NCBI RefSeq assembly: GCF_015209595.1
Contig: NZ_JADEYS010000004.1
Coordinates: 124,001-188,000 of the forward strand
DNA from: Pontibacterium sinense
GTDB taxonomy: Bacteria > Pseudomonadota > Gammaproteobacteria > Pseudomonadales > Balneatricaceae
DNA: 64,000 bases
Direction: 5' to 3'
Position 1 is the stretch's first letter. Each line of letters starts with the position of its first letter. Position numbers and translations under genes: made by a program. The notes under the pieces are model-generated. The model was not told the origin of the DNA, made no database searches, and saw only the letters and a list, made by a program, of their open reading frames with translations. Below, piece after piece: positions 1-64,000 of the stretch.

Positions 1-243
<243 letters not shown>

Positions 244-262
244 CCTGACGTTTTAAACTACT

Positions 263-294
263 CGGCCAGGCACCATTTCGGGGGTACCTGGCCG
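263..294 (+). other. Hairpin between lpdA and sucC
   Basis: The arms CGGCCAGGCACC and GGTACCTGGCCG form a 12-bp stem with one mismatch and an 8-nt loop, 20 bases after the lpdA stop. No T-run follows, so it is not a classic intrinsic terminator. It could be a processing or partial-termination signal that sets sucCD expression apart from the upstream cluster. That role is inferred. Confidence 0.5.
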
Positions 295-398
295 TTGTAT
301 GAAAGTTTGTCGTTGAAATCCCATCTGGGCTGCAACATCGTAACTCTCCATACGAGATTGCAGAAAAACACACTAGTGACAACACAACGGATTAGAGC

Positions 399-1565
399 AT
401 GAATCTTCACGAGTACCAGGGTAAACAACTGTTTGCCACATATGGTCTGCCGGTTTCTAAAGGAATCGCGGTAGATACTCCAGAAGCTGCAGCTGAAGCA
501 GCTACAAAAATTGGTGGCGATAAGTGGGTTGTTAAGACTCAGGTGCACGCTGGCGGCCGTGGTAAGGCTGGTGGTGTGAAACTGGTTGACTCCCCTGCTG
601 AAGCACAAGAGTTTGCAGCAAACTGGCTGGGCAAAAATCTGGTGACTTACCAGACGGATGCAAACGGCCAGCCTGTTGCTAAAATTCTGGTAGAAGATTG
701 CACCGATATCGCTAACGAGCTGTATCTGGGCGCAGTTGTAGACCGTTCTTCTCGTCGTATCATTTTCATGGCATCTACTGAAGGTGGTGTGGAAATTGAG
801 AAAGTAGCAGAAGAAACTCCAGAAAAAATCCTGAAAGCTGAAATCGATCCTCTGACTGGCGCACAGCCTTATCAGGGCCGTGAGCTGGCGTTCAAGCTGG
901 GTCTGGAAGGCGATCAGATCAAGCAGTTCGTTAAGATCTTCCTGGGTCTGGCACAGATGTTCCAGGAAAAAGATCTGGCGCTGCTGGAAATCAACCCGCT
1001 GGTTATTACTGACGAAGGCAACTTGCACTGTCTGGACGCTAAAGTAGCGATCGACGGCAATGCTGTATACCGTCACAAAGATCTGCAGGCTATGCACGAT
1101 CCATCTCAGGAAGACGAGCGCGAAGCGCACGCAGCTGAGTGGGATCTGAACTACGTTGCTCTGGATGGCACCATCGGTTGTATGGTTAACGGTGCAGGTC
1201 TGGCAATGGGTACTATGGACATCGTTGCTCTGCACGGTGGCTTCCCTGCTAACTTCCTGGACGTTGGCGGCGGCGCGACTAAAGAGCGTGTTACCGAAGC
1301 ATTCAAACTGATTCTGGCTGATGACAAGGTGAAAACCGTACTGGTTAACATCTTCGGCGGTATCGTTCGTTGTGACCTGATTGCAGAAGGCATCATCGGC
1401 GCAGTGAAAGAAGTGGGTGTAAACGTACCGGTTGTTGTACGTCTGGAAGGTAACAATGCTGACCTGGGCTCCAAGCTTCTGGCTGAGTCTGGTCTGGATA
1501 TCATCGCCGCAACTAGCTTGTCTGACGCAGCTCAGCAGGCAGTAAAAGCAGCGGAGGGTAAATAA
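399..1565 (+). CDS. sucC: Succinyl-CoA synthetase (ADP-forming) beta subunit
   Basis: With SucD this subunit makes succinate, CoA and ATP from succinyl-CoA in the TCA cycle (substrate-level phosphorylation, cytoplasm). The protein is 388 residues, the same length as the E. coli subunit. It starts with the typical [12 protein letters not shown], carries an ATP-grasp domain over about residues 1-240 ([22 protein letters not shown]), and a C-terminal CoA-ligase domain with [11 protein letters not shown] and VVRLEGNN. The ATG lies 155 bases after lpdA. The sucC stop and the sucD start are two bases apart, so the pair is translated from one message. Codon use is strongly biased, as expected of a highly expressed gene. 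Confidence 0.98.
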
Positions 1566-1567
1566 TC

Positions 1568-2440
<873 letters not shown>

Positions 2441-2465
2441 GTAATTACCTGTTAGCTATTCTAAG

Positions 2466-2492
2466 AAAAGGGCAGCTTCGGCTGCCCTTTTT
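2466..2492 (+). terminator. Rho-independent terminator of lpdA-sucCD cluster
   Basis: AAAAGGGCAGC, loop TTCG, GCTGCCCTTTTT: an 11-bp stem with a UUCG tetraloop and a T-run, just downstream of sucD. Confidence 0.92.
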
Positions 2493-2567
2493 GCGTTTTA
2501 GCCCCGGTGTAAGGTATCAGTCGATTTGGCCTTTGATATACTGGCGCTCCTATCTCAAAGGTGACTT

Positions 2568-3152
2568 ATGGTCGATCTCCCTCTATTTCCGCTGCCGGTT
2601 GTGCTGTTTCCAGGAACACGTTTACCGCTACAAATTTTTGAGCCCCGCTATCTAAGGATGGTAAAGGAGGCGATGAAAAATGAGAGTGGGTTCGTGATGG
2701 TCCAGTCGCTACCGGGTAAGACTAAATCAGAGCCAGGTCAGCCATTTTGTTCCGTCGGTTGTTACGGTGAGATTGCCGACTGGCACCCATTGCCGAATGA
2801 TCTGTTGGGTATTGAGCTGGATGGACTTCATAAAGTCATGATTCATACTCATCGCGCAGAGGCGGATGGTTTGCTGATTGGTCAGTGTGAATATCTTGCC
2901 GCTGATCAGCAGACAAATGTGGCAGAAAAACATCAGGCATTGGTGCAGTTGCTAAAGGATCTGCAAAAGCACCCTATGATCGAGATGATCGGGTTGGAAA
3001 TAGATTACCGTAATGCCACTGAGGTGGGTTATAAACTGGCTGAGTTTTTGCCGTTTAGTCCGGCAGAGAAGCAGTTATTGTTAGAAAGTGATGATGCTCT
3101 GTTACGCCTTGATGCAATCCAGTCATTGTTACAGCAGTTAGGTGGAAAATGA
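2568..3152 (+). CDS. LON peptidase substrate-binding domain protein
   Basis: A 194-residue protein made only of the N-terminal Lon substrate-binding (PUA-like) domain, with no ATPase or protease part. The start LPLFPLPVVLFPGTRLPLQIFEPRYL matches the family signature (PLFPL...LFPG...LPLxIFExRY). Such stand-alone proteins are common in proteobacteria. Their role is not well defined; binding of unfolded or damaged proteins is suspected. There is no signal peptide. Its stop overlaps the start of the downstream methyltransferase (ATGA), so the two are co-translated. The family is certain and the function is not known. Confidence 0.9.
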   Translation: MVDLPLFPLPVVLFPGTRLPLQIFEPRYLRMVKEAMKNESGFVMVQSLPGKTKSEPGQPFCSVGCYGEIADWHPLPNDLLGIELDGLHKVMIHTHRAEADGLLIGQCEYLAADQQTNVAEKHQALVQLLKDLQKHPMIEMIGLEIDYRNATEVGYKLAEFLPFSPAEKQLLLESDDALLRLDAIQSLLQQLGGK

Positions 3153-4153
3153 GCGATCTAAAACAACTATTGGCGACAGCACTGGATAATCGCAGTGAAC
3201 TGTTATCATCTCTGCACAATGAAAATACGGATTGTTATCGTCTGTTTCATGGCACGAACGAAGGTATGTCCGGCCTGACGGTGGACCGATATGGTCCTCA
3301 GTTGCTGATCCAGAGCTTCCATGAGCCGGTATCCGATGCGAATTTGGTAGAGATTGAGCAGCAATGTACTTCGATCTTTTCACCAGAAGAAGTGGTCTAT
3401 AACGACCGTAGTGCGAAGAACTCCCGACGTAGCGATGACAGCCGACTGTTGCGATCTGAATACGTAGGGCAAGAGTTGGGCGTCAATTACCGCGTACGTG
3501 GGAAACATGAGGGACAAGATCCTCTGCTGTTCCTTGATATGCGGGCAGGGCGACGCAAGATATTGGAGCTGGCAGAAGGTAAATCGGTACTTAACCTCTT
3601 TTCCTACACCTGTGGTGTGGGTGTCTGTGCTGCAAAGGCGGGCGCAACAGCAGTGGTTAATGTGGATTTCTCAACACGCAATCTGGATGTCGGTCGGGAA
3701 AATGCCGAGTTGAATGGCATCGATGATGCTCGGATTGAGTTTGTGCAAAGTGACTTTTTTACTGCTGCGAAGCAATACGCGGGTATCCCCGTCAAACAGC
3801 GTGTACGTCGAGGTCAGAAGCCGCGCCCGTTTCCTCGTATTGATGAACGGCAGTTTGATCTGGTCTTTCTGGACCCTCCGCGTTGGGCGAAAAGTCATTT
3901 TGGCACGGTGGACCTGATCCGCGACTACCCCAGTGTTCTGAAACCCTCTCTGTTAGCGACCCAAGAGGGCGGCACACTGATCTGTACCAATAATGTGGCT
4001 AAGGTTGACCTTGATGAGTGGCTTGCTGTCGTGCGGCGCTGCGCGGATAAGGCGGGTCGTCCTGTTCGGGACTATGAAGTTATTACGCCAGAGGTGGACT
4101 TCCCGTCACCTGATGGCCAGTTCCCGTTAAAGATTGTTGTATTGAAGGTGTGA
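3149..4153 (+). CDS. Class I SAM-dependent methyltransferase, RlmI/RlmK-like
   Basis: A 334-residue protein of the RlmI/RlmK-type rRNA cytosine methyltransferase superfamily. The N-terminal part has the PUA-associated stretch GLTVDRYGPQLLIQSF (about residues 40-55). FLDMRAGRRKIL (about 128-139) precedes motif I VLNLFSYTCGVGVCAAKAGA, then the acidic VNVD, and the catalytic-region motif FDLVFLDPPRWAKS near residue 243. DPPxWAKS is typical of this group. It is shorter than RlmI (396 residues) and has an insert of basic residues before the DPP motif, so I do not assign a specific rRNA site. The start overlaps the upstream Lon-N gene. A nucleic-acid substrate is inferred from the family. Confidence 0.85.
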   Translation: MSDLKQLLATALDNRSELLSSLHNENTDCYRLFHGTNEGMSGLTVDRYGPQLLIQSFHEPVSDANLVEIEQQCTSIFSPEEVVYNDRSAKNSRRSDDSRLLRSEYVGQELGVNYRVRGKHEGQDPLLFLDMRAGRRKILELAEGKSVLNLFSYTCGVGVCAAKAGATAVVNVDFSTRNLDVGRENAELNGIDDARIEFVQSDFFTAAKQYAGIPVKQRVRRGQKPRPFPRIDERQFDLVFLDPPRWAKSHFGTVDLIRDYPSVLKPSLLATQEGGTLICTNNVAKVDLDEWLAVVRRCADKAGRPVRDYEVITPEVDFPSPDGQFPLKIVVLKV

Positions 4154-4167
4154 GGGATGGCAGCTCT

Positions 4168-4479
4168 TTATGGCTGCCACTTATACTGCCGCAACGATAC
4201 TTTTCCTCGGATGAAAACAACTCCATCCGCTTCGAGTAAAGATCTCTGACGTTGATAAGGTGGGCTGTCTTTGGGAAACGAAATCTCACCTTTGGCATTG
4301 ATAACCCGAAACCACGGCAATTGAGTATCTTTTGGTAGTTGGCTCAATGTACGTCCGACCGCTCGGGCCATACTTGGTAATCCGGCGAGTTCAGCGACCT
4401 GCCCGTACGTGGCGACAGAGCCTGACGGTATCAGGCTAATGATCTGCCAGAACTTCTCCTGATAGCTCGGTTCGTTCAT
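4168..4479 (-). CDS. Alkyltransferase-like protein (ATL), MGMT family
   Basis: A 103-residue protein with the fold of the C-terminal domain of O6-alkylguanine-DNA alkyltransferase. It has SVATYGQVAELAGLP (winged helix, recognition helix) and ARAVGRTL (arginine finger region). The active-site PCHRV of true alkyltransferases reads PWFRV here, so the acceptor cysteine is replaced by tryptophan. That is the hallmark of ATL proteins, which bind O6-alkylguanine lesions, flip the base and hand them to nucleotide excision repair without removing the alkyl group. It converges with the methyltransferase gene (14-bp gap). The family is certain and the repair role is known from relatives. Confidence 0.9.
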   Translation of the reverse strand: MNEPSYQEKFWQIISLIPSGSVATYGQVAELAGLPSMARAVGRTLSQLPKDTQLPWFRVINAKGEISFPKDSPPYQRQRSLLEADGVVFIRGKVSLRQYKWQP

Positions 4480-4656
4480 TTGAATTTCTCGTCGCTGACA
4501 TTTTTTATCGCTCTAATCTAACATAATCCCCGTCTGGCGGAGTGATTAGTCGTATTGGAGTCTGTGTATTGTCTCAATTCACGGAAAAGCTGTGGGGTGA
4601 AAATACCTGATTAAAATGGTAGGGTAATGGTCAAATCGAACACTGGGATGTACTTG

Positions 4657-6123
4657 ATGTCTGAGACCTTCGCCACACTGGAATCGCTCAATTTTGATAA
4701 CAGCTATGCGCGTTTACCGGAGCATTTCTATCACAAGGTATTGCCGGAAGCGTTGCCGGGTTCCCATCTGATCAGCTTTAATCCAGAAGTGGCTGTCCTG
4801 CTGGATCTGAACCCCTGTGCGATCAACCCTTCGGAACTGGCCCATTATTTTGGTGGTCATGCGCCGTTGCCGGGCAGTGATGCACTTGCGATGAAATACA
4901 CAGGGCATCAGTTCGGCTATTACAACCCGGATCTTGGGGACGGGCGTGGTTTATTGCTGGGTGAAGTGGTCAACAAGCAGGGGCAGCGCTGGGACCTACA
5001 TCTGAAAGGCGCGGGTAAAACCCGCTATTCGCGCTTCGGCGATGGCCGTGCTGTTTTACGCTCCAGTATTCGTGAATACCTGGTAGGCGAAGCGATGCAG
5101 GGCCTCGGTATTCCTACGACTCGTGCCTTGTGTCTGATTGGTAGTGAGCAACAGGTGATGCGCGAAGGGATGGAGTCTTGTGCGGCGGTGCTGCGTGTCA
5201 CGCCGTGTCATATCCGCTTTGGTCACTTCGAGTATTTCTATTACAGCAAGCAGCATGAAGACCTAAAGCGTTTGGCTGATTACAGCATCGAGCGTTATTA
5301 CCCTGATGCCAAAGACGCAGAAAACCCTTATCTGGCAATGTATCAGCAGATCGCTGAACGTACGGCCTACATGGTGGCAATGTGGCAGGCGTATGGGTTT
5401 GTGCACGGCGTACTGAATACCGACAATATGTCTATTTTGGGTGAGACCTTTGATTACGGCCCTTACACCTTTATGGATGAGTATCGTCCCGACTTTGTCA
5501 GCAATCACAGTGATGAAACTGGTCGCTATGCCTTCAAGCAACAGCCGGATATTGTGCAGTGGAACCTGACAGCATTGGCAGAGGCGTTTCTACCCATGGT
5601 GGGGGAGGATGATCTGAAAGCGGTGTTACGTGAATATTCCCACCAGTTTGTAGCCTACCGAAATCAGCGCCTTTCAGCCCGCTTGGGGTTAGTCACCTCT
5701 CAAGCAGATGATGCGGGTTTGATAGAATCGTTGTTGAGCCTGTTTGCGGCACAGCGCGTTGATTTCAATCGTTTCTTCCGCACGTTGTGTGATTATCAGG
5801 GTGATCGTGAGCAGTTATATCCGTTCTTCTTTCACCGCGAAGCGGTTGATACCTGGATGGATCAATTCGATGTGCGTTTGGCTGATGAGGCGGCCAGTTT
5901 TCCGATCCGGCGTCAGCAAATGCGTTCGGTGAACCCAAAATATATGCTGCGAAACTATATGGCAGAGGAAGCGATTCGCGAAGCCAATACGGGTAACTAC
6001 GTTCCGGTTAATCAGTTGCTTGCGTTGTTGCGCCATCCGGGTGATGAACATCCTGATATGGAGCGATATTCCGCCGCACCGCCGGATTGGGCGGGCGGGA
6101 TCAGTTTGACCTGCTCTTCATAA
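4657..6123 (+). CDS. selO: Protein adenylyltransferase SelO
   Basis: SelO (YdiU family) is a pseudokinase-fold enzyme that transfers AMP from ATP to Ser, Thr or Tyr of proteins and responds to oxidative stress. The protein is 488 residues from the start chosen here, close to E. coli SelO (478). It has the nucleotide-binding signature GAGKTRYSRFGDGRAVLRSS, the SIREYLVGEAM helix, and the catalytic HGVLNTDNMS followed by DYGP (the DFG equivalent). It ends in Cys-Ser-Ser: the antepenultimate residue is selenocysteine in animal SelO and cysteine (TGC) here. Starts at 4627 and 4648 are possible; 4657 has GGGA nine bases upstream and gives the usual N-terminus. A bidirectional terminator follows. 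Confidence 0.93.
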   Translation: MSETFATLESLNFDNSYARLPEHFYHKVLPEALPGSHLISFNPEVAVLLDLNPCAINPSELAHYFGGHAPLPGSDALAMKYTGHQFGYYNPDLGDGRGLLLGEVVNKQGQRWDLHLKGAGKTRYSRFGDGRAVLRSSIREYLVGEAMQGLGIPTTRALCLIGSEQQVMREGMESCAAVLRVTPCHIRFGHFEYFYYSKQHEDLKRLADYSIERYYPDAKDAENPYLAMYQQIAERTAYMVAMWQAYGFVHGVLNTDNMSILGETFDYGPYTFMDEYRPDFVSNHSDETGRYAFKQQPDIVQWNLTALAEAFLPMVGEDDLKAVLREYSHQFVAYRNQRLSARLGLVTSQADDAGLIESLLSLFAAQRVDFNRFFRTLCDYQGDREQLYPFFFHREAVDTWMDQFDVRLADEAASFPIRRQQMRSVNPKYMLRNYMAEEAIREANTGNYVPVNQLLALLRHPGDEHPDMERYSAAPPDWAGGISLTCSS

Positions 6124-6144
6124 AAGAGCGTCTGACACAGATAC

Positions 6145-6180
6145 AAAAACGCCAGCGGTCCATATGACGCTGGCGTTTTT
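6145..6180 (+). terminator. Bidirectional terminator, selO / DinB-like gene
   Basis: AAAAACGCCAGCG and CGCTGGCGTTTTT pair over 13 bp with a 10-nt loop. The T-run on one side and A-run on the other let it serve both converging genes. Confidence 0.9.
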
Positions 6181-6199
6181 CGTTGAGGCCGTTTAAGCG

Positions 6200-6736
6200 T
6201 TAGTGTGCGTCCGGGATCAGGGTCAGCAGATCGGTGATGCCAACATCCACATCCTGCTGGGACAGCAGTGTGGTGAGTTGTCCGCGGTGGTGAGTCTGGT
6301 GATTGAACAGGTGTTGCACTAGAAAACCAAAGCGTTTGCAGGATTGCACACCGGCCATATTGCTGTAGCTCAGGTTATGGTCAAGATCAGCCTCGCTCAT
6401 CTCATCACACCATTCACTGATAATGATATCCAACCCCTGACGTTCAACGGAAAAGGTTTCAAGGTCATCATACAGCCGTGCATCCAGGGCGTCCGGCTTT
6501 TGCATGGTTTCCAGAGGATGCAGGGAGTGGAAGCCAGTTGGATGGGTACTAAAGCGCTTGAGCCAGATAATATCGCCAACCAACAAGTGGTTAAGTGTTC
6601 CCATGATCGAGCCGAAAAATGCCCCTTGATCTTGCATCAATGCAGATTCAGGCAGGGAGAGTGCGGCTTCGGTAAGTGTATCGTTCATCCACTGGTTATA
6701 GCGGGCCATTAAGCGGAAATTCTGTAACTCGCTCAT
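6200..6736 (-). CDS. DinB family protein
   Basis: A 178-residue four-helix-bundle protein of the DinB/YfiT-like superfamily. The likely metal-binding histidines are in NHLLVGD (about residue 50) and in LFNHQTHHRGQL (about residues 131-142), the canonical three-His arrangement. The closing motif HHRGQLTTLL is typical of the DUF1569/DinB group seen in marine gammaproteobacteria. Members include thiol-dependent enzymes using bacillithiol or mycothiol, but the substrate here is unknown. The start at 6736 is chosen over 6760 because AGGA lies eight bases before it. It converges on selO and shares its terminator. Confidence 0.88.
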   Translation of the reverse strand: MSELQNFRLMARYNQWMNDTLTEAALSLPESALMQDQGAFFGSIMGTLNHLLVGDIIWLKRFSTHPTGFHSLHPLETMQKPDALDARLYDDLETFSVERQGLDIIISEWCDEMSEADLDHNLSYSNMAGVQSCKRFGFLVQHLFNHQTHHRGQLTTLLSQQDVDVGITDLLTLIPDAH

Positions 6737-6895
6737 CGGCGTGTCCTCATGAAATGTCACTAAAAATAGTCAGCAAAGGGTCAGAAAAAACGTTTCTAAA
6801 ACAAGGAGCACACTCAGTCTAGTACAGCTGGAGACGCGGTGAAGATCCTATACAAGACTGAGATGATCCGGATCAAGATCCGGTCTGGCACCGTA

Positions 6896-7213
6896 TCAAA
6901 TGCGGTGAGGGTCGAGATGAATATCAGTGACTTTATGCCCCAGCATGACGACCTGGCCTTTATAGCGGTCGTCGCCGGTTGCCGTAAACTCAAACACATA
7001 AGATCGCCAGAAGTGCAGGCGACCGTCGTTGCCCCGCTTCAACCAAAGCGCGCGTAACCCAATACTGCCGTCCAGCAGCTGAAGGTCCATCTCTTTACAG
7101 TGGCGTACCGTGTGTTTGAAGGCGATCTCTTTAACTTTCTGGGCCTTCCACCAGTGAAGACACAAGAAGCTGATGAGTGCCAGCCAGAAGAGATCTTGCA
7201 GATCGATATACAT
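6896..7213 (-). CDS. DUF3301 domain-containing small membrane protein
   Basis: A 105-residue protein with one N-terminal membrane segment (about residues 5-22, LFWLALISFLCLHWW) and a cytoplasmic part rich in charged residues. WLKRGNDGRLHFWRSYVFEFTATGDDRYKGQVVMLG matches the conserved core of DUF3301, a family found in gammaproteobacteria with no known function. It stands alone on the minus strand between the DinB-like gene and tlyA. I assign no function. Confidence 0.85.
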   Translation of the reverse strand: MYIDLQDLFWLALISFLCLHWWKAQKVKEIAFKHTVRHCKEMDLQLLDGSIGLRALWLKRGNDGRLHFWRSYVFEFTATGDDRYKGQVVMLGHKVTDIHLDPHRI

Positions 7214-7409
7214 AATGGGTTAGTCCAGCAACCTTTATCCGTTTACCTTATAGAGACTCTTCACATGCTTCAACACAGATAAAAATGCTGAAATAAGTGA
7301 CTCGTCAAAAGTCAGTGTTGTTAACTCTATCTGGGTTCTTAAGTGAGCTATATCTAGTAGCTAAGGGTCGAATCCACTATCCCGTGTATTGAAACGGAAA
7401 TTAGCCGTT

Positions 7410-8177
7410 TCAACAGAATTCCGGTTTTTGCGCAATGATCAGAAACTCCCGGTTTCCGTCGCCGCCTTTAATCGGACTTTCAAAGTAGTCCCGCACCTCC
7501 AGACCCAGCTCTGCACAGTGAGATTTGATGGTGCTTTCCACTTTGGGGTAGAGCGATGGATCACGTACGATCCCACCTCGACCAATGCCCGCTTTACCGA
7601 CCTCAAACTGAGGTTTTACCAGCGAGATCAGGTAACCGCCCGGACGCAACAAAGGCGCTAGTGAAGGCAGTATTTTTGTCTGGGAAATAAAAGAGACATC
7701 CATCACCGCCAAATCAAAGCCGTCGGCGTGACTGTGTTTCAAGAGCATCTCTGCGGGTAGATCGCGACCATTGACGCCTTCAAAGCACAGCACACGTTCG
7801 TCCTGCCGCAAACGCTCAGCAAGCTGATCATGGCCGACTTCGATACCGACGACTTTTTGAATGCCGGACTGCACCAGACAGTCGCTAAAGCCGCCGGTTG
7901 ATTGGCCAATATCAATTGCGATGAGTCCGGTAACGTCCAACTGTGATCGTTGCAGGGCACCCAACAGTTTAAGTGCACCACGAGACACAAAACGGTCGGC
8001 TTCATCGGTTTCCACCTGAAACTCTGTCTCCGGGTCCAGTTTAAGGCCGGGTTTGCTGATCACCTGCCAGCCTGCGCCTGAGCGAATAGAAACCTTGCCG
8101 CCTTTTAATAAACGCTGGGCGTGGGTACGGGATTGGGCGAGACCTTGTTCGGTCAGAAGAATATCAGCACGTTGCAT
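7410..8177 (-). CDS. tlyA: TlyA-family rRNA methyltransferase / hemolysin-like
   Basis: A 255-residue protein with an N-terminal S4 RNA-binding domain (residues about 2-62; RADILLTEQGLAQSRTHAQRLL) and a C-terminal FtsJ-like methyltransferase domain. The domain shows FVSRGALKLLGAL, motif I AIDIGQSTGGFSDCL, LAVMDVSFISQTKI, and the late LVKPQFEVG. These are the TlyA hallmarks, with the K-D-K-E catalytic set in SRGALKL, MDVSF, LVKPQFE and EGG-type positions. Mycobacterial TlyA 2'-O-methylates 16S and 23S rRNA cytidines. Many gammaproteobacterial homologues have not been tested, so the rRNA substrate is inferred. Confidence 0.9.
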   Translation of the reverse strand: MQRADILLTEQGLAQSRTHAQRLLKGGKVSIRSGAGWQVISKPGLKLDPETEFQVETDEADRFVSRGALKLLGALQRSQLDVTGLIAIDIGQSTGGFSDCLVQSGIQKVVGIEVGHDQLAERLRQDERVLCFEGVNGRDLPAEMLLKHSHADGFDLAVMDVSFISQTKILPSLAPLLRPGGYLISLVKPQFEVGKAGIGRGGIVRDPSLYPKVESTIKSHCAELGLEVRDYFESPIKGGDGNREFLIIAQKPEFC

Positions 8178-8227
8178 GTTACAGGTCCGGTATTAAAAGC
8201 GGCGGCCATTATAAACGCCACGCGCTA

Positions 8228-8891
8228 TTAAGGCGATGTGATCAGTTGTTGCTGAAGAAGCTGAGTAAAGCCTTCGGGATCCGCAAACCAGGACTCGAGA
8301 GGAAGGCGAACGAGACTGCCATCACGTTCCAGCAACAAACAGGGAACCCCCTGACTCAGGGCCTGATTCTGTAAGCTGATTGCTTCCCGTTGATCGCAGC
8401 TTGGCTGCGTCGGCTATCGAAGGGCTGTAGGAAAATGCATTGTGGAAATCGATCGCTTTAATACCCACCAGGGTTGCGGCTTCGGTGAGTACCGAGCTGT
8501 CCGTGATAATTTTACCTTCATCAAAGCGTAAGCGCTGCAGTTGGCAAAAGAAGGCATATTCCTGACCCGGTTTGAGGGCTTTAATCACTTGAAGCGCGAC
8601 CGCTGTGGGCCAGGAATCAAAGATTAGGTCAGGTTGATAAAGCAGGTTGTTCCGGTAAGTATCAGAAAATTGCTGGCCAGATAGTGCAGTAATACGTTGA
8701 TCTGCTTCCGTCACATAATCTGAAAAGCTTCGACTCATCCAGCGCACCATGTCCCCAGTAAACAATGCCCGGTGCAGGAGCTCAAAGGGAATCCCTAAGT
8801 CTGTTGCGGTTTTGCTAGCGGCCGCCATTATCGGTGCCGAGGCCCAGCACCAACCGCAAAGAGGATCGGTAATGTAGATAAGTTTTGTCAT
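8228..8891 (-). pseudogene. DsbA-family thioredoxin-fold protein, frameshifted
   Basis: The uninterrupted frame (8322-8891, 189 residues) starts MTKLIYITDPLCGWCWASAP, a DsbA-family thioredoxin fold with a CGWC redox motif near the N-terminus and no signal peptide, so it is cytoplasmic (FrnE/DsbA-like group). After about residue 157 the sequence becomes low-quality (LRSTGSNQLTESG). In the +1 frame the expected C-terminus continues: REAISLQNQALSQGVPCLLL, then ERDGSLVRLPLESW, to a stop at 8228-8230. This includes the cis-Pro region (GVPCLLL). One extra base (or two missing) therefore breaks a gene of about 220 codons. The break lies by a small perfect palindrome, CGCAGC-CAA-GCTGCG (8394-8408). 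It may be a real mutation or a sequencing error. Confidence 0.8.
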
Positions 8892-8941
8892 GAAGATGTT
8901 CCCTGTCCTGAAGAGGACATTCTACCAAGCCAGCGTCGGTA

Positions 8942-8972
8942 GAAAAAAGAAAGCCGCCTTGGGGTAGGCGGC
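8942..8972 (-). terminator. Minus-strand intrinsic terminator
   Basis: Read on the minus strand: GCCGCCT, loop ACCCCA, AGGCGGC, then TTTCTTTTTTC. It lies upstream of the DsbA-family gene and about 210 bases beyond the stronger terminator of the AGCS gene. It must therefore stop either read-through or a separate short transcript. Confidence 0.75.
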
Positions 8973-9180
8973 GAAGTAGGGTTGTCTAGAGAACTCTGAG
9001 TCTGATCTTCGTGTACACGCATGAACTGAATCGAAGATCACAAGCACACAACTGGGCGATTGAGGGTCACCGGTGTTGTTGAGTTCATAATATTGGGTTG
9101 ATATGAATTGAAACTGAAAATAGTCACAAATCTGTTCATTTTCGGTGGGAAAGTAGGATGCTTATTAAACTCAGACCAAC
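8973..9180 (-). other. Gene-free stretch between two minus-strand terminators, possible small RNA
   Basis: No protein gene is seen in this part of the 339-base gap 8892-9230. It contains an 8-bp inverted repeat (GATCTTCG at 9004-9011 and CGAAGATC at 9032-9039) and a GTGTACAC palindrome (9011-9018). Because a full terminator stands at each end on the same strand, a short untranslated transcript ending at 8942 is possible. No convincing promoter was found, so this stays a suggestion. Confidence 0.25.
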
Positions 9181-9206
9181 AAAAAGGGGCCCGAAGGCCC
9201 CTTTTT
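9181..9206 (-). terminator. Terminator of the AGCS symporter gene
   Basis: Read on the minus strand: AAAAAGGGGCC, loop TTC, GGGCCCCTTTTT, 25 bases after the symporter stop. It is a strong GC stem with a T-run and works on both strands. Confidence 0.92.
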
Positions 9207-9230
9207 GCAGAACAGTGATTAGATCAGCTG

Positions 9231-10607
9231 TTACTTGTTCTCTGCAGCCAGAGTACCGTTCTGACGCTCGAAGTACTCGCGAGTCAGTTTGAAGACAACT
9301 GGGCTCAGTACCAAGATAGCGATCAGGTTAGGCAGTGCCATCATAGCGTTCAGTGTATCCGCTACCAGCCATACGAAGTCCAGGCTCAGGGTTGCACCAA
9401 CAGGTACAGCCAGGATCCACAGAACGCGGTATGGTTTGATAGCTTTCACGCCGAACAGGAACTCTACGCAACGTTCGCCGTAGAAAGACCAGCCGATGAT
9501 GGTAGTGAAGGCGAAAATTGCCAGAGAGATAGCAACCAGATAGTTACCTACACCCGGCAGCGCCAGAGCAAATGCAGCAGATGTCAGTGCAGCACCGGAT
9601 TCACCGGAAGTCCACAGACCAGACGTTACGATAACCAGGCCAGTTACGGAACATACGATCAGGGTGTCCAGGAAAGTACCCAGCATAGCGATCAGACCCT
9701 GACGAACTGGATCTTTAGTCTGTGCCGCCGCGTGAGCGATTGGCGCAGAACCCAGACCTGCTTCGTTAGAGAATACACCACGTGCCACACCAAAGCGGAT
9801 AGCCGCCCAAACTGCAGCACCAGCGAAACCACCTTCAGCCGCGTGGCCAGTGAAAGCGCTGTCGATGATCAGGGAGATGGCAGGGCCAATCTGATCAGCG
9901 TTGATGGACAGAACGACCAAACCTGCAATGATGTACGCGACAGCCATAAATGGAACCAGTGCACCGGCAACAGAACCGATACGCTTGATACCACCCATCA
10001 GAACCGCACCCACCAGAACCATAGCAATCACGCCAGTCACTACTGTAGGAACAGCAAAGTTAGCTTCGATTACCTGAGCGATAGAGTTGGACTGTACAGT
10101 GTTACCGATACCGAAACCGGCAATTGCGCCGAACACAGCAAATGCTGTACCCAACCATGCCCATTTCTTGCCCATACCGTTTTTGATGTAGTACATCGGG
10201 CCACCAACGTGGTTGCCTTCTTCGTCTACTTCACGGAATTTAACGGCCAGAACGGCTTCGGAGTATTTGGTTGCCATACCCACCAGAGCGGTGAGCCACA
10301 TCCAGAACAGTGCACCTGGACCACCGAGGAATACCGCGGTAGCTACACCTGCAATGTTACCCGTACCTACGGTCGCGGACATTGCAGTCATCAGAGCTTG
10401 GTAAGGAGGAATCTCACCTTCGCTTTCCTCGCCTTTTTTAGCGGATGTACCGCTTGCGAGCAGTTTGAAACCCGTACCGAGTTTCAGAATTGGCATCAAT
10501 TTCAGACCCAGGCTCATAAAGAAACCTACGCCCAAAATAAGGATCAGCATCGGCCAACCCCACACAATACCGTTAATGTCACCAATTATGGAACTTAGAG
10601 CTTCCAT
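9231..10607 (-). CDS. Sodium:alanine/glycine symporter, AGCS family
   Basis: A 458-residue inner-membrane protein with about 11 membrane helices. It has the AGCS signature in the N-terminal third (PPYQALMTAMSATVGTGNIAGVATAVFLGGPGALFWMW) followed by GGPMYYI, and the later ARGVFSNEAGLGSAPIAHAAA, which forms part of the substrate and Na+ site. Family members take up alanine or glycine with sodium, and an archaeal member is known to accept both L- and D-alanine. The start at 10607 is chosen because GGGGAGG lies about 12 bases before it; an upstream in-frame extension to 10670 is not hydrophobic. It sits 137 bases downstream of the D-serine dehydratase gene on the same strand, so D-serine or D-alanine uptake is a fair guess. 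Confidence 0.92.
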   Translation of the reverse strand: MEALSSIIGDINGIVWGWPMLILILGVGFFMSLGLKLMPILKLGTGFKLLASGTSAKKGEESEGEIPPYQALMTAMSATVGTGNIAGVATAVFLGGPGALFWMWLTALVGMATKYSEAVLAVKFREVDEEGNHVGGPMYYIKNGMGKKWAWLGTAFAVFGAIAGFGIGNTVQSNSIAQVIEANFAVPTVVTGVIAMVLVGAVLMGGIKRIGSVAGALVPFMAVAYIIAGLVVLSINADQIGPAISLIIDSAFTGHAAEGGFAGAAVWAAIRFGVARGVFSNEAGLGSAPIAHAAAQTKDPVRQGLIAMLGTFLDTLIVCSVTGLVIVTSGLWTSGESGAALTSAAFALALPGVGNYLVAISLAIFAFTTIIGWSFYGERCVEFLFGVKAIKPYRVLWILAVPVGATLSLDFVWLVADTLNAMMALPNLIAILVLSPVVFKLTREYFERQNGTLAAENK

Positions 10608-10744
10608 CAGAAGGATACCTCCCCTTGTTATTTTTATAGTCGCTGGTTGTCCTGATGAGGACGTCGGCAAGTGGCCTTGCCTTGTTTATCTAATTGGATT
10701 GTTATTTCCAATAGGAAACAAAGTATCTCTTATTGAACTTTTTT

Positions 10745-12058
10745 TCAATTGGAAATTTTTATCGCTTTTTCAAGATAGCGTTGATATTCCTTATCAGGGA
10801 CAAACGAGCCACCGGTTAACCAGGCGATATGTATACTATTTTTCAATGAGTTAGCTACATTGTGGGCGTTCAGATACTGTTTGCCCGTGCCTGTGTTAAG
10901 CATAGCCGGACCACGACAACTTATAGCTGCTGATGGCTCTACTTCGACACTTTCCAGCTTTTTTAGCTGATGAAGGTGCCGATACAGTGATTCATCGGTT
11001 GCCGTATACACACCGGAAACCTGATGACGCACTGCATCGCACACCCATTGGGATGCAGTCCCTACCGCCAACCCATCGGCATCGGTATCGATCTGCAAAC
11101 CCAATTCGTAGATCGGAACAGGTTCCTGTCCCGCATCACCTGCCATGCCCATAAGCATGCAGGGTGCCTGTACCGGTTCAGCGAAGAAGCAGTGGACGTT
11201 CTCGCCAAACAGGGTTTTCAGGCCAAATGTGATTCCACCGGGGGCGCCACCTACGCCGGCCGGAAGATATACGAACAATGGTGTGTCCGCGTTGATCTCG
11301 ATGCCTGCTGCGTCCAATTGCTGCTTTAAACGCAAGGCAGCGACCGCATAACCCATAAACAGGCGGGGGGAGTTTTCGTCATCCACAAAATAACTGCGTG
11401 GGTCGGCGTCAGACTCGGCGCGGCCTGCTGCGACAGCGGCGCCGTAATCGGCAGTGTGCTCCACCACTTTTACACCACGATGACGCAGACGCTCTTTCTT
11501 CCACTCTTTGGCATCCGATGACATGTGCACCACAGCATTGAACCCCAGTGCAGCACCCATAATGCCAATACTCAGCCCCAGATTTCCGGTGCTGCCAACC
11601 GCCATGGTGTAATCTGCAAACAGTGCGCGGCCTTCTTCTTGCGCAAGTTTCGTATAGTCATCATTGGTATCGTCAAGTAAGCCTGCTTCAAGGGCGAGCT
11701 GTTCAGCAAAACATAAGACTTCGTGGATACCGCCCCGGGCTTTGATCGAACCGGCGACAGGCAACTCATGATCGGCTTTAAGGAAGAGTTGCCCCCCAAG
11801 AGGGTTGATGGCTGTGTTGAGCGTGGGAGCAGGAAGAAGAGGGGATTCAATCAGGCCGTCAGCCTCGATCAATTCGGGAAACAGGATGCTGAGTAGCGGT
11901 GCAAATCGTAATAAGCGTGCTTCTGCATCGTAGATTCCTGCGATGTCCGGAGTCTCTGGTGCGGCCTCTGCATTCAGATAGTTAGGGTTCAGCCAGACTA
12001 AAGGCTGGCCGGTACTCAGCAGGGATTTTTCGTCCGCAGTAATGTTCAGAGAGGTCAT
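10745..12058 (-). CDS. dsdA: D-serine ammonia-lyase (D-serine dehydratase)
   Basis: A PLP enzyme that turns D-serine into pyruvate and ammonia, giving detoxification and a carbon and nitrogen source. The protein has 437 residues (E. coli DsdA 442). The PLP lysine lies in AGSIKARGGIHEVL (about residue 110), the phosphate-binding glycines in VGSTGNLGLSIGIMGAALGF, and the glycine-rich VYLPAGVGGAPGGITFGLK loop is present. It is divergent from a LysR-type gene with a 117-base gap, the same arrangement as dsdC-dsdA in enterics. The gap contains a CTGATCAG palindrome (12092-12099) that could be part of the regulator's site. Confidence 0.95.
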   Translation of the reverse strand: MTSLNITADEKSLLSTGQPLVWLNPNYLNAEAAPETPDIAGIYDAEARLLRFAPLLSILFPELIEADGLIESPLLPAPTLNTAINPLGGQLFLKADHELPVAGSIKARGGIHEVLCFAEQLALEAGLLDDTNDDYTKLAQEEGRALFADYTMAVGSTGNLGLSIGIMGAALGFNAVVHMSSDAKEWKKERLRHRGVKVVEHTADYGAAVAAGRAESDADPRSYFVDDENSPRLFMGYAVAALRLKQQLDAAGIEINADTPLFVYLPAGVGGAPGGITFGLKTLFGENVHCFFAEPVQAPCMLMGMAGDAGQEPVPIYELGLQIDTDADGLAVGTASQWVCDAVRHQVSGVYTATDESLYRHLHQLKKLESVEVEPSAAISCRGPAMLNTGTGKQYLNAHNVANSLKNSIHIAWLTGGSFVPDKEYQRYLEKAIKISN

Positions 12059-12175
12059 CGCTATTCCTGCTTTAAATGATTAGACTATTGTCTGATCAGA
12101 TCAGTAATAAAACAAACGATAGTTTCTTAAAGGCTGTTTAGTTTTACTAAAGGCTGCATTTTCTACAGGTCATAG

Positions 12176-13072
12176 ATGACAAAACTCACCTCCCGGACAT
12201 TGGCTTCACTGGTTCATTTTGAAGCCTGTGGTCGACATCTTAGCTTTTCTGATGCCGCTAAAGAGTTGTCCGTGACCACCGGCGCAGTCAGTCAGCAGAT
12301 TCGCAAGTTGGAAGATAAGCTGGGGATGAAACTGTTTGAGCGTCAGCCACGGGGTATTCTTCTGACCCCGGAAGGTAAAGAGTTATTACTCGTAACGCAG
12401 CAATCGGTAGAGGCGATAGAATCGGTAGTCGAGATGCTGCAGAAACGCAGCGCCGAAGATGTGGTTCGTCTCAAATCCACGCCATCATTCGTCTTCAAAT
12501 GGCTGATCCCCCACCTGCGTACGTTTAATCGCAAGTTTCCGGATATCCGTGTTGAAACCTATGCCGATGCTGCCTTGTTGGATCTGACCAGCGGCGATTT
12601 TGATCTGGCGATTGATTACAGCAATGGTGAGTATCAGGACTTTGAAGCGCAGTTGTTGATGCACGAAACCTTGTTGCCGGTGACCAGCCCCAATTATATG
12701 CCGGATGCCGATTGGAACGATCCGGCGGTTTGGCAGAAAATCTCACTGTTGCATGATTCCATGCCCTGGCCGGACTCACCGCGTGATGCGGAGTGGCGAT
12801 ACTGGTTGGATCAGTGTGGATTAAACAATGTCTCCAGTACCCGGGGGCACTACTTTAACCGGGCAGATATGGCAATTGCGGCGGCGGATGCGGGTCTGGG
12901 GATTGCGCTGGCGCGGGGATCGCTGGTATCCGAGGAGCTGGAATCCGGGCGCCTGATCGCTCCTTTCCCGCCGGTAGCGTCCTGTTGTGACTACTACCTG
13001 TTGATCCCTAAAGGAACGGCAGAAGGATCCAGCGCCCGCGTTCTGAGAGACTGGTTACAGACACTTGCTTAG
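12176..13072 (+). CDS. LysR-type regulator, probable DsdC-like activator of dsdA
   Basis: A 298-residue LysR-type regulator of the GcvA/DsdC subgroup. The winged HTH covers residues about 8-66 (LASLVHFEACGRHLSFSDAAKELSVTTGAVSQQIRKLEDKLG, FERQPRGILLTPEG), and a periplasmic-binding-type effector domain follows (about 90-295). It is transcribed away from dsdA, and LysR genes usually control the divergent neighbour, so D-serine-dependent activation of dsdA (and perhaps the symporter) is likely. The effector is inferred. Its 3' end overlaps the convergent Lrp gene by four bases, leaving no room for a terminator between them. Confidence 0.88.
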   Translation: MTKLTSRTLASLVHFEACGRHLSFSDAAKELSVTTGAVSQQIRKLEDKLGMKLFERQPRGILLTPEGKELLLVTQQSVEAIESVVEMLQKRSAEDVVRLKSTPSFVFKWLIPHLRTFNRKFPDIRVETYADAALLDLTSGDFDLAIDYSNGEYQDFEAQLLMHETLLPVTSPNYMPDADWNDPAVWQKISLLHDSMPWPDSPRDAEWRYWLDQCGLNNVSSTRGHYFNRADMAIAAADAGLGIALARGSLVSEELESGRLIAPFPPVASCCDYYLLIPKGTAEGSSARVLRDWLQTLA

Positions 13073-13566
13073 CGATCCGGCACCGGCAGTTCCTGAGTCT
13101 CTTTAACCTCTTCCATCACGATGTAACTCTTCGAGTTTTTTACCCCCGGCAGCGTCAGCAGCATATCGCCCAACAGCTCCCGATATTGCGACATGTCACT
13201 GATGCGCGCTTTCAGCAGATAATCGGAATCACCCGAGACCAGATGGCACTCCTGTATATAAGGTAGCTTCTTCACCGCTTGATTGAAGAGACCAAACGCG
13301 TCCGGTGATTGATAGGAGAGGGATATTTCCACAAACACCAGCATATGATAATCCAGTGCTTCGGGATGGATGCGTGCGTAGTAGCCTTCAATGACACCAT
13401 CCTTTTCCAGCCGTTTTACACGCTCCATACAGGGTGTGGTTGAGAGTCCCACACGGTCTGAAAGCTCCGTGTAGGAGATACGACCTTCCTGCTGCAAGAT
13501 CCGCAAAATGTTGCGATCAATTCGGTCAAACTTTCTTTTTTTCAAAGGCTTACGCTTAGATTCCAT
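13069..13566 (-). CDS. Lrp/AsnC-family transcriptional regulator
   Basis: A 165-residue Lrp-type regulator. The N-terminal HTH is at residues about 14-75 (DRIDRNILRILQQEGRISYTELSDRVGLSTTPCMERVKRLEKDGVIEGYYA) and a RAM ligand-binding domain fills the rest (MLVFVEISL, ECHLVSGDSDYLLKARISD, LPGVKNSKSYIVMEEVKET). It is divergent from dadA across a 135-base, very AT-rich gap. In enterics and pseudomonads an Lrp-family protein controls the dad (D-alanine) genes, so local control of dadA is likely. The protein begins with a basic tail (MESKRKPLKKRKF) that is a little longer than usual. Confidence 0.92.
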   Translation of the reverse strand: MESKRKPLKKRKFDRIDRNILRILQQEGRISYTELSDRVGLSTTPCMERVKRLEKDGVIEGYYARIHPEALDYHMLVFVEISLSYQSPDAFGLFNQAVKKLPYIQECHLVSGDSDYLLKARISDMSQYRELLGDMLLTLPGVKNSKSYIVMEEVKETQELPVPDR

Positions 13567-13701
13567 AATATTTTCTGCGCTTATTATTTTTTATTAGATT
13601 GTTATCTGATAACTGGTCAAATACAAAGAAATATTCTGACGATCTTATCATAGAATGGTTATATATCTCGTATAGATCAAATAATAATCAGAGGTGAATT
13701 A

Positions 13702-14955
13702 ATGAAAGTTCTTGTGCTTGGCAGTGGCGTAATCGGTGTAACCAACGCGTGGTATTTGGCTAAAGAAGGTCACGAGGTCACTGTCGTGGACCGTCAGCCT
13801 GAAGCTGCGCTCGAAACAAGCTACGGCAATGCAGGGATGATTTCACCTGGTTATGCGATGCCTTGGGCCGCGCCTGGCGTTCCAATCAAAGCCATGAAAT
13901 GGATGATGCAGGATCTGGCCCCGCTCGCGATTCAGCCAAAGCTCGACAGTAGCATGTACATCTGGATGAGCAAAATGCTGCGTAACTGTAGCGAAGCGGC
14001 CTACGCTGTGAATAAAGAGCGTATGTTGCGTATTGCTGAATACAGCCGCGACTGCTTTGTTGATCTGCGCAAAGAAATTGACATTGATTACGAACAGCGC
14101 ACCGGTGGTACGTTGCAGCTATTCCGTACCCAGAAGCAGCTGGACAGTGCTGCCAAAGATATGGCGATCCTGAAAGAGTGTGATGTGCCATTTGAAGCAC
14201 TGGATACTGCAGGATGTGTGAAGGCAGAGCCTGCACTGGCGTACGTGAACGAAAAGATTGTGGGTGGTTTACGCCTGCCGGGTGACGAAACCGGTGATTG
14301 CTTCAAGTTTACCCAATCTCTGGCCAAAGAGTGTGAAGCACTGGGTGTGAAGTTCATGTTTAACACCAGCGTTGATGCGCTAGACGTTGAAAAAGGTGAC
14401 GTGACTGGCGTTCACACCTCTGCCGGTTTACTGACGGCTGACAAATATGTTGTTGCGATGGGTAGCTACAGTCCATTGTTGCTGGCACAGATCGGTATCA
14501 AAGTGCCGGTATACCCGATCAAAGGTTACTCCCTGACGCTGCCGATTGTTGATGAAAGCCGTGCACCGGTGTCTACCGTGATGGATGAAACTTATAAAGT
14601 CGCTGTGACCCGTTTTGATGACCGTATCCGTGTGGGCGGTACCGCAGAAATCACCGGTTACGATCTGGGCTTGCCAGAGAAACGTCGTGCCAGTGTTGAT
14701 CACGTGGTGGACGACCTGTTCCACGGCGGTGGTGATCTTTCCAAAGCAGAATTCTGGAGCGGCTTGCGTCCAATGACACCGGACAGTGTGCCGGTTCTGG
14801 GTGAAACCAAATACAAGAGCCTGTTCCTCAACACCGGCCACGGTACATTGGGCTGGACGATGTCTCTGGGCAGCAGCCGTTATGTTGCCGATCTGATCTG
14901 TGGTCGTGAACCGCATATCAGCACAGCAGGCCTGTCCGTGGCCCGCTACAGTTAA
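13702..14955 (+). CDS. dadA: D-amino acid dehydrogenase small subunit
   Basis: An FAD enzyme that oxidises D-alanine and other D-amino acids to keto acids and ammonia, passing electrons to the respiratory chain at the inner membrane. The protein is 417 residues (E. coli DadA 432). It opens with the dinucleotide-binding motif [30 protein letters not shown], continues with [22 protein letters not shown], and ends with the FAD-contact region [15 protein letters not shown] and [15 protein letters not shown]. An AGAGGTG ribosome site precedes the ATG. It has its own terminator at 15034, so ridA and alr are not simply read from one message with it. Confidence 0.96.
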
Positions 14956-15033
14956 GACAGTTGTGTGGATCGGTCACATGCCGGTCCGCACCTGTAAACG
15001 TTTAACCCACTTCATGACGTCCGATGACCTTTG

Positions 15034-15065
15034 GAGGCGAGGGCTTTCCCGCCTCTGTTTTTTTT
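15034..15065 (+). terminator. Intrinsic terminator after dadA
   Basis: GAGGCG and CGCCTC pair around AGGGCTTTCC (with an inner GG/CC extension), followed at once by TGTTTTTTTT. It lies about 80 bases beyond the dadA stop and about 110 before ridA. Confidence 0.85.
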
Positions 15066-15173
15066 CTTTTTTGCTGTCATTATATGGACGTCACCTGAAT
15101 TGGCCCGACTTGTCCTGCACCGGGTTGAGCGTGTAATCAACTAATTTGTCTTTTTAGTCTTGAAGGAACAATC

Positions 15174-15560
15174 ATGAACAAAAGCATCATCAGCACTGAA
15201 AATGCCCCATCAGCAATCGGTACTTACTCACAGGCAGTGAAAGCGGGTAACACTGTATACATCTCCGGCCAGATCCCATTGGTACCAGAAACTATGGAGA
15301 TGGTTACCGAATCGTTTGAAGCTCAGGCTGAGCGCGTTTTCCAGAACCTGAATGCGATTGCTGAAGCATCCGGCGGTACGCTGGCTGACGTGGTTAAAGT
15401 CACCATCCTGCTGTCTGATCTGAAATACTTCGGAACTGTTAACGAAGTGATGTCCCGCTACTTCGCAGAGCCTTACCCGGCTCGTGCTGCGTACGCTGTT
15501 AAGCAGCTGCCTAAAGAAGCAGACATCGAAGTTGAAGCGATCATGGTGATCGGCGAGTAA
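15174..15560 (+). CDS. ridA: RidA family reactive intermediate/imine deaminase
   Basis: A 128-residue trimeric chorismate-mutase-like protein of the Rid/YER057c/UK114 family. It hydrolyses reactive 2-aminoacrylate and other imines that leak from PLP and flavin enzymes. Signature features are APSAIGTYSQAVKAGNTVYISGQIPL at the N-terminus, the catalytic-site Arg in YPARAAYAVKQLPK (about residue 105), and the closing glutamate in VEIEAIMVIGE-type sequence. Between dadA and alanine racemase it would quench the imino acids formed by D-amino acid oxidation, and by DsdA as well. AAGGAAC precedes the ATG. Confidence 0.95.
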   Translation: MNKSIISTENAPSAIGTYSQAVKAGNTVYISGQIPLVPETMEMVTESFEAQAERVFQNLNAIAEASGGTLADVVKVTILLSDLKYFGTVNEVMSRYFAEPYPARAAYAVKQLPKEADIEVEAIMVIGE

Positions 15561-15585
15561 TTTTCGCCGCTTACCGGAGAAACCT

Positions 15586-16662
15586 TTGAGTCGCAAAGCA
15601 CGGGCAATCGTTCGGCTGGACGCGATTCGTCACAACTATCGGCTGGCGAAATCGCTGCATCCAACGACAAATGCTGTCGCCGTGGTGAAAGCGGATGCTT
15701 ACGGCCACGGTGCAGTTGCTGTGGCGCGTATGCTTGAGCCGGAAGCCGATGCGTTTGGTGTTGCCTCGATTGAGGAGGCGATGGTTTTGCGTGAGGCCGG
15801 TGTGAAAGTACCGGTGACGTTGCTTGAAGGTTTCTTCGATCCATCTGAACTGCCCTTGATCGACCAGCACGGTTTATGGAGTGTTGTGCACAGCGCGCAT
15901 CAGATTGATGCGTTGTCCCGTTTCACTCCCTCCGCCCCGATCAACGTCTGGTTAAAGATGGATTCCGGGATGCACCGTCTGGGCATTCCCGCGACAGAAT
16001 TTCGTTCCGCCTATGAGCGTTTGCGCGCGCTGCCTCATATCGGCGAGATTGTGTTGATGACCCACTTCGCCTGTGCGGATGAGCTGGGTTCCCCTGCGAC
16101 ACACCAACAGATCCAATGTTTCCAGCAAACTGTTCAGGGAATTCAGGCCCCGCATAGTTTATCCAATTCCCCAGCAACACTAGGCTGGCCGGAAGCAAAA
16201 GGTGATTGGTTACGTCCCGGTGTCATGCTTTATGGTATCTCTCCCTTCGATATTGATCAGACACACGCTGCCCAGCTTAAACCGGCGATGAGTTTGTTAT
16301 CTGAGGTCATTGCGATTCGGGAGATTCAACGCGGTGAAAGCGTGGGCTACGGTGCGAGCTGGACTGCAGACAGAGTAACCCGTGTAGGAACCGTGGCTAT
16401 GGGTTATGGCGATGGCTATCCACGACAGGCTAAAAACGGTACGCCGGTGATGGTAAATGGGGAACGCACGCAGATAATCGGTCGTGTCTCCATGGATATG
16501 ATGACCGTAGACCTGACTGATATCCCCTCTGCGGGGATCGGTGCTAGCGTCGAACTCTGGGGTGAGAACCTATCCATCAACGAGGTCGCCGGATATTGCG
16601 ATACCATCCCTTACACGCTGGTGACCGGCCTGACGGCTAGAATTGTCCGGCACTATACCTAA
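15586..16662 (+). CDS. alr: Alanine racemase, catabolic (DadX-like)
   Basis: A PLP enzyme interconverting L- and D-alanine. The protein has 358 residues. The PLP lysine lies in AVVKADAYGHGAVAVARML (about residue 35) and the catalytic tyrosine in SVGYGASWTADRVTRVGTVAMGYGDGYPR (about residue 250). VNGERTQIIGRVSMDMMTVDLTDI is the conserved C-terminal barrel. The start codon is TTG at 15586, chosen because CCGGAGAAACC precedes it and it gives the expected MSRKARAIV N-terminus. It is 25 bases after ridA, so the two share a message. In this setting it feeds L-alanine into DadA, the role of DadX, though cell-wall supply cannot be excluded. The 3' end overlaps the convergent TetR gene by four bases. 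Confidence 0.93.
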   Translation: MSRKARAIVRLDAIRHNYRLAKSLHPTTNAVAVVKADAYGHGAVAVARMLEPEADAFGVASIEEAMVLREAGVKVPVTLLEGFFDPSELPLIDQHGLWSVVHSAHQIDALSRFTPSAPINVWLKMDSGMHRLGIPATEFRSAYERLRALPHIGEIVLMTHFACADELGSPATHQQIQCFQQTVQGIQAPHSLSNSPATLGWPEAKGDWLRPGVMLYGISPFDIDQTHAAQLKPAMSLLSEVIAIREIQRGESVGYGASWTADRVTRVGTVAMGYGDGYPRQAKNGTPVMVNGERTQIIGRVSMDMMTVDLTDIPSAGIGASVELWGENLSINEVAGYCDTIPYTLVTGLTARIVRHYT

Positions 16663-17273
16663 TCTACTCGGTTTTGCGCCAATAGCATCGCAGCCGCTGT
16701 CCGTCCCATCTCTTCCAGATCATTCTTGTTCACATAGATGCCGTCGTTGAGCAGTCGGCAAAGTCCATGCAGTGTCGCCCAGCTCGCTTGCGCAACCCGC
16801 AATGTCGGGTGCTGGTCTGTTAGAATTTTCTGTGCCTGCAAGGTTTCAATCCATTCCAGCCAGTGCTGAAAACAGCGTTTGGAGATCGTTTTTAACGACT
16901 CGGTCGGTTTGCCCAGCTTCCAGATTTCTTTACCAAACATCAGGTCGTAGGTTTCCGGGTTGTTATCCGCGAAGCGGATGTAGCTCAATACATACAGCTC
17001 GAACAGTTCCCGTTTATCCAGATCAGCATGTTGTTGCGGCAGCTCACTGACCGCGTGGATATGGTCACTAAAACCCATTTCGGCTATGGCGCAGAGCAGT
17101 TCGTTTTTGTCTTTGAAGTGGTGGTAGGGCGCGGTACGTGAGACGCCTACGTTGTCAGCCAGTTTGCGCATGGACAGCGAATCCACACCGCCCTCGCGAA
17201 TAATATCGGTCGCTGCCTGAAGCAGTGATTGGCGTAGATCACCGTGATGATAAGTCTTCTTGTCCTGAGTCAT
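16659..17273 (-). CDS. TetR/AcrR-family regulator of the dienoyl-CoA genes
   Basis: A 204-residue TetR-type repressor. The N-terminal HTH (residues about 8-55) reads YHHGDLRQSLLQAATDIIREGGVDSLSMRKLADNVGVSRTAPYHHFKDKNELLCAIAE, a strong family match. The C-terminal part is a WHG-type ligand domain (LYVLSYIRFADNNPETYDLMFG). The start at 17273 is used because the extension to 17336 would run across the operator. It is divergent from the isomerase gene and a double operator lies between them, so it very likely represses itself and the isomerase-fadH pair, probably responding to a fatty acyl-CoA. The ligand is inferred. Confidence 0.9.
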   Translation of the reverse strand: MTQDKKTYHHGDLRQSLLQAATDIIREGGVDSLSMRKLADNVGVSRTAPYHHFKDKNELLCAIAEMGFSDHIHAVSELPQQHADLDKRELFELYVLSYIRFADNNPETYDLMFGKEIWKLGKPTESLKTISKRCFQHWLEWIETLQAQKILTDQHPTLRVAQASWATLHGLCRLLNDGIYVNKNDLEEMGRTAAAMLLAQNRVD

Positions 17274-17292
17274 AGGGCGAAATCTAGCAACG

Positions 17293-17340
17293 CATCTTGA
17301 CAGCGTCAACATTGAGTTATAACTTGACGGTGTCAAGATG
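17293..17340. promoter_or_regulatory. Double TetR-type operator in divergent promoter
   Basis: Two copies of the palindrome TTGAC-N3-GTCAA stand at 17297-17309 (TTGACAGCGTCAA) and 17324-17336 (TTGACGGTGTCAA), 27 bp apart centre to centre. Together they form a larger 17-bp inverted repeat (17293-17309 with 17324-17340, one mismatch). The spacing and position between the divergent TetR and isomerase genes fit binding of two repressor dimers. TTGACA or TTGACG could also serve as -35 elements. Confidence 0.75.
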
Positions 17341-17430
17341 GGTTAGTTTGCAGCTATCTGAACAGTATCGTGAGTCTGTGATCTGCTCGAAAACTGATCG
17401 ATCATCGGAAGACCTAAGTGAGGATTATCT

Positions 17431-18270
17431 ATGAGTTACGCCAACTTCAGCCTGTCCCTGGAAGGGCATATCGCGCATTTACAGTTGAATCGACCGGATG
17501 CCTACAACTCGATGGATCAGGCGTTCTGGCGTGATCTACCCGCTGCCATCCGAAGTATTGATGAAGCGGCTGACGCGCGGGTTATCGTGATCAGTTCAAC
17601 CGGAAAGCACTTTAGCGCGGGTATGGATCTGGAGGTCTTTAGTAATCCGAATCCAACGCTGTTTCAGGGAGAACGGGGTCGGCAGGCTGAAGGCATGCGC
17701 CGTCTGGTGCAGCAGCTACAAGCCTGCTTTAACGTGCTGGAAGAGGTGCGGATGCCCGTGATCACGGCCATCCAGGGTGGTTGTATTGGCGGTGCTGTGG
17801 ATATGGTTTGCGCGGCCGACATGCGTTACTGCACGGCGGATGCGTTCTTTCAGGTGAAAGAAACTGAATTGGGATTGGCTGCTGATCTGGGTACATTGCA
17901 GCGTATGCCACGTCTAATTGCACCCGGTTTGGCACGCGAACTGGCCTATACCGCCCGTAAGATGCCCGCGGCTGAAGCGCTGCAGTGTGGTTTTGTGAAT
18001 CGTGTGTATGACGATCAGGACAGCATGCTGGCAGAGGTGATGCAGATCGCGCAGCAGATCGCCGAGCGTTCTCCGCTGGCTGTCACCGGCACTAAACAGA
18101 TGATGAACTATGCGCGTGATCACAGTGTGGCGGATAGCCTGACGATGATGGCGACTTGGCAGGCCGGGATGTTCCAGCCGACCGATATGATACAAACCTT
18201 CACCGCTAAGATGGGGAAGACCACACCTGACTATGAAGGTCTGCGTCCAGTCACTGAGCCACTGACGTAA
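17431..18270 (+). CDS. Delta3,5-delta2,4-dienoyl-CoA isomerase-like crotonase
   Basis: A 279-residue crotonase-fold protein closest in motif to eukaryotic ECH1. HFSAGMDLEVF forms the first oxyanion-hole strand. GGCIGGAVDMVCAADMRYC gives the second oxyanion glycine and the first catalytic aspartate, and FFQVKETELGLAADLGTLQRMPR carries the acidic residues (Glu and Asp) that ECH1 uses to move the two double bonds of 3,5-dienoyl-CoA. The reaction prepares odd-position unsaturated fatty acids for FadH. The next gene is fadH (58-base gap), which supports this role. Start: AGTGAGGATTATCT precedes the ATG. Confidence 0.88.
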   Translation: MSYANFSLSLEGHIAHLQLNRPDAYNSMDQAFWRDLPAAIRSIDEAADARVIVISSTGKHFSAGMDLEVFSNPNPTLFQGERGRQAEGMRRLVQQLQACFNVLEEVRMPVITAIQGGCIGGAVDMVCAADMRYCTADAFFQVKETELGLAADLGTLQRMPRLIAPGLARELAYTARKMPAAEALQCGFVNRVYDDQDSMLAEVMQIAQQIAERSPLAVTGTKQMMNYARDHSVADSLTMMATWQAGMFQPTDMIQTFTAKMGKTTPDYEGLRPVTEPLT

Positions 18271-18295
18271 GCCTGAACCCTTGATTTAAGCCTGA

Positions 18296-20359
<2,064 letters not shown>

Positions 20360-20368
20360 ATCTGATTG

Positions 20369-20402
20369 CAGGGGTGGTTGTATAGATCGCCCCTGATCTT
20401 AT
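20369..20402 (+). terminator. Weak intrinsic terminator after fadH
   Basis: CAGGGGTG and CGCCCCTG form an 8-bp stem (one G-U pair) with a 11-nt loop, followed by the T-rich ATCTTATTGTTCTT. It lies 10 bases after the fadH stop. Confidence 0.5.
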
Positions 20403-20495
20403 TGTTCTTGAGGCCAGACTGAACAGATTAGTCACTATCTATGAGATATGTGGTCTTTCCTTATAAGCCACTGATTCTTGATCTTCACAGGTGAT

Positions 20496-20534
20496 AACGA
20501 TTTATGTCATTAAACCTGCGTTGAAATGTTATTG
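20496..20534 (+). promoter_or_regulatory. Site D of the shared 39-bp lipid-regulon motif
   Basis: The half-sites TGTCATTAAA (from 20505) and TGTTATTG (from 20527) are 22 bp apart, with TTTA before the first. The site aligns without gaps to three others at 25325, 30871 and 45756 (minus strand). The last bases overlap a possible -35 TTGCTG (20532-20537). It lies in the 346-base gap 20360-20705 before the YCF48-RND operon; apart from it and the weak terminator I see nothing else in that gap. Confidence 0.7.
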
Positions 20535-20705
20535 CTGTTAACAGCCTGATCCATGACACTGCTGTAACAGCTTTGATTGCCCATTTTCTATGGACAGCTA
20601 TTTGTATTGGCGAAGCAGCTGATAGAACGTCTCAATTCGGAATGAGCATCGATTTGGACGAGGCAAAGCGTGATTACCGAAACAAATATAATAATCGGGT
20701 CCCCT

Positions 20706-21860
20706 ATGAACAAAAGCTCAACATCCATTCTGTTGACCATATGCTGCCTGTTATCTGGCATCGTTTTCTCGTTTCCTGCATTGGCCGCTTCCGGAGATCG
20801 TCTGGAACGCCCGTCGTTAGTACTTCATACCCGTACCGATCAAATCGTTGCCAGTAACGTATTGCTGCTGGATATCGCTTTGGCAGGCTCCCGTCTGGTC
20901 GCGGTGGGAGAGCAAGGTGCGGTGTTGTTGTCCGACGATGCCGGGTACAGCTGGCGCCAGGCCAAGGTACCTTCCAGCGTGCTACTGACGGCGGTGAACT
21001 TTGTGGATGATCAGAACGGTTGGGCCGTTGGGCATGATGGTGTTGTATTGCGCACCGAAGATGGCGGTGAAAGCTGGCATCTGCAGATAGACGGTGAAGG
21101 CATTAATCAGAACCGCATCGAAACGCTGGAGCAGGCACTCGCCGGATTGGATCAATCGTCTGAGCTTGAAGGCACCGATAGAGAGACGCTGGAGTATGCA
21201 CTGGAAGATGCGCAGTTTGCTGCTGAAGACGGTGCCAGTACGCCGCTGTTGGACGTATGGTTTGCCAATCGGGATCTGGGTTATATCGCCGGGGCTTATG
21301 GGATGCTATTACAGACCAGAGACGGCGGTCAGAGCTGGCAGAGCATGGATCATCTGATTCCAAACCCTGATCGTTTTCATCTGAATGCCATTCAGGCAAC
21401 AACAGATGGTTCGTTGTTTCTCGCGGGGGAGGCCGGGTTGCTGATCAAAAGTGATGAGCAGCACACCGCATGGCAGGTTATCGAGTCGCCTTATGAAGGG
21501 TCTTTCTTTGCGATGCAGGAGTCTAAGGGGCTCTATCTGATGGGCTTGCGCGGACATCTGTTTCGCTCAGATTCTGGTACAGGCTGGACACCGATCAAGG
21601 TCTCAACGACCAGTAGTATCAATGCTGCCGTCACCGATTCACACGGACAGCTGATTTTGCTGGGGCAGGGCGGGTTGTTACTTCAGCAACAGGACACCGC
21701 ATTTGTGCCCCTTGCTGCATCCACACGGACCAGCTTTTCATCGGGTGTCGTGCTCGGACAGCAACTTATATTAGTGGGTGAGGCGGGAGTGACGCGTGTA
21801 CCACTGGATGCAAACGTGACACAGGCCACAGTGCCTTCAGATCAGGGAGGTCGTTCCTGA
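20706..21860 (+). CDS. YCF48/BNR-like beta-propeller, exported
   Basis: A 384-residue protein with a Sec signal (MNKSSTSILLTICCLLSGIVFSFPALA) and repeated propeller blades of the YCF48/photosynthesis-stability-factor (BNR-like) type: VGEQGAVLLSDDAGYSWRQA, VGHDGVVLRTEDGGESWHL, AGAYGMLLQTRDGGQSWQS, and more degenerate blades after. The start at 20706 is chosen because it begins the signal peptide. The gene overlaps the RND exporter gene (ATGA). This pairing of a YCF48-like periplasmic protein with an MMPL-type exporter recurs in Pseudomonas and relatives, often next to DUF1302 and DUF1329 genes, here found at 42363-45600. A periplasmic partner for the exporter is inferred. Confidence 0.85.
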   Translation: MNKSSTSILLTICCLLSGIVFSFPALAASGDRLERPSLVLHTRTDQIVASNVLLLDIALAGSRLVAVGEQGAVLLSDDAGYSWRQAKVPSSVLLTAVNFVDDQNGWAVGHDGVVLRTEDGGESWHLQIDGEGINQNRIETLEQALAGLDQSSELEGTDRETLEYALEDAQFAAEDGASTPLLDVWFANRDLGYIAGAYGMLLQTRDGGQSWQSMDHLIPNPDRFHLNAIQATTDGSLFLAGEAGLLIKSDEQHTAWQVIESPYEGSFFAMQESKGLYLMGLRGHLFRSDSGTGWTPIKVSTTSSINAAVTDSHGQLILLGQGGLLLQQQDTAFVPLAASTRTSFSSGVVLGQQLILVGEAGVTRVPLDANVTQATVPSDQGGRS

Positions 21861-24220
21861 TGAACATGACCCGTTTATTACTCACACCCATTAAAACCAG
21901 CGAGCAGTTGCTGGAGCGCTTTCTGTTCTTCCGCCGAGGCTTGGTTGTTGGCCTGTTTGCCTTGCTGACATTGGGATTGATCTGGCAAGCCAGTCAGATA
22001 CGGCCGGATGCCAGCTTTGTCAAAATGATCCCGTCCGATCACCCCTATGTGAATAATTTCCTTCAGTATCGTGATGATCTCGCAGGTTTGGGCAACAGCG
22101 TACGTATCTCTGTTGAGGCGACAGAAGGCGATATATTTTCTGCTGAATTTCAGGACACCCTCAGACAGGTGACCGATGAAGTGTTCTTTATTCCCGGTGT
22201 GGATCGCTCGGCACTGAAATCGATCTGGACGCCCAATGTTCGCTGGACTGAAGTTACTGAAGAGGGATTTGTCGGTGGTCCGGTGATTCCGCAAACCTAT
22301 GATGGTTCGCCAGACAGTCTGGAACAAGTACGGATCAATATCCTGCGCTCGGGGCAGGTCGGCCGCTTGGTCGCTAACGATTTCAAGTCCGCCATTATTC
22401 AGGTGCCACTGTTTGACCGTCACCCGCAGACCGGCGAAAAGCTCGACTATCAGCAGTTCTCCCATCAGCTGGAAGCGCTGATTCGCGATAAGTATGAACG
22501 TGCAGGTATTGCGGTTCATATCACAGGTTTTGCCAAAATCGTCGGTGATCTGATCGACGGTGCAACCCAGGTTGCGCTGTTCTTTGCCATCGCTTTTGTG
22601 GTGACCTTGGTCCTGCTTTACCTCTATTCAGGCAGTGTAATGGGCACACTGATTCCGTTGGCCTGCTCAGTTGTTGCCGTTATCTGGCAGCTGGGTCTGT
22701 TGAATCTTCTGGGTTATGGGCTGGACCCCTATTCAATGCTGGTGCCGTTTTTGGTGTTTGCCATTGCGGTTAGTCACGGTGTGCAGATCGTAAATACGAT
22801 TACGCTGGAGTCTGCACAAGGTGCAGATCGTCGGTTGGCAGCACAGCGTGCGTTTCGTGCCATTTTTATACCCGGCCTGATCGCGTTGCTATCGGATGGC
22901 ATTGGGTTTGTTACGCTGCGAGTGATCGAGATTGAGGTGATCCAGGATCTGGCGGTGGCTGCGTCTGTTGGCGTGGCGGTGATCATTCTGACCAACCTGC
23001 TATTGCTGCCGGTGCTCATGTCCTATGCCGGGGTGGGGCAGCGTGCGATTAATCGAGCGCGCAACAGTTTTGATCGTGAGCACAGTTATTGGTCAGTGCT
23101 GACCGTATTCACTTGCCGCCGTGGTGCCGCGACCGCCCTGATGGTTGCGGGTGGGTTGGCGGTGGTTGGCTTTGTGCTCAGCAGCGATCTGAAGATTGGT
23201 GATCTGGACACGGGGGCACCCGAGCTACGCGCTGACTCCCGATATAATTTGGACAACAAATTCATTACGGAGAACTACTCTACCTCCAGCGATACCTTTG
23301 TGGTGATGGTGAAAACGGGCGAGGAGCAGTGCAGTAGCTTTGAGACGTTGACGTTGGTGGATCAATTTCAGCACAGCCTGAAAAACGTGGCGGGTGTGCA
23401 GAGCAGTATTTCTCTGGCAGATGTTTCAGAGCGTGTCACGGCGGGCCTGAATGAAGGCAGCCTGAAGTGGCGTTCAGTGAGTCGCAATCAGATGGTGATC
23501 AATGCGTCGCTGGCGTATGTGCCTGCGGGATTGATGAATGCCAGTTGTTCACTACTGCCTGTCATTATCTTTCTGGATGATCATCGGGCCGATACCTTAC
23601 TGCGGGTCACGGAGGCAATTGAAGTGTTCGCCAGTGAACATAACTCCGAGCAGATTCAATTCCTGATGGCGGCGGGTAATGCGGGGTTTGAAGCCGCGAC
23701 CAACGAAGTGATCAGCGTGGCCCAATACGAGATGCTGTTCTGGGTGTACGGGGTGGTGAGTCTGCTCTGTTTGCTGACCTTCCGTTCTATAAAAACCGTA
23801 TTTTGCATCATCGCACCGCTCGCGCTGACATCACTGCTGTGTCAGGCGCTGATGGCCCAGTTGGGTATTGGTGTAAAAGTGGCGACACTGCCGGTGATCG
23901 CGCTTGGGGTGGGGATCGGTGTCGATTACGGCATCTATATCTATTCCAAGCTTAATACCTATCTGGTGCAAGGTTACAGCCTGTCTGATGCCTATCTTGA
24001 AACCCTGAAAAGTACCGGTAAGTCGGTGGCCTTTACCGGACTGACCCTGGCGATTGGTGTTGTGCTTTGGGTGTTCTCACCGATCCGTTTTCAGGCGGAT
24101 ATGGGCGTGTTACTCACCTTTATGTTTATCTGGAATATGCTCGGCGCATTGATATTGCTGCCAGCGTTAGCGTGTTTGCTGCATAGCAAAAAGAAGGAGC
24201 CAGTTCATGTTGTTCAGTAA
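21860..24220 (+). CDS. RND superfamily / MMPL-type exporter
   Basis: A 786-residue inner-membrane protein with the two-fold RND layout: TM1 (about residues 28-46), a large periplasmic loop, five or six helices (about 228-395), a second single helix (about 422-442), a second loop, and a final helix block (about 630-780). Motifs such as VPFLVFAIAVSHGVQIVN and VIALGVGIGVDYGIYIYSKL are the conserved TM4 and TM10 stretches; the aspartate in GVDYGIY is typical of MMPL and HpnN-like lipid or hydrophobe transporters. It is not a HAE/AcrB pump, since it is too short and has no adaptor gene. The substrate is unknown. Its place between lipid-degradation genes and its shared promoter motif suggest a lipid or sterol-like molecule. 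Confidence 0.88.
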   Translation: MNMTRLLLTPIKTSEQLLERFLFFRRGLVVGLFALLTLGLIWQASQIRPDASFVKMIPSDHPYVNNFLQYRDDLAGLGNSVRISVEATEGDIFSAEFQDTLRQVTDEVFFIPGVDRSALKSIWTPNVRWTEVTEEGFVGGPVIPQTYDGSPDSLEQVRINILRSGQVGRLVANDFKSAIIQVPLFDRHPQTGEKLDYQQFSHQLEALIRDKYERAGIAVHITGFAKIVGDLIDGATQVALFFAIAFVVTLVLLYLYSGSVMGTLIPLACSVVAVIWQLGLLNLLGYGLDPYSMLVPFLVFAIAVSHGVQIVNTITLESAQGADRRLAAQRAFRAIFIPGLIALLSDGIGFVTLRVIEIEVIQDLAVAASVGVAVIILTNLLLLPVLMSYAGVGQRAINRARNSFDREHSYWSVLTVFTCRRGAATALMVAGGLAVVGFVLSSDLKIGDLDTGAPELRADSRYNLDNKFITENYSTSSDTFVVMVKTGEEQCSSFETLTLVDQFQHSLKNVAGVQSSISLADVSERVTAGLNEGSLKWRSVSRNQMVINASLAYVPAGLMNASCSLLPVIIFLDDHRADTLLRVTEAIEVFASEHNSEQIQFLMAAGNAGFEAATNEVISVAQYEMLFWVYGVVSLLCLLTFRSIKTVFCIIAPLALTSLLCQALMAQLGIGVKVATLPVIALGVGIGVDYGIYIYSKLNTYLVQGYSLSDAYLETLKSTGKSVAFTGLTLAIGVVLWVFSPIRFQADMGVLLTFMFIWNMLGALILLPALACLLHSKKKEPVHVVQ

Positions 24221-25070
24221 ACGTATTTTGGTGGTGCTGGATAGTGGTCCGCAGAGCCGTAATGCTTTACATCGGGCGCTGCTGATTGCGGAGCGTATGG
24301 TCTGTGATCTGGAGCTAATCTGGGTGGGGAAGTCGACTCCCTGGAGTGGTATCGAAGCGGATATGGATGCCTTGGCCAAAACCGAGATCCGCTTCACGCA
24401 GGAGGTGGTGACTGACGATCTGATTGATGCGGTGTGTAAACGCTGGAAGCAAGATCACTTCGCCCTGTTGGTGAAAGGGTGTGATCCACGCCACAGTAGC
24501 CGCAAGCTATTGGCCCCCAGAGACTGGAAGTTGCTACGTAATACTCCCTGTCCGGTGTTGCTGGTGAAACATGATCATCACTGGGCACATGGCCGGATTC
24601 TGGCGGCAGTGAATACGACGACCCATAACCCCGCATTACGTGCGAATAATCAGGGCATCCTGATGTTGGCAGGTTTCATTGCGCGGGCACTGGACGTGCC
24701 GCTGCATGCAGTGATCGCAACACCTCCGGCGATGCAGGGGGCAGAGCCTGAAATGCAATCGCAGGTGCTGATCGACCAGCGCGCACAGCGTTGTGCAGAG
24801 AAAGTGCTGAGTGATATGAATCTGACGGTTGATCAGCTACACATCGGCGAAGGGCCGCCCGAGCATTGGATTCCTAACGTCAGCAAGGAGATCGATGCGT
24901 CGCTGGTGGTCATTGGTACGCATGCGCGACGGGGTATGTCCGCAGCATTACTGGGTAATACCGCTGAGCGGATATTGGACCGGCTGAATACCGATATTCT
25001 GGTATTGCGGGCGGGGCTAAGTGAACCGTTGAAACCACTGATTAAGGAAGTGGATACCGCTGTAAGCTAA
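24207..25070 (+). CDS. Universal stress protein, tandem UspA domains (UspE-like)
   Basis: A 287-residue cytoplasmic protein with two UspA domains. The first (about 1-135) is degenerate but ends in TPCPVLLVKHD. The second (about 137-278) keeps the ATP-binding motif LVVIGTHARRGMSAALLGNTAERIL followed by TDILVLRAG, the classic G-x2-G-x9-G-(S/T) type loop. The start overlaps the exporter gene by 14 bases, so it is the third gene of the operon. Why a stress protein is linked to an exporter is not clear from sequence. Confidence 0.9.
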   Translation: MLFSKRILVVLDSGPQSRNALHRALLIAERMVCDLELIWVGKSTPWSGIEADMDALAKTEIRFTQEVVTDDLIDAVCKRWKQDHFALLVKGCDPRHSSRKLLAPRDWKLLRNTPCPVLLVKHDHHWAHGRILAAVNTTTHNPALRANNQGILMLAGFIARALDVPLHAVIATPPAMQGAEPEMQSQVLIDQRAQRCAEKVLSDMNLTVDQLHIGEGPPEHWIPNVSKEIDASLVVIGTHARRGMSAALLGNTAERILDRLNTDILVLRAGLSEPLKPLIKEVDTAVS

Positions 25071-25083
25071 ACCACCCGATGCT

Positions 25084-25110
25084 GCCACAGGTCTGTATAA
25101 GACCTGTGGC
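25084..25110 (+). terminator. Hairpin after the exporter operon
   Basis: GCCACAGGTCT, loop GTATA, AGACCTGTGGC: a perfect 11-bp stem 14 bases after the stop. Only ACTTGTT follows, so the T-run is weak; it could also protect mRNA ends. Confidence 0.6.
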
Positions 25111-25324
25111 ACTTGTTCCGATCTCGCCTGTACGCCTCGTCACATACTTAGCACATGTGACTGTCTGTTTTAGCCCCATCAAGGCTGCTTTCCTAAGTGA
25201 ACAGTATCTCTGTTTCGTCTACCTGAACGTGTCTTTTATTCATAACTTGTCATAAAAATAGCCTTGATATTTCTGTATAAAAGTTCTTTTTATTCAGTGT
25301 GTTAATGTTGTTTTTAGATGTGGT

Positions 25325-25363
25325 GGTAATTTTTGTCATTAAAACTGGTGGCTTTTGTTATTG
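25325..25363 (+). promoter_or_regulatory. Site A of the shared 39-bp lipid-regulon motif
   Basis: TTTTTGTCATTAAAA (25330-25344) and TTTTGTTATTG (25353-25363) hold half-sites TGTCATT (25334) and TGTTATT (25356), 22 bp apart. 31 of 39 bases match site B before etfB. It is 120 bases before the acyl-CoA dehydrogenase start, and TTGGCG (25361-25366) at its end could be the -35. The remainder of the 412-base gap 25071-25482 is AT-rich with no further recognisable element. Confidence 0.75.
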
Positions 25364-25482
25364 GCGGATTAAGGGCTTTGAACCATCCTGTTATTAAATA
25401 AAAGGCAGTCAGCCTGTATCGATTTATCGGGCATCCCCAGGCCGGGGCTGACAGAAAAATAATAGGAATTGAGGGATTTGTT

Positions 25483-27276
25483 ATGCCGGAATATAAGGCA
25501 CCTTTACGTGATATGAGTTTTGTTCTGAATGAAGTGCTGGAGCTGAATGCACACTATCAGAACCTGCCCGGCTGCGAAGAAGCGACACCGGATATGGTTG
25601 CGGCCATCATGGAAGAGGGAGCTAAGTTTTCTGAGCGAGTACTCTCTCCGCTGAATCAGATTGGCGACCAGCAAGGCTGCCAGTGGAGCGAAGAGGGTGT
25701 GACCACTCCTGAAGGTTTTCGCGATGCGTATCAGCAATTTGTTGAAGGTGGCTGGCCGTCACTGGCCCATGATCCCGAGTGGGGCGGTCAGGGTTTGCCC
25801 GAGTCACTGGGGATTGTGCTGAATGAGATGGTAGGCACGGCGAACTGGTCGTGGAGCATGTATCCGGGGTTGAGCCACGGTGCGATGAATACCATCGAAG
25901 CACACGGCACTCAGGACCAGAAAGAAACCTATCTGACCAAGTTGGTTTCCGGCGAATGGACCGGCACGATGTGCCTGACCGAACCTCACTGCGGTACGGA
26001 TTTGGGTATGTTGCGTACCAAGGCTGAGCCAAACGACGATGGCAGCTACCGCATCAGCGGTACCAAAATCTTTATCTCTGCCGGTGAGCACGATATGGCA
26101 GACAACATCGTACATATCGTACTGGCCCGCCTGCCGGATGCACCGGAAGGCACTAAGGGTATCTCTCTGTTTATCGTACCGAAATTTATGCCTGCCGCTG
26201 GTGGTGTGGGTGATCGTAACGGCGTTAGCTGTGGCTCTCTGGAACACAAGATGGGGATTCACGGTAACTCCACTTGTGTGATGAATTTCGATGAAGCCAC
26301 CGGTTACCTGATTGGCCCGCCAAACAAAGGCCTGAACTGCATGTTCACCTTTATGAACACCGCGCGTATCGGTACTGCACTGCAAGGTCTGGCACATGCT
26401 GAATGGGGTTTTCAGAACTCACTGGCGTATGCCAAAGACCGTCTGCAGATGCGTTCCCTGACCGGCGCTAAATGCCCGGATAAGGCGGCAGATCCCATCA
26501 TTGTGCATCCGGAAGTGCGCAAATTGCTGCTGACCCAGAAGGCGTTTGCTGAGGGTGGTCGCGCAATGATCTATTACACCGCACAGCTGGTCGATAAAGT
26601 TCATCAGGCCTCTCCTGAAGAACGTGCCGAAGCGGATGGTTTGCTGGCACTGCTGACGCCGATCGCTAAAGCCTTTCTGACTGAAGTGGGCTTCGAGTCT
26701 GCCAACCACGGCTTACAGGTCTTTGGTGGACACGGCTATATCGCCGAGTGGGGCATGGAGCAGAATGTGCGTGATAGCCGTATCTCGATGTTGTATGAAG
26801 GTACCACCCAGATTCAGGCGCTGGATCTGCTGGGACGTAAAGTCTTGATGACACAGGGTGAGTCGTTGAAACGCTTCACCAAAATTATCCACAAATACTG
26901 TCAGGCACAGTCTGACAATACCGGTCTGAAAGAGTTTACCGATCCGCTGCTGACGCTGAACAAAGAGTGGGGCGAGCTGACCATGCAGGTGGGTATGAAA
27001 GCGATGCAGAACCGCGATGAAGTGGGGGCGGCCTCCGTGGATTATCTGATGTACTCCGGTTACGTCACGCTGGCGTATTTCTGGGCACGCATGGCTGAAA
27101 CAGCGCAGCAGAAGCTGGCCGAGAGTGACAGCGATAAAGCGTTCTACGAAGCGAAGCTGACCACTGCACGTTTCTACTTCCAGCGAATCCTGCCACGTAC
27201 CCGTGGTCTGGTGGCAACCATGGTGTCAGGTGCTGACAACCTGATGTCACTTGATGATGAACACTTCCAGTTCTGA
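25483..27276 (+). CDS. Acyl-CoA dehydrogenase, ~600-residue type
   Basis: A 597-residue FAD enzyme that makes the 2,3-double bond in acyl-CoA. It belongs to the long acyl-CoA dehydrogenase group that includes DmdC (3-methylmercaptopropionyl-CoA) and many fatty-acyl enzymes. It has the extra N-terminal segment (PEYKAPLRDMSFVLNEVLEL), the core flavin motifs GTMCLTEPHCGTDLGMLRTKA and SGTKIFISAGEHD, and the C-terminal part with HGLQVFGGHGYIAEWGMEQNVRDSRISMLYEGTTQIQALDLLGRK, whose EGTTQIQ holds the catalytic glutamate region. Because SCP2, FadD, etfBA and fadBA follow, fatty acyl-CoA is a more likely substrate than DMSP products, but chain length cannot be read from sequence. A GAGGG ribosome site precedes ATG. 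Confidence 0.93.
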   Translation: MPEYKAPLRDMSFVLNEVLELNAHYQNLPGCEEATPDMVAAIMEEGAKFSERVLSPLNQIGDQQGCQWSEEGVTTPEGFRDAYQQFVEGGWPSLAHDPEWGGQGLPESLGIVLNEMVGTANWSWSMYPGLSHGAMNTIEAHGTQDQKETYLTKLVSGEWTGTMCLTEPHCGTDLGMLRTKAEPNDDGSYRISGTKIFISAGEHDMADNIVHIVLARLPDAPEGTKGISLFIVPKFMPAAGGVGDRNGVSCGSLEHKMGIHGNSTCVMNFDEATGYLIGPPNKGLNCMFTFMNTARIGTALQGLAHAEWGFQNSLAYAKDRLQMRSLTGAKCPDKAADPIIVHPEVRKLLLTQKAFAEGGRAMIYYTAQLVDKVHQASPEERAEADGLLALLTPIAKAFLTEVGFESANHGLQVFGGHGYIAEWGMEQNVRDSRISMLYEGTTQIQALDLLGRKVLMTQGESLKRFTKIIHKYCQAQSDNTGLKEFTDPLLTLNKEWGELTMQVGMKAMQNRDEVGAASVDYLMYSGYVTLAYFWARMAETAQQKLAESDSDKAFYEAKLTTARFYFQRILPRTRGLVATMVSGADNLMSLDDEHFQF

Positions 27277-27389
27277 TGAAAACGCTAAGACGCTTTTTAA
27301 ATACCTCAGCAGGCCGCGCACTAACGCGTGGTCTGTTGAAACTGAATGCCAAACGTTACCGCAATACTAAGAATAAGGGGACCAGTTCC

Positions 27390-27707
27390 ATGGCCGATTT
27401 GAATGCAATTTTTACCGAGATGAAAGCCCGTTTTAACCCAGCTGCTGCAGCGGATACGGATGCTGTCTTTCAGTACGTGATCGATGGTGATGCACACTGG
27501 AGTGTGACTGTAGCCGAGAGTGATTGTCAGGTGGCAGAAGGTGAGCACGATACCCCAACTGTGACCCTGAACATGGACAGCACAACACTGGAGGAGGTGA
27601 TGTCCGGTGAGACCGATGGCATGCAAGCCTTTATGACGGGCCGTATTCAGGCTGAAGGTGACATCATGATTGCGACGAAACTGGCGGTACTGTTTCCGGT
27701 CAATTAA
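27390..27707 (+). CDS. SCP2 sterol-binding domain protein
   Basis: A small SCP2-fold lipid carrier of 105 residues from the start used here (MADLNAIFTEMKARFNPAAA). The alpha/beta fold forms a hydrophobic tunnel that binds fatty acyl chains or sterols. The core reads AVFQYVIDGDAHWSVTVAESDCQVAEG and ends DGMQAFMTGRIQAEGDIMIATKLAVLF, the family's C-terminal signature. An in-frame ATG at 27276, overlapping the dehydrogenase stop, would add 38 mostly basic residues (MKTLRRFLNTSAGRALTRG). AAGGGG ten bases before 27390 favours the short form. It probably carries acyl-CoA or free acids between the neighbouring enzymes. Confidence 0.9.
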   Translation: MADLNAIFTEMKARFNPAAAADTDAVFQYVIDGDAHWSVTVAESDCQVAEGEHDTPTVTLNMDSTTLEEVMSGETDGMQAFMTGRIQAEGDIMIATKLAVLFPVN

Positions 27708-27780
27708 TTGATTTAGCGGCTACACTACACGACTGTTTTAAAACACCGTAACAATAAAAATAACAGCATGCGAGGTTGTG

Positions 27781-29460
27781 ATGGAAGGGCAGATCCCTGC
27801 AGCGGACAGCATCCCTGAGGATATTAATCCACAGGGTTTTCAGACTATCCCTGATGTATTGGCGTATGCCGTTGGTCACTATGCGGATCAACCGGCCTTC
27901 ACCAGTTTTGGTCGTACACTGAGTTATACGGAACTGGATCGTTTATCGGCCGCGTTTGCGGTTTACTTGCAACAGGAAACCGATCTGCAGCCGGGAGATC
28001 GCATTGCGATTCAGCTGCCCAACCTGATTCAGTATCCGGTCGTACTTTACGGTGCGATGCGTGCGGGGCTGGTGGTGGTGAACACCAACCCGTTGTATAC
28101 CGCCTCGGAGATGGAGCACCAGTTCAAAGATTCCGGTGCTAAAGCCCTGATCATCCATAAAAGCATGGCGCACAAAGCGGATAAGATTATTCACAACACC
28201 GATGTGAAGCACTTGTTTGTGACCCAGGTGGGTGATCTGCATGGCTTTGTAAAACGCACGTTACTGAATGCTGCGGTGAAGTATCTGAAAAAGATGGAGC
28301 CTAAATACCATCTTCCAGGGGCGATCTCTCTGCGCACAGCGTTGCTTAAATACGTGGGCGATGTGCCTGTTCTGGTGCGCCGCCGCCCTTCGGATATTGC
28401 CGCGTTACAGTACACCGGTGGCACGACCGGTGTGTCTAAAGGGGCGATGCTGACCCACGCGAACCTGCTGTCCAATATGCTGCAAGGCCAGCAACGTATC
28501 AAAGAGAGCGGAGAGGGCTGGCAAGAGTTGGTAATCTCACCGTTACCGCTGTATCACATCTATGCATTTACGATTGCGCAGGCGGTTCTGATCTCTGGCG
28601 GGCACTCCGTCCTGATCCCCAATCCACGGGATATCGACGGCTTTGTTAAAGAGCTGGGGCAGTGGAAACCTTCCACCTTTATCGGCTTGAACACGCTGTT
28701 TGTGGCTCTGTGTAACAAAGAGTCCTTTCAGGCTCTGGATTTCAGCAGCCTGAAAATTACCATCTCAGGCGGCATGGCGCTGACCCATGCGGCAGCGGAT
28801 GTTTGGAAAGACACTACACAGTGCACCATCATCGAAGGGTATGGCCTGACAGAAACATCCCCTGCGGTCTGTATGAATGAACCCGCTTCGGTGCAGATCG
28901 GCAGCATCGGTTGTCCGATGATTCACACCGATGTGCGGATTATTCAGGATGGTGAAGAACAGCCAGTGGATGCACCGGGAGAGCTCTGCGTGAAAGGCCC
29001 TCAGGTGATGCGTGGCTACTGGCAACGTGAGTCCGAAACCCGCGAATGTTTCACGCCGGATGGTTACTTTATGACCGGAGATATTGCCGTACGGCAGGCT
29101 GACGGTTACTTCCGTATCGTCGACCGTGCCAAGGATATGATCATTGTGTCTGGCTTTAACGTCTATCCCAACGAAGTGGAAGATGTGGTGAGCTCCCATC
29201 CTGATGTGATCGAGTGCGCAGCGGTCGGTGTGGAAGATGCGGCAAGTGGCGAGGCGGTGAAACTGTTTGTCGTTGCGAAAACACCAGACCTGACACGGGA
29301 AGAGATTCGTGACTGGTGTAAAGAGCGTCTGACCCGTTACAAAGTGCCAAAATACGTCGAATTTGCTGACGATCTGCCAAAGTCTAATGTCGGAAAAATC
29401 TTACGCCGAATGCTGAAAGAACCGATGCCAACACTGGATGATCTGGACAAGGTGAGCTGA
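27781..29460 (+). CDS. fadD: Long-chain acyl-CoA ligase (AMP-binding, FadD type)
   Basis: A 559-residue adenylate-forming enzyme that activates fatty acids to acyl-CoA with ATP. The P-loop is YTGGTTGVSKGAMLTHANLLSNM (about residue 215). The A5 motif GYGLTETSPAVCMN, the A7 motif YFMTGDIAV, and the hinge and C-terminal lysine region VGKILRRMLKE are all intact. The fatty-acyl-ligase consensus DGYFMTGDIA...DRAKDMIIVSGFNVYPNEVE matches FadD closely. GTG (27778) and ATG (27781) are both possible; GAGG five bases before ATG favours the latter. The stop overlaps the DUF2889 start. With the acyl-CoA dehydrogenase and SCP2 genes it forms one operon. Confidence 0.92.
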   Translation: MEGQIPAADSIPEDINPQGFQTIPDVLAYAVGHYADQPAFTSFGRTLSYTELDRLSAAFAVYLQQETDLQPGDRIAIQLPNLIQYPVVLYGAMRAGLVVVNTNPLYTASEMEHQFKDSGAKALIIHKSMAHKADKIIHNTDVKHLFVTQVGDLHGFVKRTLLNAAVKYLKKMEPKYHLPGAISLRTALLKYVGDVPVLVRRRPSDIAALQYTGGTTGVSKGAMLTHANLLSNMLQGQQRIKESGEGWQELVISPLPLYHIYAFTIAQAVLISGGHSVLIPNPRDIDGFVKELGQWKPSTFIGLNTLFVALCNKESFQALDFSSLKITISGGMALTHAAADVWKDTTQCTIIEGYGLTETSPAVCMNEPASVQIGSIGCPMIHTDVRIIQDGEEQPVDAPGELCVKGPQVMRGYWQRESETRECFTPDGYFMTGDIAVRQADGYFRIVDRAKDMIIVSGFNVYPNEVEDVVSSHPDVIECAAVGVEDAASGEAVKLFVVAKTPDLTREEIRDWCKERLTRYKVPKYVEFADDLPKSNVGKILRRMLKEPMPTLDDLDKVS

Positions 29461-30011
29461 TGCCATTATCGAAACCCGCTCGCCGTGTGATAGCGCATCA
29501 GCGCACGGTAAATTGTAACGGTTATCAGCGTGAAGATGGTCTTTGGGATATCGAAGGCCACATGCAGGATGTGAAAAGCAAACCCATCGATAACCCCGAG
29601 CGCGGTGGTTATGTTGCTGCCGGTGAGCCGTTTCATAACCTCGGTTTGCGGATCACCGTCGATCAGACGTTGTTGATTCACAGCGTTGAAGCGTATATCG
29701 ATGCCTCGCCGTTCAGGATGTGTCCGGGGGTGGTGGGCGTCTTTAAAAAGCTGGAAGGCACCCGAATTGGTCCCGGATGGCAGCGTCAGAGTAAAGAACT
29801 ATTAGGCGGCGTTCAGGGCTGTACACACCTGAGTGAGCTGCTGATGCCGATCGCCACCACAGCCGTGCAAACCCTCTGGCCTAGTGCAAAAGCGGATGTC
29901 ATGAAGTTAGGCGCGCAGGTGATGTTAAACACCTGCCGTACCTGGGCGCAGGACAGCGAGGTGATTAAAACCTACCTGCCTGAGCTGTATAACGAAGAAT
30001 TACCCACATGA
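29460..30011 (+). CDS. DUF2889 domain-containing protein
   Basis: A 183-residue protein matching DUF2889: VNCNGYQREDGLWDIEGHMQDVKS near residue 17, FHNLGLRITVDQTLLIHSVEA in the middle, and CPGVVGVFKKLEGTRIGPGWQR with GCTHLSELLMPIATTAVQTLW toward the end. The invariant CTHL and RIGPGW motifs suggest an enzyme site, but no function is established. It is translationally coupled to fadD and ends the operon at a terminator, so a part in fatty acid or aromatic acid use is possible by association only. Confidence 0.88.
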   Translation: MPLSKPARRVIAHQRTVNCNGYQREDGLWDIEGHMQDVKSKPIDNPERGGYVAAGEPFHNLGLRITVDQTLLIHSVEAYIDASPFRMCPGVVGVFKKLEGTRIGPGWQRQSKELLGGVQGCTHLSELLMPIATTAVQTLWPSAKADVMKLGAQVMLNTCRTWAQDSEVIKTYLPELYNEELPT

Positions 30012-30055
30012 GGGTCTGAGCCAGATCACCCAAGCAATCCACCTTCGTGAGTTTT

Positions 30056-30080
30056 AGCCGGCCTAGTGCCGGTTTTTTTG
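30056..30080 (+). terminator. Terminator of the acyl-CoA dehydrogenase-fadD operon
   Basis: AGCCGGC, loop CTAGT, GCCGGTTTTTTTTG: 7-bp stem with one wobble and an eight-T run, 45 bases after the DUF2889 stop. Confidence 0.85.
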
Positions 30081-30104
30081 TGCATTACGGTATCGAATTA
30101 TGTT

Positions 30105-30180
30105 GTTGCTGCGGTCTCCGACCGCGACAAAATAGGTAAGACTGGTGCTAGATCTTGTCGCCCTCGGAGAGGGCTGCTAC
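30105..30180. repeat. REP pair (inverted) left of the RAYT gene
   Basis: Two 26-bp REP units in opposite orientation at 30105-30130 (+) and 30155-30180 (-). Each starts GTTGC or GTAGC and ends GCGACAA, and each has an internal hairpin: GCGGTC-TCC-GACCGC in the first, GCCCTC-TCC-GAGGGC in the second. The stem changes are compensated, so pairing is conserved. A third copy lies right of the gene at 30713. Confidence 0.85.
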
Positions 30181-30216
30181 AAAAAAATCATCGCGGTAGG
30201 CCGCCTAAGTTCGTTG

Positions 30217-30675
30217 TTACAGCCAGATTGCATCCCACAATGGATAATCTTTAACTGACTTAACTAATCCAGCTCTAAGAGGGTTAGCTGTGATGTAGCG
30301 TGCGAAATCCCTCACCTGTTCTTCATTGCGTATTGCTTGATCATAGTAACCTTTTGCCCAAATTTTTCCTGACAAAACTGCATTCTGATGAATGTAACGA
30401 GCGGAGGTTGCTTTAACAAAACGTACTGAATTTTCCAGCGAAGAGCCTTTTTTCAGCTGCATTAACCAATGTAGATGGTCCGGCATGACGACGTAAGCAA
30501 GTGTATGAGTGGATTGTTCTGCTTGTCTAAGCGCCTGTACGACGCATCGCCCCGCATACAGATTCTGAAAGTATTGCTGTCGCTGATAGGTGACGCTAGT
30601 AACCATATAAATTTGGTGGTCTGCTGAAACTCGACCGATACGTAGGTTTTGGGAACGAAAGCGTGATAAAGCCAT
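30217..30675 (-). CDS. REP-associated tyrosine transposase (RAYT, Y1_Tnp)
   Basis: A 152-residue IS200/IS605-like HUH nuclease of the RAYT group (TnpA-REP). The HUH motif lies in AYVVMPDHLHWLMQLKKGSS and the catalytic tyrosine in GYYDQAIRNEEQVRDFARYI; NPLRAGLV near the end is a RAYT signature. RAYT proteins bind and cut REP hairpins and are domesticated single-copy genes rather than free insertion sequences. REP units flank it at 30105-30180 and 30713-30738, the usual genetic unit. The start at 30675 has AAGG nine bases upstream. No TnpB gene is present. Confidence 0.93.
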   Translation of the reverse strand: MALSRFRSQNLRIGRVSADHQIYMVTSVTYQRQQYFQNLYAGRCVVQALRQAEQSTHTLAYVVMPDHLHWLMQLKKGSSLENSVRFVKATSARYIHQNAVLSGKIWAKGYYDQAIRNEEQVRDFARYITANPLRAGLVKSVKDYPLWDAIWL

Positions 30676-30712
30676 GAGTAACATCCTTGTTAGTGATTGG
30701 CATCAGTTCAAA

Positions 30713-30738
30713 GTAGCAGCGGTCTCCGACCGCGACAA
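30713..30738 (+). repeat. REP unit right of the RAYT gene
   Basis: A 26-bp copy starting GTAGCAGCGGTC and ending CCGACCGCGACAA; 24 of 26 bases match the unit at 30105. A decayed inverted copy may follow at about 30759-30784. Confidence 0.85.
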
Positions 30739-30870
30739 GGTGTTTGGGGTAGGACACGTCATGTCGCCTTTGGAATGGTCTGATATTAGGCGTTTTTATG
30801 GTTTTTGAATCTTTGTGTTAGTTCTTTGTTTGTGTCTTAGTGTTTGAAATTGTTGTGTTTTTTGTTGCTT

Positions 30871-30909
30871 GGTATTTTTTGTCAGTAAATGAGCTGGTTT
30901 TTGTCATTG
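30871..30909 (+). promoter_or_regulatory. Site B of the shared 39-bp lipid-regulon motif
   Basis: TTTTTTGTCAGTAAAT (from 30875) and TTTTTGTCATTG (30898-30909) give half-sites TGTCAGT (30880) and TGTCATT (30902), 22 bp apart. The site ends 57 bases before etfB. TTGAAA (30910-30915) and TATTTA (30932-30937), 16 bases apart, are candidate -35 and -10 boxes directly downstream, a layout expected for an activator touching RNA polymerase. Confidence 0.75.
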
Positions 30910-30968
30910 TTGAAATCAGCCCTCCGATTAGTATTTAGGCATAACCTGAACATCAAGAAGGGCCGATG

Positions 30969-31718
30969 ATGAAAGTACTGGTCGCAGTAAAGCGTGTGAT
31001 TGACTACAACGTCAAAGCACGTGTGAAAGCCGATAACACCGATGTAGATCTGGCCAATGTGAAGATGGCCCTGAACCCGTTCTGTGAGATCGCAATTGAA
31101 GAAGCGGTGCGGATGAAAGAGAGCGGTATCGCGGATGAAGTGGTTGTAGTGTCGATTGGCACTAAACAATGCGAAGAGCAGATCCGCACCGCACTGGCAC
31201 TGGGCGCTGACCGAGGTATTCGCGTCGACGCGGATGCTCAGATGGACCCGCTGTCCATTGCCAAGTTGCTCGCTAAAGTAACTGAGAAAGAACAGCCGGG
31301 ATTGGTTGTACTGGGTAAGCAGGCGATCGATTCCGACAACAATCAAACAGGTCAGATGTTGGCTGCTTTGATGGGGTGGCCGCAAGGCACCTTTGCCTCC
31401 GAAGTAAACGTCGACGCGGGTAAGGTCAACGTCACCCGTGAAGTGGATGGTGGCTTGCAAACTGTCGCACTTAATCTGCCTGCGGTGGTGACCACCGATC
31501 TGCGCCTGAACGAACCGCGTTATGCCTCCCTACCCAATATTATGAAAGCCAAGCGCAAGCCGCTGGAAACTCTGAGTACTGATGATCTGGGTGTTGCTGT
31601 GACCTCGGCGCTGACCTTGCTGAAGGTGGAAACGCCACCTGAGCGACAGGCGGGTATCCGGGTTAGCTCGGTCGATGAGCTGATCGACAAACTGAAAAAC
31701 GACGCCAAAGTACTTTAA
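30969..31718 (+). CDS. etfB: Electron transfer flavoprotein beta subunit
   Basis: With EtfA it accepts electrons from acyl-CoA dehydrogenases and passes them to ETF-ubiquinone oxidoreductase. The protein is 249 residues, starting [14 protein letters not shown] as in its relatives. It has the AMP-binding stretch [14 protein letters not shown] and the family signature [45 protein letters not shown] near residues 155-200. Two ATGs are adjacent (30966 and 30969); AAGGGCCG spacing favours the second. etfA follows after 15 bases. Confidence 0.96.
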
Positions 31719-31733
31719 GGGGAGGCTATTCAG

Positions 31734-32663
31734 ATGCGTTTACTGGTTATTGCAGAACACGATAACAACGAATTGAAACCGGTCACCCTGACGACGTTGG
31801 CCGCTGCACAACAGATCGGCGGTGAGGTTGATCTGTTGGTGGCAGGCTTTAACTGTCAGATTGTCGCTGATGCCGCAGCCGTTGTACCTGCCGTGGATAA
31901 AGTGATTTTGGCCGATGCCCCTGTCTATGAGCATCAGCTGGCAGAGAATATTACCCAGCTGGTTCTCGCGTTGCCGGGTGACTACAGCCACATACTGGCC
32001 CCCTCAACCACCAACGGTAAAAACCTGCTACCGCGTGTCGCGGCGCTGTTAGACGTGAATCAGCTGTCTGACACTATGACCGTGGAAAGTGCGGATACCT
32101 TTAAGCGTCCAATCTATGCCGGGAATGCGATCGCGACTGTGCAGTCTTCGGATGCGGTGAAAGTGATCACTGTGCGTGGTACAGCTTTTGATGCGGTGTC
32201 AGCGGAAGGTGGCAGTGCCTCAATCGAAACCTTCAGTGAAGCCTGTGATGCTGGTCTGTCACAGTTTGTCGGCGAAGCGCTGGCAGAAAGTGATCGCCCT
32301 GAGCTGACCGCGGCGTCGATGGTGGTTTCCGGTGGCCGTGGCATGGGTAACGGAGAAAACTTCGACCTGCTATATGCGCTGGCAGACAAGCTAGGCGCTG
32401 CTGTTGGTGCGTCACGAGCTGCGGTGGACGCAGGCTTTGTACCTAACGATATGCAGGTAGGACAAACCGGCAAGATGGTGGCACCTGAGCTATACCTTGC
32501 AGTAGGTATATCCGGCGCGATTCAGCATCTGGCTGGAATGAAAGATTCAAAAGTGATTGTTGCGATCAACAAGGATGAGGAGGCACCAATTTTCCAGGTG
32601 GCTGACTACGGCCTGGTTGCGGATCTCTTTGATGTGGTGCCTGAGATGTCGGGCAAATTGTAA
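31734..32663 (+). CDS. etfA: Electron transfer flavoprotein alpha subunit
   Basis: The FAD-binding partner of EtfB. The protein is 309 residues. The C-terminal FAD domain (about residues 185-305) is intact, with [67 protein letters not shown] and [30 protein letters not shown] precedes the ATG. The gene is directly followed by fadBA on the same strand (72 bases), so ETF and the beta-oxidation complex appear to be made together. Confidence 0.96.
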
Positions 32664-32735
32664 GCAACAACTATTTACTTATAGCGGCCGCGCCGGATGG
32701 CGCGGTTGAGAATAAAAATAAACGGAGCAAATCAG

Positions 32736-36078
<3,343 letters not shown>

Positions 36079-36122
36079 AGATGATCGGGTGGTGATAGCT
36101 GCCCGACAAGTTCCGGTAATAG

Positions 36123-36165
36123 AAAAGCCACGGCCAGGAAATCTATCTTGGTCGTGGCTTTTTTT
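36123..36165 (+). terminator. Terminator after fadA
   Basis: AAAAGCCACG and CGTGGCTTTT pair, with an inner G-CCA/TGG-T extension and a loop of about 15 bases, followed by TTTTTT. It lies between convergent fadA and the GGDEF/EAL gene and can serve both. Confidence 0.88.
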
Positions 36166-36172
36166 ATGAGGA

Positions 36173-39100
36173 CTAAGACCGCGTAAAGCGCCCCTTGATG
36201 AGCATACGGCTGATCTCTTCAGGTGGCACCGGTTTGCTGAACAGATAACCCTGCGCCACATCGCAGTACTGCGTTGCCAGTGATTCCAGCTGTTCTTCGG
36301 TTTCGACCCCTTCTGCGACCACTTTTAAGCCCAAGCCGTGGGCCATCGCAATCGCGGCGTTGACCAGCTCGCGATCAGCGGGATCCACATTGATATCGTT
36401 GATAAAACTGCGGTCAATCTTCAGGGTGTCAAACGGATAGCTGCGCAGATAGCTGAGAGACGAGTAGCCGGTACCGAAGTCATCCATTGCGATACCGATG
36501 TCCATACGACACAAGGTTTCCAGCGCGCTATTGATATAACCGTGATCGCCCATCAGCACGCCTTCGGTAATTTCAAGCTCCAGATGAGAGCCTGGAACAC
36601 TGTTTGCCTGTAACTGTTGTTCGATGAAGGTGACCAGTCTTTCGTCCCTGAATTGACGGGGAGAGAGGTTGACGGCAATTTTGAAGGGCCATTGACGTTG
36701 ATGCACCCATTGGGCGGTCTTTTCCAGTGCCTGGGCCAGTACATATTCACCGATTGGGATGATCAGTCCTGTTTGCTCTGCGACAGGAATAAATTCGTCG
36801 GGTGATATTTCGCCAAGTGTTGGGTTATGCCAACGCAGCAGCGCTTCGGCTCCGATGATGCTGCGGCTGTGGATATCCACCAAGGGTTGATAGAGCACTT
36901 CAAGTTCACTGTTCCCCAGCGCACCGTGGAGTTGTTCTTCCAGTGCCAGGCGCCGGGTGACGCCCATGTTCATCTCTTTAGTGAAGAAGTGACAGGTATT
37001 ACAGCCCTGTGCCTTTGAGGCGTACATGGCGGTATCTGAATTACGCAGTAGTTCTGCAGGGCTTTCACCGTTGTCAGGGTAGATGGCGATACCCATGCTG
37101 GCGGTAACGACCAGTTCGCGATGCTGGAGTTTGAACGGGTCCTGAAAACAATGCAGGAGTTTTTCCGCCACTGGCAGTGCATCCTCCGGTTGCTTAAGCC
37201 CGCCCAGTAAGACAATGAATTCGTCGCCACCTAAACGTCCGACGGTATCTTGTTCTCGCACAACGCAATTCAGGCGTTTGGCGGCGTGCTGTAACAGGAT
37301 ATCGCCGGTTTCATGTCCGAGGGAGTCGTTGACCTTCTTAAAGTCATCCAGATCCAGAAACATCACCGCAATCAGGTCATTGTCACGTTTTGCATCGCTG
37401 ATCATCTGATCAAGGCGATCCAGCGCCAGGAAGCGATTTGGCAAGTCGGTCAGGCTATCAAACAGTGCCTGATGCAGGATGCGTTCTTCCTGCAGCTTAT
37501 GGACCGTGACATCTTGTTTGACACCAAGGTAGTGTTTAGTGATGCCGTCTGTGTCGATAACCGGTGCAATATGGGCTTGTTCCCAGAAAATATCCCCGTT
37601 TTTACGTTTGTTTTGAAATTCGCCCTGCCATGCCTGACCGGATTGAATAGCTTTCCAGAGTTCGCTATAGCGACGGGGTGGTGTATTGCCGGATTTGAGC
37701 ATGCGTGAATTTTCACCCAGCACTTCTGCTTCTTTGTATCCGGTAATCTCCTCAAAGGCCTGGTTAACATATTCGATATTGCCTTCGGTATCGGTGATCA
37801 CAACGGATACCGGGCTCTGTTCTATCGCTTGTGACAGTGTGCGGATACGTTCTTCGTTACGAATGCGGGCACTGATATCCCGAATCGTCGCTTGCAGCAT
37901 AGGTTCGCCATTTAACACCAGACGGCTGAGTAAGACTTCAGTATGGAAGGTCTCGTTGTTATCCAATCGCTTGTGCCGCCACTCAAAACGCAGGCTCCCC
38001 TCGGAGTGAGCCTGAGCCATTTTCAGTTCGATAAGCGATATGAGTTTTGCCCCAGCGCTTCCATTTTGGTGTTCTGCAGACAGATCGGAGACGGATCGGG
38101 AGATGAGATCCAGTTTGCTTCTGGCGCCAAACATACGCATGGCCGCACCATTGCAATCAATGAGCTGGTGGTTGAGGACCAGCAGCACAGCATCCGCGGT
38201 TGATTCAAACAATGTGCGATGGCGCATCTCTGAATGTTCCAGGTCTTGTGTACGTTCCCTGACCCGCTGCTCCAGTGTTTCGTTGGCCTGTTTGAGCGCG
38301 GCATCGGCTTTTTGCCAGCGACGGCTGAACCTCAAAGCCACTAGAGCGCCGATGATGCTGGTGAGAATAACGATCCCAATGCCTAACCAGATCGTTTTCT
38401 TGACCTGAGGTGATATTTCACTCTGCAGCCGGTCCATACGTCGCAGCAGCTGTAACTCCCACCCAGTACTCAGCTGACGTCGAAAAGAGAGCCAGACCAG
38501 TCCGTTCGGATCGGTGGTTTGGTTGATAATCACTTGATGCTCGTTTCTGACATGCTCAATGACGGGTGTCTGAGCGATGGGGCGCTCCATCTGTGGATCG
38601 GCGGCATCTGGATGACTATCGGCAATACGATTGCCTTTGCGATCGATTAGAATTGCCCGATCAAACGGGGCAATATGAGCTTCATTCAGCCGTTCTGAAA
38701 TCTGGCGTAGATATCGGACGCCACCAAGGTGAGCGATGATCTCACCGTCGTTCCCAAGAATAGGCACATCAATGGCCACCGCAGGTATGCTGTCCGCGCC
38801 TATAAAACTGTCAGAAATAACGAGCGCTTTACTCTGGGTTGCTGACTGAAAATATGTACGGTCTGCGAGGTTATATTTTTGTAGGGAGCGCTGTACTTCG
38901 TAGGGATGAGAAAGGTAATGATCACCCTCAGGCGTCAGTAGGAACAGTACGGAGAAATCTCCGCGACGGCTGAGTTCATCCAGAATGTCACGCTTCTCCT
39001 GATCTTCACCCAACGGGATACCGTTCAAGGAACGTTCGATCAGCGTGGTGTCGAGGGGCGCAGAAAACGCCGGGAGTTTAGCGCTGAATTGCAGCAGGTT

Positions 39101-39289
39101 TGCGGCTTCGGTGACGTCATTACTGAGCTGGTCGCCGAGTAGCTGGGCAAACTCATGGTGATCGGCTGACCAGTTTTTAATGGCCCAATGTTCAAGTTCT
39201 GAGCGCAAAAACCAGGCGAGCAACATCACCGTCAGTAAAGCGGGCACTAAAAAAATGAAAACTATCTGTCGAGACTGCTTGATGCCCAT
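36173..39289 (-). CDS. Membrane dCache-PAS-PAS-GGDEF-EAL protein
   Basis: A 1038-residue inner-membrane c-di-GMP enzyme. Order: TM1 (about 9-29), periplasmic double-Cache sensor (about 30-290; LTPEGDHYLSHPYEVQ), TM2 (about 297-319), a coiled coil, PAS1 (about 350-465), PAS2 (about 480-600; ITDTEGNIEYVNQAFEEITGYKEAE), GGDEF (about 605-765) with an intact RLGGDEF, and EAL (about 780-1030). EAL has EALLRW, LEITEGVLM, DDFGTGYSSLSYL, KIDRSFI and EGVET, so the phosphodiesterase residues are present. Both activities are possible. GGAGGATGCC precedes the ATG. It stands alone; the Cache ligand is unknown. Confidence 0.92.
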   Translation of the reverse strand: MGIKQSRQIVFIFLVPALLTVMLLAWFLRSELEHWAIKNWSADHHEFAQLLGDQLSNDVTEAANLLQFSAKLPAFSAPLDTTLIERSLNGIPLGEDQEKRDILDELSRRGDFSVLFLLTPEGDHYLSHPYEVQRSLQKYNLADRTYFQSATQSKALVISDSFIGADSIPAVAIDVPILGNDGEIIAHLGGVRYLRQISERLNEAHIAPFDRAILIDRKGNRIADSHPDAADPQMERPIAQTPVIEHVRNEHQVIINQTTDPNGLVWLSFRRQLSTGWELQLLRRMDRLQSEISPQVKKTIWLGIGIVILTSIIGALVALRFSRRWQKADAALKQANETLEQRVRERTQDLEHSEMRHRTLFESTADAVLLVLNHQLIDCNGAAMRMFGARSKLDLISRSVSDLSAEHQNGSAGAKLISLIELKMAQAHSEGSLRFEWRHKRLDNNETFHTEVLLSRLVLNGEPMLQATIRDISARIRNEERIRTLSQAIEQSPVSVVITDTEGNIEYVNQAFEEITGYKEAEVLGENSRMLKSGNTPPRRYSELWKAIQSGQAWQGEFQNKRKNGDIFWEQAHIAPVIDTDGITKHYLGVKQDVTVHKLQEERILHQALFDSLTDLPNRFLALDRLDQMISDAKRDNDLIAVMFLDLDDFKKVNDSLGHETGDILLQHAAKRLNCVVREQDTVGRLGGDEFIVLLGGLKQPEDALPVAEKLLHCFQDPFKLQHRELVVTASMGIAIYPDNGESPAELLRNSDTAMYASKAQGCNTCHFFTKEMNMGVTRRLALEEQLHGALGNSELEVLYQPLVDIHSRSIIGAEALLRWHNPTLGEISPDEFIPVAEQTGLIIPIGEYVLAQALEKTAQWVHQRQWPFKIAVNLSPRQFRDERLVTFIEQQLQANSVPGSHLELEITEGVLMGDHGYINSALETLCRMDIGIAMDDFGTGYSSLSYLRSYPFDTLKIDRSFINDINVDPADRELVNAAIAMAHGLGLKVVAEGVETEEQLESLATQYCDVAQGYLFSKPVPPEEISRMLIKGRFTRS

Positions 39290-39547
39290 GGCATCCTCCG
39301 ATGATCGGATCGTGCTCGACCCACTAGTCCTCCATGGAACCCTGTTACCTAGTCCTTAATCAGAGGAGGATATTAGCGAAATCAACAGTTTGATATCTAT
39401 GCGTCAGATCATAATAGGCGTAGAAAGAGAATGCTTCCAATCCCCACGGACTTATCGTGGGTACTAATATGAATGGTTAGTCAAAAATTCGGCTCGGAAA
39501 ATTGCTGCTAGACTGATTGGAACCCATCTATTTCTGAGGGAGCAGAC

Positions 39548-40267
39548 ATGCGACGTAGAATCGGGAAGGTGTTGTTTGGTGTTGTTTTGATGGCCGTGGC
39601 AATTTATGTACCAGCGAGAGATCTGCATGTAAATACGGGCTTTACGCCGCCGGTCTCGACGATCTATAGCCGGGTGCTAGCCGAAGCGGGCCAGACAATA
39701 GGCGTCAATATTCATGTGCAACCGGTATCCGCTGAACGCTCGCTGCAATTGGTGGCTGAAGGTATCGATGATGCAGAATGTTGCCGGGTAAAGCCGATCA
39801 TTGAGCGTGAGTTTCCCTCCTTAGTCCCCGTGAAACCCAGCTTTTATACCGCTCGCTTTGTCGCGTTTACGCGTTCTCCTGAAATCCGTATTACCCAGTG
39901 GGATGATCTGAAACCGTATTCTGTCGGTACGGTCACGGGCTGGAAAATTCATGTGAACAATATCCGCCGTATTCAACCTGTAGAGTCACACATCCTGGAT
40001 TCAGCGGATGCGATGTTCAAAATGCTCGATAATCAACGTATTGATGTTGCACTTCTGGGCGATTTGAATGGACTCTACGAATTGCGCAGGCAGGGTATAT
40101 CAAGATTTCACCTGCATGCCCCTGCGCTCGCTGAAGTACCGCTTCATCTGCTATTAAATGAAGGCAATGCCGACCTGGCTGAACCGTTAGGCGATGCGCT
40201 GCAGGAGATGCTGGACAGGGGACGGGTGGCGCAAATTATCGAACAAGTCATGAGCTCTCAGGACTAA
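39548..40267 (+). CDS. Periplasmic substrate-binding protein (SBP_bac_3-like)
   Basis: A 239-residue protein with an N-terminal export signal (about 1-23, VLFGVVLMAVAIYVPA) and the fold of small extracellular solute-binding proteins (amino-acid type). FTPPVSTIYSRVLAEAGQTIGVNIHVQPVSAERSLQLVAEG resembles the start of lobe 1, and YSVGTVTGWKIHVNN the hinge. No transporter genes are nearby; instead a membrane GGDEF-EAL protein begins two bases after the stop. It therefore most likely serves as a ligand sensor for that protein. The ligand is unknown. No lipobox cysteine is seen. Confidence 0.82.
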   Translation: MRRRIGKVLFGVVLMAVAIYVPARDLHVNTGFTPPVSTIYSRVLAEAGQTIGVNIHVQPVSAERSLQLVAEGIDDAECCRVKPIIEREFPSLVPVKPSFYTARFVAFTRSPEIRITQWDDLKPYSVGTVTGWKIHVNNIRRIQPVESHILDSADAMFKMLDNQRIDVALLGDLNGLYELRRQGISRFHLHAPALAEVPLHLLLNEGNADLAEPLGDALQEMLDRGRVAQIIEQVMSSQD

Positions 40268-40269
40268 TC

Positions 40270-42291
40270 GTGAGCGGTGTATTGAGACGTATCTGGCAAT
40301 CATTATTTCGCGGTGATGTATCGCGGGTGTTTGTGATCCTGATCCTTCTCTTCAGCACTGCAATTACGTTGCTACTGACAGGGTTGCAGTTGTGGCGTGA
40401 CTATCGTTATGAATTGAATGTTCTGGATCAGCGTCTGGAGCAGGTCCGAATATCAAATCTGGAAAGTATCTCCCAAAGTGTCTGGACCTATAACCTGTCG
40501 TCACTGGAAATACAGTTGCAAGGTTTGGTGAGGCAGCAAGACATCAGTTTTATCTCCGTCGAAGATGGTGACGGGGAAACACTGTTGTCCGTTGGGGAGG
40601 ACCTTGATGAGGATGCGCTTCAACAGAGTTATGCGCTGACCTATATCCATCGTGACAGTCCAAGGTTGTTGGGCCAACTACATGTTAAAGCGTCACTGCA
40701 AGGTATCTACGGCCGTTTGCTGGATACATTTGTCGTGATATTGATTACACAGGCGGTGAAAACCTTTTTGGTATCGATGTTTATCATCTACCTGTTTGAT
40801 CGCATGCTCATGCGACATCTGAGGCATCTGGTTGATCAGTTGGGCAAACATTATTCCCGCGCGAAACCCTTTAATATTGAACGGTCGGTTACGGAGTTCA
40901 ACAAAGGTGATGAGTTGAACACGCTGGTGGGGTCGCTCAATCTCCTGCAAAGCACGATCGAATCCGAGCACCAGAAACTCGAAAAGCTTGCGAGTTTTGA
41001 CTCCCTGACAGGGTTGCCCAATCGAATTCAGCTAAAAGAGGTGTTGGATACCCGCATTCAAGCAGGCAAATCGTTCTGGTTAGGCATACTTGACGTTAAT
41101 GACTTTAAAAATATTAACGACACGTTAGGGCATCAGAGCGGAGATCAGGTGCTGTATGACATTGGGCTGCGCTTAAAGTGTCTTCAGACCCCGCATTGTT
41201 TTTTCGCCCGTCTGGGAGGGGATGAGTTTGCATGTGTGCTTGACGGTGATGCCCCGGCGCGAACGATTGCAGATACCATTTTACAAAAATTCGAGGCGCC
41301 GTTTTTGTTACATGCTGTCCAGCTTCAGCTGTCTGTCAGTATTGGTCTGGTGTCTTTTCCTGATCAGGCGTCTGATGCGCAGCAGCTGATGAAGTTTGCC
41401 GATATTGCCATGTATCACTGTAAAAAAAGTCGCAGTGCGTTTGCCCGCTTTGATCCTCAACTGGACGAACATTCCCTGAATAACCTGACGCTGATGACGG
41501 ATGCCAAACAGGCCTTGGAGAACAAGCAGTTCTGTCTGCATTACCAAACTCAGATTGATAGTGATACGGGTGCGGTGAGTGGCTTAGAAGCCCTGATTCG
41601 TTGGCAGCATCCGACACAGGGTTTTATATCGCCGGATGATTTTATCCCATCACTTGAGTTAAGTGGCGATATCAACGCGCTGAGTTGCTGGGTACTTGAG
41701 CAAGCTTTGACTGACTATGAACAATTAAAGCCTCATCTTTCAAAACCGCTTGCGTTGTCGATTAATATCTCGGCGCTGAATCTGTTGGAAGAGCGATTTC
41801 TGACATCCGTTGAAGCGATTATGCTGCGCTTTCCTGCGCGTCCGACGTTGGTGATGGAGATCACCGAAAATGCACTGATGAGTGATCCTGAATATGCCTG
41901 CACGATGATGCAGGCGCTGGTGAAGCGTGGCGTGGAGTTTTCCATCGATGATTACGGTACGGGCTACTCCTCGCTGAGTTATCTGAGTCGGTTGCCGGTA
42001 TCTGAACTGAAAATTGATCGTTCCTTTATCTTCGATATGGAAACGGATCTCCGTCATTTCACGATTGTTCAGTCGACCGTCCAGCTTGCGAAAAGCCTTG
42101 ACCTGCGCACGGTGGGCGAAGGCTGCGAAACAGCGATCAGTAGTAGCATTCTGAAAGACCTTAACTGTGATAAACAGCAAGGCTATTTCTTTTCCCGACC
42201 TGTTTCGATGGAGGAGCTGATCTCTCATTTTCAATCTATGGACGGCTCAGATGATACTTCCCTGAGTCTTGAGCTGATGTCTGATAAGTGA
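40270..42291 (+). CDS. Membrane GGDEF-EAL protein paired with a binding protein
   Basis: A 673-residue inner-membrane protein: TM1 (about 17-38), a short periplasmic domain (about 39-150), TM2 (about 155-178), a HAMP-like linker (RHLVDQLGKHYSRAK...), GGDEF (about 235-400; RLGGDEFACVL intact) and EAL (about 415-660; GLEALIRWQHP, MEITENALM, DDYGTGYSSLSYL, KIDRSFI). The loop-8 region reads EGCETA where EGVETA is usual, otherwise the phosphodiesterase residues look complete. Start is GTG at 40270, two bases after the binding-protein gene, so the two are coupled. The short periplasmic loop may dock the binding protein. Confidence 0.9.
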   Translation: MSGVLRRIWQSLFRGDVSRVFVILILLFSTAITLLLTGLQLWRDYRYELNVLDQRLEQVRISNLESISQSVWTYNLSSLEIQLQGLVRQQDISFISVEDGDGETLLSVGEDLDEDALQQSYALTYIHRDSPRLLGQLHVKASLQGIYGRLLDTFVVILITQAVKTFLVSMFIIYLFDRMLMRHLRHLVDQLGKHYSRAKPFNIERSVTEFNKGDELNTLVGSLNLLQSTIESEHQKLEKLASFDSLTGLPNRIQLKEVLDTRIQAGKSFWLGILDVNDFKNINDTLGHQSGDQVLYDIGLRLKCLQTPHCFFARLGGDEFACVLDGDAPARTIADTILQKFEAPFLLHAVQLQLSVSIGLVSFPDQASDAQQLMKFADIAMYHCKKSRSAFARFDPQLDEHSLNNLTLMTDAKQALENKQFCLHYQTQIDSDTGAVSGLEALIRWQHPTQGFISPDDFIPSLELSGDINALSCWVLEQALTDYEQLKPHLSKPLALSINISALNLLEERFLTSVEAIMLRFPARPTLVMEITENALMSDPEYACTMMQALVKRGVEFSIDDYGTGYSSLSYLSRLPVSELKIDRSFIFDMETDLRHFTIVQSTVQLAKSLDLRTVGEGCETAISSSILKDLNCDKQQGYFFSRPVSMEELISHFQSMDGSDDTSLSLELMSDK

Positions 42292-42314
42292 ATAAGAGGC
42301 CGGGCTATCGGAAA

Positions 42315-42346
42315 TAAAAAAGCAGAGCTTAAGCTCTGCTTTTTTT
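42315..42346 (+). terminator. Bidirectional terminator
   Basis: AAAAAAGCAGAGCTT and AAGCTCTGCTTTTTT make a perfect 15-bp palindromic stem with T-runs on both strands, between the convergent GGDEF-EAL gene and the DUF1329 gene. Confidence 0.92.
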
Positions 42347-42362
42347 GTGGGGCTGTCAGGTG

Positions 42363-43706
42363 TTATCGCTTCCCTAAGCGGCGAATTGCTTGTGGAGTGA
42401 AGTCTTTGTACTTAAAGCGTTTACTGAAATCGAAGCCGATGCCTTCTTCGTTGGTCAGGCTGCCGACCAGATAGCGACCGGATTGCAGGTCATATAACGC
42501 TTCAGCGGCGATCCAGGGAACGTTTACATCACGGTATTGCAGCTGATGGGCTTCCCCGACACGCCAGAGTTCTCCTCGACCGTCGTAGTGATCAACCACT
42601 GCGATCTGCCAGCTATCCTCATCAATGTAGAAGGTTCGCTTAGCGTAGATATGACGGGCACCTTCCTTCAGCGTTGCTTCGACCTTCCATACCCGGTGTA
42701 GCTCATAGCGGGTCAGGTCCGGATTCATGTGGCCAGGTTGGAGGATGTTTTTATAGGTCAGCTCCCGATCCGCCAGTTTGAAGCTGTTGTAGGGGATATA
42801 CATCTCCTGCTTACCGACAAGCTTCCAGTCATAACGGTCGGGTGCCCCGTTAAACATATCCAGGTTGTCTGTGGTGCGCTGACCGTCCGTTGCGGTACCA
42901 GGTGCATCGTAGGCAATCTGAGGTGCGCGGCGTACACGGCGCTGACCGGCATTGTAGGTCCAGGCCTGGCGGGGCTGTGTGACCTGATTGACGGTCTCGT
43001 GAACCAGCAGCACGTTACCGGTTAGGCGGGCCGGTGCCTGTACCTGCTGCACGAAGTAGAACAGGATGTTTTCCTGATTCGATTTCTTGCCATCCAGATA
43101 GTTGGGCCAGGACATCTTTTCGTTAATCTTCACCGGCGTGAAGTTACCATTCGCCTGCACAGGTACTTGTACAAAGGTACGTTCCAGTGAACCGCCGCGA
43201 TAGCGGGTCATGTGATTCCAGATCGCTTCCAAACCGTTAGCCGGAATTGGAAACGCTACACCTTCGGACAGGTTAGAGACGCTGTTGCCGTCATTTGCCA
43301 ATGCGGCGTTGAGGGCATTGTCCTTCGTGGAGGCCTGAATATTTTCCGGCACCTTCGCGGTACGATGGGTTGGATACACATTCAGTTTGTAGGTATCCGG
43401 GAATTTCTTAAACATCGCTTGCTGACCCGGTGACAGATAAGCCTTGTGCTGATCAAGGTTTGCAGCAGTGATGGTTACAATCGGTTTTTCGTTGGCAAAT
43501 GGATCGGCATAGCGGTTGTCACTGGTACTTAGGCCACCTTCCCAGCGTGGGATCGTGCCCGCTTCATTACCTGATTTTTCTGCCCCCATCGGCGTGAGTG
43601 TCTGGCCGAGTTGTGCGGCTTGTTCCGGTGATACTGCGGCGAAAAGGCTGGAGCTGCCGGCTAGCAGCGCGATACCCAGAGCCAGAGATTTACGTGTAAA
43701 TTGCAT
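42363..43706 (-). CDS. DUF1329 family periplasmic/outer-membrane protein
   Basis: A 447-residue exported protein (signal MQFTRKSLALGIALLAGSSSLFA). It matches DUF1329: a LolA/LolB-like fold expected to hold hydrophobic ligands. Conserved parts are TPMGAEKSGNEAGTIPRWEGGL, GLEAIWNHMTRYRGGSL, WTYNAGQRRVRRAPQIAYDAP and the C-terminal RRTFYIDEDSWQIAVVDHYDGRGELWR-like region. The start at 43706 begins the signal peptide. DUF1302 lies just upstream on the same strand, a pairing seen across Pseudomonas and marine gammaproteobacteria and thought to handle lipids or other hydrophobic compounds at the outer membrane. That role is inferred. Confidence 0.9.
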   Translation of the reverse strand: MQFTRKSLALGIALLAGSSSLFAAVSPEQAAQLGQTLTPMGAEKSGNEAGTIPRWEGGLSTSDNRYADPFANEKPIVTITAANLDQHKAYLSPGQQAMFKKFPDTYKLNVYPTHRTAKVPENIQASTKDNALNAALANDGNSVSNLSEGVAFPIPANGLEAIWNHMTRYRGGSLERTFVQVPVQANGNFTPVKINEKMSWPNYLDGKKSNQENILFYFVQQVQAPARLTGNVLLVHETVNQVTQPRQAWTYNAGQRRVRRAPQIAYDAPGTATDGQRTTDNLDMFNGAPDRYDWKLVGKQEMYIPYNSFKLADRELTYKNILQPGHMNPDLTRYELHRVWKVEATLKEGARHIYAKRTFYIDEDSWQIAVVDHYDGRGELWRVGEAHQLQYRDVNVPWIAAEALYDLQSGRYLVGSLTNEEGIGFDFSKRFKYKDFTPQAIRRLGKR

Positions 43707-43734
43707 GGTGAGAGTCTCCTGAGTATAGGGCTGA

Positions 43735-45600
43735 TCAGAACGAAACGGACGCACTGAGAGAGATAAAGTCACGGTCATCCAACGCGTTAAAGTCGCCGCC
43801 GAAGAAATCAGTATAGGCAAGCTGAACGCTGTACTGATTCAGGTAATCAGCCGTTAGACTCAGACTGATTGACTTCTCTCCTTCGTTGAACGCTGCGCCT
43901 GGTTGTGGACCGTAACCCTCGACACCGTGCTTGAAGCTGATCTGTGGCGTCAGGTTTACGCCGGAGAACGCGTCAGGGTAGTTCAGGTTTGCTCGCAGAA
44001 CGTAACCCCAGGAGTTTTCAGTGACAAAGCCTTCGGTATCACCTGCGGTATACCCAAAGGCACCCGCACGGCCATATTTCAGCGCGTTTGCGCCTTCGTC
44101 GAGTGAGTGGACATGGGTCCATGCAATCTCACCGATCAGTGCCAGTCGACTCGCACCCAGTACGCGGTCATGGAACTGAATAAAGGTGTTCTGTAGCTGG
44201 GTTACATCAAACAGGGAGTAACCCTGTATTTCCGCACCCAGACCTGAACTGGAGATCAGATTATCAGCGCCGGTGTTACCGATACCACCGCTAAACTGAG
44301 TCAGGATTGCGCCCACCAGTAACGGACCGTTAATTTGTACCGGCACATCACGTTTGTGGGAGATTTCACCAGACCAGGCGATGTCACCCAAACTGGACGA
44401 GAAGCTCAGGCCCAGCATTTTGGTCTCTTCCGGATAACTGATGAAGTACTCGCTCATGAATGGAGCGGCGGACGCTTGTGCTGTTGCGACAGAGGAGGGT
44501 ACACCCGCGCCGACCAGTTGAGTGAACAAGCCCGTTGGAGAGATTGGGGTGTTCACACCGCTGATCAGAGGTAAGCGGCTGTGATACTGAGAGAAGTACA
44601 AACCAAACTCGGTGCTGTTCAGTTCTTCTGCGAAGTAGCGCAGTGCAAAACCGTATTGGCCATCATCGTCCGCTTCTCGGCGGCCGTTGGCATTACGTTC
44701 TACCACCAGAGGGCCCTGAAAGTAGGTGCTGTCAGGGACTTGTGTCGCGGCGATATTTCGGCTGGTAACGCGGATGCCATTACAGCCTTCTGCCGCAAAA
44801 TCGTTGGTAGAGAAATAGGTACCACAACCATCGACCGCGGTGGGTTCCCATTCAAGCTGGTAAAAGCCTTCTACGCTGAGGTTGTCCGTTAGTCCCAGAG
44901 ACGCAAAGGCCATATTCACCGGCAAGAGGCCTTCTTTCACTTCAGCCCCGGGGCGACGGAAAGCATTCACATCGACGGGGTTAATGACGTTGATGCCACC
45001 CTGTACAAAGGTGCTTTCACCCCAGTTAACAACCTGGCGGCCGAGTCGGATATCCAGTGGCTGTTCGTTTACTTCCAGCTCTGCAAACAGGTAGGCATCA
45101 AGCAGTTCGGCGCCGGAAAACTTAGCGTAATCGTTAAAGCCTTTATCGCTCAGGCTGCTGTTCGCGGTGTAACCGTTGAGCGTATTACCGTGGTCCTGAT
45201 CGCCATCTTTCAGCTCAAAGTCGTACCAATATTTACCGCGTACAAATGCCCCTACGTTTTCGTAACGCAGTTCGAGATCATGCACACCTTTGAGAATCTG
45301 GGTAAACGCATCGCCCTTATCAAAGTTAAGGTCGCCGTCATCATAGCTGCCGGAGTTGAGGCTGGTGCTGCTGCCGCCATTGGCAGGAGAGATCAGGCCG
45401 GGGTCCCGGTCCGTGGCACGCCAGCTGGCGCCTACTGATACCTGAGAATCAAAACGTCCCTCAATCTCACCCAGCTGAAATTCAACTGCTGAAACAGAGG
45501 TGCTGAAGATGGAGCTTCCCAAAAGCACCGGTAACAGGTATCGCTGGGGTGCCGTTCGCGGGAAACTGCCTTTGCGAGTGCTTCGCAAATCTATTGCCAT
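43735..45600 (-). CDS. DUF1302 family outer-membrane beta-barrel protein
   Basis: A 621-residue exported protein of family DUF1302, predicted to be an outer-membrane barrel. After a 38-residue signal (ending STSVSA) comes FQLGEIEGRFDSQVSVGASWRATDRDP, then ELEVNEQPLDIRLGRQVVNWGESTFVQGGINVINPVD, the family hallmark. The C-terminus ends in FISLSASVSF, a typical outer-membrane insertion signal with terminal Phe. The frame allows GTG at 45609, but AAGGTG six bases before ATG 45600 supports the start used. It is co-transcribed with DUF1329. Site C of the shared motif lies 156 bases upstream, on the strand facing it. Confidence 0.9.
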   Translation of the reverse strand: MAIDLRSTRKGSFPRTAPQRYLLPVLLGSSIFSTSVSAVEFQLGEIEGRFDSQVSVGASWRATDRDPGLISPANGGSSTSLNSGSYDDGDLNFDKGDAFTQILKGVHDLELRYENVGAFVRGKYWYDFELKDGDQDHGNTLNGYTANSSLSDKGFNDYAKFSGAELLDAYLFAELEVNEQPLDIRLGRQVVNWGESTFVQGGINVINPVDVNAFRRPGAEVKEGLLPVNMAFASLGLTDNLSVEGFYQLEWEPTAVDGCGTYFSTNDFAAEGCNGIRVTSRNIAATQVPDSTYFQGPLVVERNANGRREADDDGQYGFALRYFAEELNSTEFGLYFSQYHSRLPLISGVNTPISPTGLFTQLVGAGVPSSVATAQASAAPFMSEYFISYPEETKMLGLSFSSSLGDIAWSGEISHKRDVPVQINGPLLVGAILTQFSGGIGNTGADNLISSSGLGAEIQGYSLFDVTQLQNTFIQFHDRVLGASRLALIGEIAWTHVHSLDEGANALKYGRAGAFGYTAGDTEGFVTENSWGYVLRANLNYPDAFSGVNLTPQISFKHGVEGYGPQPGAAFNEGEKSISLSLTADYLNQYSVQLAYTDFFGGDFNALDDRDFISLSASVSF

Positions 45601-45755
45601 TTCGTTCACCTTAGATTGTTATTTTTTGATGGGGTGAATGAGCGTGCGCGGATAAAAAAGGGCCTAATGAGCTTGTTTACCCTTGTTGCCGCCGTTTGCT
45701 CCTGTTTACCTTAAATCGGTAGTGTCCAATACTGGCGGTTGGGTGGCTGTCTTAA

Positions 45756-45794
45756 CAATAACATTTGGCTCCACATTTAATGACAAAATGGTTC
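45756..45794 (-). promoter_or_regulatory. Site C of the shared 39-bp lipid-regulon motif
   Basis: On the minus strand ATTTTGTCATTAAAT then, 22 bp on from TGTCATT, TGTTATTG. It aligns without gaps to sites A, B and D and faces the DUF1302 gene. It sits between DUF1302 and the AraC-type regulator gene (99 bases before its start), so the regulator may also control itself from here. TTGTTA overlapping its end could be the -35 for DUF1302. Confidence 0.72.
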
Positions 45795-45892
45795 GGGTGA
45801 GACTTGCTTTGGTGTCAAATTCAAGCCATAAATACCTTCGTACACATATCGGCGGATTAAGAATAGCCGTATTTTCGGGCTCCGGAGTGGTA

Positions 45893-46954
45893 ATGAAAAA
45901 TAAAAAAACAGTGCCGGCTAACTACGTCAGACATCTGATCAGTCAGGCAGAATCACAGGGATACGATGTTGAGGGGCTGCTACAGGAAGAAGGGTTGAGC
46001 CTGTCCGACATTAACGGGCAGGGTGAATTCTCTGCTGAAAAGCTGGGTGTGCTTTATCAACGTATGATGTACATCGCTCAGGATGAGTATTTCGGCATGT
46101 TAGGGGGCGGTAAGGTACCTAACGGTACGTTTCGCATGATGTGTTACAGCATCATTCACGCAAAGTCACTGGAAAAGGCGATCTATCGGGCCAGTGCGTT
46201 TCACGAAATCTGCCGTGGCTCGAATGTGAAGCCGTTATTGGTACGTAAAGGACGGTACGCCAAAGTGTCGATTGCGACCACCGATGCATCTGGCATGGAC
46301 ATCGATGAGTTGTTGCGTGATGAAAATCCGGCACGGATTCGCACGTCATTATCGATGTGGCACAACTTTGTGTGCTGGATGATTGGTACGCGGGTGGATC
46401 TGAAAGCGGTCTATTTTGCCTATCCTGAACCTGAAGACCATGAGCACTACCGTCGTCTTTTTCAGTCAGAGGTGCGTTTTTCCCAGCATGACAATGCGTT
46501 TGTCTTTCCCTCCTACTATCTGGATTATCCGCTGGTACATAACGATGAGTCACTGCGGGTATTCCTGAAAACTGCGCCCTATCAGCTGATCGCAACAGTG
46601 AGTGACGACAGCAGCCTGAAATCTCAGGTGGTGGCGTTGCTGGGGAATGACTTTAGCCGTGAAGCACCAAGTGCGGAAGAGGTGTCCAGCCGCCTGAACA
46701 TGTCTGTATCCACACTGCGTCGTCGTCTGCTGGAAGAGGAGACCTCTTATCAGAAGATTAAAGATGAGTGTCGTAAAAAGGCTGCCTTGGGGTATATCAA
46801 CTCACCGCAGCTATCGATCAACGATGTGGCGAGTCTGATGGGGTTTGATGAGCCCTCTGCGTTCTTCCGGTCATTCAAGAAGTGGACCGGGATGACACCG
46901 GGTGAGTACCGGCGCAGTGATACCTATCAGGAGCTGCTAAGACAGGTCGATTAG
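45893..46954 (+). CDS. AraC-family regulator, candidate master of the lipid regulon
   Basis: A 353-residue regulator of the OruR/ArgR-like AraC branch. The N-terminal part (about 20-200) is the Arabinose_bd-type effector domain (VRHLISQAESQGYDVEGLLQEEGLS, FRMMCYSIIHAKSLEKAIYRASAFHEI). The C-terminal double HTH (about 250-345) reads SAEEVSSRLNMSVSTLRRRLLEE and LSINDVASLMGFDEPSAFFRSFKKWTGMTPGEYRR. The start at 45893 has CCGGAGTGG upstream; the open frame to 45683 crosses the promoter and is not family-like. Related regulators control genes for lipids and hydrophobic acids. Its divergent position from DUF1302 and the nearby motif copy make it the best candidate to bind the four sites. Confidence 0.9.
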   Translation: MKNKKTVPANYVRHLISQAESQGYDVEGLLQEEGLSLSDINGQGEFSAEKLGVLYQRMMYIAQDEYFGMLGGGKVPNGTFRMMCYSIIHAKSLEKAIYRASAFHEICRGSNVKPLLVRKGRYAKVSIATTDASGMDIDELLRDENPARIRTSLSMWHNFVCWMIGTRVDLKAVYFAYPEPEDHEHYRRLFQSEVRFSQHDNAFVFPSYYLDYPLVHNDESLRVFLKTAPYQLIATVSDDSSLKSQVVALLGNDFSREAPSAEEVSSRLNMSVSTLRRRLLEEETSYQKIKDECRKKAALGYINSPQLSINDVASLMGFDEPSAFFRSFKKWTGMTPGEYRRSDTYQELLRQVD

Positions 46955-46992
46955 GCAATCTGAGCAATATAGCGGTTCTGGAAAGCAGGCAA

Positions 46993-47033
46993 TAAAAAAG
47001 CGGACAAAGGTTAAACCTGAGTCCGCTTTTTTT
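46993..47033 (+). terminator. Bidirectional terminator between araC-type gene and deaD
   Basis: AAAAAAGCGGAC and GTCCGCTTTTTT form a 12-bp stem; an inner AGGTT/AACCT hairpin sits in the loop. T-runs on both strands serve both converging genes. Confidence 0.9.
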
Positions 47034-47047
47034 AATCGTTCACTGTA

Positions 47048-48838
47048 TTAGCTGTCTTTGCGAGGTGGACGCTTACCGCCGCCGTTGCTAGGACGCTTAC
47101 GTGGTGGACGACCTTTAGGTGCGCCTTCAGAATCTTCTGCCTGACGCAGGTTCAGGCGCTGACCGCATACGAAAGTACGCTTCAGTTTCGCCAGTGTTTC
47201 CTTAGGCATACCGGATGGCAGGTCAACGGTGCTGAAATCGTCATAGATTTCGATCTGGCCGATCAGCGATGCGGTGATGTTACCTTCGTTCGCAATCGCA
47301 CCAACAATGTTCTTAGGCTGAACATTATGCTGGTGACCGACAGCGATCTGGAAGCGTTCCATATCCATATCCGGACGACCTTTCAGCGGCTTAGCAGCAC
47401 GGTCGAATTCACGACGACGGCCGCGATCACCACGATCACCGCGATCACGGTCACCACGTTCGCGGCGTGTGCCACGGTCATCGCGACGCTCGCGTTCTGG
47501 ACGTGGTGGTGGCTCAACCATCAGCAGTGGCTGGTCGCCCTGTGCCAACAGTGCCAGTGCCGCAGCAATGTTCAACGGATCGGTATCGTGTTCTTTCTGA
47601 TATTCGGACAGCAAATCCAGGTATGGAGATACGTCCTGATTATCCAGAGTGTCACTGATGCGCTGCATGAAACGTTCAACACGTTTCTCGTTCACATCAC
47701 CTACGCTTGGCAGGTCCATGCGCTCGATTGGCTGTTTAGTCGCACGTTCGATAGTGCGCAGCATGCGCTGTTCACGGGGTGCAACGAACAGAATCGCTTC
47801 ACCGGTACGACCAGCACGGCCGGTACGGCCGATACGGTGTACGTAAGACTCAGCATCGTATGGGATGTCATAGTTCAGAACGTGGCTGATACGCTCAACG
47901 TCCAGACCACGAGCGACGACATCGGTGCCGATCAGAATATCGGTACGGCCATTTTTCAGGCGCTCAACTGTACGCTCACGCTGCTGCTGAGACATATCAC
48001 CGTTCAGCGCTTCAGCGGAGTAACCGCGGGCAGACAGTTTTTCTGCCAGCTCTTCGGTCGCAGATTTGGTGCGTACGAAGATCAGCATCGCATCAAACTG
48101 CTGCAGTTCCAGAATACGGGTCAGAGCGTCCAGCTTATGCAGGCCGCTTACGCGCCAGTATTTCTGAGAAATTGTGGTGGCAGTAGCTGTCTTGGCAGCA
48201 ATGCGCACTTCTTTCGCATCGTTCAGGTACTTCTGTGCCACACGCTTGATCTGTGGTGGCATAGTTGCAGAGAACAGTGCGATCTGACGTGTTGGTGGCG
48301 TGTGATCCAGAATCCACTCAACATCGTCGATGAAGCCCATGCGCAGCATTTCGTCTGCTTCATCCAGAACCAGTGCTTCCAGCTTATCCAGCTTCAGAGA
48401 ACCACGACGGATGTGATCCATGACACGGCCCGGAGTACCCACGATAACCTGTACGCCACGACGCAGCTGACGCAGCTGGGTTTCGTAGCTCTGACCGCCA
48501 TAGATAGGCAGGACATGGAAATCGTTCATGTACTTAGCGTAGCTCTGCAGGGCTTCAGCCACCTGAATCGCCAGCTCACGGGTCGGCGCCAGTACCAGCA
48601 GTTGCGGCTCGCGACGGTTAGTCTGCAAACGTGTCAGCAGTGGCAGTGCAAATGCTGCAGTTTTGCCGGTACCAGTCTGGGCCATACCCAGCAGGTCTGA
48701 ACCTTCCAGCAGCGGCGGGATACTTTCAGCTTGAATTGGGGAAGGTGTTTCATAACCAATCTCGTTAATCGCTCGCAGAATGGGCTCTGCAACCCCAAGA
48801 GAGGTGAAAGTAGTCGGCTGGGTGCCAGATTCGGACAT
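47048..48838 (-). CDS. deaD: DEAD-box RNA helicase, DeaD/CsdA type
   Basis: A 596-residue ATP-dependent RNA helicase used in ribosome assembly and RNA decay at low temperature. The Q motif (FTSLGVAEPILRAI), motif I AQTGTGKTAAFALP, motif II VLDEADEML, motif III SAT, and motif VI HRIGRTGRAGR are complete. After the two RecA domains (to about 370) comes an Arg/Asp/Gly-rich linker (about 440-485), then a DbpA-type RNA-binding domain (about 490-560; VGHQHNVQPKNIVGAIANEG) and a basic tail. Length and order match CsdA. The start at 48838 (MSESG) gives the usual N-terminus; the frame extends to 48859. Confidence 0.95.
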   Translation of the reverse strand: MSESGTQPTTFTSLGVAEPILRAINEIGYETPSPIQAESIPPLLEGSDLLGMAQTGTGKTAAFALPLLTRLQTNRREPQLLVLAPTRELAIQVAEALQSYAKYMNDFHVLPIYGGQSYETQLRQLRRGVQVIVGTPGRVMDHIRRGSLKLDKLEALVLDEADEMLRMGFIDDVEWILDHTPPTRQIALFSATMPPQIKRVAQKYLNDAKEVRIAAKTATATTISQKYWRVSGLHKLDALTRILELQQFDAMLIFVRTKSATEELAEKLSARGYSAEALNGDMSQQQRERTVERLKNGRTDILIGTDVVARGLDVERISHVLNYDIPYDAESYVHRIGRTGRAGRTGEAILFVAPREQRMLRTIERATKQPIERMDLPSVGDVNEKRVERFMQRISDTLDNQDVSPYLDLLSEYQKEHDTDPLNIAAALALLAQGDQPLLMVEPPPRPERERRDDRGTRRERGDRDRGDRGDRGRRREFDRAAKPLKGRPDMDMERFQIAVGHQHNVQPKNIVGAIANEGNITASLIGQIEIYDDFSTVDLPSGMPKETLAKLKRTFVCGQRLNLRQAEDSEGAPKGRPPRKRPSNGGGKRPPRKDS

Positions 48839-49091
48839 TAAATGGATACCTGTATGCAAAAAAGAGACAATTGCCCGCGGAGGGAGCTGTCAGGAGTGGT
48901 AAAAGCGGCGGATTATACAGGAAAGATGCGGCAAATGTCTAATAGGTTGGCTTGTTTAATGTTCATGAAAGCCCGCTCAAGGAAAGAATGTTGCTAGGTG
49001 CTTCGTTCGATTGCGCTAGAATGGCCCGCTGAACTGTTTCTTCTGTTTTCCATTATTGCGCCTCTGTTGCTCCAAAGGTTTTATCGCATCC

Positions 49092-50240
49092 ATGAAAATT
49101 CTCCTGCTTTCCGCATATGATGCCACCAGCCATATCTATTGGCGTAAAGGGCTGGTGGCTCAGTTCCCTGAGCATGACTGGCAGGTACTAAGCCTGCCGC
49201 CGCGTTACTTTTCCTGGCGGATTCGGGGGAATAGCCTGAGTTGGGCATTTGGGGAGCAGGCTGTTCTTAGTCAGCCGTATGATTTGATTATCGCCACGTC
49301 GATGACGGATCTGTCGGCGCTGAAAGGGATGGCCCCCCAACTGGCGACGATTCCAACACTGGTCTATTTCCACGAGAACCAGTTTGCCTACCCTGAGTCG
49401 GGCCGGGAATATGGCAGTGTCGAGCCGAAGATCCTCAATATCTATACTGCGCTGGCTGCGGATCGGGTGTTGTTTAACACCGAGTACAACCGCAGCACTT
49501 TCCTGAACGGCAGTCGAAAGCTGTTGAAGAAGTTACCTGATCAAGTACCCACAGGGTTGATTGATCAACTGGCGGCCCGTTGTGAGGTGGTGCATGTGCC
49601 ATTGCCCGACAGTCTTTTTGCAGACTCCCTGCCCGCATCTGAGCCTGCAATTGTCTGGAGTAGCGAGCAACCGTTTAACAACCGACCTTTACGTTTGATC
49701 TGGGCGGCCCGCTGGGAATTTGATAAAGGCCCGGATCGTTTACTGGCCATACTGCGTGTACTGGAGCTGCGTGGGATCGATTTTCGTCTCTGTGTGTTGG
49801 GGGAGCGCTTTCGTCATTCGCCAAAAGACTTTGATCAGATTGAAATGGAATTCACGCATCGACTGGATCAGTTTGGCTATGCCGAGAGCCGTGAGGAATA
49901 TTTGAACTGGTTGCATGCCGGAGATGTGATCTTGTCTACCGCAACCCATGAATTTCAGGGGTTGTCGGTGCTTGAAGCGGTGGCAATGGGGTGTATTCCG
50001 GTGTTACCGGGTCGGGAGGTTTACCCTGAGTTGTTTGCAGCATCTTATATCTACGACGACTGCGGCAAGGATATTGGGCGAGAGGCCGAGATAGCTGCGG
50101 ATTGTATCCTCTGGCATAAAGCGAGATTGAGTGAGGGGAAGGCTGAGGTTCCTGATGTTCATTCGCTGAGTTGGTCTCAGCTCAGACCTGATTATGCGCA
50201 GGCGATGGAAGACACATTGAAGGCTGCGAAGGAGCGTTAA
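49092..50240 (+). CDS. tRNA-queuosine alpha-mannosyltransferase-like glycosyltransferase (DUF3524)
   Basis: A 382-residue GT-B glycosyltransferase whose N-terminal domain is DUF3524 (KILLLSAYDATSHIYWRKGLVAQFPEHDWQVLSLPPRYFSWRIRGN). That domain defines the QTMAN/GTDC1 family; the human member adds mannose to queuosine in tRNA-Asp. The C-terminal half has the Rossmann GT4 part, RLIWAARWEFDKGPDRLLAILRVL and HEFQGLSVLEAVAMGCIPVLPGREVYPELF, with the E-x7-E motif. The start at 49092 begins MKILLLSA. A TAGAAT -10-like box is at 49017. Whether this bacterium mannosylates its tRNA is not known; the family is clear. Confidence 0.88.
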   Translation: MKILLLSAYDATSHIYWRKGLVAQFPEHDWQVLSLPPRYFSWRIRGNSLSWAFGEQAVLSQPYDLIIATSMTDLSALKGMAPQLATIPTLVYFHENQFAYPESGREYGSVEPKILNIYTALAADRVLFNTEYNRSTFLNGSRKLLKKLPDQVPTGLIDQLAARCEVVHVPLPDSLFADSLPASEPAIVWSSEQPFNNRPLRLIWAARWEFDKGPDRLLAILRVLELRGIDFRLCVLGERFRHSPKDFDQIEMEFTHRLDQFGYAESREEYLNWLHAGDVILSTATHEFQGLSVLEAVAMGCIPVLPGREVYPELFAASYIYDDCGKDIGREAEIAADCILWHKARLSEGKAEVPDVHSLSWSQLRPDYAQAMEDTLKAAKER

Positions 50241-50261
50241 GCGATCAGCGTCAGCCAGAAC

Positions 50262-50298
50262 AAAAACAGCCCGGTGAAATCTCAACCGGGCTGTTTTT
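50262..50298 (+). terminator. Bidirectional terminator
   Basis: AAAAACAGCCCGGT and ACCGGGCTGTTTTT pair over 14 bp around a 9-nt loop, between the glycosyltransferase gene and the convergent double-receiver gene. Confidence 0.92.
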
Positions 50299-50324
50299 GT
50301 TCTGATGTCAGTGGGGACGGTTAT

Positions 50325-51119
50325 TCAGTCCAGTAGGCGGTGTAACAGGCATTTAACCTCGACCGGTGAAAACGGCTTGTCGATCAGTGCGTCAATACCG
50401 CAGTGATTAATATGGCTGAGTTTGGTTTCGTCCTGTTCAGAGGTCACCATCATCACCGGTAGTGATGACAAGCTCTTGCTGTTGCGAATATAGGTCGTGA
50501 GTTCTGCGCCATCGACATTCGGCATGTTGAAATCGGTCACGACAAAATCCACGATGGTTTCCGACAACTCGGCGATCGCCTCTGCACCATCAACTGCCTC
50601 GACAATGTCCGTGACACCGAGATTATTCAATACCCGAGAAATCATCTTGCGGGCCATGGTGCTGTCATCCACAACCAGAGCTTTTAGCGATGTGATTTCG
50701 TAGTTTTCCAGCTCCAGCTCTTCTGGCGACAGCAATTCAACCGTTGCGTTGAGTGCGCTATTGAGATGCTGGCGGGTGAACGGTTTTGGCAGAATGGCCA
50801 CAACACCGGACTGTTTAAACACTTCAAGCTGTGCCAGACGGGTCTCACTGGTCACCAGCATAAAAGGGGTTTCAGCACAGTGTGGCAGTTCACGTACTTG
50901 TCGCAGCAGATCCAGTGCCGTGCCGTCTTCGAAATACAAGGCACTGGCAATCAGATCGGGGCTGACCGCGCCAATACTCTGTACTGCCTCGTGGATGGTG
51001 GCTGCCTGATCGATTGCTGTCACTTGTTCGTGATTCAGCTCATGCTCGATGACCTTCCGTTGCATCGCTGATGGTTCAACCAGCAGGATGTTCAGATCGC
51101 TTTGCGACAAACGCTCCAT
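50325..51119 (-). CDS. Response regulator with two receiver domains
   Basis: A 264-residue protein made of two REC domains and no output domain. The first (about 8-125; NILLVEPSAMQRKVIEHELN) has lost part of the acidic site: the expected phospho-Asp position reads PDLIASALYFEDG, with no aligned Asp. The second (about 140-262; KALVVDDSTMARKMISRVLNNLG, DFVVTDFNMPNVDGAEL, VTS, IDKPFSP) keeps the Asp pocket, phospho-Asp, Thr and Lys. Such CheY-like doubles act by protein contact. ATG 51119 with GAGG upstream is preferred over 51176. No kinase gene is nearby. Confidence 0.87.
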   Translation of the reverse strand: MERLSQSDLNILLVEPSAMQRKVIEHELNHEQVTAIDQAATIHEAVQSIGAVSPDLIASALYFEDGTALDLLRQVRELPHCAETPFMLVTSETRLAQLEVFKQSGVVAILPKPFTRQHLNSALNATVELLSPEELELENYEITSLKALVVDDSTMARKMISRVLNNLGVTDIVEAVDGAEAIAELSETIVDFVVTDFNMPNVDGAELTTYIRNSKSLSSLPVMMVTSEQDETKLSHINHCGIDALIDKPFSPVEVKCLLHRLLD

Positions 51120-51296
51120 TTCTACAACAACCTCAAAGTGTGTGCTATTCGCTTTCGGATCATAAACATAGCGCATATTTACAGATTATTGAATTAACAT
51201 AATTTTTCATCTGTATGACAATTGAGTCATGCCTGCGCTTCTGTGGGGTGGACTGCTATGCTGAAGCATATTGATTGGATGACGGGAGACTAGGGA

Positions 51297-52160
51297 ATGA
51301 ACAAGCTGGCCTTATGGATTTCAGGGGCGTTGCTGTCCTTTGGCGTTGCCCATGCAGAAACTTCAGTGTGGCAGATAGAGAAGGGAAAAGACCGCCTCTA
51401 TTTAGGGGGGACGATCCACGTTTTGTCATCAAGTGATCTGCCGTTGCCCGCCACGTTTCATCGTATATTCGACAATACCGATGTGCTGGTACTGGAGACC
51501 GATGTTTCGCAACTGACTTTGCCAGAGAACTCCATGCGTTTGCTGGGGATGCTGACCTATTCGGATGGGCGCTCTTTGCGTGACGTGGTGAGTGCCGAAA
51601 CCTTCGGCAAGTTACAAGCGTTTGCGAGCGCCGAGGGCGTGCCTATTACGATGTTTGAACGCCTGACGCCAGCCGGTGTTGCACTGACCGTGCTAAGCAT
51701 CGAACTGGCCAAAGCGGGAATTCAGCATGAAGGTGTGGATACCATCTTCCACAATCAGGCTCAGGCACGTGGTAAGCCGGTTCAGGGGCTTGAGTCGATC
51801 GATGACCACCTGCAGTTTGTGGCCAATATGGGCGAGGGCGTTGAAGATCAGTTTGTCAGCCAAACCCTGGACGATGCGCATAAAACCCGAGAGGGTATTC
51901 GCACCATCATCGATGCGTGGCGTTCCGGTGATGTAAAAGCGCTTGAAGAGGCGGTGCTCGATGGTATGCCAACCGATTATCCGAAGTTATATCAGGAGCT
52001 GCTGGTGCAACGAAATAACAACTGGATGCCGCAGATTCTAGATATGTTTGATACCCCGGAGCAGGAGTTTGTGCTGGTGGGGGCTGCACATTTGCTGGGA
52101 CCGGATGGTTTGCTCAAGCAGTTGCAGGTAAAAGGGTATCGCATCAGGCAGTTGGAATAA
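51297..52160 (+). CDS. TraB/GumN family protein
   Basis: A 287-residue exported protein (signal MNKLALWISGALLSFGVAHA). It has the two family motifs: YLGGTIHVLSSSDLPLP near the N-terminus and FVLVGAAHLLGPDGLLKQL near the C-terminus. TraB/GumN/TIKI proteins are related to EreA/ChaN-type hydrolases, and animal TIKI is a metalloprotease of this fold. The GxxH and H-L-x-G motifs are intact, so it may be a periplasmic hydrolase. The substrate is unknown. Confidence 0.9.
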   Translation: MNKLALWISGALLSFGVAHAETSVWQIEKGKDRLYLGGTIHVLSSSDLPLPATFHRIFDNTDVLVLETDVSQLTLPENSMRLLGMLTYSDGRSLRDVVSAETFGKLQAFASAEGVPITMFERLTPAGVALTVLSIELAKAGIQHEGVDTIFHNQAQARGKPVQGLESIDDHLQFVANMGEGVEDQFVSQTLDDAHKTREGIRTIIDAWRSGDVKALEEAVLDGMPTDYPKLYQELLVQRNNNWMPQILDMFDTPEQEFVLVGAAHLLGPDGLLKQLQVKGYRIRQLE

Positions 52161-52290
52161 GAGCCCCCCACACCTCTATCCGCGACACTTGAATGTGGGC
52201 TTAAGTGCTTCGACACTAACTTAGGCTTTCCAGCACGCCCGGCGCTCTTTAGAATCAGGTCAAACGGAGACCTGAAGCGCCAAGGTGTGT

Positions 52291-54537
52291 ATGAGTAAAG
52301 AGATGTTAAAGGATTCGCCCCAGTTTTATGCGAGCCTGAGCGAAGTTCTGAGCCTGATCAATCAGTCCAGCAGTTTCACAGACGCCTTTCCGCTGGTAGA
52401 ACACGCGATTCTGCGTTTGTTCAAAGCAGAACGTATTACCATCTACCAGCGCAATCTCGCCAGCACCGATATCTATTCCCGCTGTAAAAGTGGTGATGAT
52501 CTCACCGAAATCCGCGTGCCTGTCAGTACCACTTCCATCTCGGGATATGTGGCATTTTCCCGCAAGCCGCTGTTGATCAAAGATGTCCGTGATGCGGATG
52601 AATTGAAGAAGATCCATCCCAACCTGCGGTATAACGATAGCTTCACGGCAAATATCACCTTTCAGTCCAGCTCGATGGTGGTTGTACCCATCGAACATAA
52701 ACAGGTGTTGCTGGGCGTGTTGCAGATTATCAATCGCAGTGATGGCGCGAGTTTTGATCAGCAGGATATGCTCAAGGCTGAAGCGTTTGCTCAGCGACTG
52801 GCGCAAAAATTCCGGGCAGACTTTGGCTGTACCAATGGGCCTTACGAATACCTGACCAATGAACAGCTGCTGGAACCCTACCAGCTGCAACGTTACATCA
52901 AGCAAGCGAGCAGCGCGTTTCCGCTGACCCGGTTGTTACGCAATGATGCCCACTTAACCACGGAGCAGATCGGGCGCTCTCTGGAAAGTTATTACCAAGT
53001 ACCGTTTGTGCCTTATGCGCCTGAAACCTACCAGATCCACCCCGTATGCGAGAACATCAAACTCAGTTACCTGAAAAGTAACAACCTGGCGCTGCTGACG
53101 AACGGCAAAAGTGATGATCAGGTGATCATCCTGATCGATGACCCCAACGATACCTCGCGGGTACTGTCGATGGCGCACTTGTTGGGTACGCGTCATGTGC
53201 AGATCTGTGTCGGTCTGGTGGATGATATTCACCAATACCTTGGCCTGGCATCGCTCGGGTTTGAAGACACCAGCGAACAAACCGATGAAGTTGAGCTGGT
53301 ACTGTCCAGCAATGACCGACTGGGAGAGATCGAAGAGATCGAAGAACTGGATGGTCAGGGCTCGGATGTGGTTCAGTTGGTGAACCAGTTGTTGCTGGAT
53401 GCGAAGCGCTGGAACGCCTCGGATGTGCATATAGAACCGGGCAAAGAGCGTGAGCCTACACGGGTGCGCTTACGTATTGATGGAGATTGTCAGGAGAGTA
53501 TCCAGATCCCCAACAATCACACCCGTGCGATCATCTCCCGCATCAAAATCATGGCGAACATGGATATCTCCGAACGCCGCATTCCGCAGGACGGTAAGTT
53601 CAGCGTGCGGATGCAAAACCAGCTGCTGGAGTTTCGTGTTGCCACCCTCCCGACGGTGAATGGCGAAGCGATGGTGTTGCGTCTGCTGCAGAGTGGCGAG
53701 CCGATCCCGTTCAACAAACTCAACTTTAACCCGCGTAATGCACGTGAGTTGAAGACGTTGATGACCCGTCCACATGGCCTGTTGCTGGTGGTGGGGCCGA
53801 CCGGCTCGGGCAAAACAACCACCTTGCATGCGTTGTTGTCAGAGTTGAATACCCCGGATAAGAAGATCTGGACGGCGGAAGATCCCGTAGAGATCACCCA
53901 GTCAGGCCTGTTGCAGGTGCAGATACGGCCGAAGATTGGTTTGGATTTCCCGGCAGCGTTGCGCTCTTTCCTGCGGGCAGACCCGGATGTCATCCTGATT
54001 GGCGAGATGCGTGACCGGGAAACTGCGAAAGCGGCGGTCGACGCGTCCTTAACCGGCCATTTAGTGTTATCCACCCTACATACCAACTCTGCACCGGAAA
54101 CTATCACCCGTTTGTTGGGTCTGGATCTGGACCCGGATGACTTCTCAGAAGCTTTGGTTGGGGTTGTGGCCCAGCGACTGGTGCGTAAGTTATGCAGTGA
54201 CTGCAAACAACCGTACCACCCGACACCGGGTGAAGTGGAGCTGTTGGTCCGTAAATCGGGTGATCCGAATCTGCTGCTGACACCGGCATCTACCCTCTAC
54301 AAACCGAAAGGGTGTGCCGAGTGTGGGAACACCGGCTATCGTGGCCGTATGGCGATCCATGAACTGTTGGTCTCCAGTGACCAGATTCGTGATCTGATCA
54401 ACCATAACGCGGATGTTGGGAAGATCACCCGACAAGCATTGGAAGAGGGTATGACGACGTTGCTGGCGGATGGTGTAAACAAAATCCTGTCCGGTGATCT
54501 CGATTATCCACAGCTACAACGTGTTGCTGCTGAATAA
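52291..54537 (+). CDS. GAF domain-fused GspE/PilB-type secretion ATPase
   Basis: A 748-residue ATPase of type II secretion / type IV pilus assembly. It begins with a GAF domain (about 15-175; AILRLFKAERITIYQRN, SGYVAFSRKPLLIKDV, SSMVVVPIEHKQVLLGVLQIINR). Next is an MshEN/T2SSE-N region (about 195-330), then the ATPase: Walker A VVGPTGSGKTTTLHALL, Asp box EDPVE, Walker B DVILIGEMRD, His box LVLSTLHTNSAPETITRLL, and the zinc tetracysteine CSDC...CAEC. A GAF fusion is unusual for this family and suggests control by a small ligand. No pilus or secretion genes adjoin it; a CHASE2 adenylate cyclase follows after 42 bases. GTG at 52285 is possible. Confidence 0.9.
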   Translation: MSKEMLKDSPQFYASLSEVLSLINQSSSFTDAFPLVEHAILRLFKAERITIYQRNLASTDIYSRCKSGDDLTEIRVPVSTTSISGYVAFSRKPLLIKDVRDADELKKIHPNLRYNDSFTANITFQSSSMVVVPIEHKQVLLGVLQIINRSDGASFDQQDMLKAEAFAQRLAQKFRADFGCTNGPYEYLTNEQLLEPYQLQRYIKQASSAFPLTRLLRNDAHLTTEQIGRSLESYYQVPFVPYAPETYQIHPVCENIKLSYLKSNNLALLTNGKSDDQVIILIDDPNDTSRVLSMAHLLGTRHVQICVGLVDDIHQYLGLASLGFEDTSEQTDEVELVLSSNDRLGEIEEIEELDGQGSDVVQLVNQLLLDAKRWNASDVHIEPGKEREPTRVRLRIDGDCQESIQIPNNHTRAIISRIKIMANMDISERRIPQDGKFSVRMQNQLLEFRVATLPTVNGEAMVLRLLQSGEPIPFNKLNFNPRNARELKTLMTRPHGLLLVVGPTGSGKTTTLHALLSELNTPDKKIWTAEDPVEITQSGLLQVQIRPKIGLDFPAALRSFLRADPDVILIGEMRDRETAKAAVDASLTGHLVLSTLHTNSAPETITRLLGLDLDPDDFSEALVGVVAQRLVRKLCSDCKQPYHPTPGEVELLVRKSGDPNLLLTPASTLYKPKGCAECGNTGYRGRMAIHELLVSSDQIRDLINHNADVGKITRQALEEGMTTLLADGVNKILSGDLDYPQLQRVAAE

Positions 54538-54579
54538 ACACGCCCGACTTTAAACGGAGTTATCACGGATGAAACCGTT

Positions 54580-56790
54580 ATGAATCAACGCAAAATCCGC
54601 ATCTTGTTTGGCCTGTTCCTGACGCTGCTGGTGCTAATCCCGGTATTGACCGGTAACCGGCCGTTGTTACTGGAGCGGTTTGAGCTGGATCTCTACGATC
54701 TGCGGTTGCAGCAGACTCTGCTGAACGAGCAGGACCCGCGTATCGTCATTGTGGATGTGGATGAAAGAACCATGTCACAAGAGGGACGCTGGCCCTGGAG
54801 CCGTGACAAGGTAGCGGCGATGGTTGATCGACTGTTTGATCAATACGGCGTTGCGATTGTGGGTTTTGATGCGGTCTTTCCTGAACCCGATACCCAGATC
54901 AGCCGGTACACCTTGCAGCAAATCTCAGAAGGCGAGTCCAATCTCAATGTAAGAGACCTGCTGAAGTTATCCACCTATCTCTATCCCGATCAGCGTTTTG
55001 CCGATGCGATTGATTCACGGCCGGTGGTATTAGGGTTTCCCTTTGATCACGGCACGCTGGATCGTACCGGTGCACAAACAGTCGGGGCATTGTCCGCGCC
55101 GGTATTGGCACCTGACCCTCGTTTGAAGTCGATCCCGTTTCCCACCGCCGATGGCATGATCGGCAACCTGCCGCTGCTACAGGAACGCACATTATGGGGC
55201 GGGTTCTTCGACAATCCATCTGTTGATGTGGACGGCGTGTATCGCCGTGTGCCGCTGCTACAGCGTTATGAAGATCAGTATTACCCATCACTGGCGCTGT
55301 CGATGATGATGGCGCTGTTCGGCGAAACCGAAGTAGTACCGGTGATCGAATCGGATGCCACCGGAAAACACAACGCGATCACCGCAGTGGAAGTGGCAGG
55401 TATCCCCGTGCCGGTTGATGAACACAGTGCTGTACTGGTGCCTTACCGTGGACCGCAAGGCAGTTTCCCTTATGTGTCGGCCACCGATGTCCTGCGTGGC
55501 ACCGCCGATCCTAACGTGCTGGACGGCGCGATTGTGTTGATCGGTACCACGGCGGCGGGGTTGTTCGACCTGCGGGTTACGCCCATGAGCAGCCGTTATC
55601 CTGGTGTGGAAGTACACGCGAACATTTTGTCCGGCATGCTGGATGAACGTATCCATCACCAGCCGGATTACACCGTGGCGGTGGAACTGGTGCAGCTGGT
55701 ACTCAGTGGTTTGCTGATGTCGTTGCTGATCCCACGCTTGTCGGTGATCTGGGGTGGGCTGCTGACGCTGGTCTGGCTCAGTATGGTGCTGGCACTTAAT
55801 GTATATGCCTGGGCTGCCTTGATGTGGGTGATCCCATTGGGCTACACACTGGTGCTGGTTGTAGTGTTGTTCCTGTTCCAGCAGATGACCGGTTTCTTCT
55901 TCGAAACCCGTAACCGTAAGCAGCTGGCCGGTGTGTTTGGTCAGTATATTCCACCGGAGATTGTGGCCGAGCTGAATACCGAAGGTGCAGAAGCGCAGCT
56001 ACAGGGTGAAAGCCGTGATATGACCGTGTTCTTCTCGGATGTCCGCGGGTTTACCGGGTTGTCTGAATCACTCTCCCCGCAGCAGCTGACACGGATGATG
56101 AACGTCTACCTGACACCGATGACGGAAGTGATCCACAGTTATCGGGGCACAGTGGATAAGTATATCGGTGATGCTGTCATGGCCTTCTGGGGGGCGCCGT
56201 TGGAAGATCCTAAACATCCGCGCCATGCGCTGGATGCAGCGATGAAAATGCAGGCCGAACTGGAAAACGTAAATGCGTTGCTTGCCAGTGAAGGTTTACC
56301 CGCGATCTCGGTGGGTATGGGTGTTCACTGTGGTGAGATGAACGTAGGGAACATGGGTTCCAGTTTCCGCTTGGCGTACACCGTGATGGGGGATGCGGTG
56401 AATTTAGGTGCGCGTCTGGAAGGATTGACTAAATTTTATGGGGTGTCGATCTTAGTCAGTGGTGAGCTGGTGGCACGGGTGCCTGAATACCGGTTTATGG
56501 AACTGGATCGGGCGCGTGTGAAAGGGCGCGCTGAACCGGTGACGCTGTATCAGCCACTTTGTCTGGAATCCGAATTGGACTCCGCCGCTGCTGAACAGGT
56601 TGAACGGTTTGAAGCGATGTTACTGGCGTATCGTTCGCGGGAATGGCAGCAGGCACTGGCGTTTTTGGATCAGATGGATGAGGCGGTGATCAGCCCGGTG
56701 TTGATTGAATTGTATCGGGAGCGGATTACGAGCCAGATTGATGCGCCAGCTGATGACTGGGATGGGGTGCATAATCATTCTTCGAAGTAG
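54580..56790 (+). CDS. CHASE2-domain class III adenylate cyclase
   Basis: A 736-residue membrane protein: TM1 (about 9-27), a periplasmic CHASE2 sensor (about 30-340; DPRIVIVDVDERTMSQEGRWPWSRDKVAAM and VPLLQRYEDQYYPSLALSMMM), three helices (about 355-435), then a class III cyclase domain (about 470-650). That domain shows MTVFFSDVRGFTGLSE (metal Asp), VDKYIGDAVMAFWGAP (second metal Asp and the substrate-selecting Lys) and YTVMGDAVNLGARLEGL, all as in adenylate cyclases. A C-terminal tail of about 80 residues follows. It is likely co-transcribed with the GAF-GspE gene. ATP as substrate is inferred from the Lys/Asp pair. Confidence 0.92.
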   Translation: MNQRKIRILFGLFLTLLVLIPVLTGNRPLLLERFELDLYDLRLQQTLLNEQDPRIVIVDVDERTMSQEGRWPWSRDKVAAMVDRLFDQYGVAIVGFDAVFPEPDTQISRYTLQQISEGESNLNVRDLLKLSTYLYPDQRFADAIDSRPVVLGFPFDHGTLDRTGAQTVGALSAPVLAPDPRLKSIPFPTADGMIGNLPLLQERTLWGGFFDNPSVDVDGVYRRVPLLQRYEDQYYPSLALSMMMALFGETEVVPVIESDATGKHNAITAVEVAGIPVPVDEHSAVLVPYRGPQGSFPYVSATDVLRGTADPNVLDGAIVLIGTTAAGLFDLRVTPMSSRYPGVEVHANILSGMLDERIHHQPDYTVAVELVQLVLSGLLMSLLIPRLSVIWGGLLTLVWLSMVLALNVYAWAALMWVIPLGYTLVLVVVLFLFQQMTGFFFETRNRKQLAGVFGQYIPPEIVAELNTEGAEAQLQGESRDMTVFFSDVRGFTGLSESLSPQQLTRMMNVYLTPMTEVIHSYRGTVDKYIGDAVMAFWGAPLEDPKHPRHALDAAMKMQAELENVNALLASEGLPAISVGMGVHCGEMNVGNMGSSFRLAYTVMGDAVNLGARLEGLTKFYGVSILVSGELVARVPEYRFMELDRARVKGRAEPVTLYQPLCLESELDSAAAEQVERFEAMLLAYRSREWQQALAFLDQMDEAVISPVLIELYRERITSQIDAPADDWDGVHNHSSK

Positions 56791-56842
56791 GTTTTTCTTC
56801 TGCACCTAATGTGGATTGGGTGTTATTCGGATATACCTACTT

Positions 56843-57325
56843 TCGCCCCTGTTGGGCGAGGTAAGGGAGGGTGTTGGCCCTCCCTTACCAATCCCTGCCA
56901 ACCCCACTACTTGCCTCGCGTTGCGAGGTTCCTTGTGCGCTTCATAATCAGTCGAAGCTGCGGAACTCGGCCTTTGGCCTCAAACAGTCCTCGCTTTAAG
57001 CCGACTGATTATTCCAGTGCTCAGCTGCGTAGAGGGGCTATCGATTGTGCCAGCGTTGAGACAATGCCCTTGAATCTAACTTTTTCTACGGGGTGAAGTG
57101 GTATCAGTTTGCTGAGGGAGTATGGCCCCTTTACGCAGCCGAGCATTGCAGAAAGAAAGCGTTAAAAACGAATTCTGTCTGAGGCTGTAGGCCGAGTTTA
57201 TTCGTTTAGCTTTATTTCGAAACGCACAGGGTATTCTGCGAAGCAGAACAAGTAGTGGGGCTGACGGGGATTGGTAAGGGGAGTTCAGATACTCCCCTTA
57301 CCTCGCCCAACAAGAGCGAAACCAG
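56843..57325. repeat. Pair of ~200-nt structured repeats in inverted orientation
   Basis: This 586-base gap (56791-57376) holds no gene. The left unit (about 56843-57042, +) matches the reverse complement of the right unit (about 57119-57325): both run TTCGC...TTGGGCGAGGTAAGG, then CCTTACCAATCCC, CCCCACTACTTG, TGTGCG, ACTCGGCCT, GCTGCGTA.AGGGG. Each unit has its own small hairpins: 56861-56888 versus 57274-57301, and 56914-56928 versus 57234-57248. Bases differ between the copies but pairing is kept: three covarying pairs in the first hairpin and four in the second. This shows selection on structure. The centre (57043-57118) is not repeated. No function is known to me. Confidence 0.85.
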
Positions 57326-57376
57326 TACTACAACAATGATTGAAAAATATCAGTCGTAGTCACAAAGAAGAGACGC

Positions 57377-58978
57377 TCAAGCGTATTCCCTCAACCCCGG
57401 TAAACTCCCCAAATCCACCTCATCCAACTGCCGCTCAGCCATATGCCGCTCCCCATACTTCCGATACGTCCCACTGTGGGCAAACAGCGCAAACAGATCC
57501 GGGTCCAGATGACCCTCTTCCACCATACGGCCCATAATGGTCATCGACTGTGATAGCTTCATCCCCTGCTTATACGGACGATCAGCCGAAGTCAGGGCTT
57601 CAAAAATATCCGCAATACACATAATGCGCGCCCGCAGTGAAAGCTGCTCAGCATCCAACCCACGGGGATAACCTTTCCCGTTCAGGCTTTCGTGATGATT
57701 GCAGGCGATCTCCGTCACGTTGCTTAAGTTACGAGGGTAGGACAGGGATTCCAGCATATCGATGGTGACTTTGATGTGGTCACGCATGATCTGACGTTCG
57801 TCTTCGGTCAGAGTGCCACGGGTGATGCAGAGGTTTTTAATCTCATCGTCGGACAACATACGTCGGGTCTGGCCGTTCACATCCACCCATTCAGAGAGGC
57901 CGATCCGCTCGACACGTGCCTGATGTTCGGGAGCCATAAACTCGCCACCGATGTTGGCTTTTTGCAGGAAGGTGAGGTCATCGTCCAGTTGTGCACAGCG
58001 TGCTTCAAATTCGGTTTGTGCATCCGCAGCTGCTGTTAGGTCTAAACTGGGCAGGGCGCGCAGCAACTCAATTTCAAGTTGCTGTTTGTGTTCACGAAAG
58101 CGGCCTTCAACCAGTTCAATACGGTCGATTAAGGTATGTAACTTAGTCGCTTTGTCGATGATCGCTTCCGGTGTGGTGATCTTGCCACAGTCATGTAACC
58201 AAGCCGCTACTTTCAGCTCGTACATCTCCTCATCGTCCCACTGCGTATCCGCATAAATACCATGGTCTGCGCTGTTCACGGCATCGGCCAGTAACATCGC
58301 AATTTCAGGTACGTGTTCGCAGTGTTTACCGGTCACGGGTGACTTATGGTCAATGGCCCGGCCGATCAGCTGGATAAAGGATTCGAATAGCACCCGCTGA
58401 CCGTCCATCAGCTTTTGCTTGGTCAGCGCGGTTGCTGCCAGAGACGCAACCGATTCAAACAGGGCTTCCTGTTTAGTGGAAAACGCGACGATATTACCCT
58501 GTTCGTCCTGCGCATTGATCAACTGCATGACGCCGATCATCTGACCTTCGTGATCCTTCAGCGGCACTGACAGAAAGGATTGGGAGCGATAGTTCAGCTG
58601 GTCGTCGAATGCCAAAGTCCCGGAGAAGTCGTACTGACCGCAGCGATAGGCATCGGGAACGTTGATTGTTTTTTCTGTCAGGAACGTCTGAACGGCGACC
58701 AGTTTGGATTCGCCACCGCTTTCCGTATGCAGCAGAACACTGGGCAGGTTTTCTGGTTTGGTATTCAGCGCTAATGAACGGTTTCGTAACACACGGAAAA
58801 CCAGTTCGTTGCTGTCTTCATCAGAGAGGGTGTAGAGCGAACCGCCATCGGCATTAGAGAGGCTGATACAGCCATCTATGATCTGCTCCAACAGGCGCTC
58901 ATGGTCTTTCTCGGCGCTCAGTGCATAGGCCAACTGGGCGAGTTGATGGGCAATATCCTTGGTGCTTCCTGTGCTCAT
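57377..58978 (-). CDS. GAF-HD-GYP cyclic-di-GMP phosphodiesterase
   Basis: A 533-residue cytoplasmic protein. A GAF domain covers about 18-190 (CISLSNADGGSLYTLSDEDSNELVFRV, QSFLSVPLKDHEGQMIGVMQLINA). The HD-GYP domain (about 210-510) is interrupted by a helical insert of about 120 residues: VAAWLHDCGKITTPEAI is followed by the insert, then RDHIKVTIDMLESLSYPRNLSNV, HHESLNGKGYPRGLDAEQLSLRARIMCIADIFEALTSADRPYK. The HD pair, the HHE and GYP motifs are intact, so c-di-GMP hydrolysis is expected. Placed after the cyclase but on the opposite strand. Confidence 0.92.
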   Translation of the reverse strand: MSTGSTKDIAHQLAQLAYALSAEKDHERLLEQIIDGCISLSNADGGSLYTLSDEDSNELVFRVLRNRSLALNTKPENLPSVLLHTESGGESKLVAVQTFLTEKTINVPDAYRCGQYDFSGTLAFDDQLNYRSQSFLSVPLKDHEGQMIGVMQLINAQDEQGNIVAFSTKQEALFESVASLAATALTKQKLMDGQRVLFESFIQLIGRAIDHKSPVTGKHCEHVPEIAMLLADAVNSADHGIYADTQWDDEEMYELKVAAWLHDCGKITTPEAIIDKATKLHTLIDRIELVEGRFREHKQQLEIELLRALPSLDLTAAADAQTEFEARCAQLDDDLTFLQKANIGGEFMAPEHQARVERIGLSEWVDVNGQTRRMLSDDEIKNLCITRGTLTEDERQIMRDHIKVTIDMLESLSYPRNLSNVTEIACNHHESLNGKGYPRGLDAEQLSLRARIMCIADIFEALTSADRPYKQGMKLSQSMTIMGRMVEEGHLDPDLFALFAHSGTYRKYGERHMAERQLDEVDLGSLPGLREYA

Positions 58979-59111
58979 GAGGTGTATCCATCGCTAAGGT
59001 CGCTGTTATCGATAATGTGCGGTCAGTGCCTGTTTCTGTCAAGGAGTAATGGGCAGTGGTTGGCGATGGTCGAGTGTGAGTTTAAGGAGAATAAGGATTA
59101 AAACAACTATT

Positions 59112-59160
59112 GTAGGGCATCCCTTCAGGGTGCCGGCAGGCTGAAAGCCAGCCCTACAGT
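59112..59160 (+). repeat. REP-like repeat, copy 1
   Basis: TGTAGGGCATCCCTTCAGG leads into GTGCCGGCAGGCTGAAAG and CCAGCCCTACAG. It holds two nested hairpins (CCCTTCAGGG and GGCTGAAAGCC) inside a TGTAGGGC/GCCCTACA terminal pair. The near-identical copy 2 is 105 bases downstream; similarity continues about 16 bases beyond the end (CTCTGTTATT versus CTCGGTTATT). Confidence 0.85.
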
Positions 59161-59264
59161 CGCTCTGTTATTACGTAGGAACAGAGAAGAGTATGGGTAG
59201 CGGCTAGTAGGGTAAGAGCGTGGGATCCCGAGGGAACAGGGATCGATGGTTGCTACAAGACATT

Positions 59265-59312
59265 TGTAGGGCACCCCTTCAGGGTGCCGGCAGGCTGAAG
59301 CCTGCCCTACAG
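59265..59312 (+). repeat. REP-like repeat, copy 2
   Basis: Same order as copy 1: TGTAGGGCACCCCTTCAGGG, TGCCGGCAGGCTGAAG, CCTGCCCTACAG; it differs at three positions and by one base in length. Both copies are direct repeats in the 448-base gap 58979-59426 between the HD-GYP and minE genes. Confidence 0.85.
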
Positions 59313-59350
59313 TTGCTCGGTTATTGCATTGGTAGTTAAGAAGGGGCACA

Positions 59351-59407
59351 AAAAAGGGGACAGATTTATGATTCGCAGTGAAGCGAAAACAGATCTGTCC
59401 CCTTTTT
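59351..59407. repeat. GGGGACAG-type palindrome, possible minE terminator
   Basis: AAAAAGGGGACAGAT and ATCTGTCCCCTTTTT form a perfect 15-bp stem; TTCGC and GCGAA add an inner 5-bp hairpin. Palindromes of this kind with GGGGACAGA are dispersed repeats in many gammaproteobacteria. It stands 20 bases after the minE stop and ends in a T-run on the minus strand, so it can also terminate minCDE. Confidence 0.8.
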
Positions 59408-59426
59408 GGGAGAGCGGGATTGATGA

Positions 59427-59678
59427 TCAATCCGGCAGGGTAACGTTCACTTCCAATACGGAGCAATCTTCGTTGCTATCCAGCTGCACGCTGACTTTAT
59501 CCTGATCGATGGATACGTATTTCTTGATCACATCGATGATCTCCTGCTGCATTTTAGGCAGGTAGTCAGGGTTGGTGCGCTTGCCACGTTCGTGGGCAAC
59601 GATAATCTGCAGACGTTCTTTCGCCAGCTCAGCCGACGTAGGCTTTTTGTTGCTGCGGAAGTAGTCGAAGAAACTCAT
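59427..59678 (-). CDS. minE: Cell division topological specificity factor MinE
   Basis: An 83-residue protein that displaces MinD from the membrane and drives pole-to-pole oscillation. The N-terminal amphipathic and anti-MinCD part ([31 protein letters not shown]) and the topological domain (residues about 32-83, [17 protein letters not shown]) are normal. The start overlaps the minD stop by one base (TAATG). Confidence 0.97.
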
Positions 59679-60490
59679 TAACGGCCTCCCAGAATGCGCT
59701 GGAAGAATCCTTTCTTAGGCACTTGCAGGAAGCGGTGCTCCAATTCTTTACCCAGTAGGCGCTGAACCGCATCGTCGTATGCCTGACCCGCATCTGCTTC
59801 GGTATCCAGAATCACCGGTACACCGGCGTTGGACGCTTTAAGCACGGCTTCAGATTCCGGGATAACACCCAGTAGAGGGATCGCCAGAATATCTTCCACA
59901 TCGGCTACGCTCAGCATCTCGCCGTCTTCGACACGGGTGGGGTTGTAACGGGTCAGCAGCAGATGTTCTTCTACCGGAGAATCGCCATTTTCCGCACGAC
60001 GGGATTTGCTCTGCAAAATACCCAGAATACGGTCGGAGTCACGAACAGAAGAGACTTCAGGGTTGGTGGTCACGATGGCAACATCGGCAAAGTACAGTGC
60101 CATCTGCGCACCTTTCTCGATACCCGCAGGGGAATCGCAGATGATGTAATCGAAGGTTTCAGACAGCTCGTCCAGTACCTTCTCCACACCTTCCTGAGTC
60201 AGCGCATCTTTGTCACGTGTCTGGGACGCAGGCAGGATAAACAGGTTATCCGTACGCTTGTCTTTGATCAGTGCTTGATTGAGCGTCGCTTCCTCTTTGA
60301 TCACGTTTACGAAGTCGTATACCACACGACGTTCGCAACCCATGATCAGGTCCAGGTTACGCAGGCCCACATCAAAGTCGATGACAACGGTTTTAAAGCC
60401 ATTCAGTGCCAGCCCGGTTCCGATAGCTGCACTGGTAGTAGTTTTTCCGACACCGCCTTTCCCGGATGTCACGACGATAATCTTGGCCAA
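59678..60490 (-). CDS. minD: Septum site-determining ATPase MinD
   Basis: A 270-residue ParA-type ATPase that recruits MinC to the membrane near the poles. The deviant Walker [14 protein letters not shown] is at residues about 9-21, and [10 protein letters not shown] and [16 protein letters not shown] are the switch regions. The C-terminal [11 protein letters not shown] is the amphipathic membrane-targeting helix. The start codon is TTG at 60490, preceded by GGAGAAGACC; no better start is available for the [14 protein letters not shown]-terminus. Confidence 0.97.
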
Positions 60491-60586
60491 GGTCTTCTCC
60501 TGATTATTCGAATTTTGTGTGGATGTTTCCGAACCGCATTCGACGGCTTTCGAAAATTCCCTAAATTTAGTGGTTATGGCGATCTG

Positions 60587-61321
60587 TTAAGACAGCGCCC
60601 GCACCTGAAGGTTTTCATCTTCAAGGCTGATGTAGGCCGCTTCCTGCCAACATTTATTCTGTAGTGAATCGCTTAAGATAAAGTTACCGGCGATCGCAAT
60701 CAGTTCGGCAGACAGATTCTGGCAGAAAATTTTTGCATTCGTATCACCGGTTACTCCGGCCAGCGCGCGACCACGTAATGTGCCGTAGATGTGGATATCA
60801 CCTTCGGCCAGAACTTCCGCGCCAGCACTCACCTGCGACATCACGATCAGATCGCCTTCGGAATACACCTGCTGACCGGAACGCACCGGACGGGTGATCA
60901 CCTTACTTGGGCGACGGACCAGTTTCTCTTCAACAATCTTCTTCACAACCACTTCTGCCTGCGCATCGGGTTGATCTTCTGTCTGACGGGTGTCCAGCTC
61001 TGTGCTGTTACGCTGGTTTGCCGGAATCAGTGCAAGACCGCAGTCACGTGCTGAGGCCAGCAGATGTTCAGGTACACCACGCAATGCCATCGGTTGCAGA
61101 TGAAACTCGCGGCAGATCTCCAGCAGGCTGGCAAAATCCAGTGACTGAGTCTCTTCAAGTTTCTCCAGACTGATCACCACCGGTGACTGCTGAAAGAACT
61201 GTGGAGCCTGACGCACTTTGTCGCCAAGGAGTTCGGTAAAGGATGGAACAGAGTAGTGATAAAGCTCGAGTACAATAATGCTGACAGCGCTACCTTTAAG
61301 CTGGAAGCAGGCATCGTTCAT
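60587..61321 (-). CDS. minC: Septum site-determining protein MinC
   Basis: A 244-residue inhibitor of FtsZ rings. The N-terminal domain is at about 8-105. A charged linker follows (ELDTRQTEDQPDAQAEVVV). The C-terminal beta-helix dimer and MinD-binding domain (about 140-240) reads GQQVYSEGDLIVMSQVSAGAEVLAEGDIHIYGTLRGRALAGV, with RSGQ at its start. AAGGATGTTTCT precedes the ATG. minD follows after 96 bases, longer than usual but the order CDE is standard. Confidence 0.96.
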   Translation of the reverse strand: MNDACFQLKGSAVSIIVLELYHYSVPSFTELLGDKVRQAPQFFQQSPVVISLEKLEETQSLDFASLLEICREFHLQPMALRGVPEHLLASARDCGLALIPANQRNSTELDTRQTEDQPDAQAEVVVKKIVEEKLVRRPSKVITRPVRSGQQVYSEGDLIVMSQVSAGAEVLAEGDIHIYGTLRGRALAGVTGDTNAKIFCQNLSAELIAIAGNFILSDSLQNKCWQEAAYISLEDENLQVRALS

Positions 61322-61695
61322 AGAAACATCCTTACCGGAAACTGACGGGAAACCCAGCTGCCACAGGATCTGCGCAGCAAGTCACGCATTAAACCGTACT
61401 AGACCGAATTTCGCAAAAAACTCTTTTAAATCCAGTGGTTATTAATTGATCAGTTGTTGGTCGATTTCCCGCAGAAGAATCCCTTCCTTAACGTGTACAA
61501 CAAATTGTATCCCTGTTAAAACAAGCGTTTGCGTAGTTTTACGTACACCTCAACGCACTTCTACGCACGGGCCTACGTAGTATTTTCAGGCGGCTTGCGA
61601 ACTATTCCGAATGTTGGCTTTGGCCTTAGCAGGGCAATCTATCTCCGTACTGCTCAGGTCCCGAATTAGAGTCCACACTGAGGAATAAAACAAAA
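61322..61695. promoter_or_regulatory. Divergent promoter region minC / dctP with a small palindrome
   Basis: The 374-base gap holds no gene. It contains the palindrome TACAA-CAAA-TTGTA (61496-61509), which could be an operator for a TRAP-linked regulator, and a cluster of TACG-containing words at about 61531-61580. No sigma54 (GG-N10-GC) site and no clear -35/-10 pair were found. Confidence 0.3.
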
Positions 61696-62781
61696 ATGAT
61701 AAAGCTCACCTTCACTAAAAAACTGATCGCGGCGGCAGCCTGTGTCGCGGCATTGGCTGCACCTGCTCAGGCTGCGGATAACGACAAAGTTTATCGCCTG
61801 AAGATGGCTGAAACCTGGCCAAGCAACTTCCCAATCTTTGGTGACGCGCCACGTAACATGGCGAAAATGGCCGAGACCATGTCCAACGGTCGTCTGAAGA
61901 TCACCATCGATTCCAAAAACAAACACAAAGCACCGTTCGGTATCTTCGATATGGTGCGTGCCGGTCAGTACGACATGGGCCACTCCGCGTCTTACTACTG
62001 GAAAGGCAAAGTGCCTAACACCTTGTACTTCACCACCATGCCCTTTGGTATGACTGCGCCAGAGCAGTACGGCTGGTTCTACAACGGTGGCGGTATGGAG
62101 CTGATGGAGAAGGTTTACAGCAAATACGGCCTGATGAGCTTCCCGGGTGGTAATACCGGTAACCAGATGGGCGGTTGGTTCCAGAAAGAGATTAACTCGC
62201 TGGATGACCTGCAAGGTCTGAAAATGCGTATTCCGGGTTTTGCGGGTGAAGTACTGGCAAAACTGGGCGCGAAGCCAACCAACATCCCAGCGGGTGAGCT
62301 TTACACCGCACTGGAACGCCGCACCATCGACGCGCTGGAGTGGGTAGGCCCATCTCTTGATCTGCGTATGGGTTTCCACAAAATCGCACCGTACTACTAC
62401 ACCGGTTGGCATGAGCCTGCGACTGAGTTGCAGTTCCTTGTGAACGAGCGTACCTGGAAAAAACTGCCTGCCGATCTGCAAGAGATCCTGCGTGTCGCGA
62501 TGCGTACAGCGGCGTACGACATGTACATCCAGTCTTACCACATGTCAGCGGAAAACTGGGATCTGATGAAAAAAGCGCATCCTGATATCCAGATCAAATC
62601 GTTCCCAGCTGACGTGATCGGTGCGATGAAAACCGCCAACACTGAACTGCTGAAAGAGAAAGCAGCGGCTGATCCGCTGGCGAAAGAGATCATCACCTCT
62701 CAGGCGATGTACATGCAGAAATCCCGTGTATGGACCGACATCTCCGATAAGGCCTACTTGAACAGTCTGTCGTCTCAGTAA
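61696..62781 (+). CDS. dctP: TRAP transporter substrate-binding protein (DctP family)
   Basis: A 361-residue periplasmic protein (signal MIKLTFTKKLIAAAACVAALAAPAQAA). The DctP/TAXI-type fold shows YRLKMAETWPSNFPIFGDAPRNMAKMAETMSNGRLKI, then LQGLKMRIPGFAGEVLAKLGAKPTNIPAGELYTALERRTIDALEWVGP, where the Arg of KMRIPG anchors a carboxylate. It resembles the longer binding proteins annotated for mannitol/2-keto acid or taurine-type compounds, but the substrate cannot be named. It is first in the TRAP operon; a large hairpin separates it from dctQ. Confidence 0.93.
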   Translation: MIKLTFTKKLIAAAACVAALAAPAQAADNDKVYRLKMAETWPSNFPIFGDAPRNMAKMAETMSNGRLKITIDSKNKHKAPFGIFDMVRAGQYDMGHSASYYWKGKVPNTLYFTTMPFGMTAPEQYGWFYNGGGMELMEKVYSKYGLMSFPGGNTGNQMGGWFQKEINSLDDLQGLKMRIPGFAGEVLAKLGAKPTNIPAGELYTALERRTIDALEWVGPSLDLRMGFHKIAPYYYTGWHEPATELQFLVNERTWKKLPADLQEILRVAMRTAAYDMYIQSYHMSAENWDLMKKAHPDIQIKSFPADVIGAMKTANTELLKEKAAADPLAKEIITSQAMYMQKSRVWTDISDKAYLNSLSSQ

Positions 62782-62788
62782 ATCCGCT

Positions 62789-62948
62789 GGAGACTGCGTG
62801 AAACCTACTGCGCTGGCTTAGGCGGCGTTAAAGCTTGGCTCAAAATGCTCATTTACGGTTCGTAATACCCTACGGGCACGATGACTGCGCGTTCTCGCCA
62901 AGCTTTGCCTTGCCTAAGCTGCGCTCGTGACGCTTTCACGCAGTCTCC
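62789..62948 (+). repeat. 160-bp quasi-palindrome between dctP and dctQ
   Basis: The ends GGAGACTGCGTGAAA (62789-62803) and TTTCACGCAGTCTCC (62934-62948) are a perfect 15-bp inverted repeat. Inside, GCTTAGGC pairs with GCCTAAGC and AAAGCTTGGC with GCCAAGCTTT (10 bp), then TTACG-GTT-CGTAA forms a small hairpin near the centre. The whole intergenic space folds into one long hairpin. It has no T-run, so it is more likely an mRNA-stability or partial-termination element that raises binding protein over permease levels; it may also be a mobile repeat. Confidence 0.85.
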
Positions 62949-62975
62949 TCCCATCTCTACTCTAGAGGCGCTGTT

Positions 62976-63512
62976 ATGTTTCTGCTCCGTCTGGAACGCG
63001 CGATCAATACCTTCTCTGACCTGCTGGGTAAGATTGCCGCCCTGTTATTTATCCTGATGCTATTTAACGTCTTCTTCGACGTTGTGATGCGTTACCTGTT
63101 TAACGATGTATCGATCGGTATGCAGGAGCTGGAATGGCACCTGTTTGCGGCCATGTTCATGTTGGGGGTGCCATACACCCTGCGCACGGGTGGCCACGTA
63201 CGTGTCGATCTGATCTATGAACGCCTGACGGGCAACAAAAAGGCGTGGATCGATCTGCTGGGTTCTCTGTTCTTGTTACTGCCGTTTGCCTTGCTGGTGG
63301 CGTGGTACGGCGTAGGTTTTGCCAGCGAAGCGTATGAGCTGGGCGAGACCTCCGGTGATCCGGGTGGTTTGCCGTATCGCTGGATTATCAAGGCGGTGAT
63401 TCCCTTTGCCTTCTTCTCTATCGCCATCAGTGGTGTCGGTCTGATGCTGAAATCAGTCAATACCCTGCTGGGTCATCATCCGGTTGCACGCTACCAGCCT
63501 CCTACGCATTAA
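62976..63512 (+). CDS. dctQ: TRAP transporter small permease (DctQ)
   Basis: A 178-residue inner-membrane protein with four helices (about 14-36, 49-66, 90-112, 132-155). The DctQ signature is seen in VFFDVVMRYLFNDVSIGMQELEWHLFAAMFMLGVPYTLRTGGHVRVDLIYERL. It works with DctM and DctP in sodium-driven uptake. The ATG at 62976 follows CTAGAGGCGCTGTT. Confidence 0.93.
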   Translation: MFLLRLERAINTFSDLLGKIAALLFILMLFNVFFDVVMRYLFNDVSIGMQELEWHLFAAMFMLGVPYTLRTGGHVRVDLIYERLTGNKKAWIDLLGSLFLLLPFALLVAWYGVGFASEAYELGETSGDPGGLPYRWIIKAVIPFAFFSIAISGVGLMLKSVNTLLGHHPVARYQPPTH

Positions 63513-63535
63513 ACGCACTAACAGGTAATACAATT

Positions 63536-64000
63536 ATGATCGGTATAGTCATGTTTTTTGTGGCGCTGGGGATGTTGTTGTTTGGCTTCCCGGTGGCCTT
63601 TACGTTTGGCGGCGTTGCGCTGCTGTTTGGAATACTGGCAGAAGGCCCGGAGATGTTTGCCTTCATGCCGTTCCGTATCCAAAGCATTATGGAAAATACG
63701 GTGCTGATGGCCGTGCCTCTGTTTATCTTTATGGGGATCGTGTTGCAGAAAACCCGTCTGGCAGAACAGCTGCTGGAATCCATGGGTAAACTGTTCGGCG
63801 GTGTGCGAGGTGGTCTGGCGATCTCGACCGTCTTAGTTGGCGCACTGCTGGCCGCATCCACCGGCGTTGTAGGGGCATCCGTGGTCGCGATGGGTCTGAT
63901 CTCATTGCCGGTGATGTTGAAGTACAAATACGATAAGTCACTCGCGTGCGGCACCATCTGTGCCTCCGGTACATTGGGACAGATCATCCCGCCGTCCATC
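63536..64000 (+). CDS. dctM: TRAP transporter large permease (DctM), 5' part
   Basis: The first 155 residues of the 12-helix transport subunit; the frame is open at the window end. MIGIVMFFVALGMLLFGFPVAFTFGGVALLFGILAEG is the usual N-terminus, and GGVRGGLAISTVLVGALLAASTGVVGASVVAMGLISLPVM, followed by GTICASGTLGQIIPPSI, is the conserved core forming the substrate and Na+ site. The start ATG is 24 bases after dctQ, with CAGGTAATACAATT before it. Confidence 0.93.
   Translation, partial: MIGIVMFFVALGMLLFGFPVAFTFGGVALLFGILAEGPEMFAFMPFRIQSIMENTVLMAVPLFIFMGIVLQKTRLAEQLLESMGKLFGGVRGGLAISTVLVGALLAASTGVVGASVVAMGLISLPVMLKYKYDKSLACGTICASGTLGQIIPPSI

Follow-up and report, generated by a model that had tools for sequence, protein, structure and literature searches.

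We analysed a window of 64,000 nucleotides from Pontibacterium sinense, in which a CHASE2/guanylate-cyclase gene (54580–56790, + strand) and a GAF/HD-GYP gene (57377–58978, − strand) flank a structured element at 56841–57321. The gap between the two genes held no open reading frame of 100 or more amino acids. An earlier note had placed two units of about 200 nt in opposite orientation at 56843–57325. The arms are indeed inverted copies, and the coordinates were correct to within a few bases. The element consists of a left unit on the + strand (56841–57037), a right unit on the − strand (57126–57321) and an 88-nt centre (57038–57125), which is gene-free here and may hold cargo genes in relatives. 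Model R1 (148 positions) scored the left unit at 156 bits (56890–57037) and the right unit at 144 bits (57126–57272); the left unit matched the profile from its first base. Unit length was 196–199 nt in the eight seed units.

Each unit runs through two hairpins, H0 and H1, and then a domain closed by stem P2 (CCCC-x-CTAC / GTAG-x-GGGG), which holds hairpin H2 and a stem, P3, capped by the large hairpin H3. On the + strand of the left unit, H0 (TCGCCC/GGGCGA) lies at 56843–56859, followed by H1 at 56860–56889 with perfect 12-bp arms (56860–56871 and 56878–56889). The two sides of P2 (CCCC-A-CTAC and GTAG-A-GGGG) occupy 56902–56910 and 57029–57037 and enclose H2 (CCTCGC/GCGAGG, 56914–56928), the 5′ side of P3 (56933–56941), H3 (56944–57012) and the 3′ side of P3 (57016–57024). 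A core found across phyla, TGCGGAACTCG..CTCAAACAGTCCTCGC, sits within H3 at 56959–56994 (model R2, 56.3 bits at 56943–57009), and the tip of this hairpin is kinked (GCGGAACTCG..CTCAAACAGTCCTCGC). The right unit carries, on the − strand, H2 (TTCTGC/GCAGAA) at 57234–57248, H1 at 57273–57302 (arms 57273–57284 and 57291–57302) and H0 at 57303–57319, which reads TCGCCC/GAGCGA on the + strand. Its H3 tip (57175–57199, − strand) belongs to another stem class, reading AAACTCGGCCTACAGCCTCAGACAG, as placed by alignment A2, and matched R2 partially (14.7 bits). These outer three hairpins were as the note had described them in both copies. H3, the largest hairpin and the one with the most widely common tip, goes beyond the note, as do the cross-phylum core and the cargo cassettes reported below. 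The copy in the window carries no cargo and belongs to a dispersed repeat family with two folded arms.

Folding and covariation of the units

Alignments A1 and A2 comprised 34 units from four genomes of the genus (G000, G002, G003, G004) and one of the same family (G023). Across the 39 pairs of P2, H2, P3 and H3, 94.5% of the 1319 pair cells were standard and 25 pairs showed changes on both sides. Because the units are paralogous and may exchange hairpin modules with one another, pair cells are not independent events. The covariation score was 0.469, compared with a shuffled mean of 0.143 (0 of 500 shuffles reached the observed value) and at most 0.107 for slid versions, on a structure chosen from the very sequences tested. 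The count of further pair types, taken alone, showed no excess (48 versus 49.5 in shuffles). Among single helices, both-side changes were found in 10 of 11 outer pairs of H3 (87.7% of cells paired) and in 5 of 6 pairs of H2, and the 8 pairs of P3, whose 3′ side was placed by covariation, were paired in 98.9% of cells. H0 showed such changes in 4 of 6 pairs (counted over the 22–23 units with letters on both sides) and H1 in 6 of 12 (84.9% of cells paired), which together gave 87.3% of cells paired and both-side changes in 10 of 18 pairs.

The closing pair CCCCACTAC/GTAGAGGGG, which the note had offered as a possibility, was borne out. RNAalifold recovered the stem without prior input, and A2 columns 18–158, 21–155, 22–154 and 23–153 showed both-side changes in 13, 5, 7 and 7 of the 34 units. 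The minimum-energy RNA fold of 56848–57037 on the + strand (−85.1 kcal/mol, z −5.73, 0 of 200 shuffles) was the covariation structure, closing stem included. With DNA parameters, the opposite strand of the left unit formed H1, H2 and H3, and the closing stem was absent (z −3.91).

The whole element was far more stable than its shuffles, with z values of −12.96 and −15.05 on the two strands, a large share of which is expected of any inverted repeat. Minimum energy for the whole element favoured one long palindrome across the arms, but we rejected this fold: H2 and outer H3 paired inside the unit in 12 of 12 paired elements (typically 6/6 and 9–11/11), and across arms only about half of these pairs formed. 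In three elements (L004, L018, L020) one arm carried CTAC..GTAG and the other CAGT..ACTG; here the closing stem formed 7–8 of 8 pairs within arms and 11 of 16 across. In 4 of the 12 paired elements the closing stem could pair equally well across arms (16/16), and this stem alone does not decide between local and cross-arm folding. The conserved feature is the local hairpins. The observation is real and larger than first described, and strong covariation among the 34 units supports the view that the fold is kept while sequence drifts.

Distribution and genomic placement

A copy count, as proposed in the note, found 10 units in the own genome, arranged as four facing pairs and two singles. Within the order, model R1 matched 44 of 390 genomes, the own genome among them, and 17 of 143 genera. 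When named genomes were scanned with an exact pattern of the H3 tip, at least 120 stretches emerged (L111–L230), a set in which the tip is invariant by construction. The matches listed include Marinobacterium, Dechloromonas, Thauera, Gallionella-like bacteria, Nitrospira and Coriobacteria, and further Barnesiella, Gastranaerophilales, Patescibacteria and Myxococcota; the cultured carriers Thauera propionica and Litorivivens lipolytica are also in this set. The tip was multicopy in records of Nitrospirales, Patescibacteria, Bacteroidales, Coriobacteria and Myxococcota. In 69 pattern-scan cores, 4 of 10 pairs showed both-side changes (score 0.165 versus 0.040 shuffled). All 14 genomes searched with model R2, drawn from diverse phyla, had multiple copies (3 to 75 per genome); most of these genomes are metagenome bins, and the presence of copies on many contigs argues against stray contamination. 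R2 matched at least 4 of 398 genomes in a phylum sample, own included, which is a lower bound because filters were strict and one core class was modelled. The distribution is patchy.

The window element had no match among the plasmids or phages searched. A Gallionella-type unit partially matched one Variovorax record and no phage or E. coli record, a Dechloromonas unit had no plasmid match, and a second, longer pattern had none in viral contigs. One viral contig carried a facing pair around a DUF2971 gene.

The note had asked whether copies always lie at gene ends. The 22 elements examined from the same genus or family were intergenic, save for overlaps with open reading frames of 100–132 amino acids and, at L004, with a longer one over its initial 50 bases; 9 of the 22 lay between convergent genes, and 5 lay between divergent genes. 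Five loci (L172, L228, L231, L073, L075) had an A/T-rich hairpin of the type GTTACTTTCTTTTGG..CCAAAAGAAAGTAAC in place of H1, as do many beta- and gammaproteobacterial copies, and this substitute gives rise to short open reading frames ending in strings such as LLAQKKANQRKRHP. Four elements of G002 (L014, L018, L022, L028) contained a nested REP-like palindrome, TGTAGGGTAGGC..CCTACCGGCAGC..GCTGCCCTACAG, in the element centre, inside of the left unit.

Facing units and their cargo

Among 53 neighbouring cores in the matches listed (L111–L230), 42 were + then −, 7 were − then + and 4 were on the same strand. A looser tally of 81 neighbour pairs includes the own locus and counts one contig twice, so the 53-core count is the cleaner. 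Cores of the facing pairs were less than 400 nt apart in 31 cases and farther in 11.

Cargo-size gaps, of 0.4 to 4.8 kb core to core, were found in 32 facing pairs (15 from the pattern scan, L075 and L076, and 15 more, 14 of them fetched after a further scan, plus L276). In relatives, one or two accessory genes stand between the units. We excluded L130 (one chance core), L168 (no unit, a housekeeping-like gene) and L203 (no open reading frame of 80 amino acids) from the cargo scan, and L312 had no facing core with the motif used. No full transposon sharing the element ends was seen in this limited sample of 32 bracketed intervals, 29 of which were scanned.

The cargo was diverse: 34 cargo proteins (the 36 recovered, minus those of L303 and L305) contained no similar pair at E 1e-3. 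A PADLOC scan of the 36 proteins from 29 intervals gave matches at E 1e-3 in 8 intervals and 9 proteins, named PD-Lambda-4, PDC-S67, PDC-S33 (a RelA/SpoT domain in Pfam), PDC-S31 (DUF2971), AbiLi with AbiLii, PD-T7-5, PDC-S47 (Abi_alpha in Pfam) and a weak PDC-M01B. In a control set of 21 flanking proteins there were also matches, to 10 models (6 names, each seen in a single protein), and we therefore do not claim an enrichment of defence genes in the cargo. Of 27 cargo proteins, 9 had a Pfam family above cut-off, as did 7 of 10 proteins from the flanks; the 27 included no transposase or recombinase.

Empty and exchanged sites

The CHASE2 and HD-GYP genes are adjacent in G003 and G001 and the element is absent, these genomes being too diverged, at 77% and 71%, for the exact insertion site to be read. 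In G002 the gap downstream of the CHASE2 gene was entirely different. This orthologous gap (L233) holds other REP-like repeats, of the CTCGTTCCCACGCTCTGCGTGGGA and TGTAGGGCAC types.

Two further loci revealed exchange of cargo. At a locus between genes that we take, from their sequence, to be RlmKL- and YgiQ-like, flanks and units of two species were 81–87% identical and the cargo was unrelated. In Gallionella-like genomes, the locus after lnt held a 175-aa gene in L228 and a 352-aa RelA/SpoT-type gene in L146, with similar units. Fifteen other genomes were compared here: ten had lnt and the downstream gene in one locus with no core (L314, L316–L319, L321, L322, L324, L325, L329), and in five the core and the downstream match were both absent. 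The lnt query also included a stretch (L228:1178–1236) of which 33–60 nt matched dozens of other places in Gallionella-like genomes; this is an unrelated short repeat inside a predicted coding region. We recognised no target-site duplication in the flanks by eye, and no empty site was close enough for base-by-base reading. These comparisons showed that the same site can be empty or hold different cargo.

Search for a known family, a linked enzyme and an active strand

The note knew of no named family that matched, and we agree: no Rfam family reached its gathering score in five loci of the genus, the window stretch or 15 loci of other taxa, where the sole match was a tRNA away from the element. 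A match to PrrB/RsmZ (RF00166) on the minus strand at 56859–56958 (23.3 bits versus a gathering score of 44) was taken as chance, and mir-6511 (21.5 versus 87) was likewise a weak match below threshold. We found no description of the repeat in the open-licence literature searched, and one may exist elsewhere.

A link to a transposase, which the note had proposed to look for, was not found near the units. Of two sets of 14 carrier genomes, which apparently have one genome in common (G116 and G417), 10 in the first and 9 in the second had Y1_Tnp, and the single-contig carriers G210 and G406 were without it. No credible core or unit was seen at 38 Y1 loci, in flanks that reached 1.5 kb at most and were shorter near contig ends: R1 had no match at E 1, and R2 had one, at 10.3 bits and E 1.8. 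The own genome contained five Y1_Tnp matches. One Y1_Tnp-like (PF01797) gene lies in the window at 30286–30609 on the − strand (38.8 bits), with no unit or core near. We rejected a RAYT linkage, as Y1_Tnp is neither constant among carriers nor near units. The integron integrase TIGR02249 was above cut-off in 4 of 13 carriers, one of them the own genome. An integron linkage was rejected also: the fetched flanks of these four loci and of one weaker match held no unit or core. The match in the own genome (G000:C49:232795–233736, − strand, 408 bits) has one internal stop.

The note had hinted at an RNA or one active strand, a part of its reading that mispair counts did not settle. In P2, H2 and the outer H3 stem, the unit strand had 24 A-C and 0 G-T mispairs. 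P3 had 63 G-T (61 of them in two fixed columns) and 1 A-C, H1 had 33 A-C and 23 G-T, and H0 had 2 A-C and 4 G-T. Twenty Patescibacterium hairpins had 22 A-C versus 3 G-T, many of the A-C probably being one inherited mismatch. A cruder count over 142 cores of many taxa, with five low-scoring stems left out, showed no bias (114 A-C versus 105 G-T). As these sets conflict, we discarded a strand preference drawn from G-T and A-C counts; the kept fold, the dispersed copies and the lack of an Rfam family are the parts of the note's overall reading that stand. The Patescibacterium genome G407 carries a solo form. Of its 25 counted copies, 20 were read; each is one long-stem hairpin between predicted open reading frames, and the unit strand was sense to both neighbours in 17, antisense in 2 and divergent in 1, a bias that points towards RNA.

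Discussion

We tentatively favour the reading that the units, recognised as folded DNA, terminate gene cassettes that are non-autonomous and bound to the chromosome, the window copy being one without cargo, though our confidence falls a little short of even. The folded tip, in single-stranded or extruded DNA, would be the signal for a trans-acting, strand-transferring enzyme that may act, by analogy, in the manner of IntI on attC or of TnpA-REP on REP. The elements would owe their insertion and amplification to this enzyme, and the swapping of cargo to homologous exchange between similar units. The differing hairpin variants of the two arms may favour local folds over a long, deletion-prone palindrome. 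Supporting evidence comes from covariation with controls, pairing within units, facing order, unrelated cargo, swaps at two loci, empty sites, a multicopy core across phyla, and the fixed mismatched or unpaired bases of core and P3. Against it stand the lack of a linked enzyme and of a recognised target-site duplication, and the near absence from plasmids, phages and E. coli, which is unlike most active mobile elements. The Patescibacterium sense bias, the conflicting strand signals, the cross-arm pairing of the closing stem in 4 of 12 elements and the left-unit DNA fold that lacks this stem also speak against it.

A bolder form of this reading, which we hold to be possible and rather doubtful, is that the elements form a bacteria-wide class of structured DNA, whose near-invariant tip is recognised by a recombination system not yet described. 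That system would assemble chromosome-bound, integron-like cassettes with facing folded ends and swap accessory genes, some of them anti-phage, at fixed sites; its enzyme would be either a widespread host protein or a dispersed recombinase encoded away from the elements.

It is unlikely, by our estimate, that the units are passive anchors, with RecA-type homologous recombination (e.g., after natural transformation) swapping the cargo, and slow duplication and gene conversion spreading the units with no dedicated enzyme. The RlmKL/YgiQ-like locus, where alike units and flanks enclose unrelated cargo, is what such anchors would produce, and they would agree with the near absence from plasmids and phages and with the lack of a linked enzyme. 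By itself, however, this process leaves unexplained the insertion at sites that are empty in relatives, the covariation of local folds and the near-identical core across phyla.

We also consider it improbable that the unit works as RNA at gene ends, where it would insulate in both directions, protect mRNA ends or serve as a regulatory structure, its spread being due to some unrelated process. The left unit's RNA fold equals the covariation structure and the opposite-strand DNA fold lacks the closing stem; intergenic placement, convergent neighbours at 9 of 22 elements and the Patescibacterium sense bias are of the same tenor. However, any transcript across a facing pair reads one of the two units in antisense, divergent genes flank 5 of the 22 elements, the unit strand has an A-C excess in three helices, and the bracketing of cargo would be left unexplained.

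Still weaker, and quite improbable, is the reading that a RAYT (TnpA-REP) transposase spread the elements as an ordinary REP/REPIN family. Like REP, BIME and REPIN sequences, the elements are interspersed, intergenic, palindromic hairpins that often form inverted dimers, and most carriers have Y1_Tnp. A REP unit measures 20–40 bp, and partners in inverted dimers may fold separately or as one large structure (PMC3733652); the units here are about 200 nt long and form a closed multi-hairpin domain. In addition, the tip is common across phyla, genes are bracketed and no linked RAYT was found: the fetched Y1 flanks were bare, and two single-contig carriers showed no Y1_Tnp. REPINs are not known to carry cargo genes.

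Integron cassettes (attC, CALIN) are folded sites beside single, exchangeable accessory genes, and the element shares with them an exchangeable cargo that includes defence-like genes. That the units are themselves attC-like sites is nevertheless very improbable: they differ in sequence, mostly face each other with only 4 of 53 neighbouring cores on the same strand and no array seen, show no attC end boxes by eye, and require no integrase, the few integrase loci found having no unit in their fetched flanks.

MITEs and mobile insertion cassettes (MIC) are non-autonomous, have inverted ends and may be empty or cargo-bearing. The element resembles them in having inverted ends without a transposase gene, but its ends are long and self-folding, with covarying hairpins, and neither a parent transposase nor a target duplication was seen. 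Extrahelical bases are typical of attC, and mismatches of REP hairpins; the unpaired tip bases and fixed P3 mismatches of the element resemble these in kind. The element works like REPs and gene cassettes, yet it fails defining features of both, and there is a real chance that the family is a kind of its own.

On a modest reading, we have described a covarying family that is searchable with models R1 and R2 and can guide the discovery of cargo genes. If the folded-DNA cassette reading is true, these repeats would be an unnoticed class of cassette-forming elements, partly misread as spurious small open reading frames, and their hairpin could be used as bait for the enzyme. Bacterial chromosomes would then have, besides integrons, a second folded-DNA route to gather and swap accessory genes.
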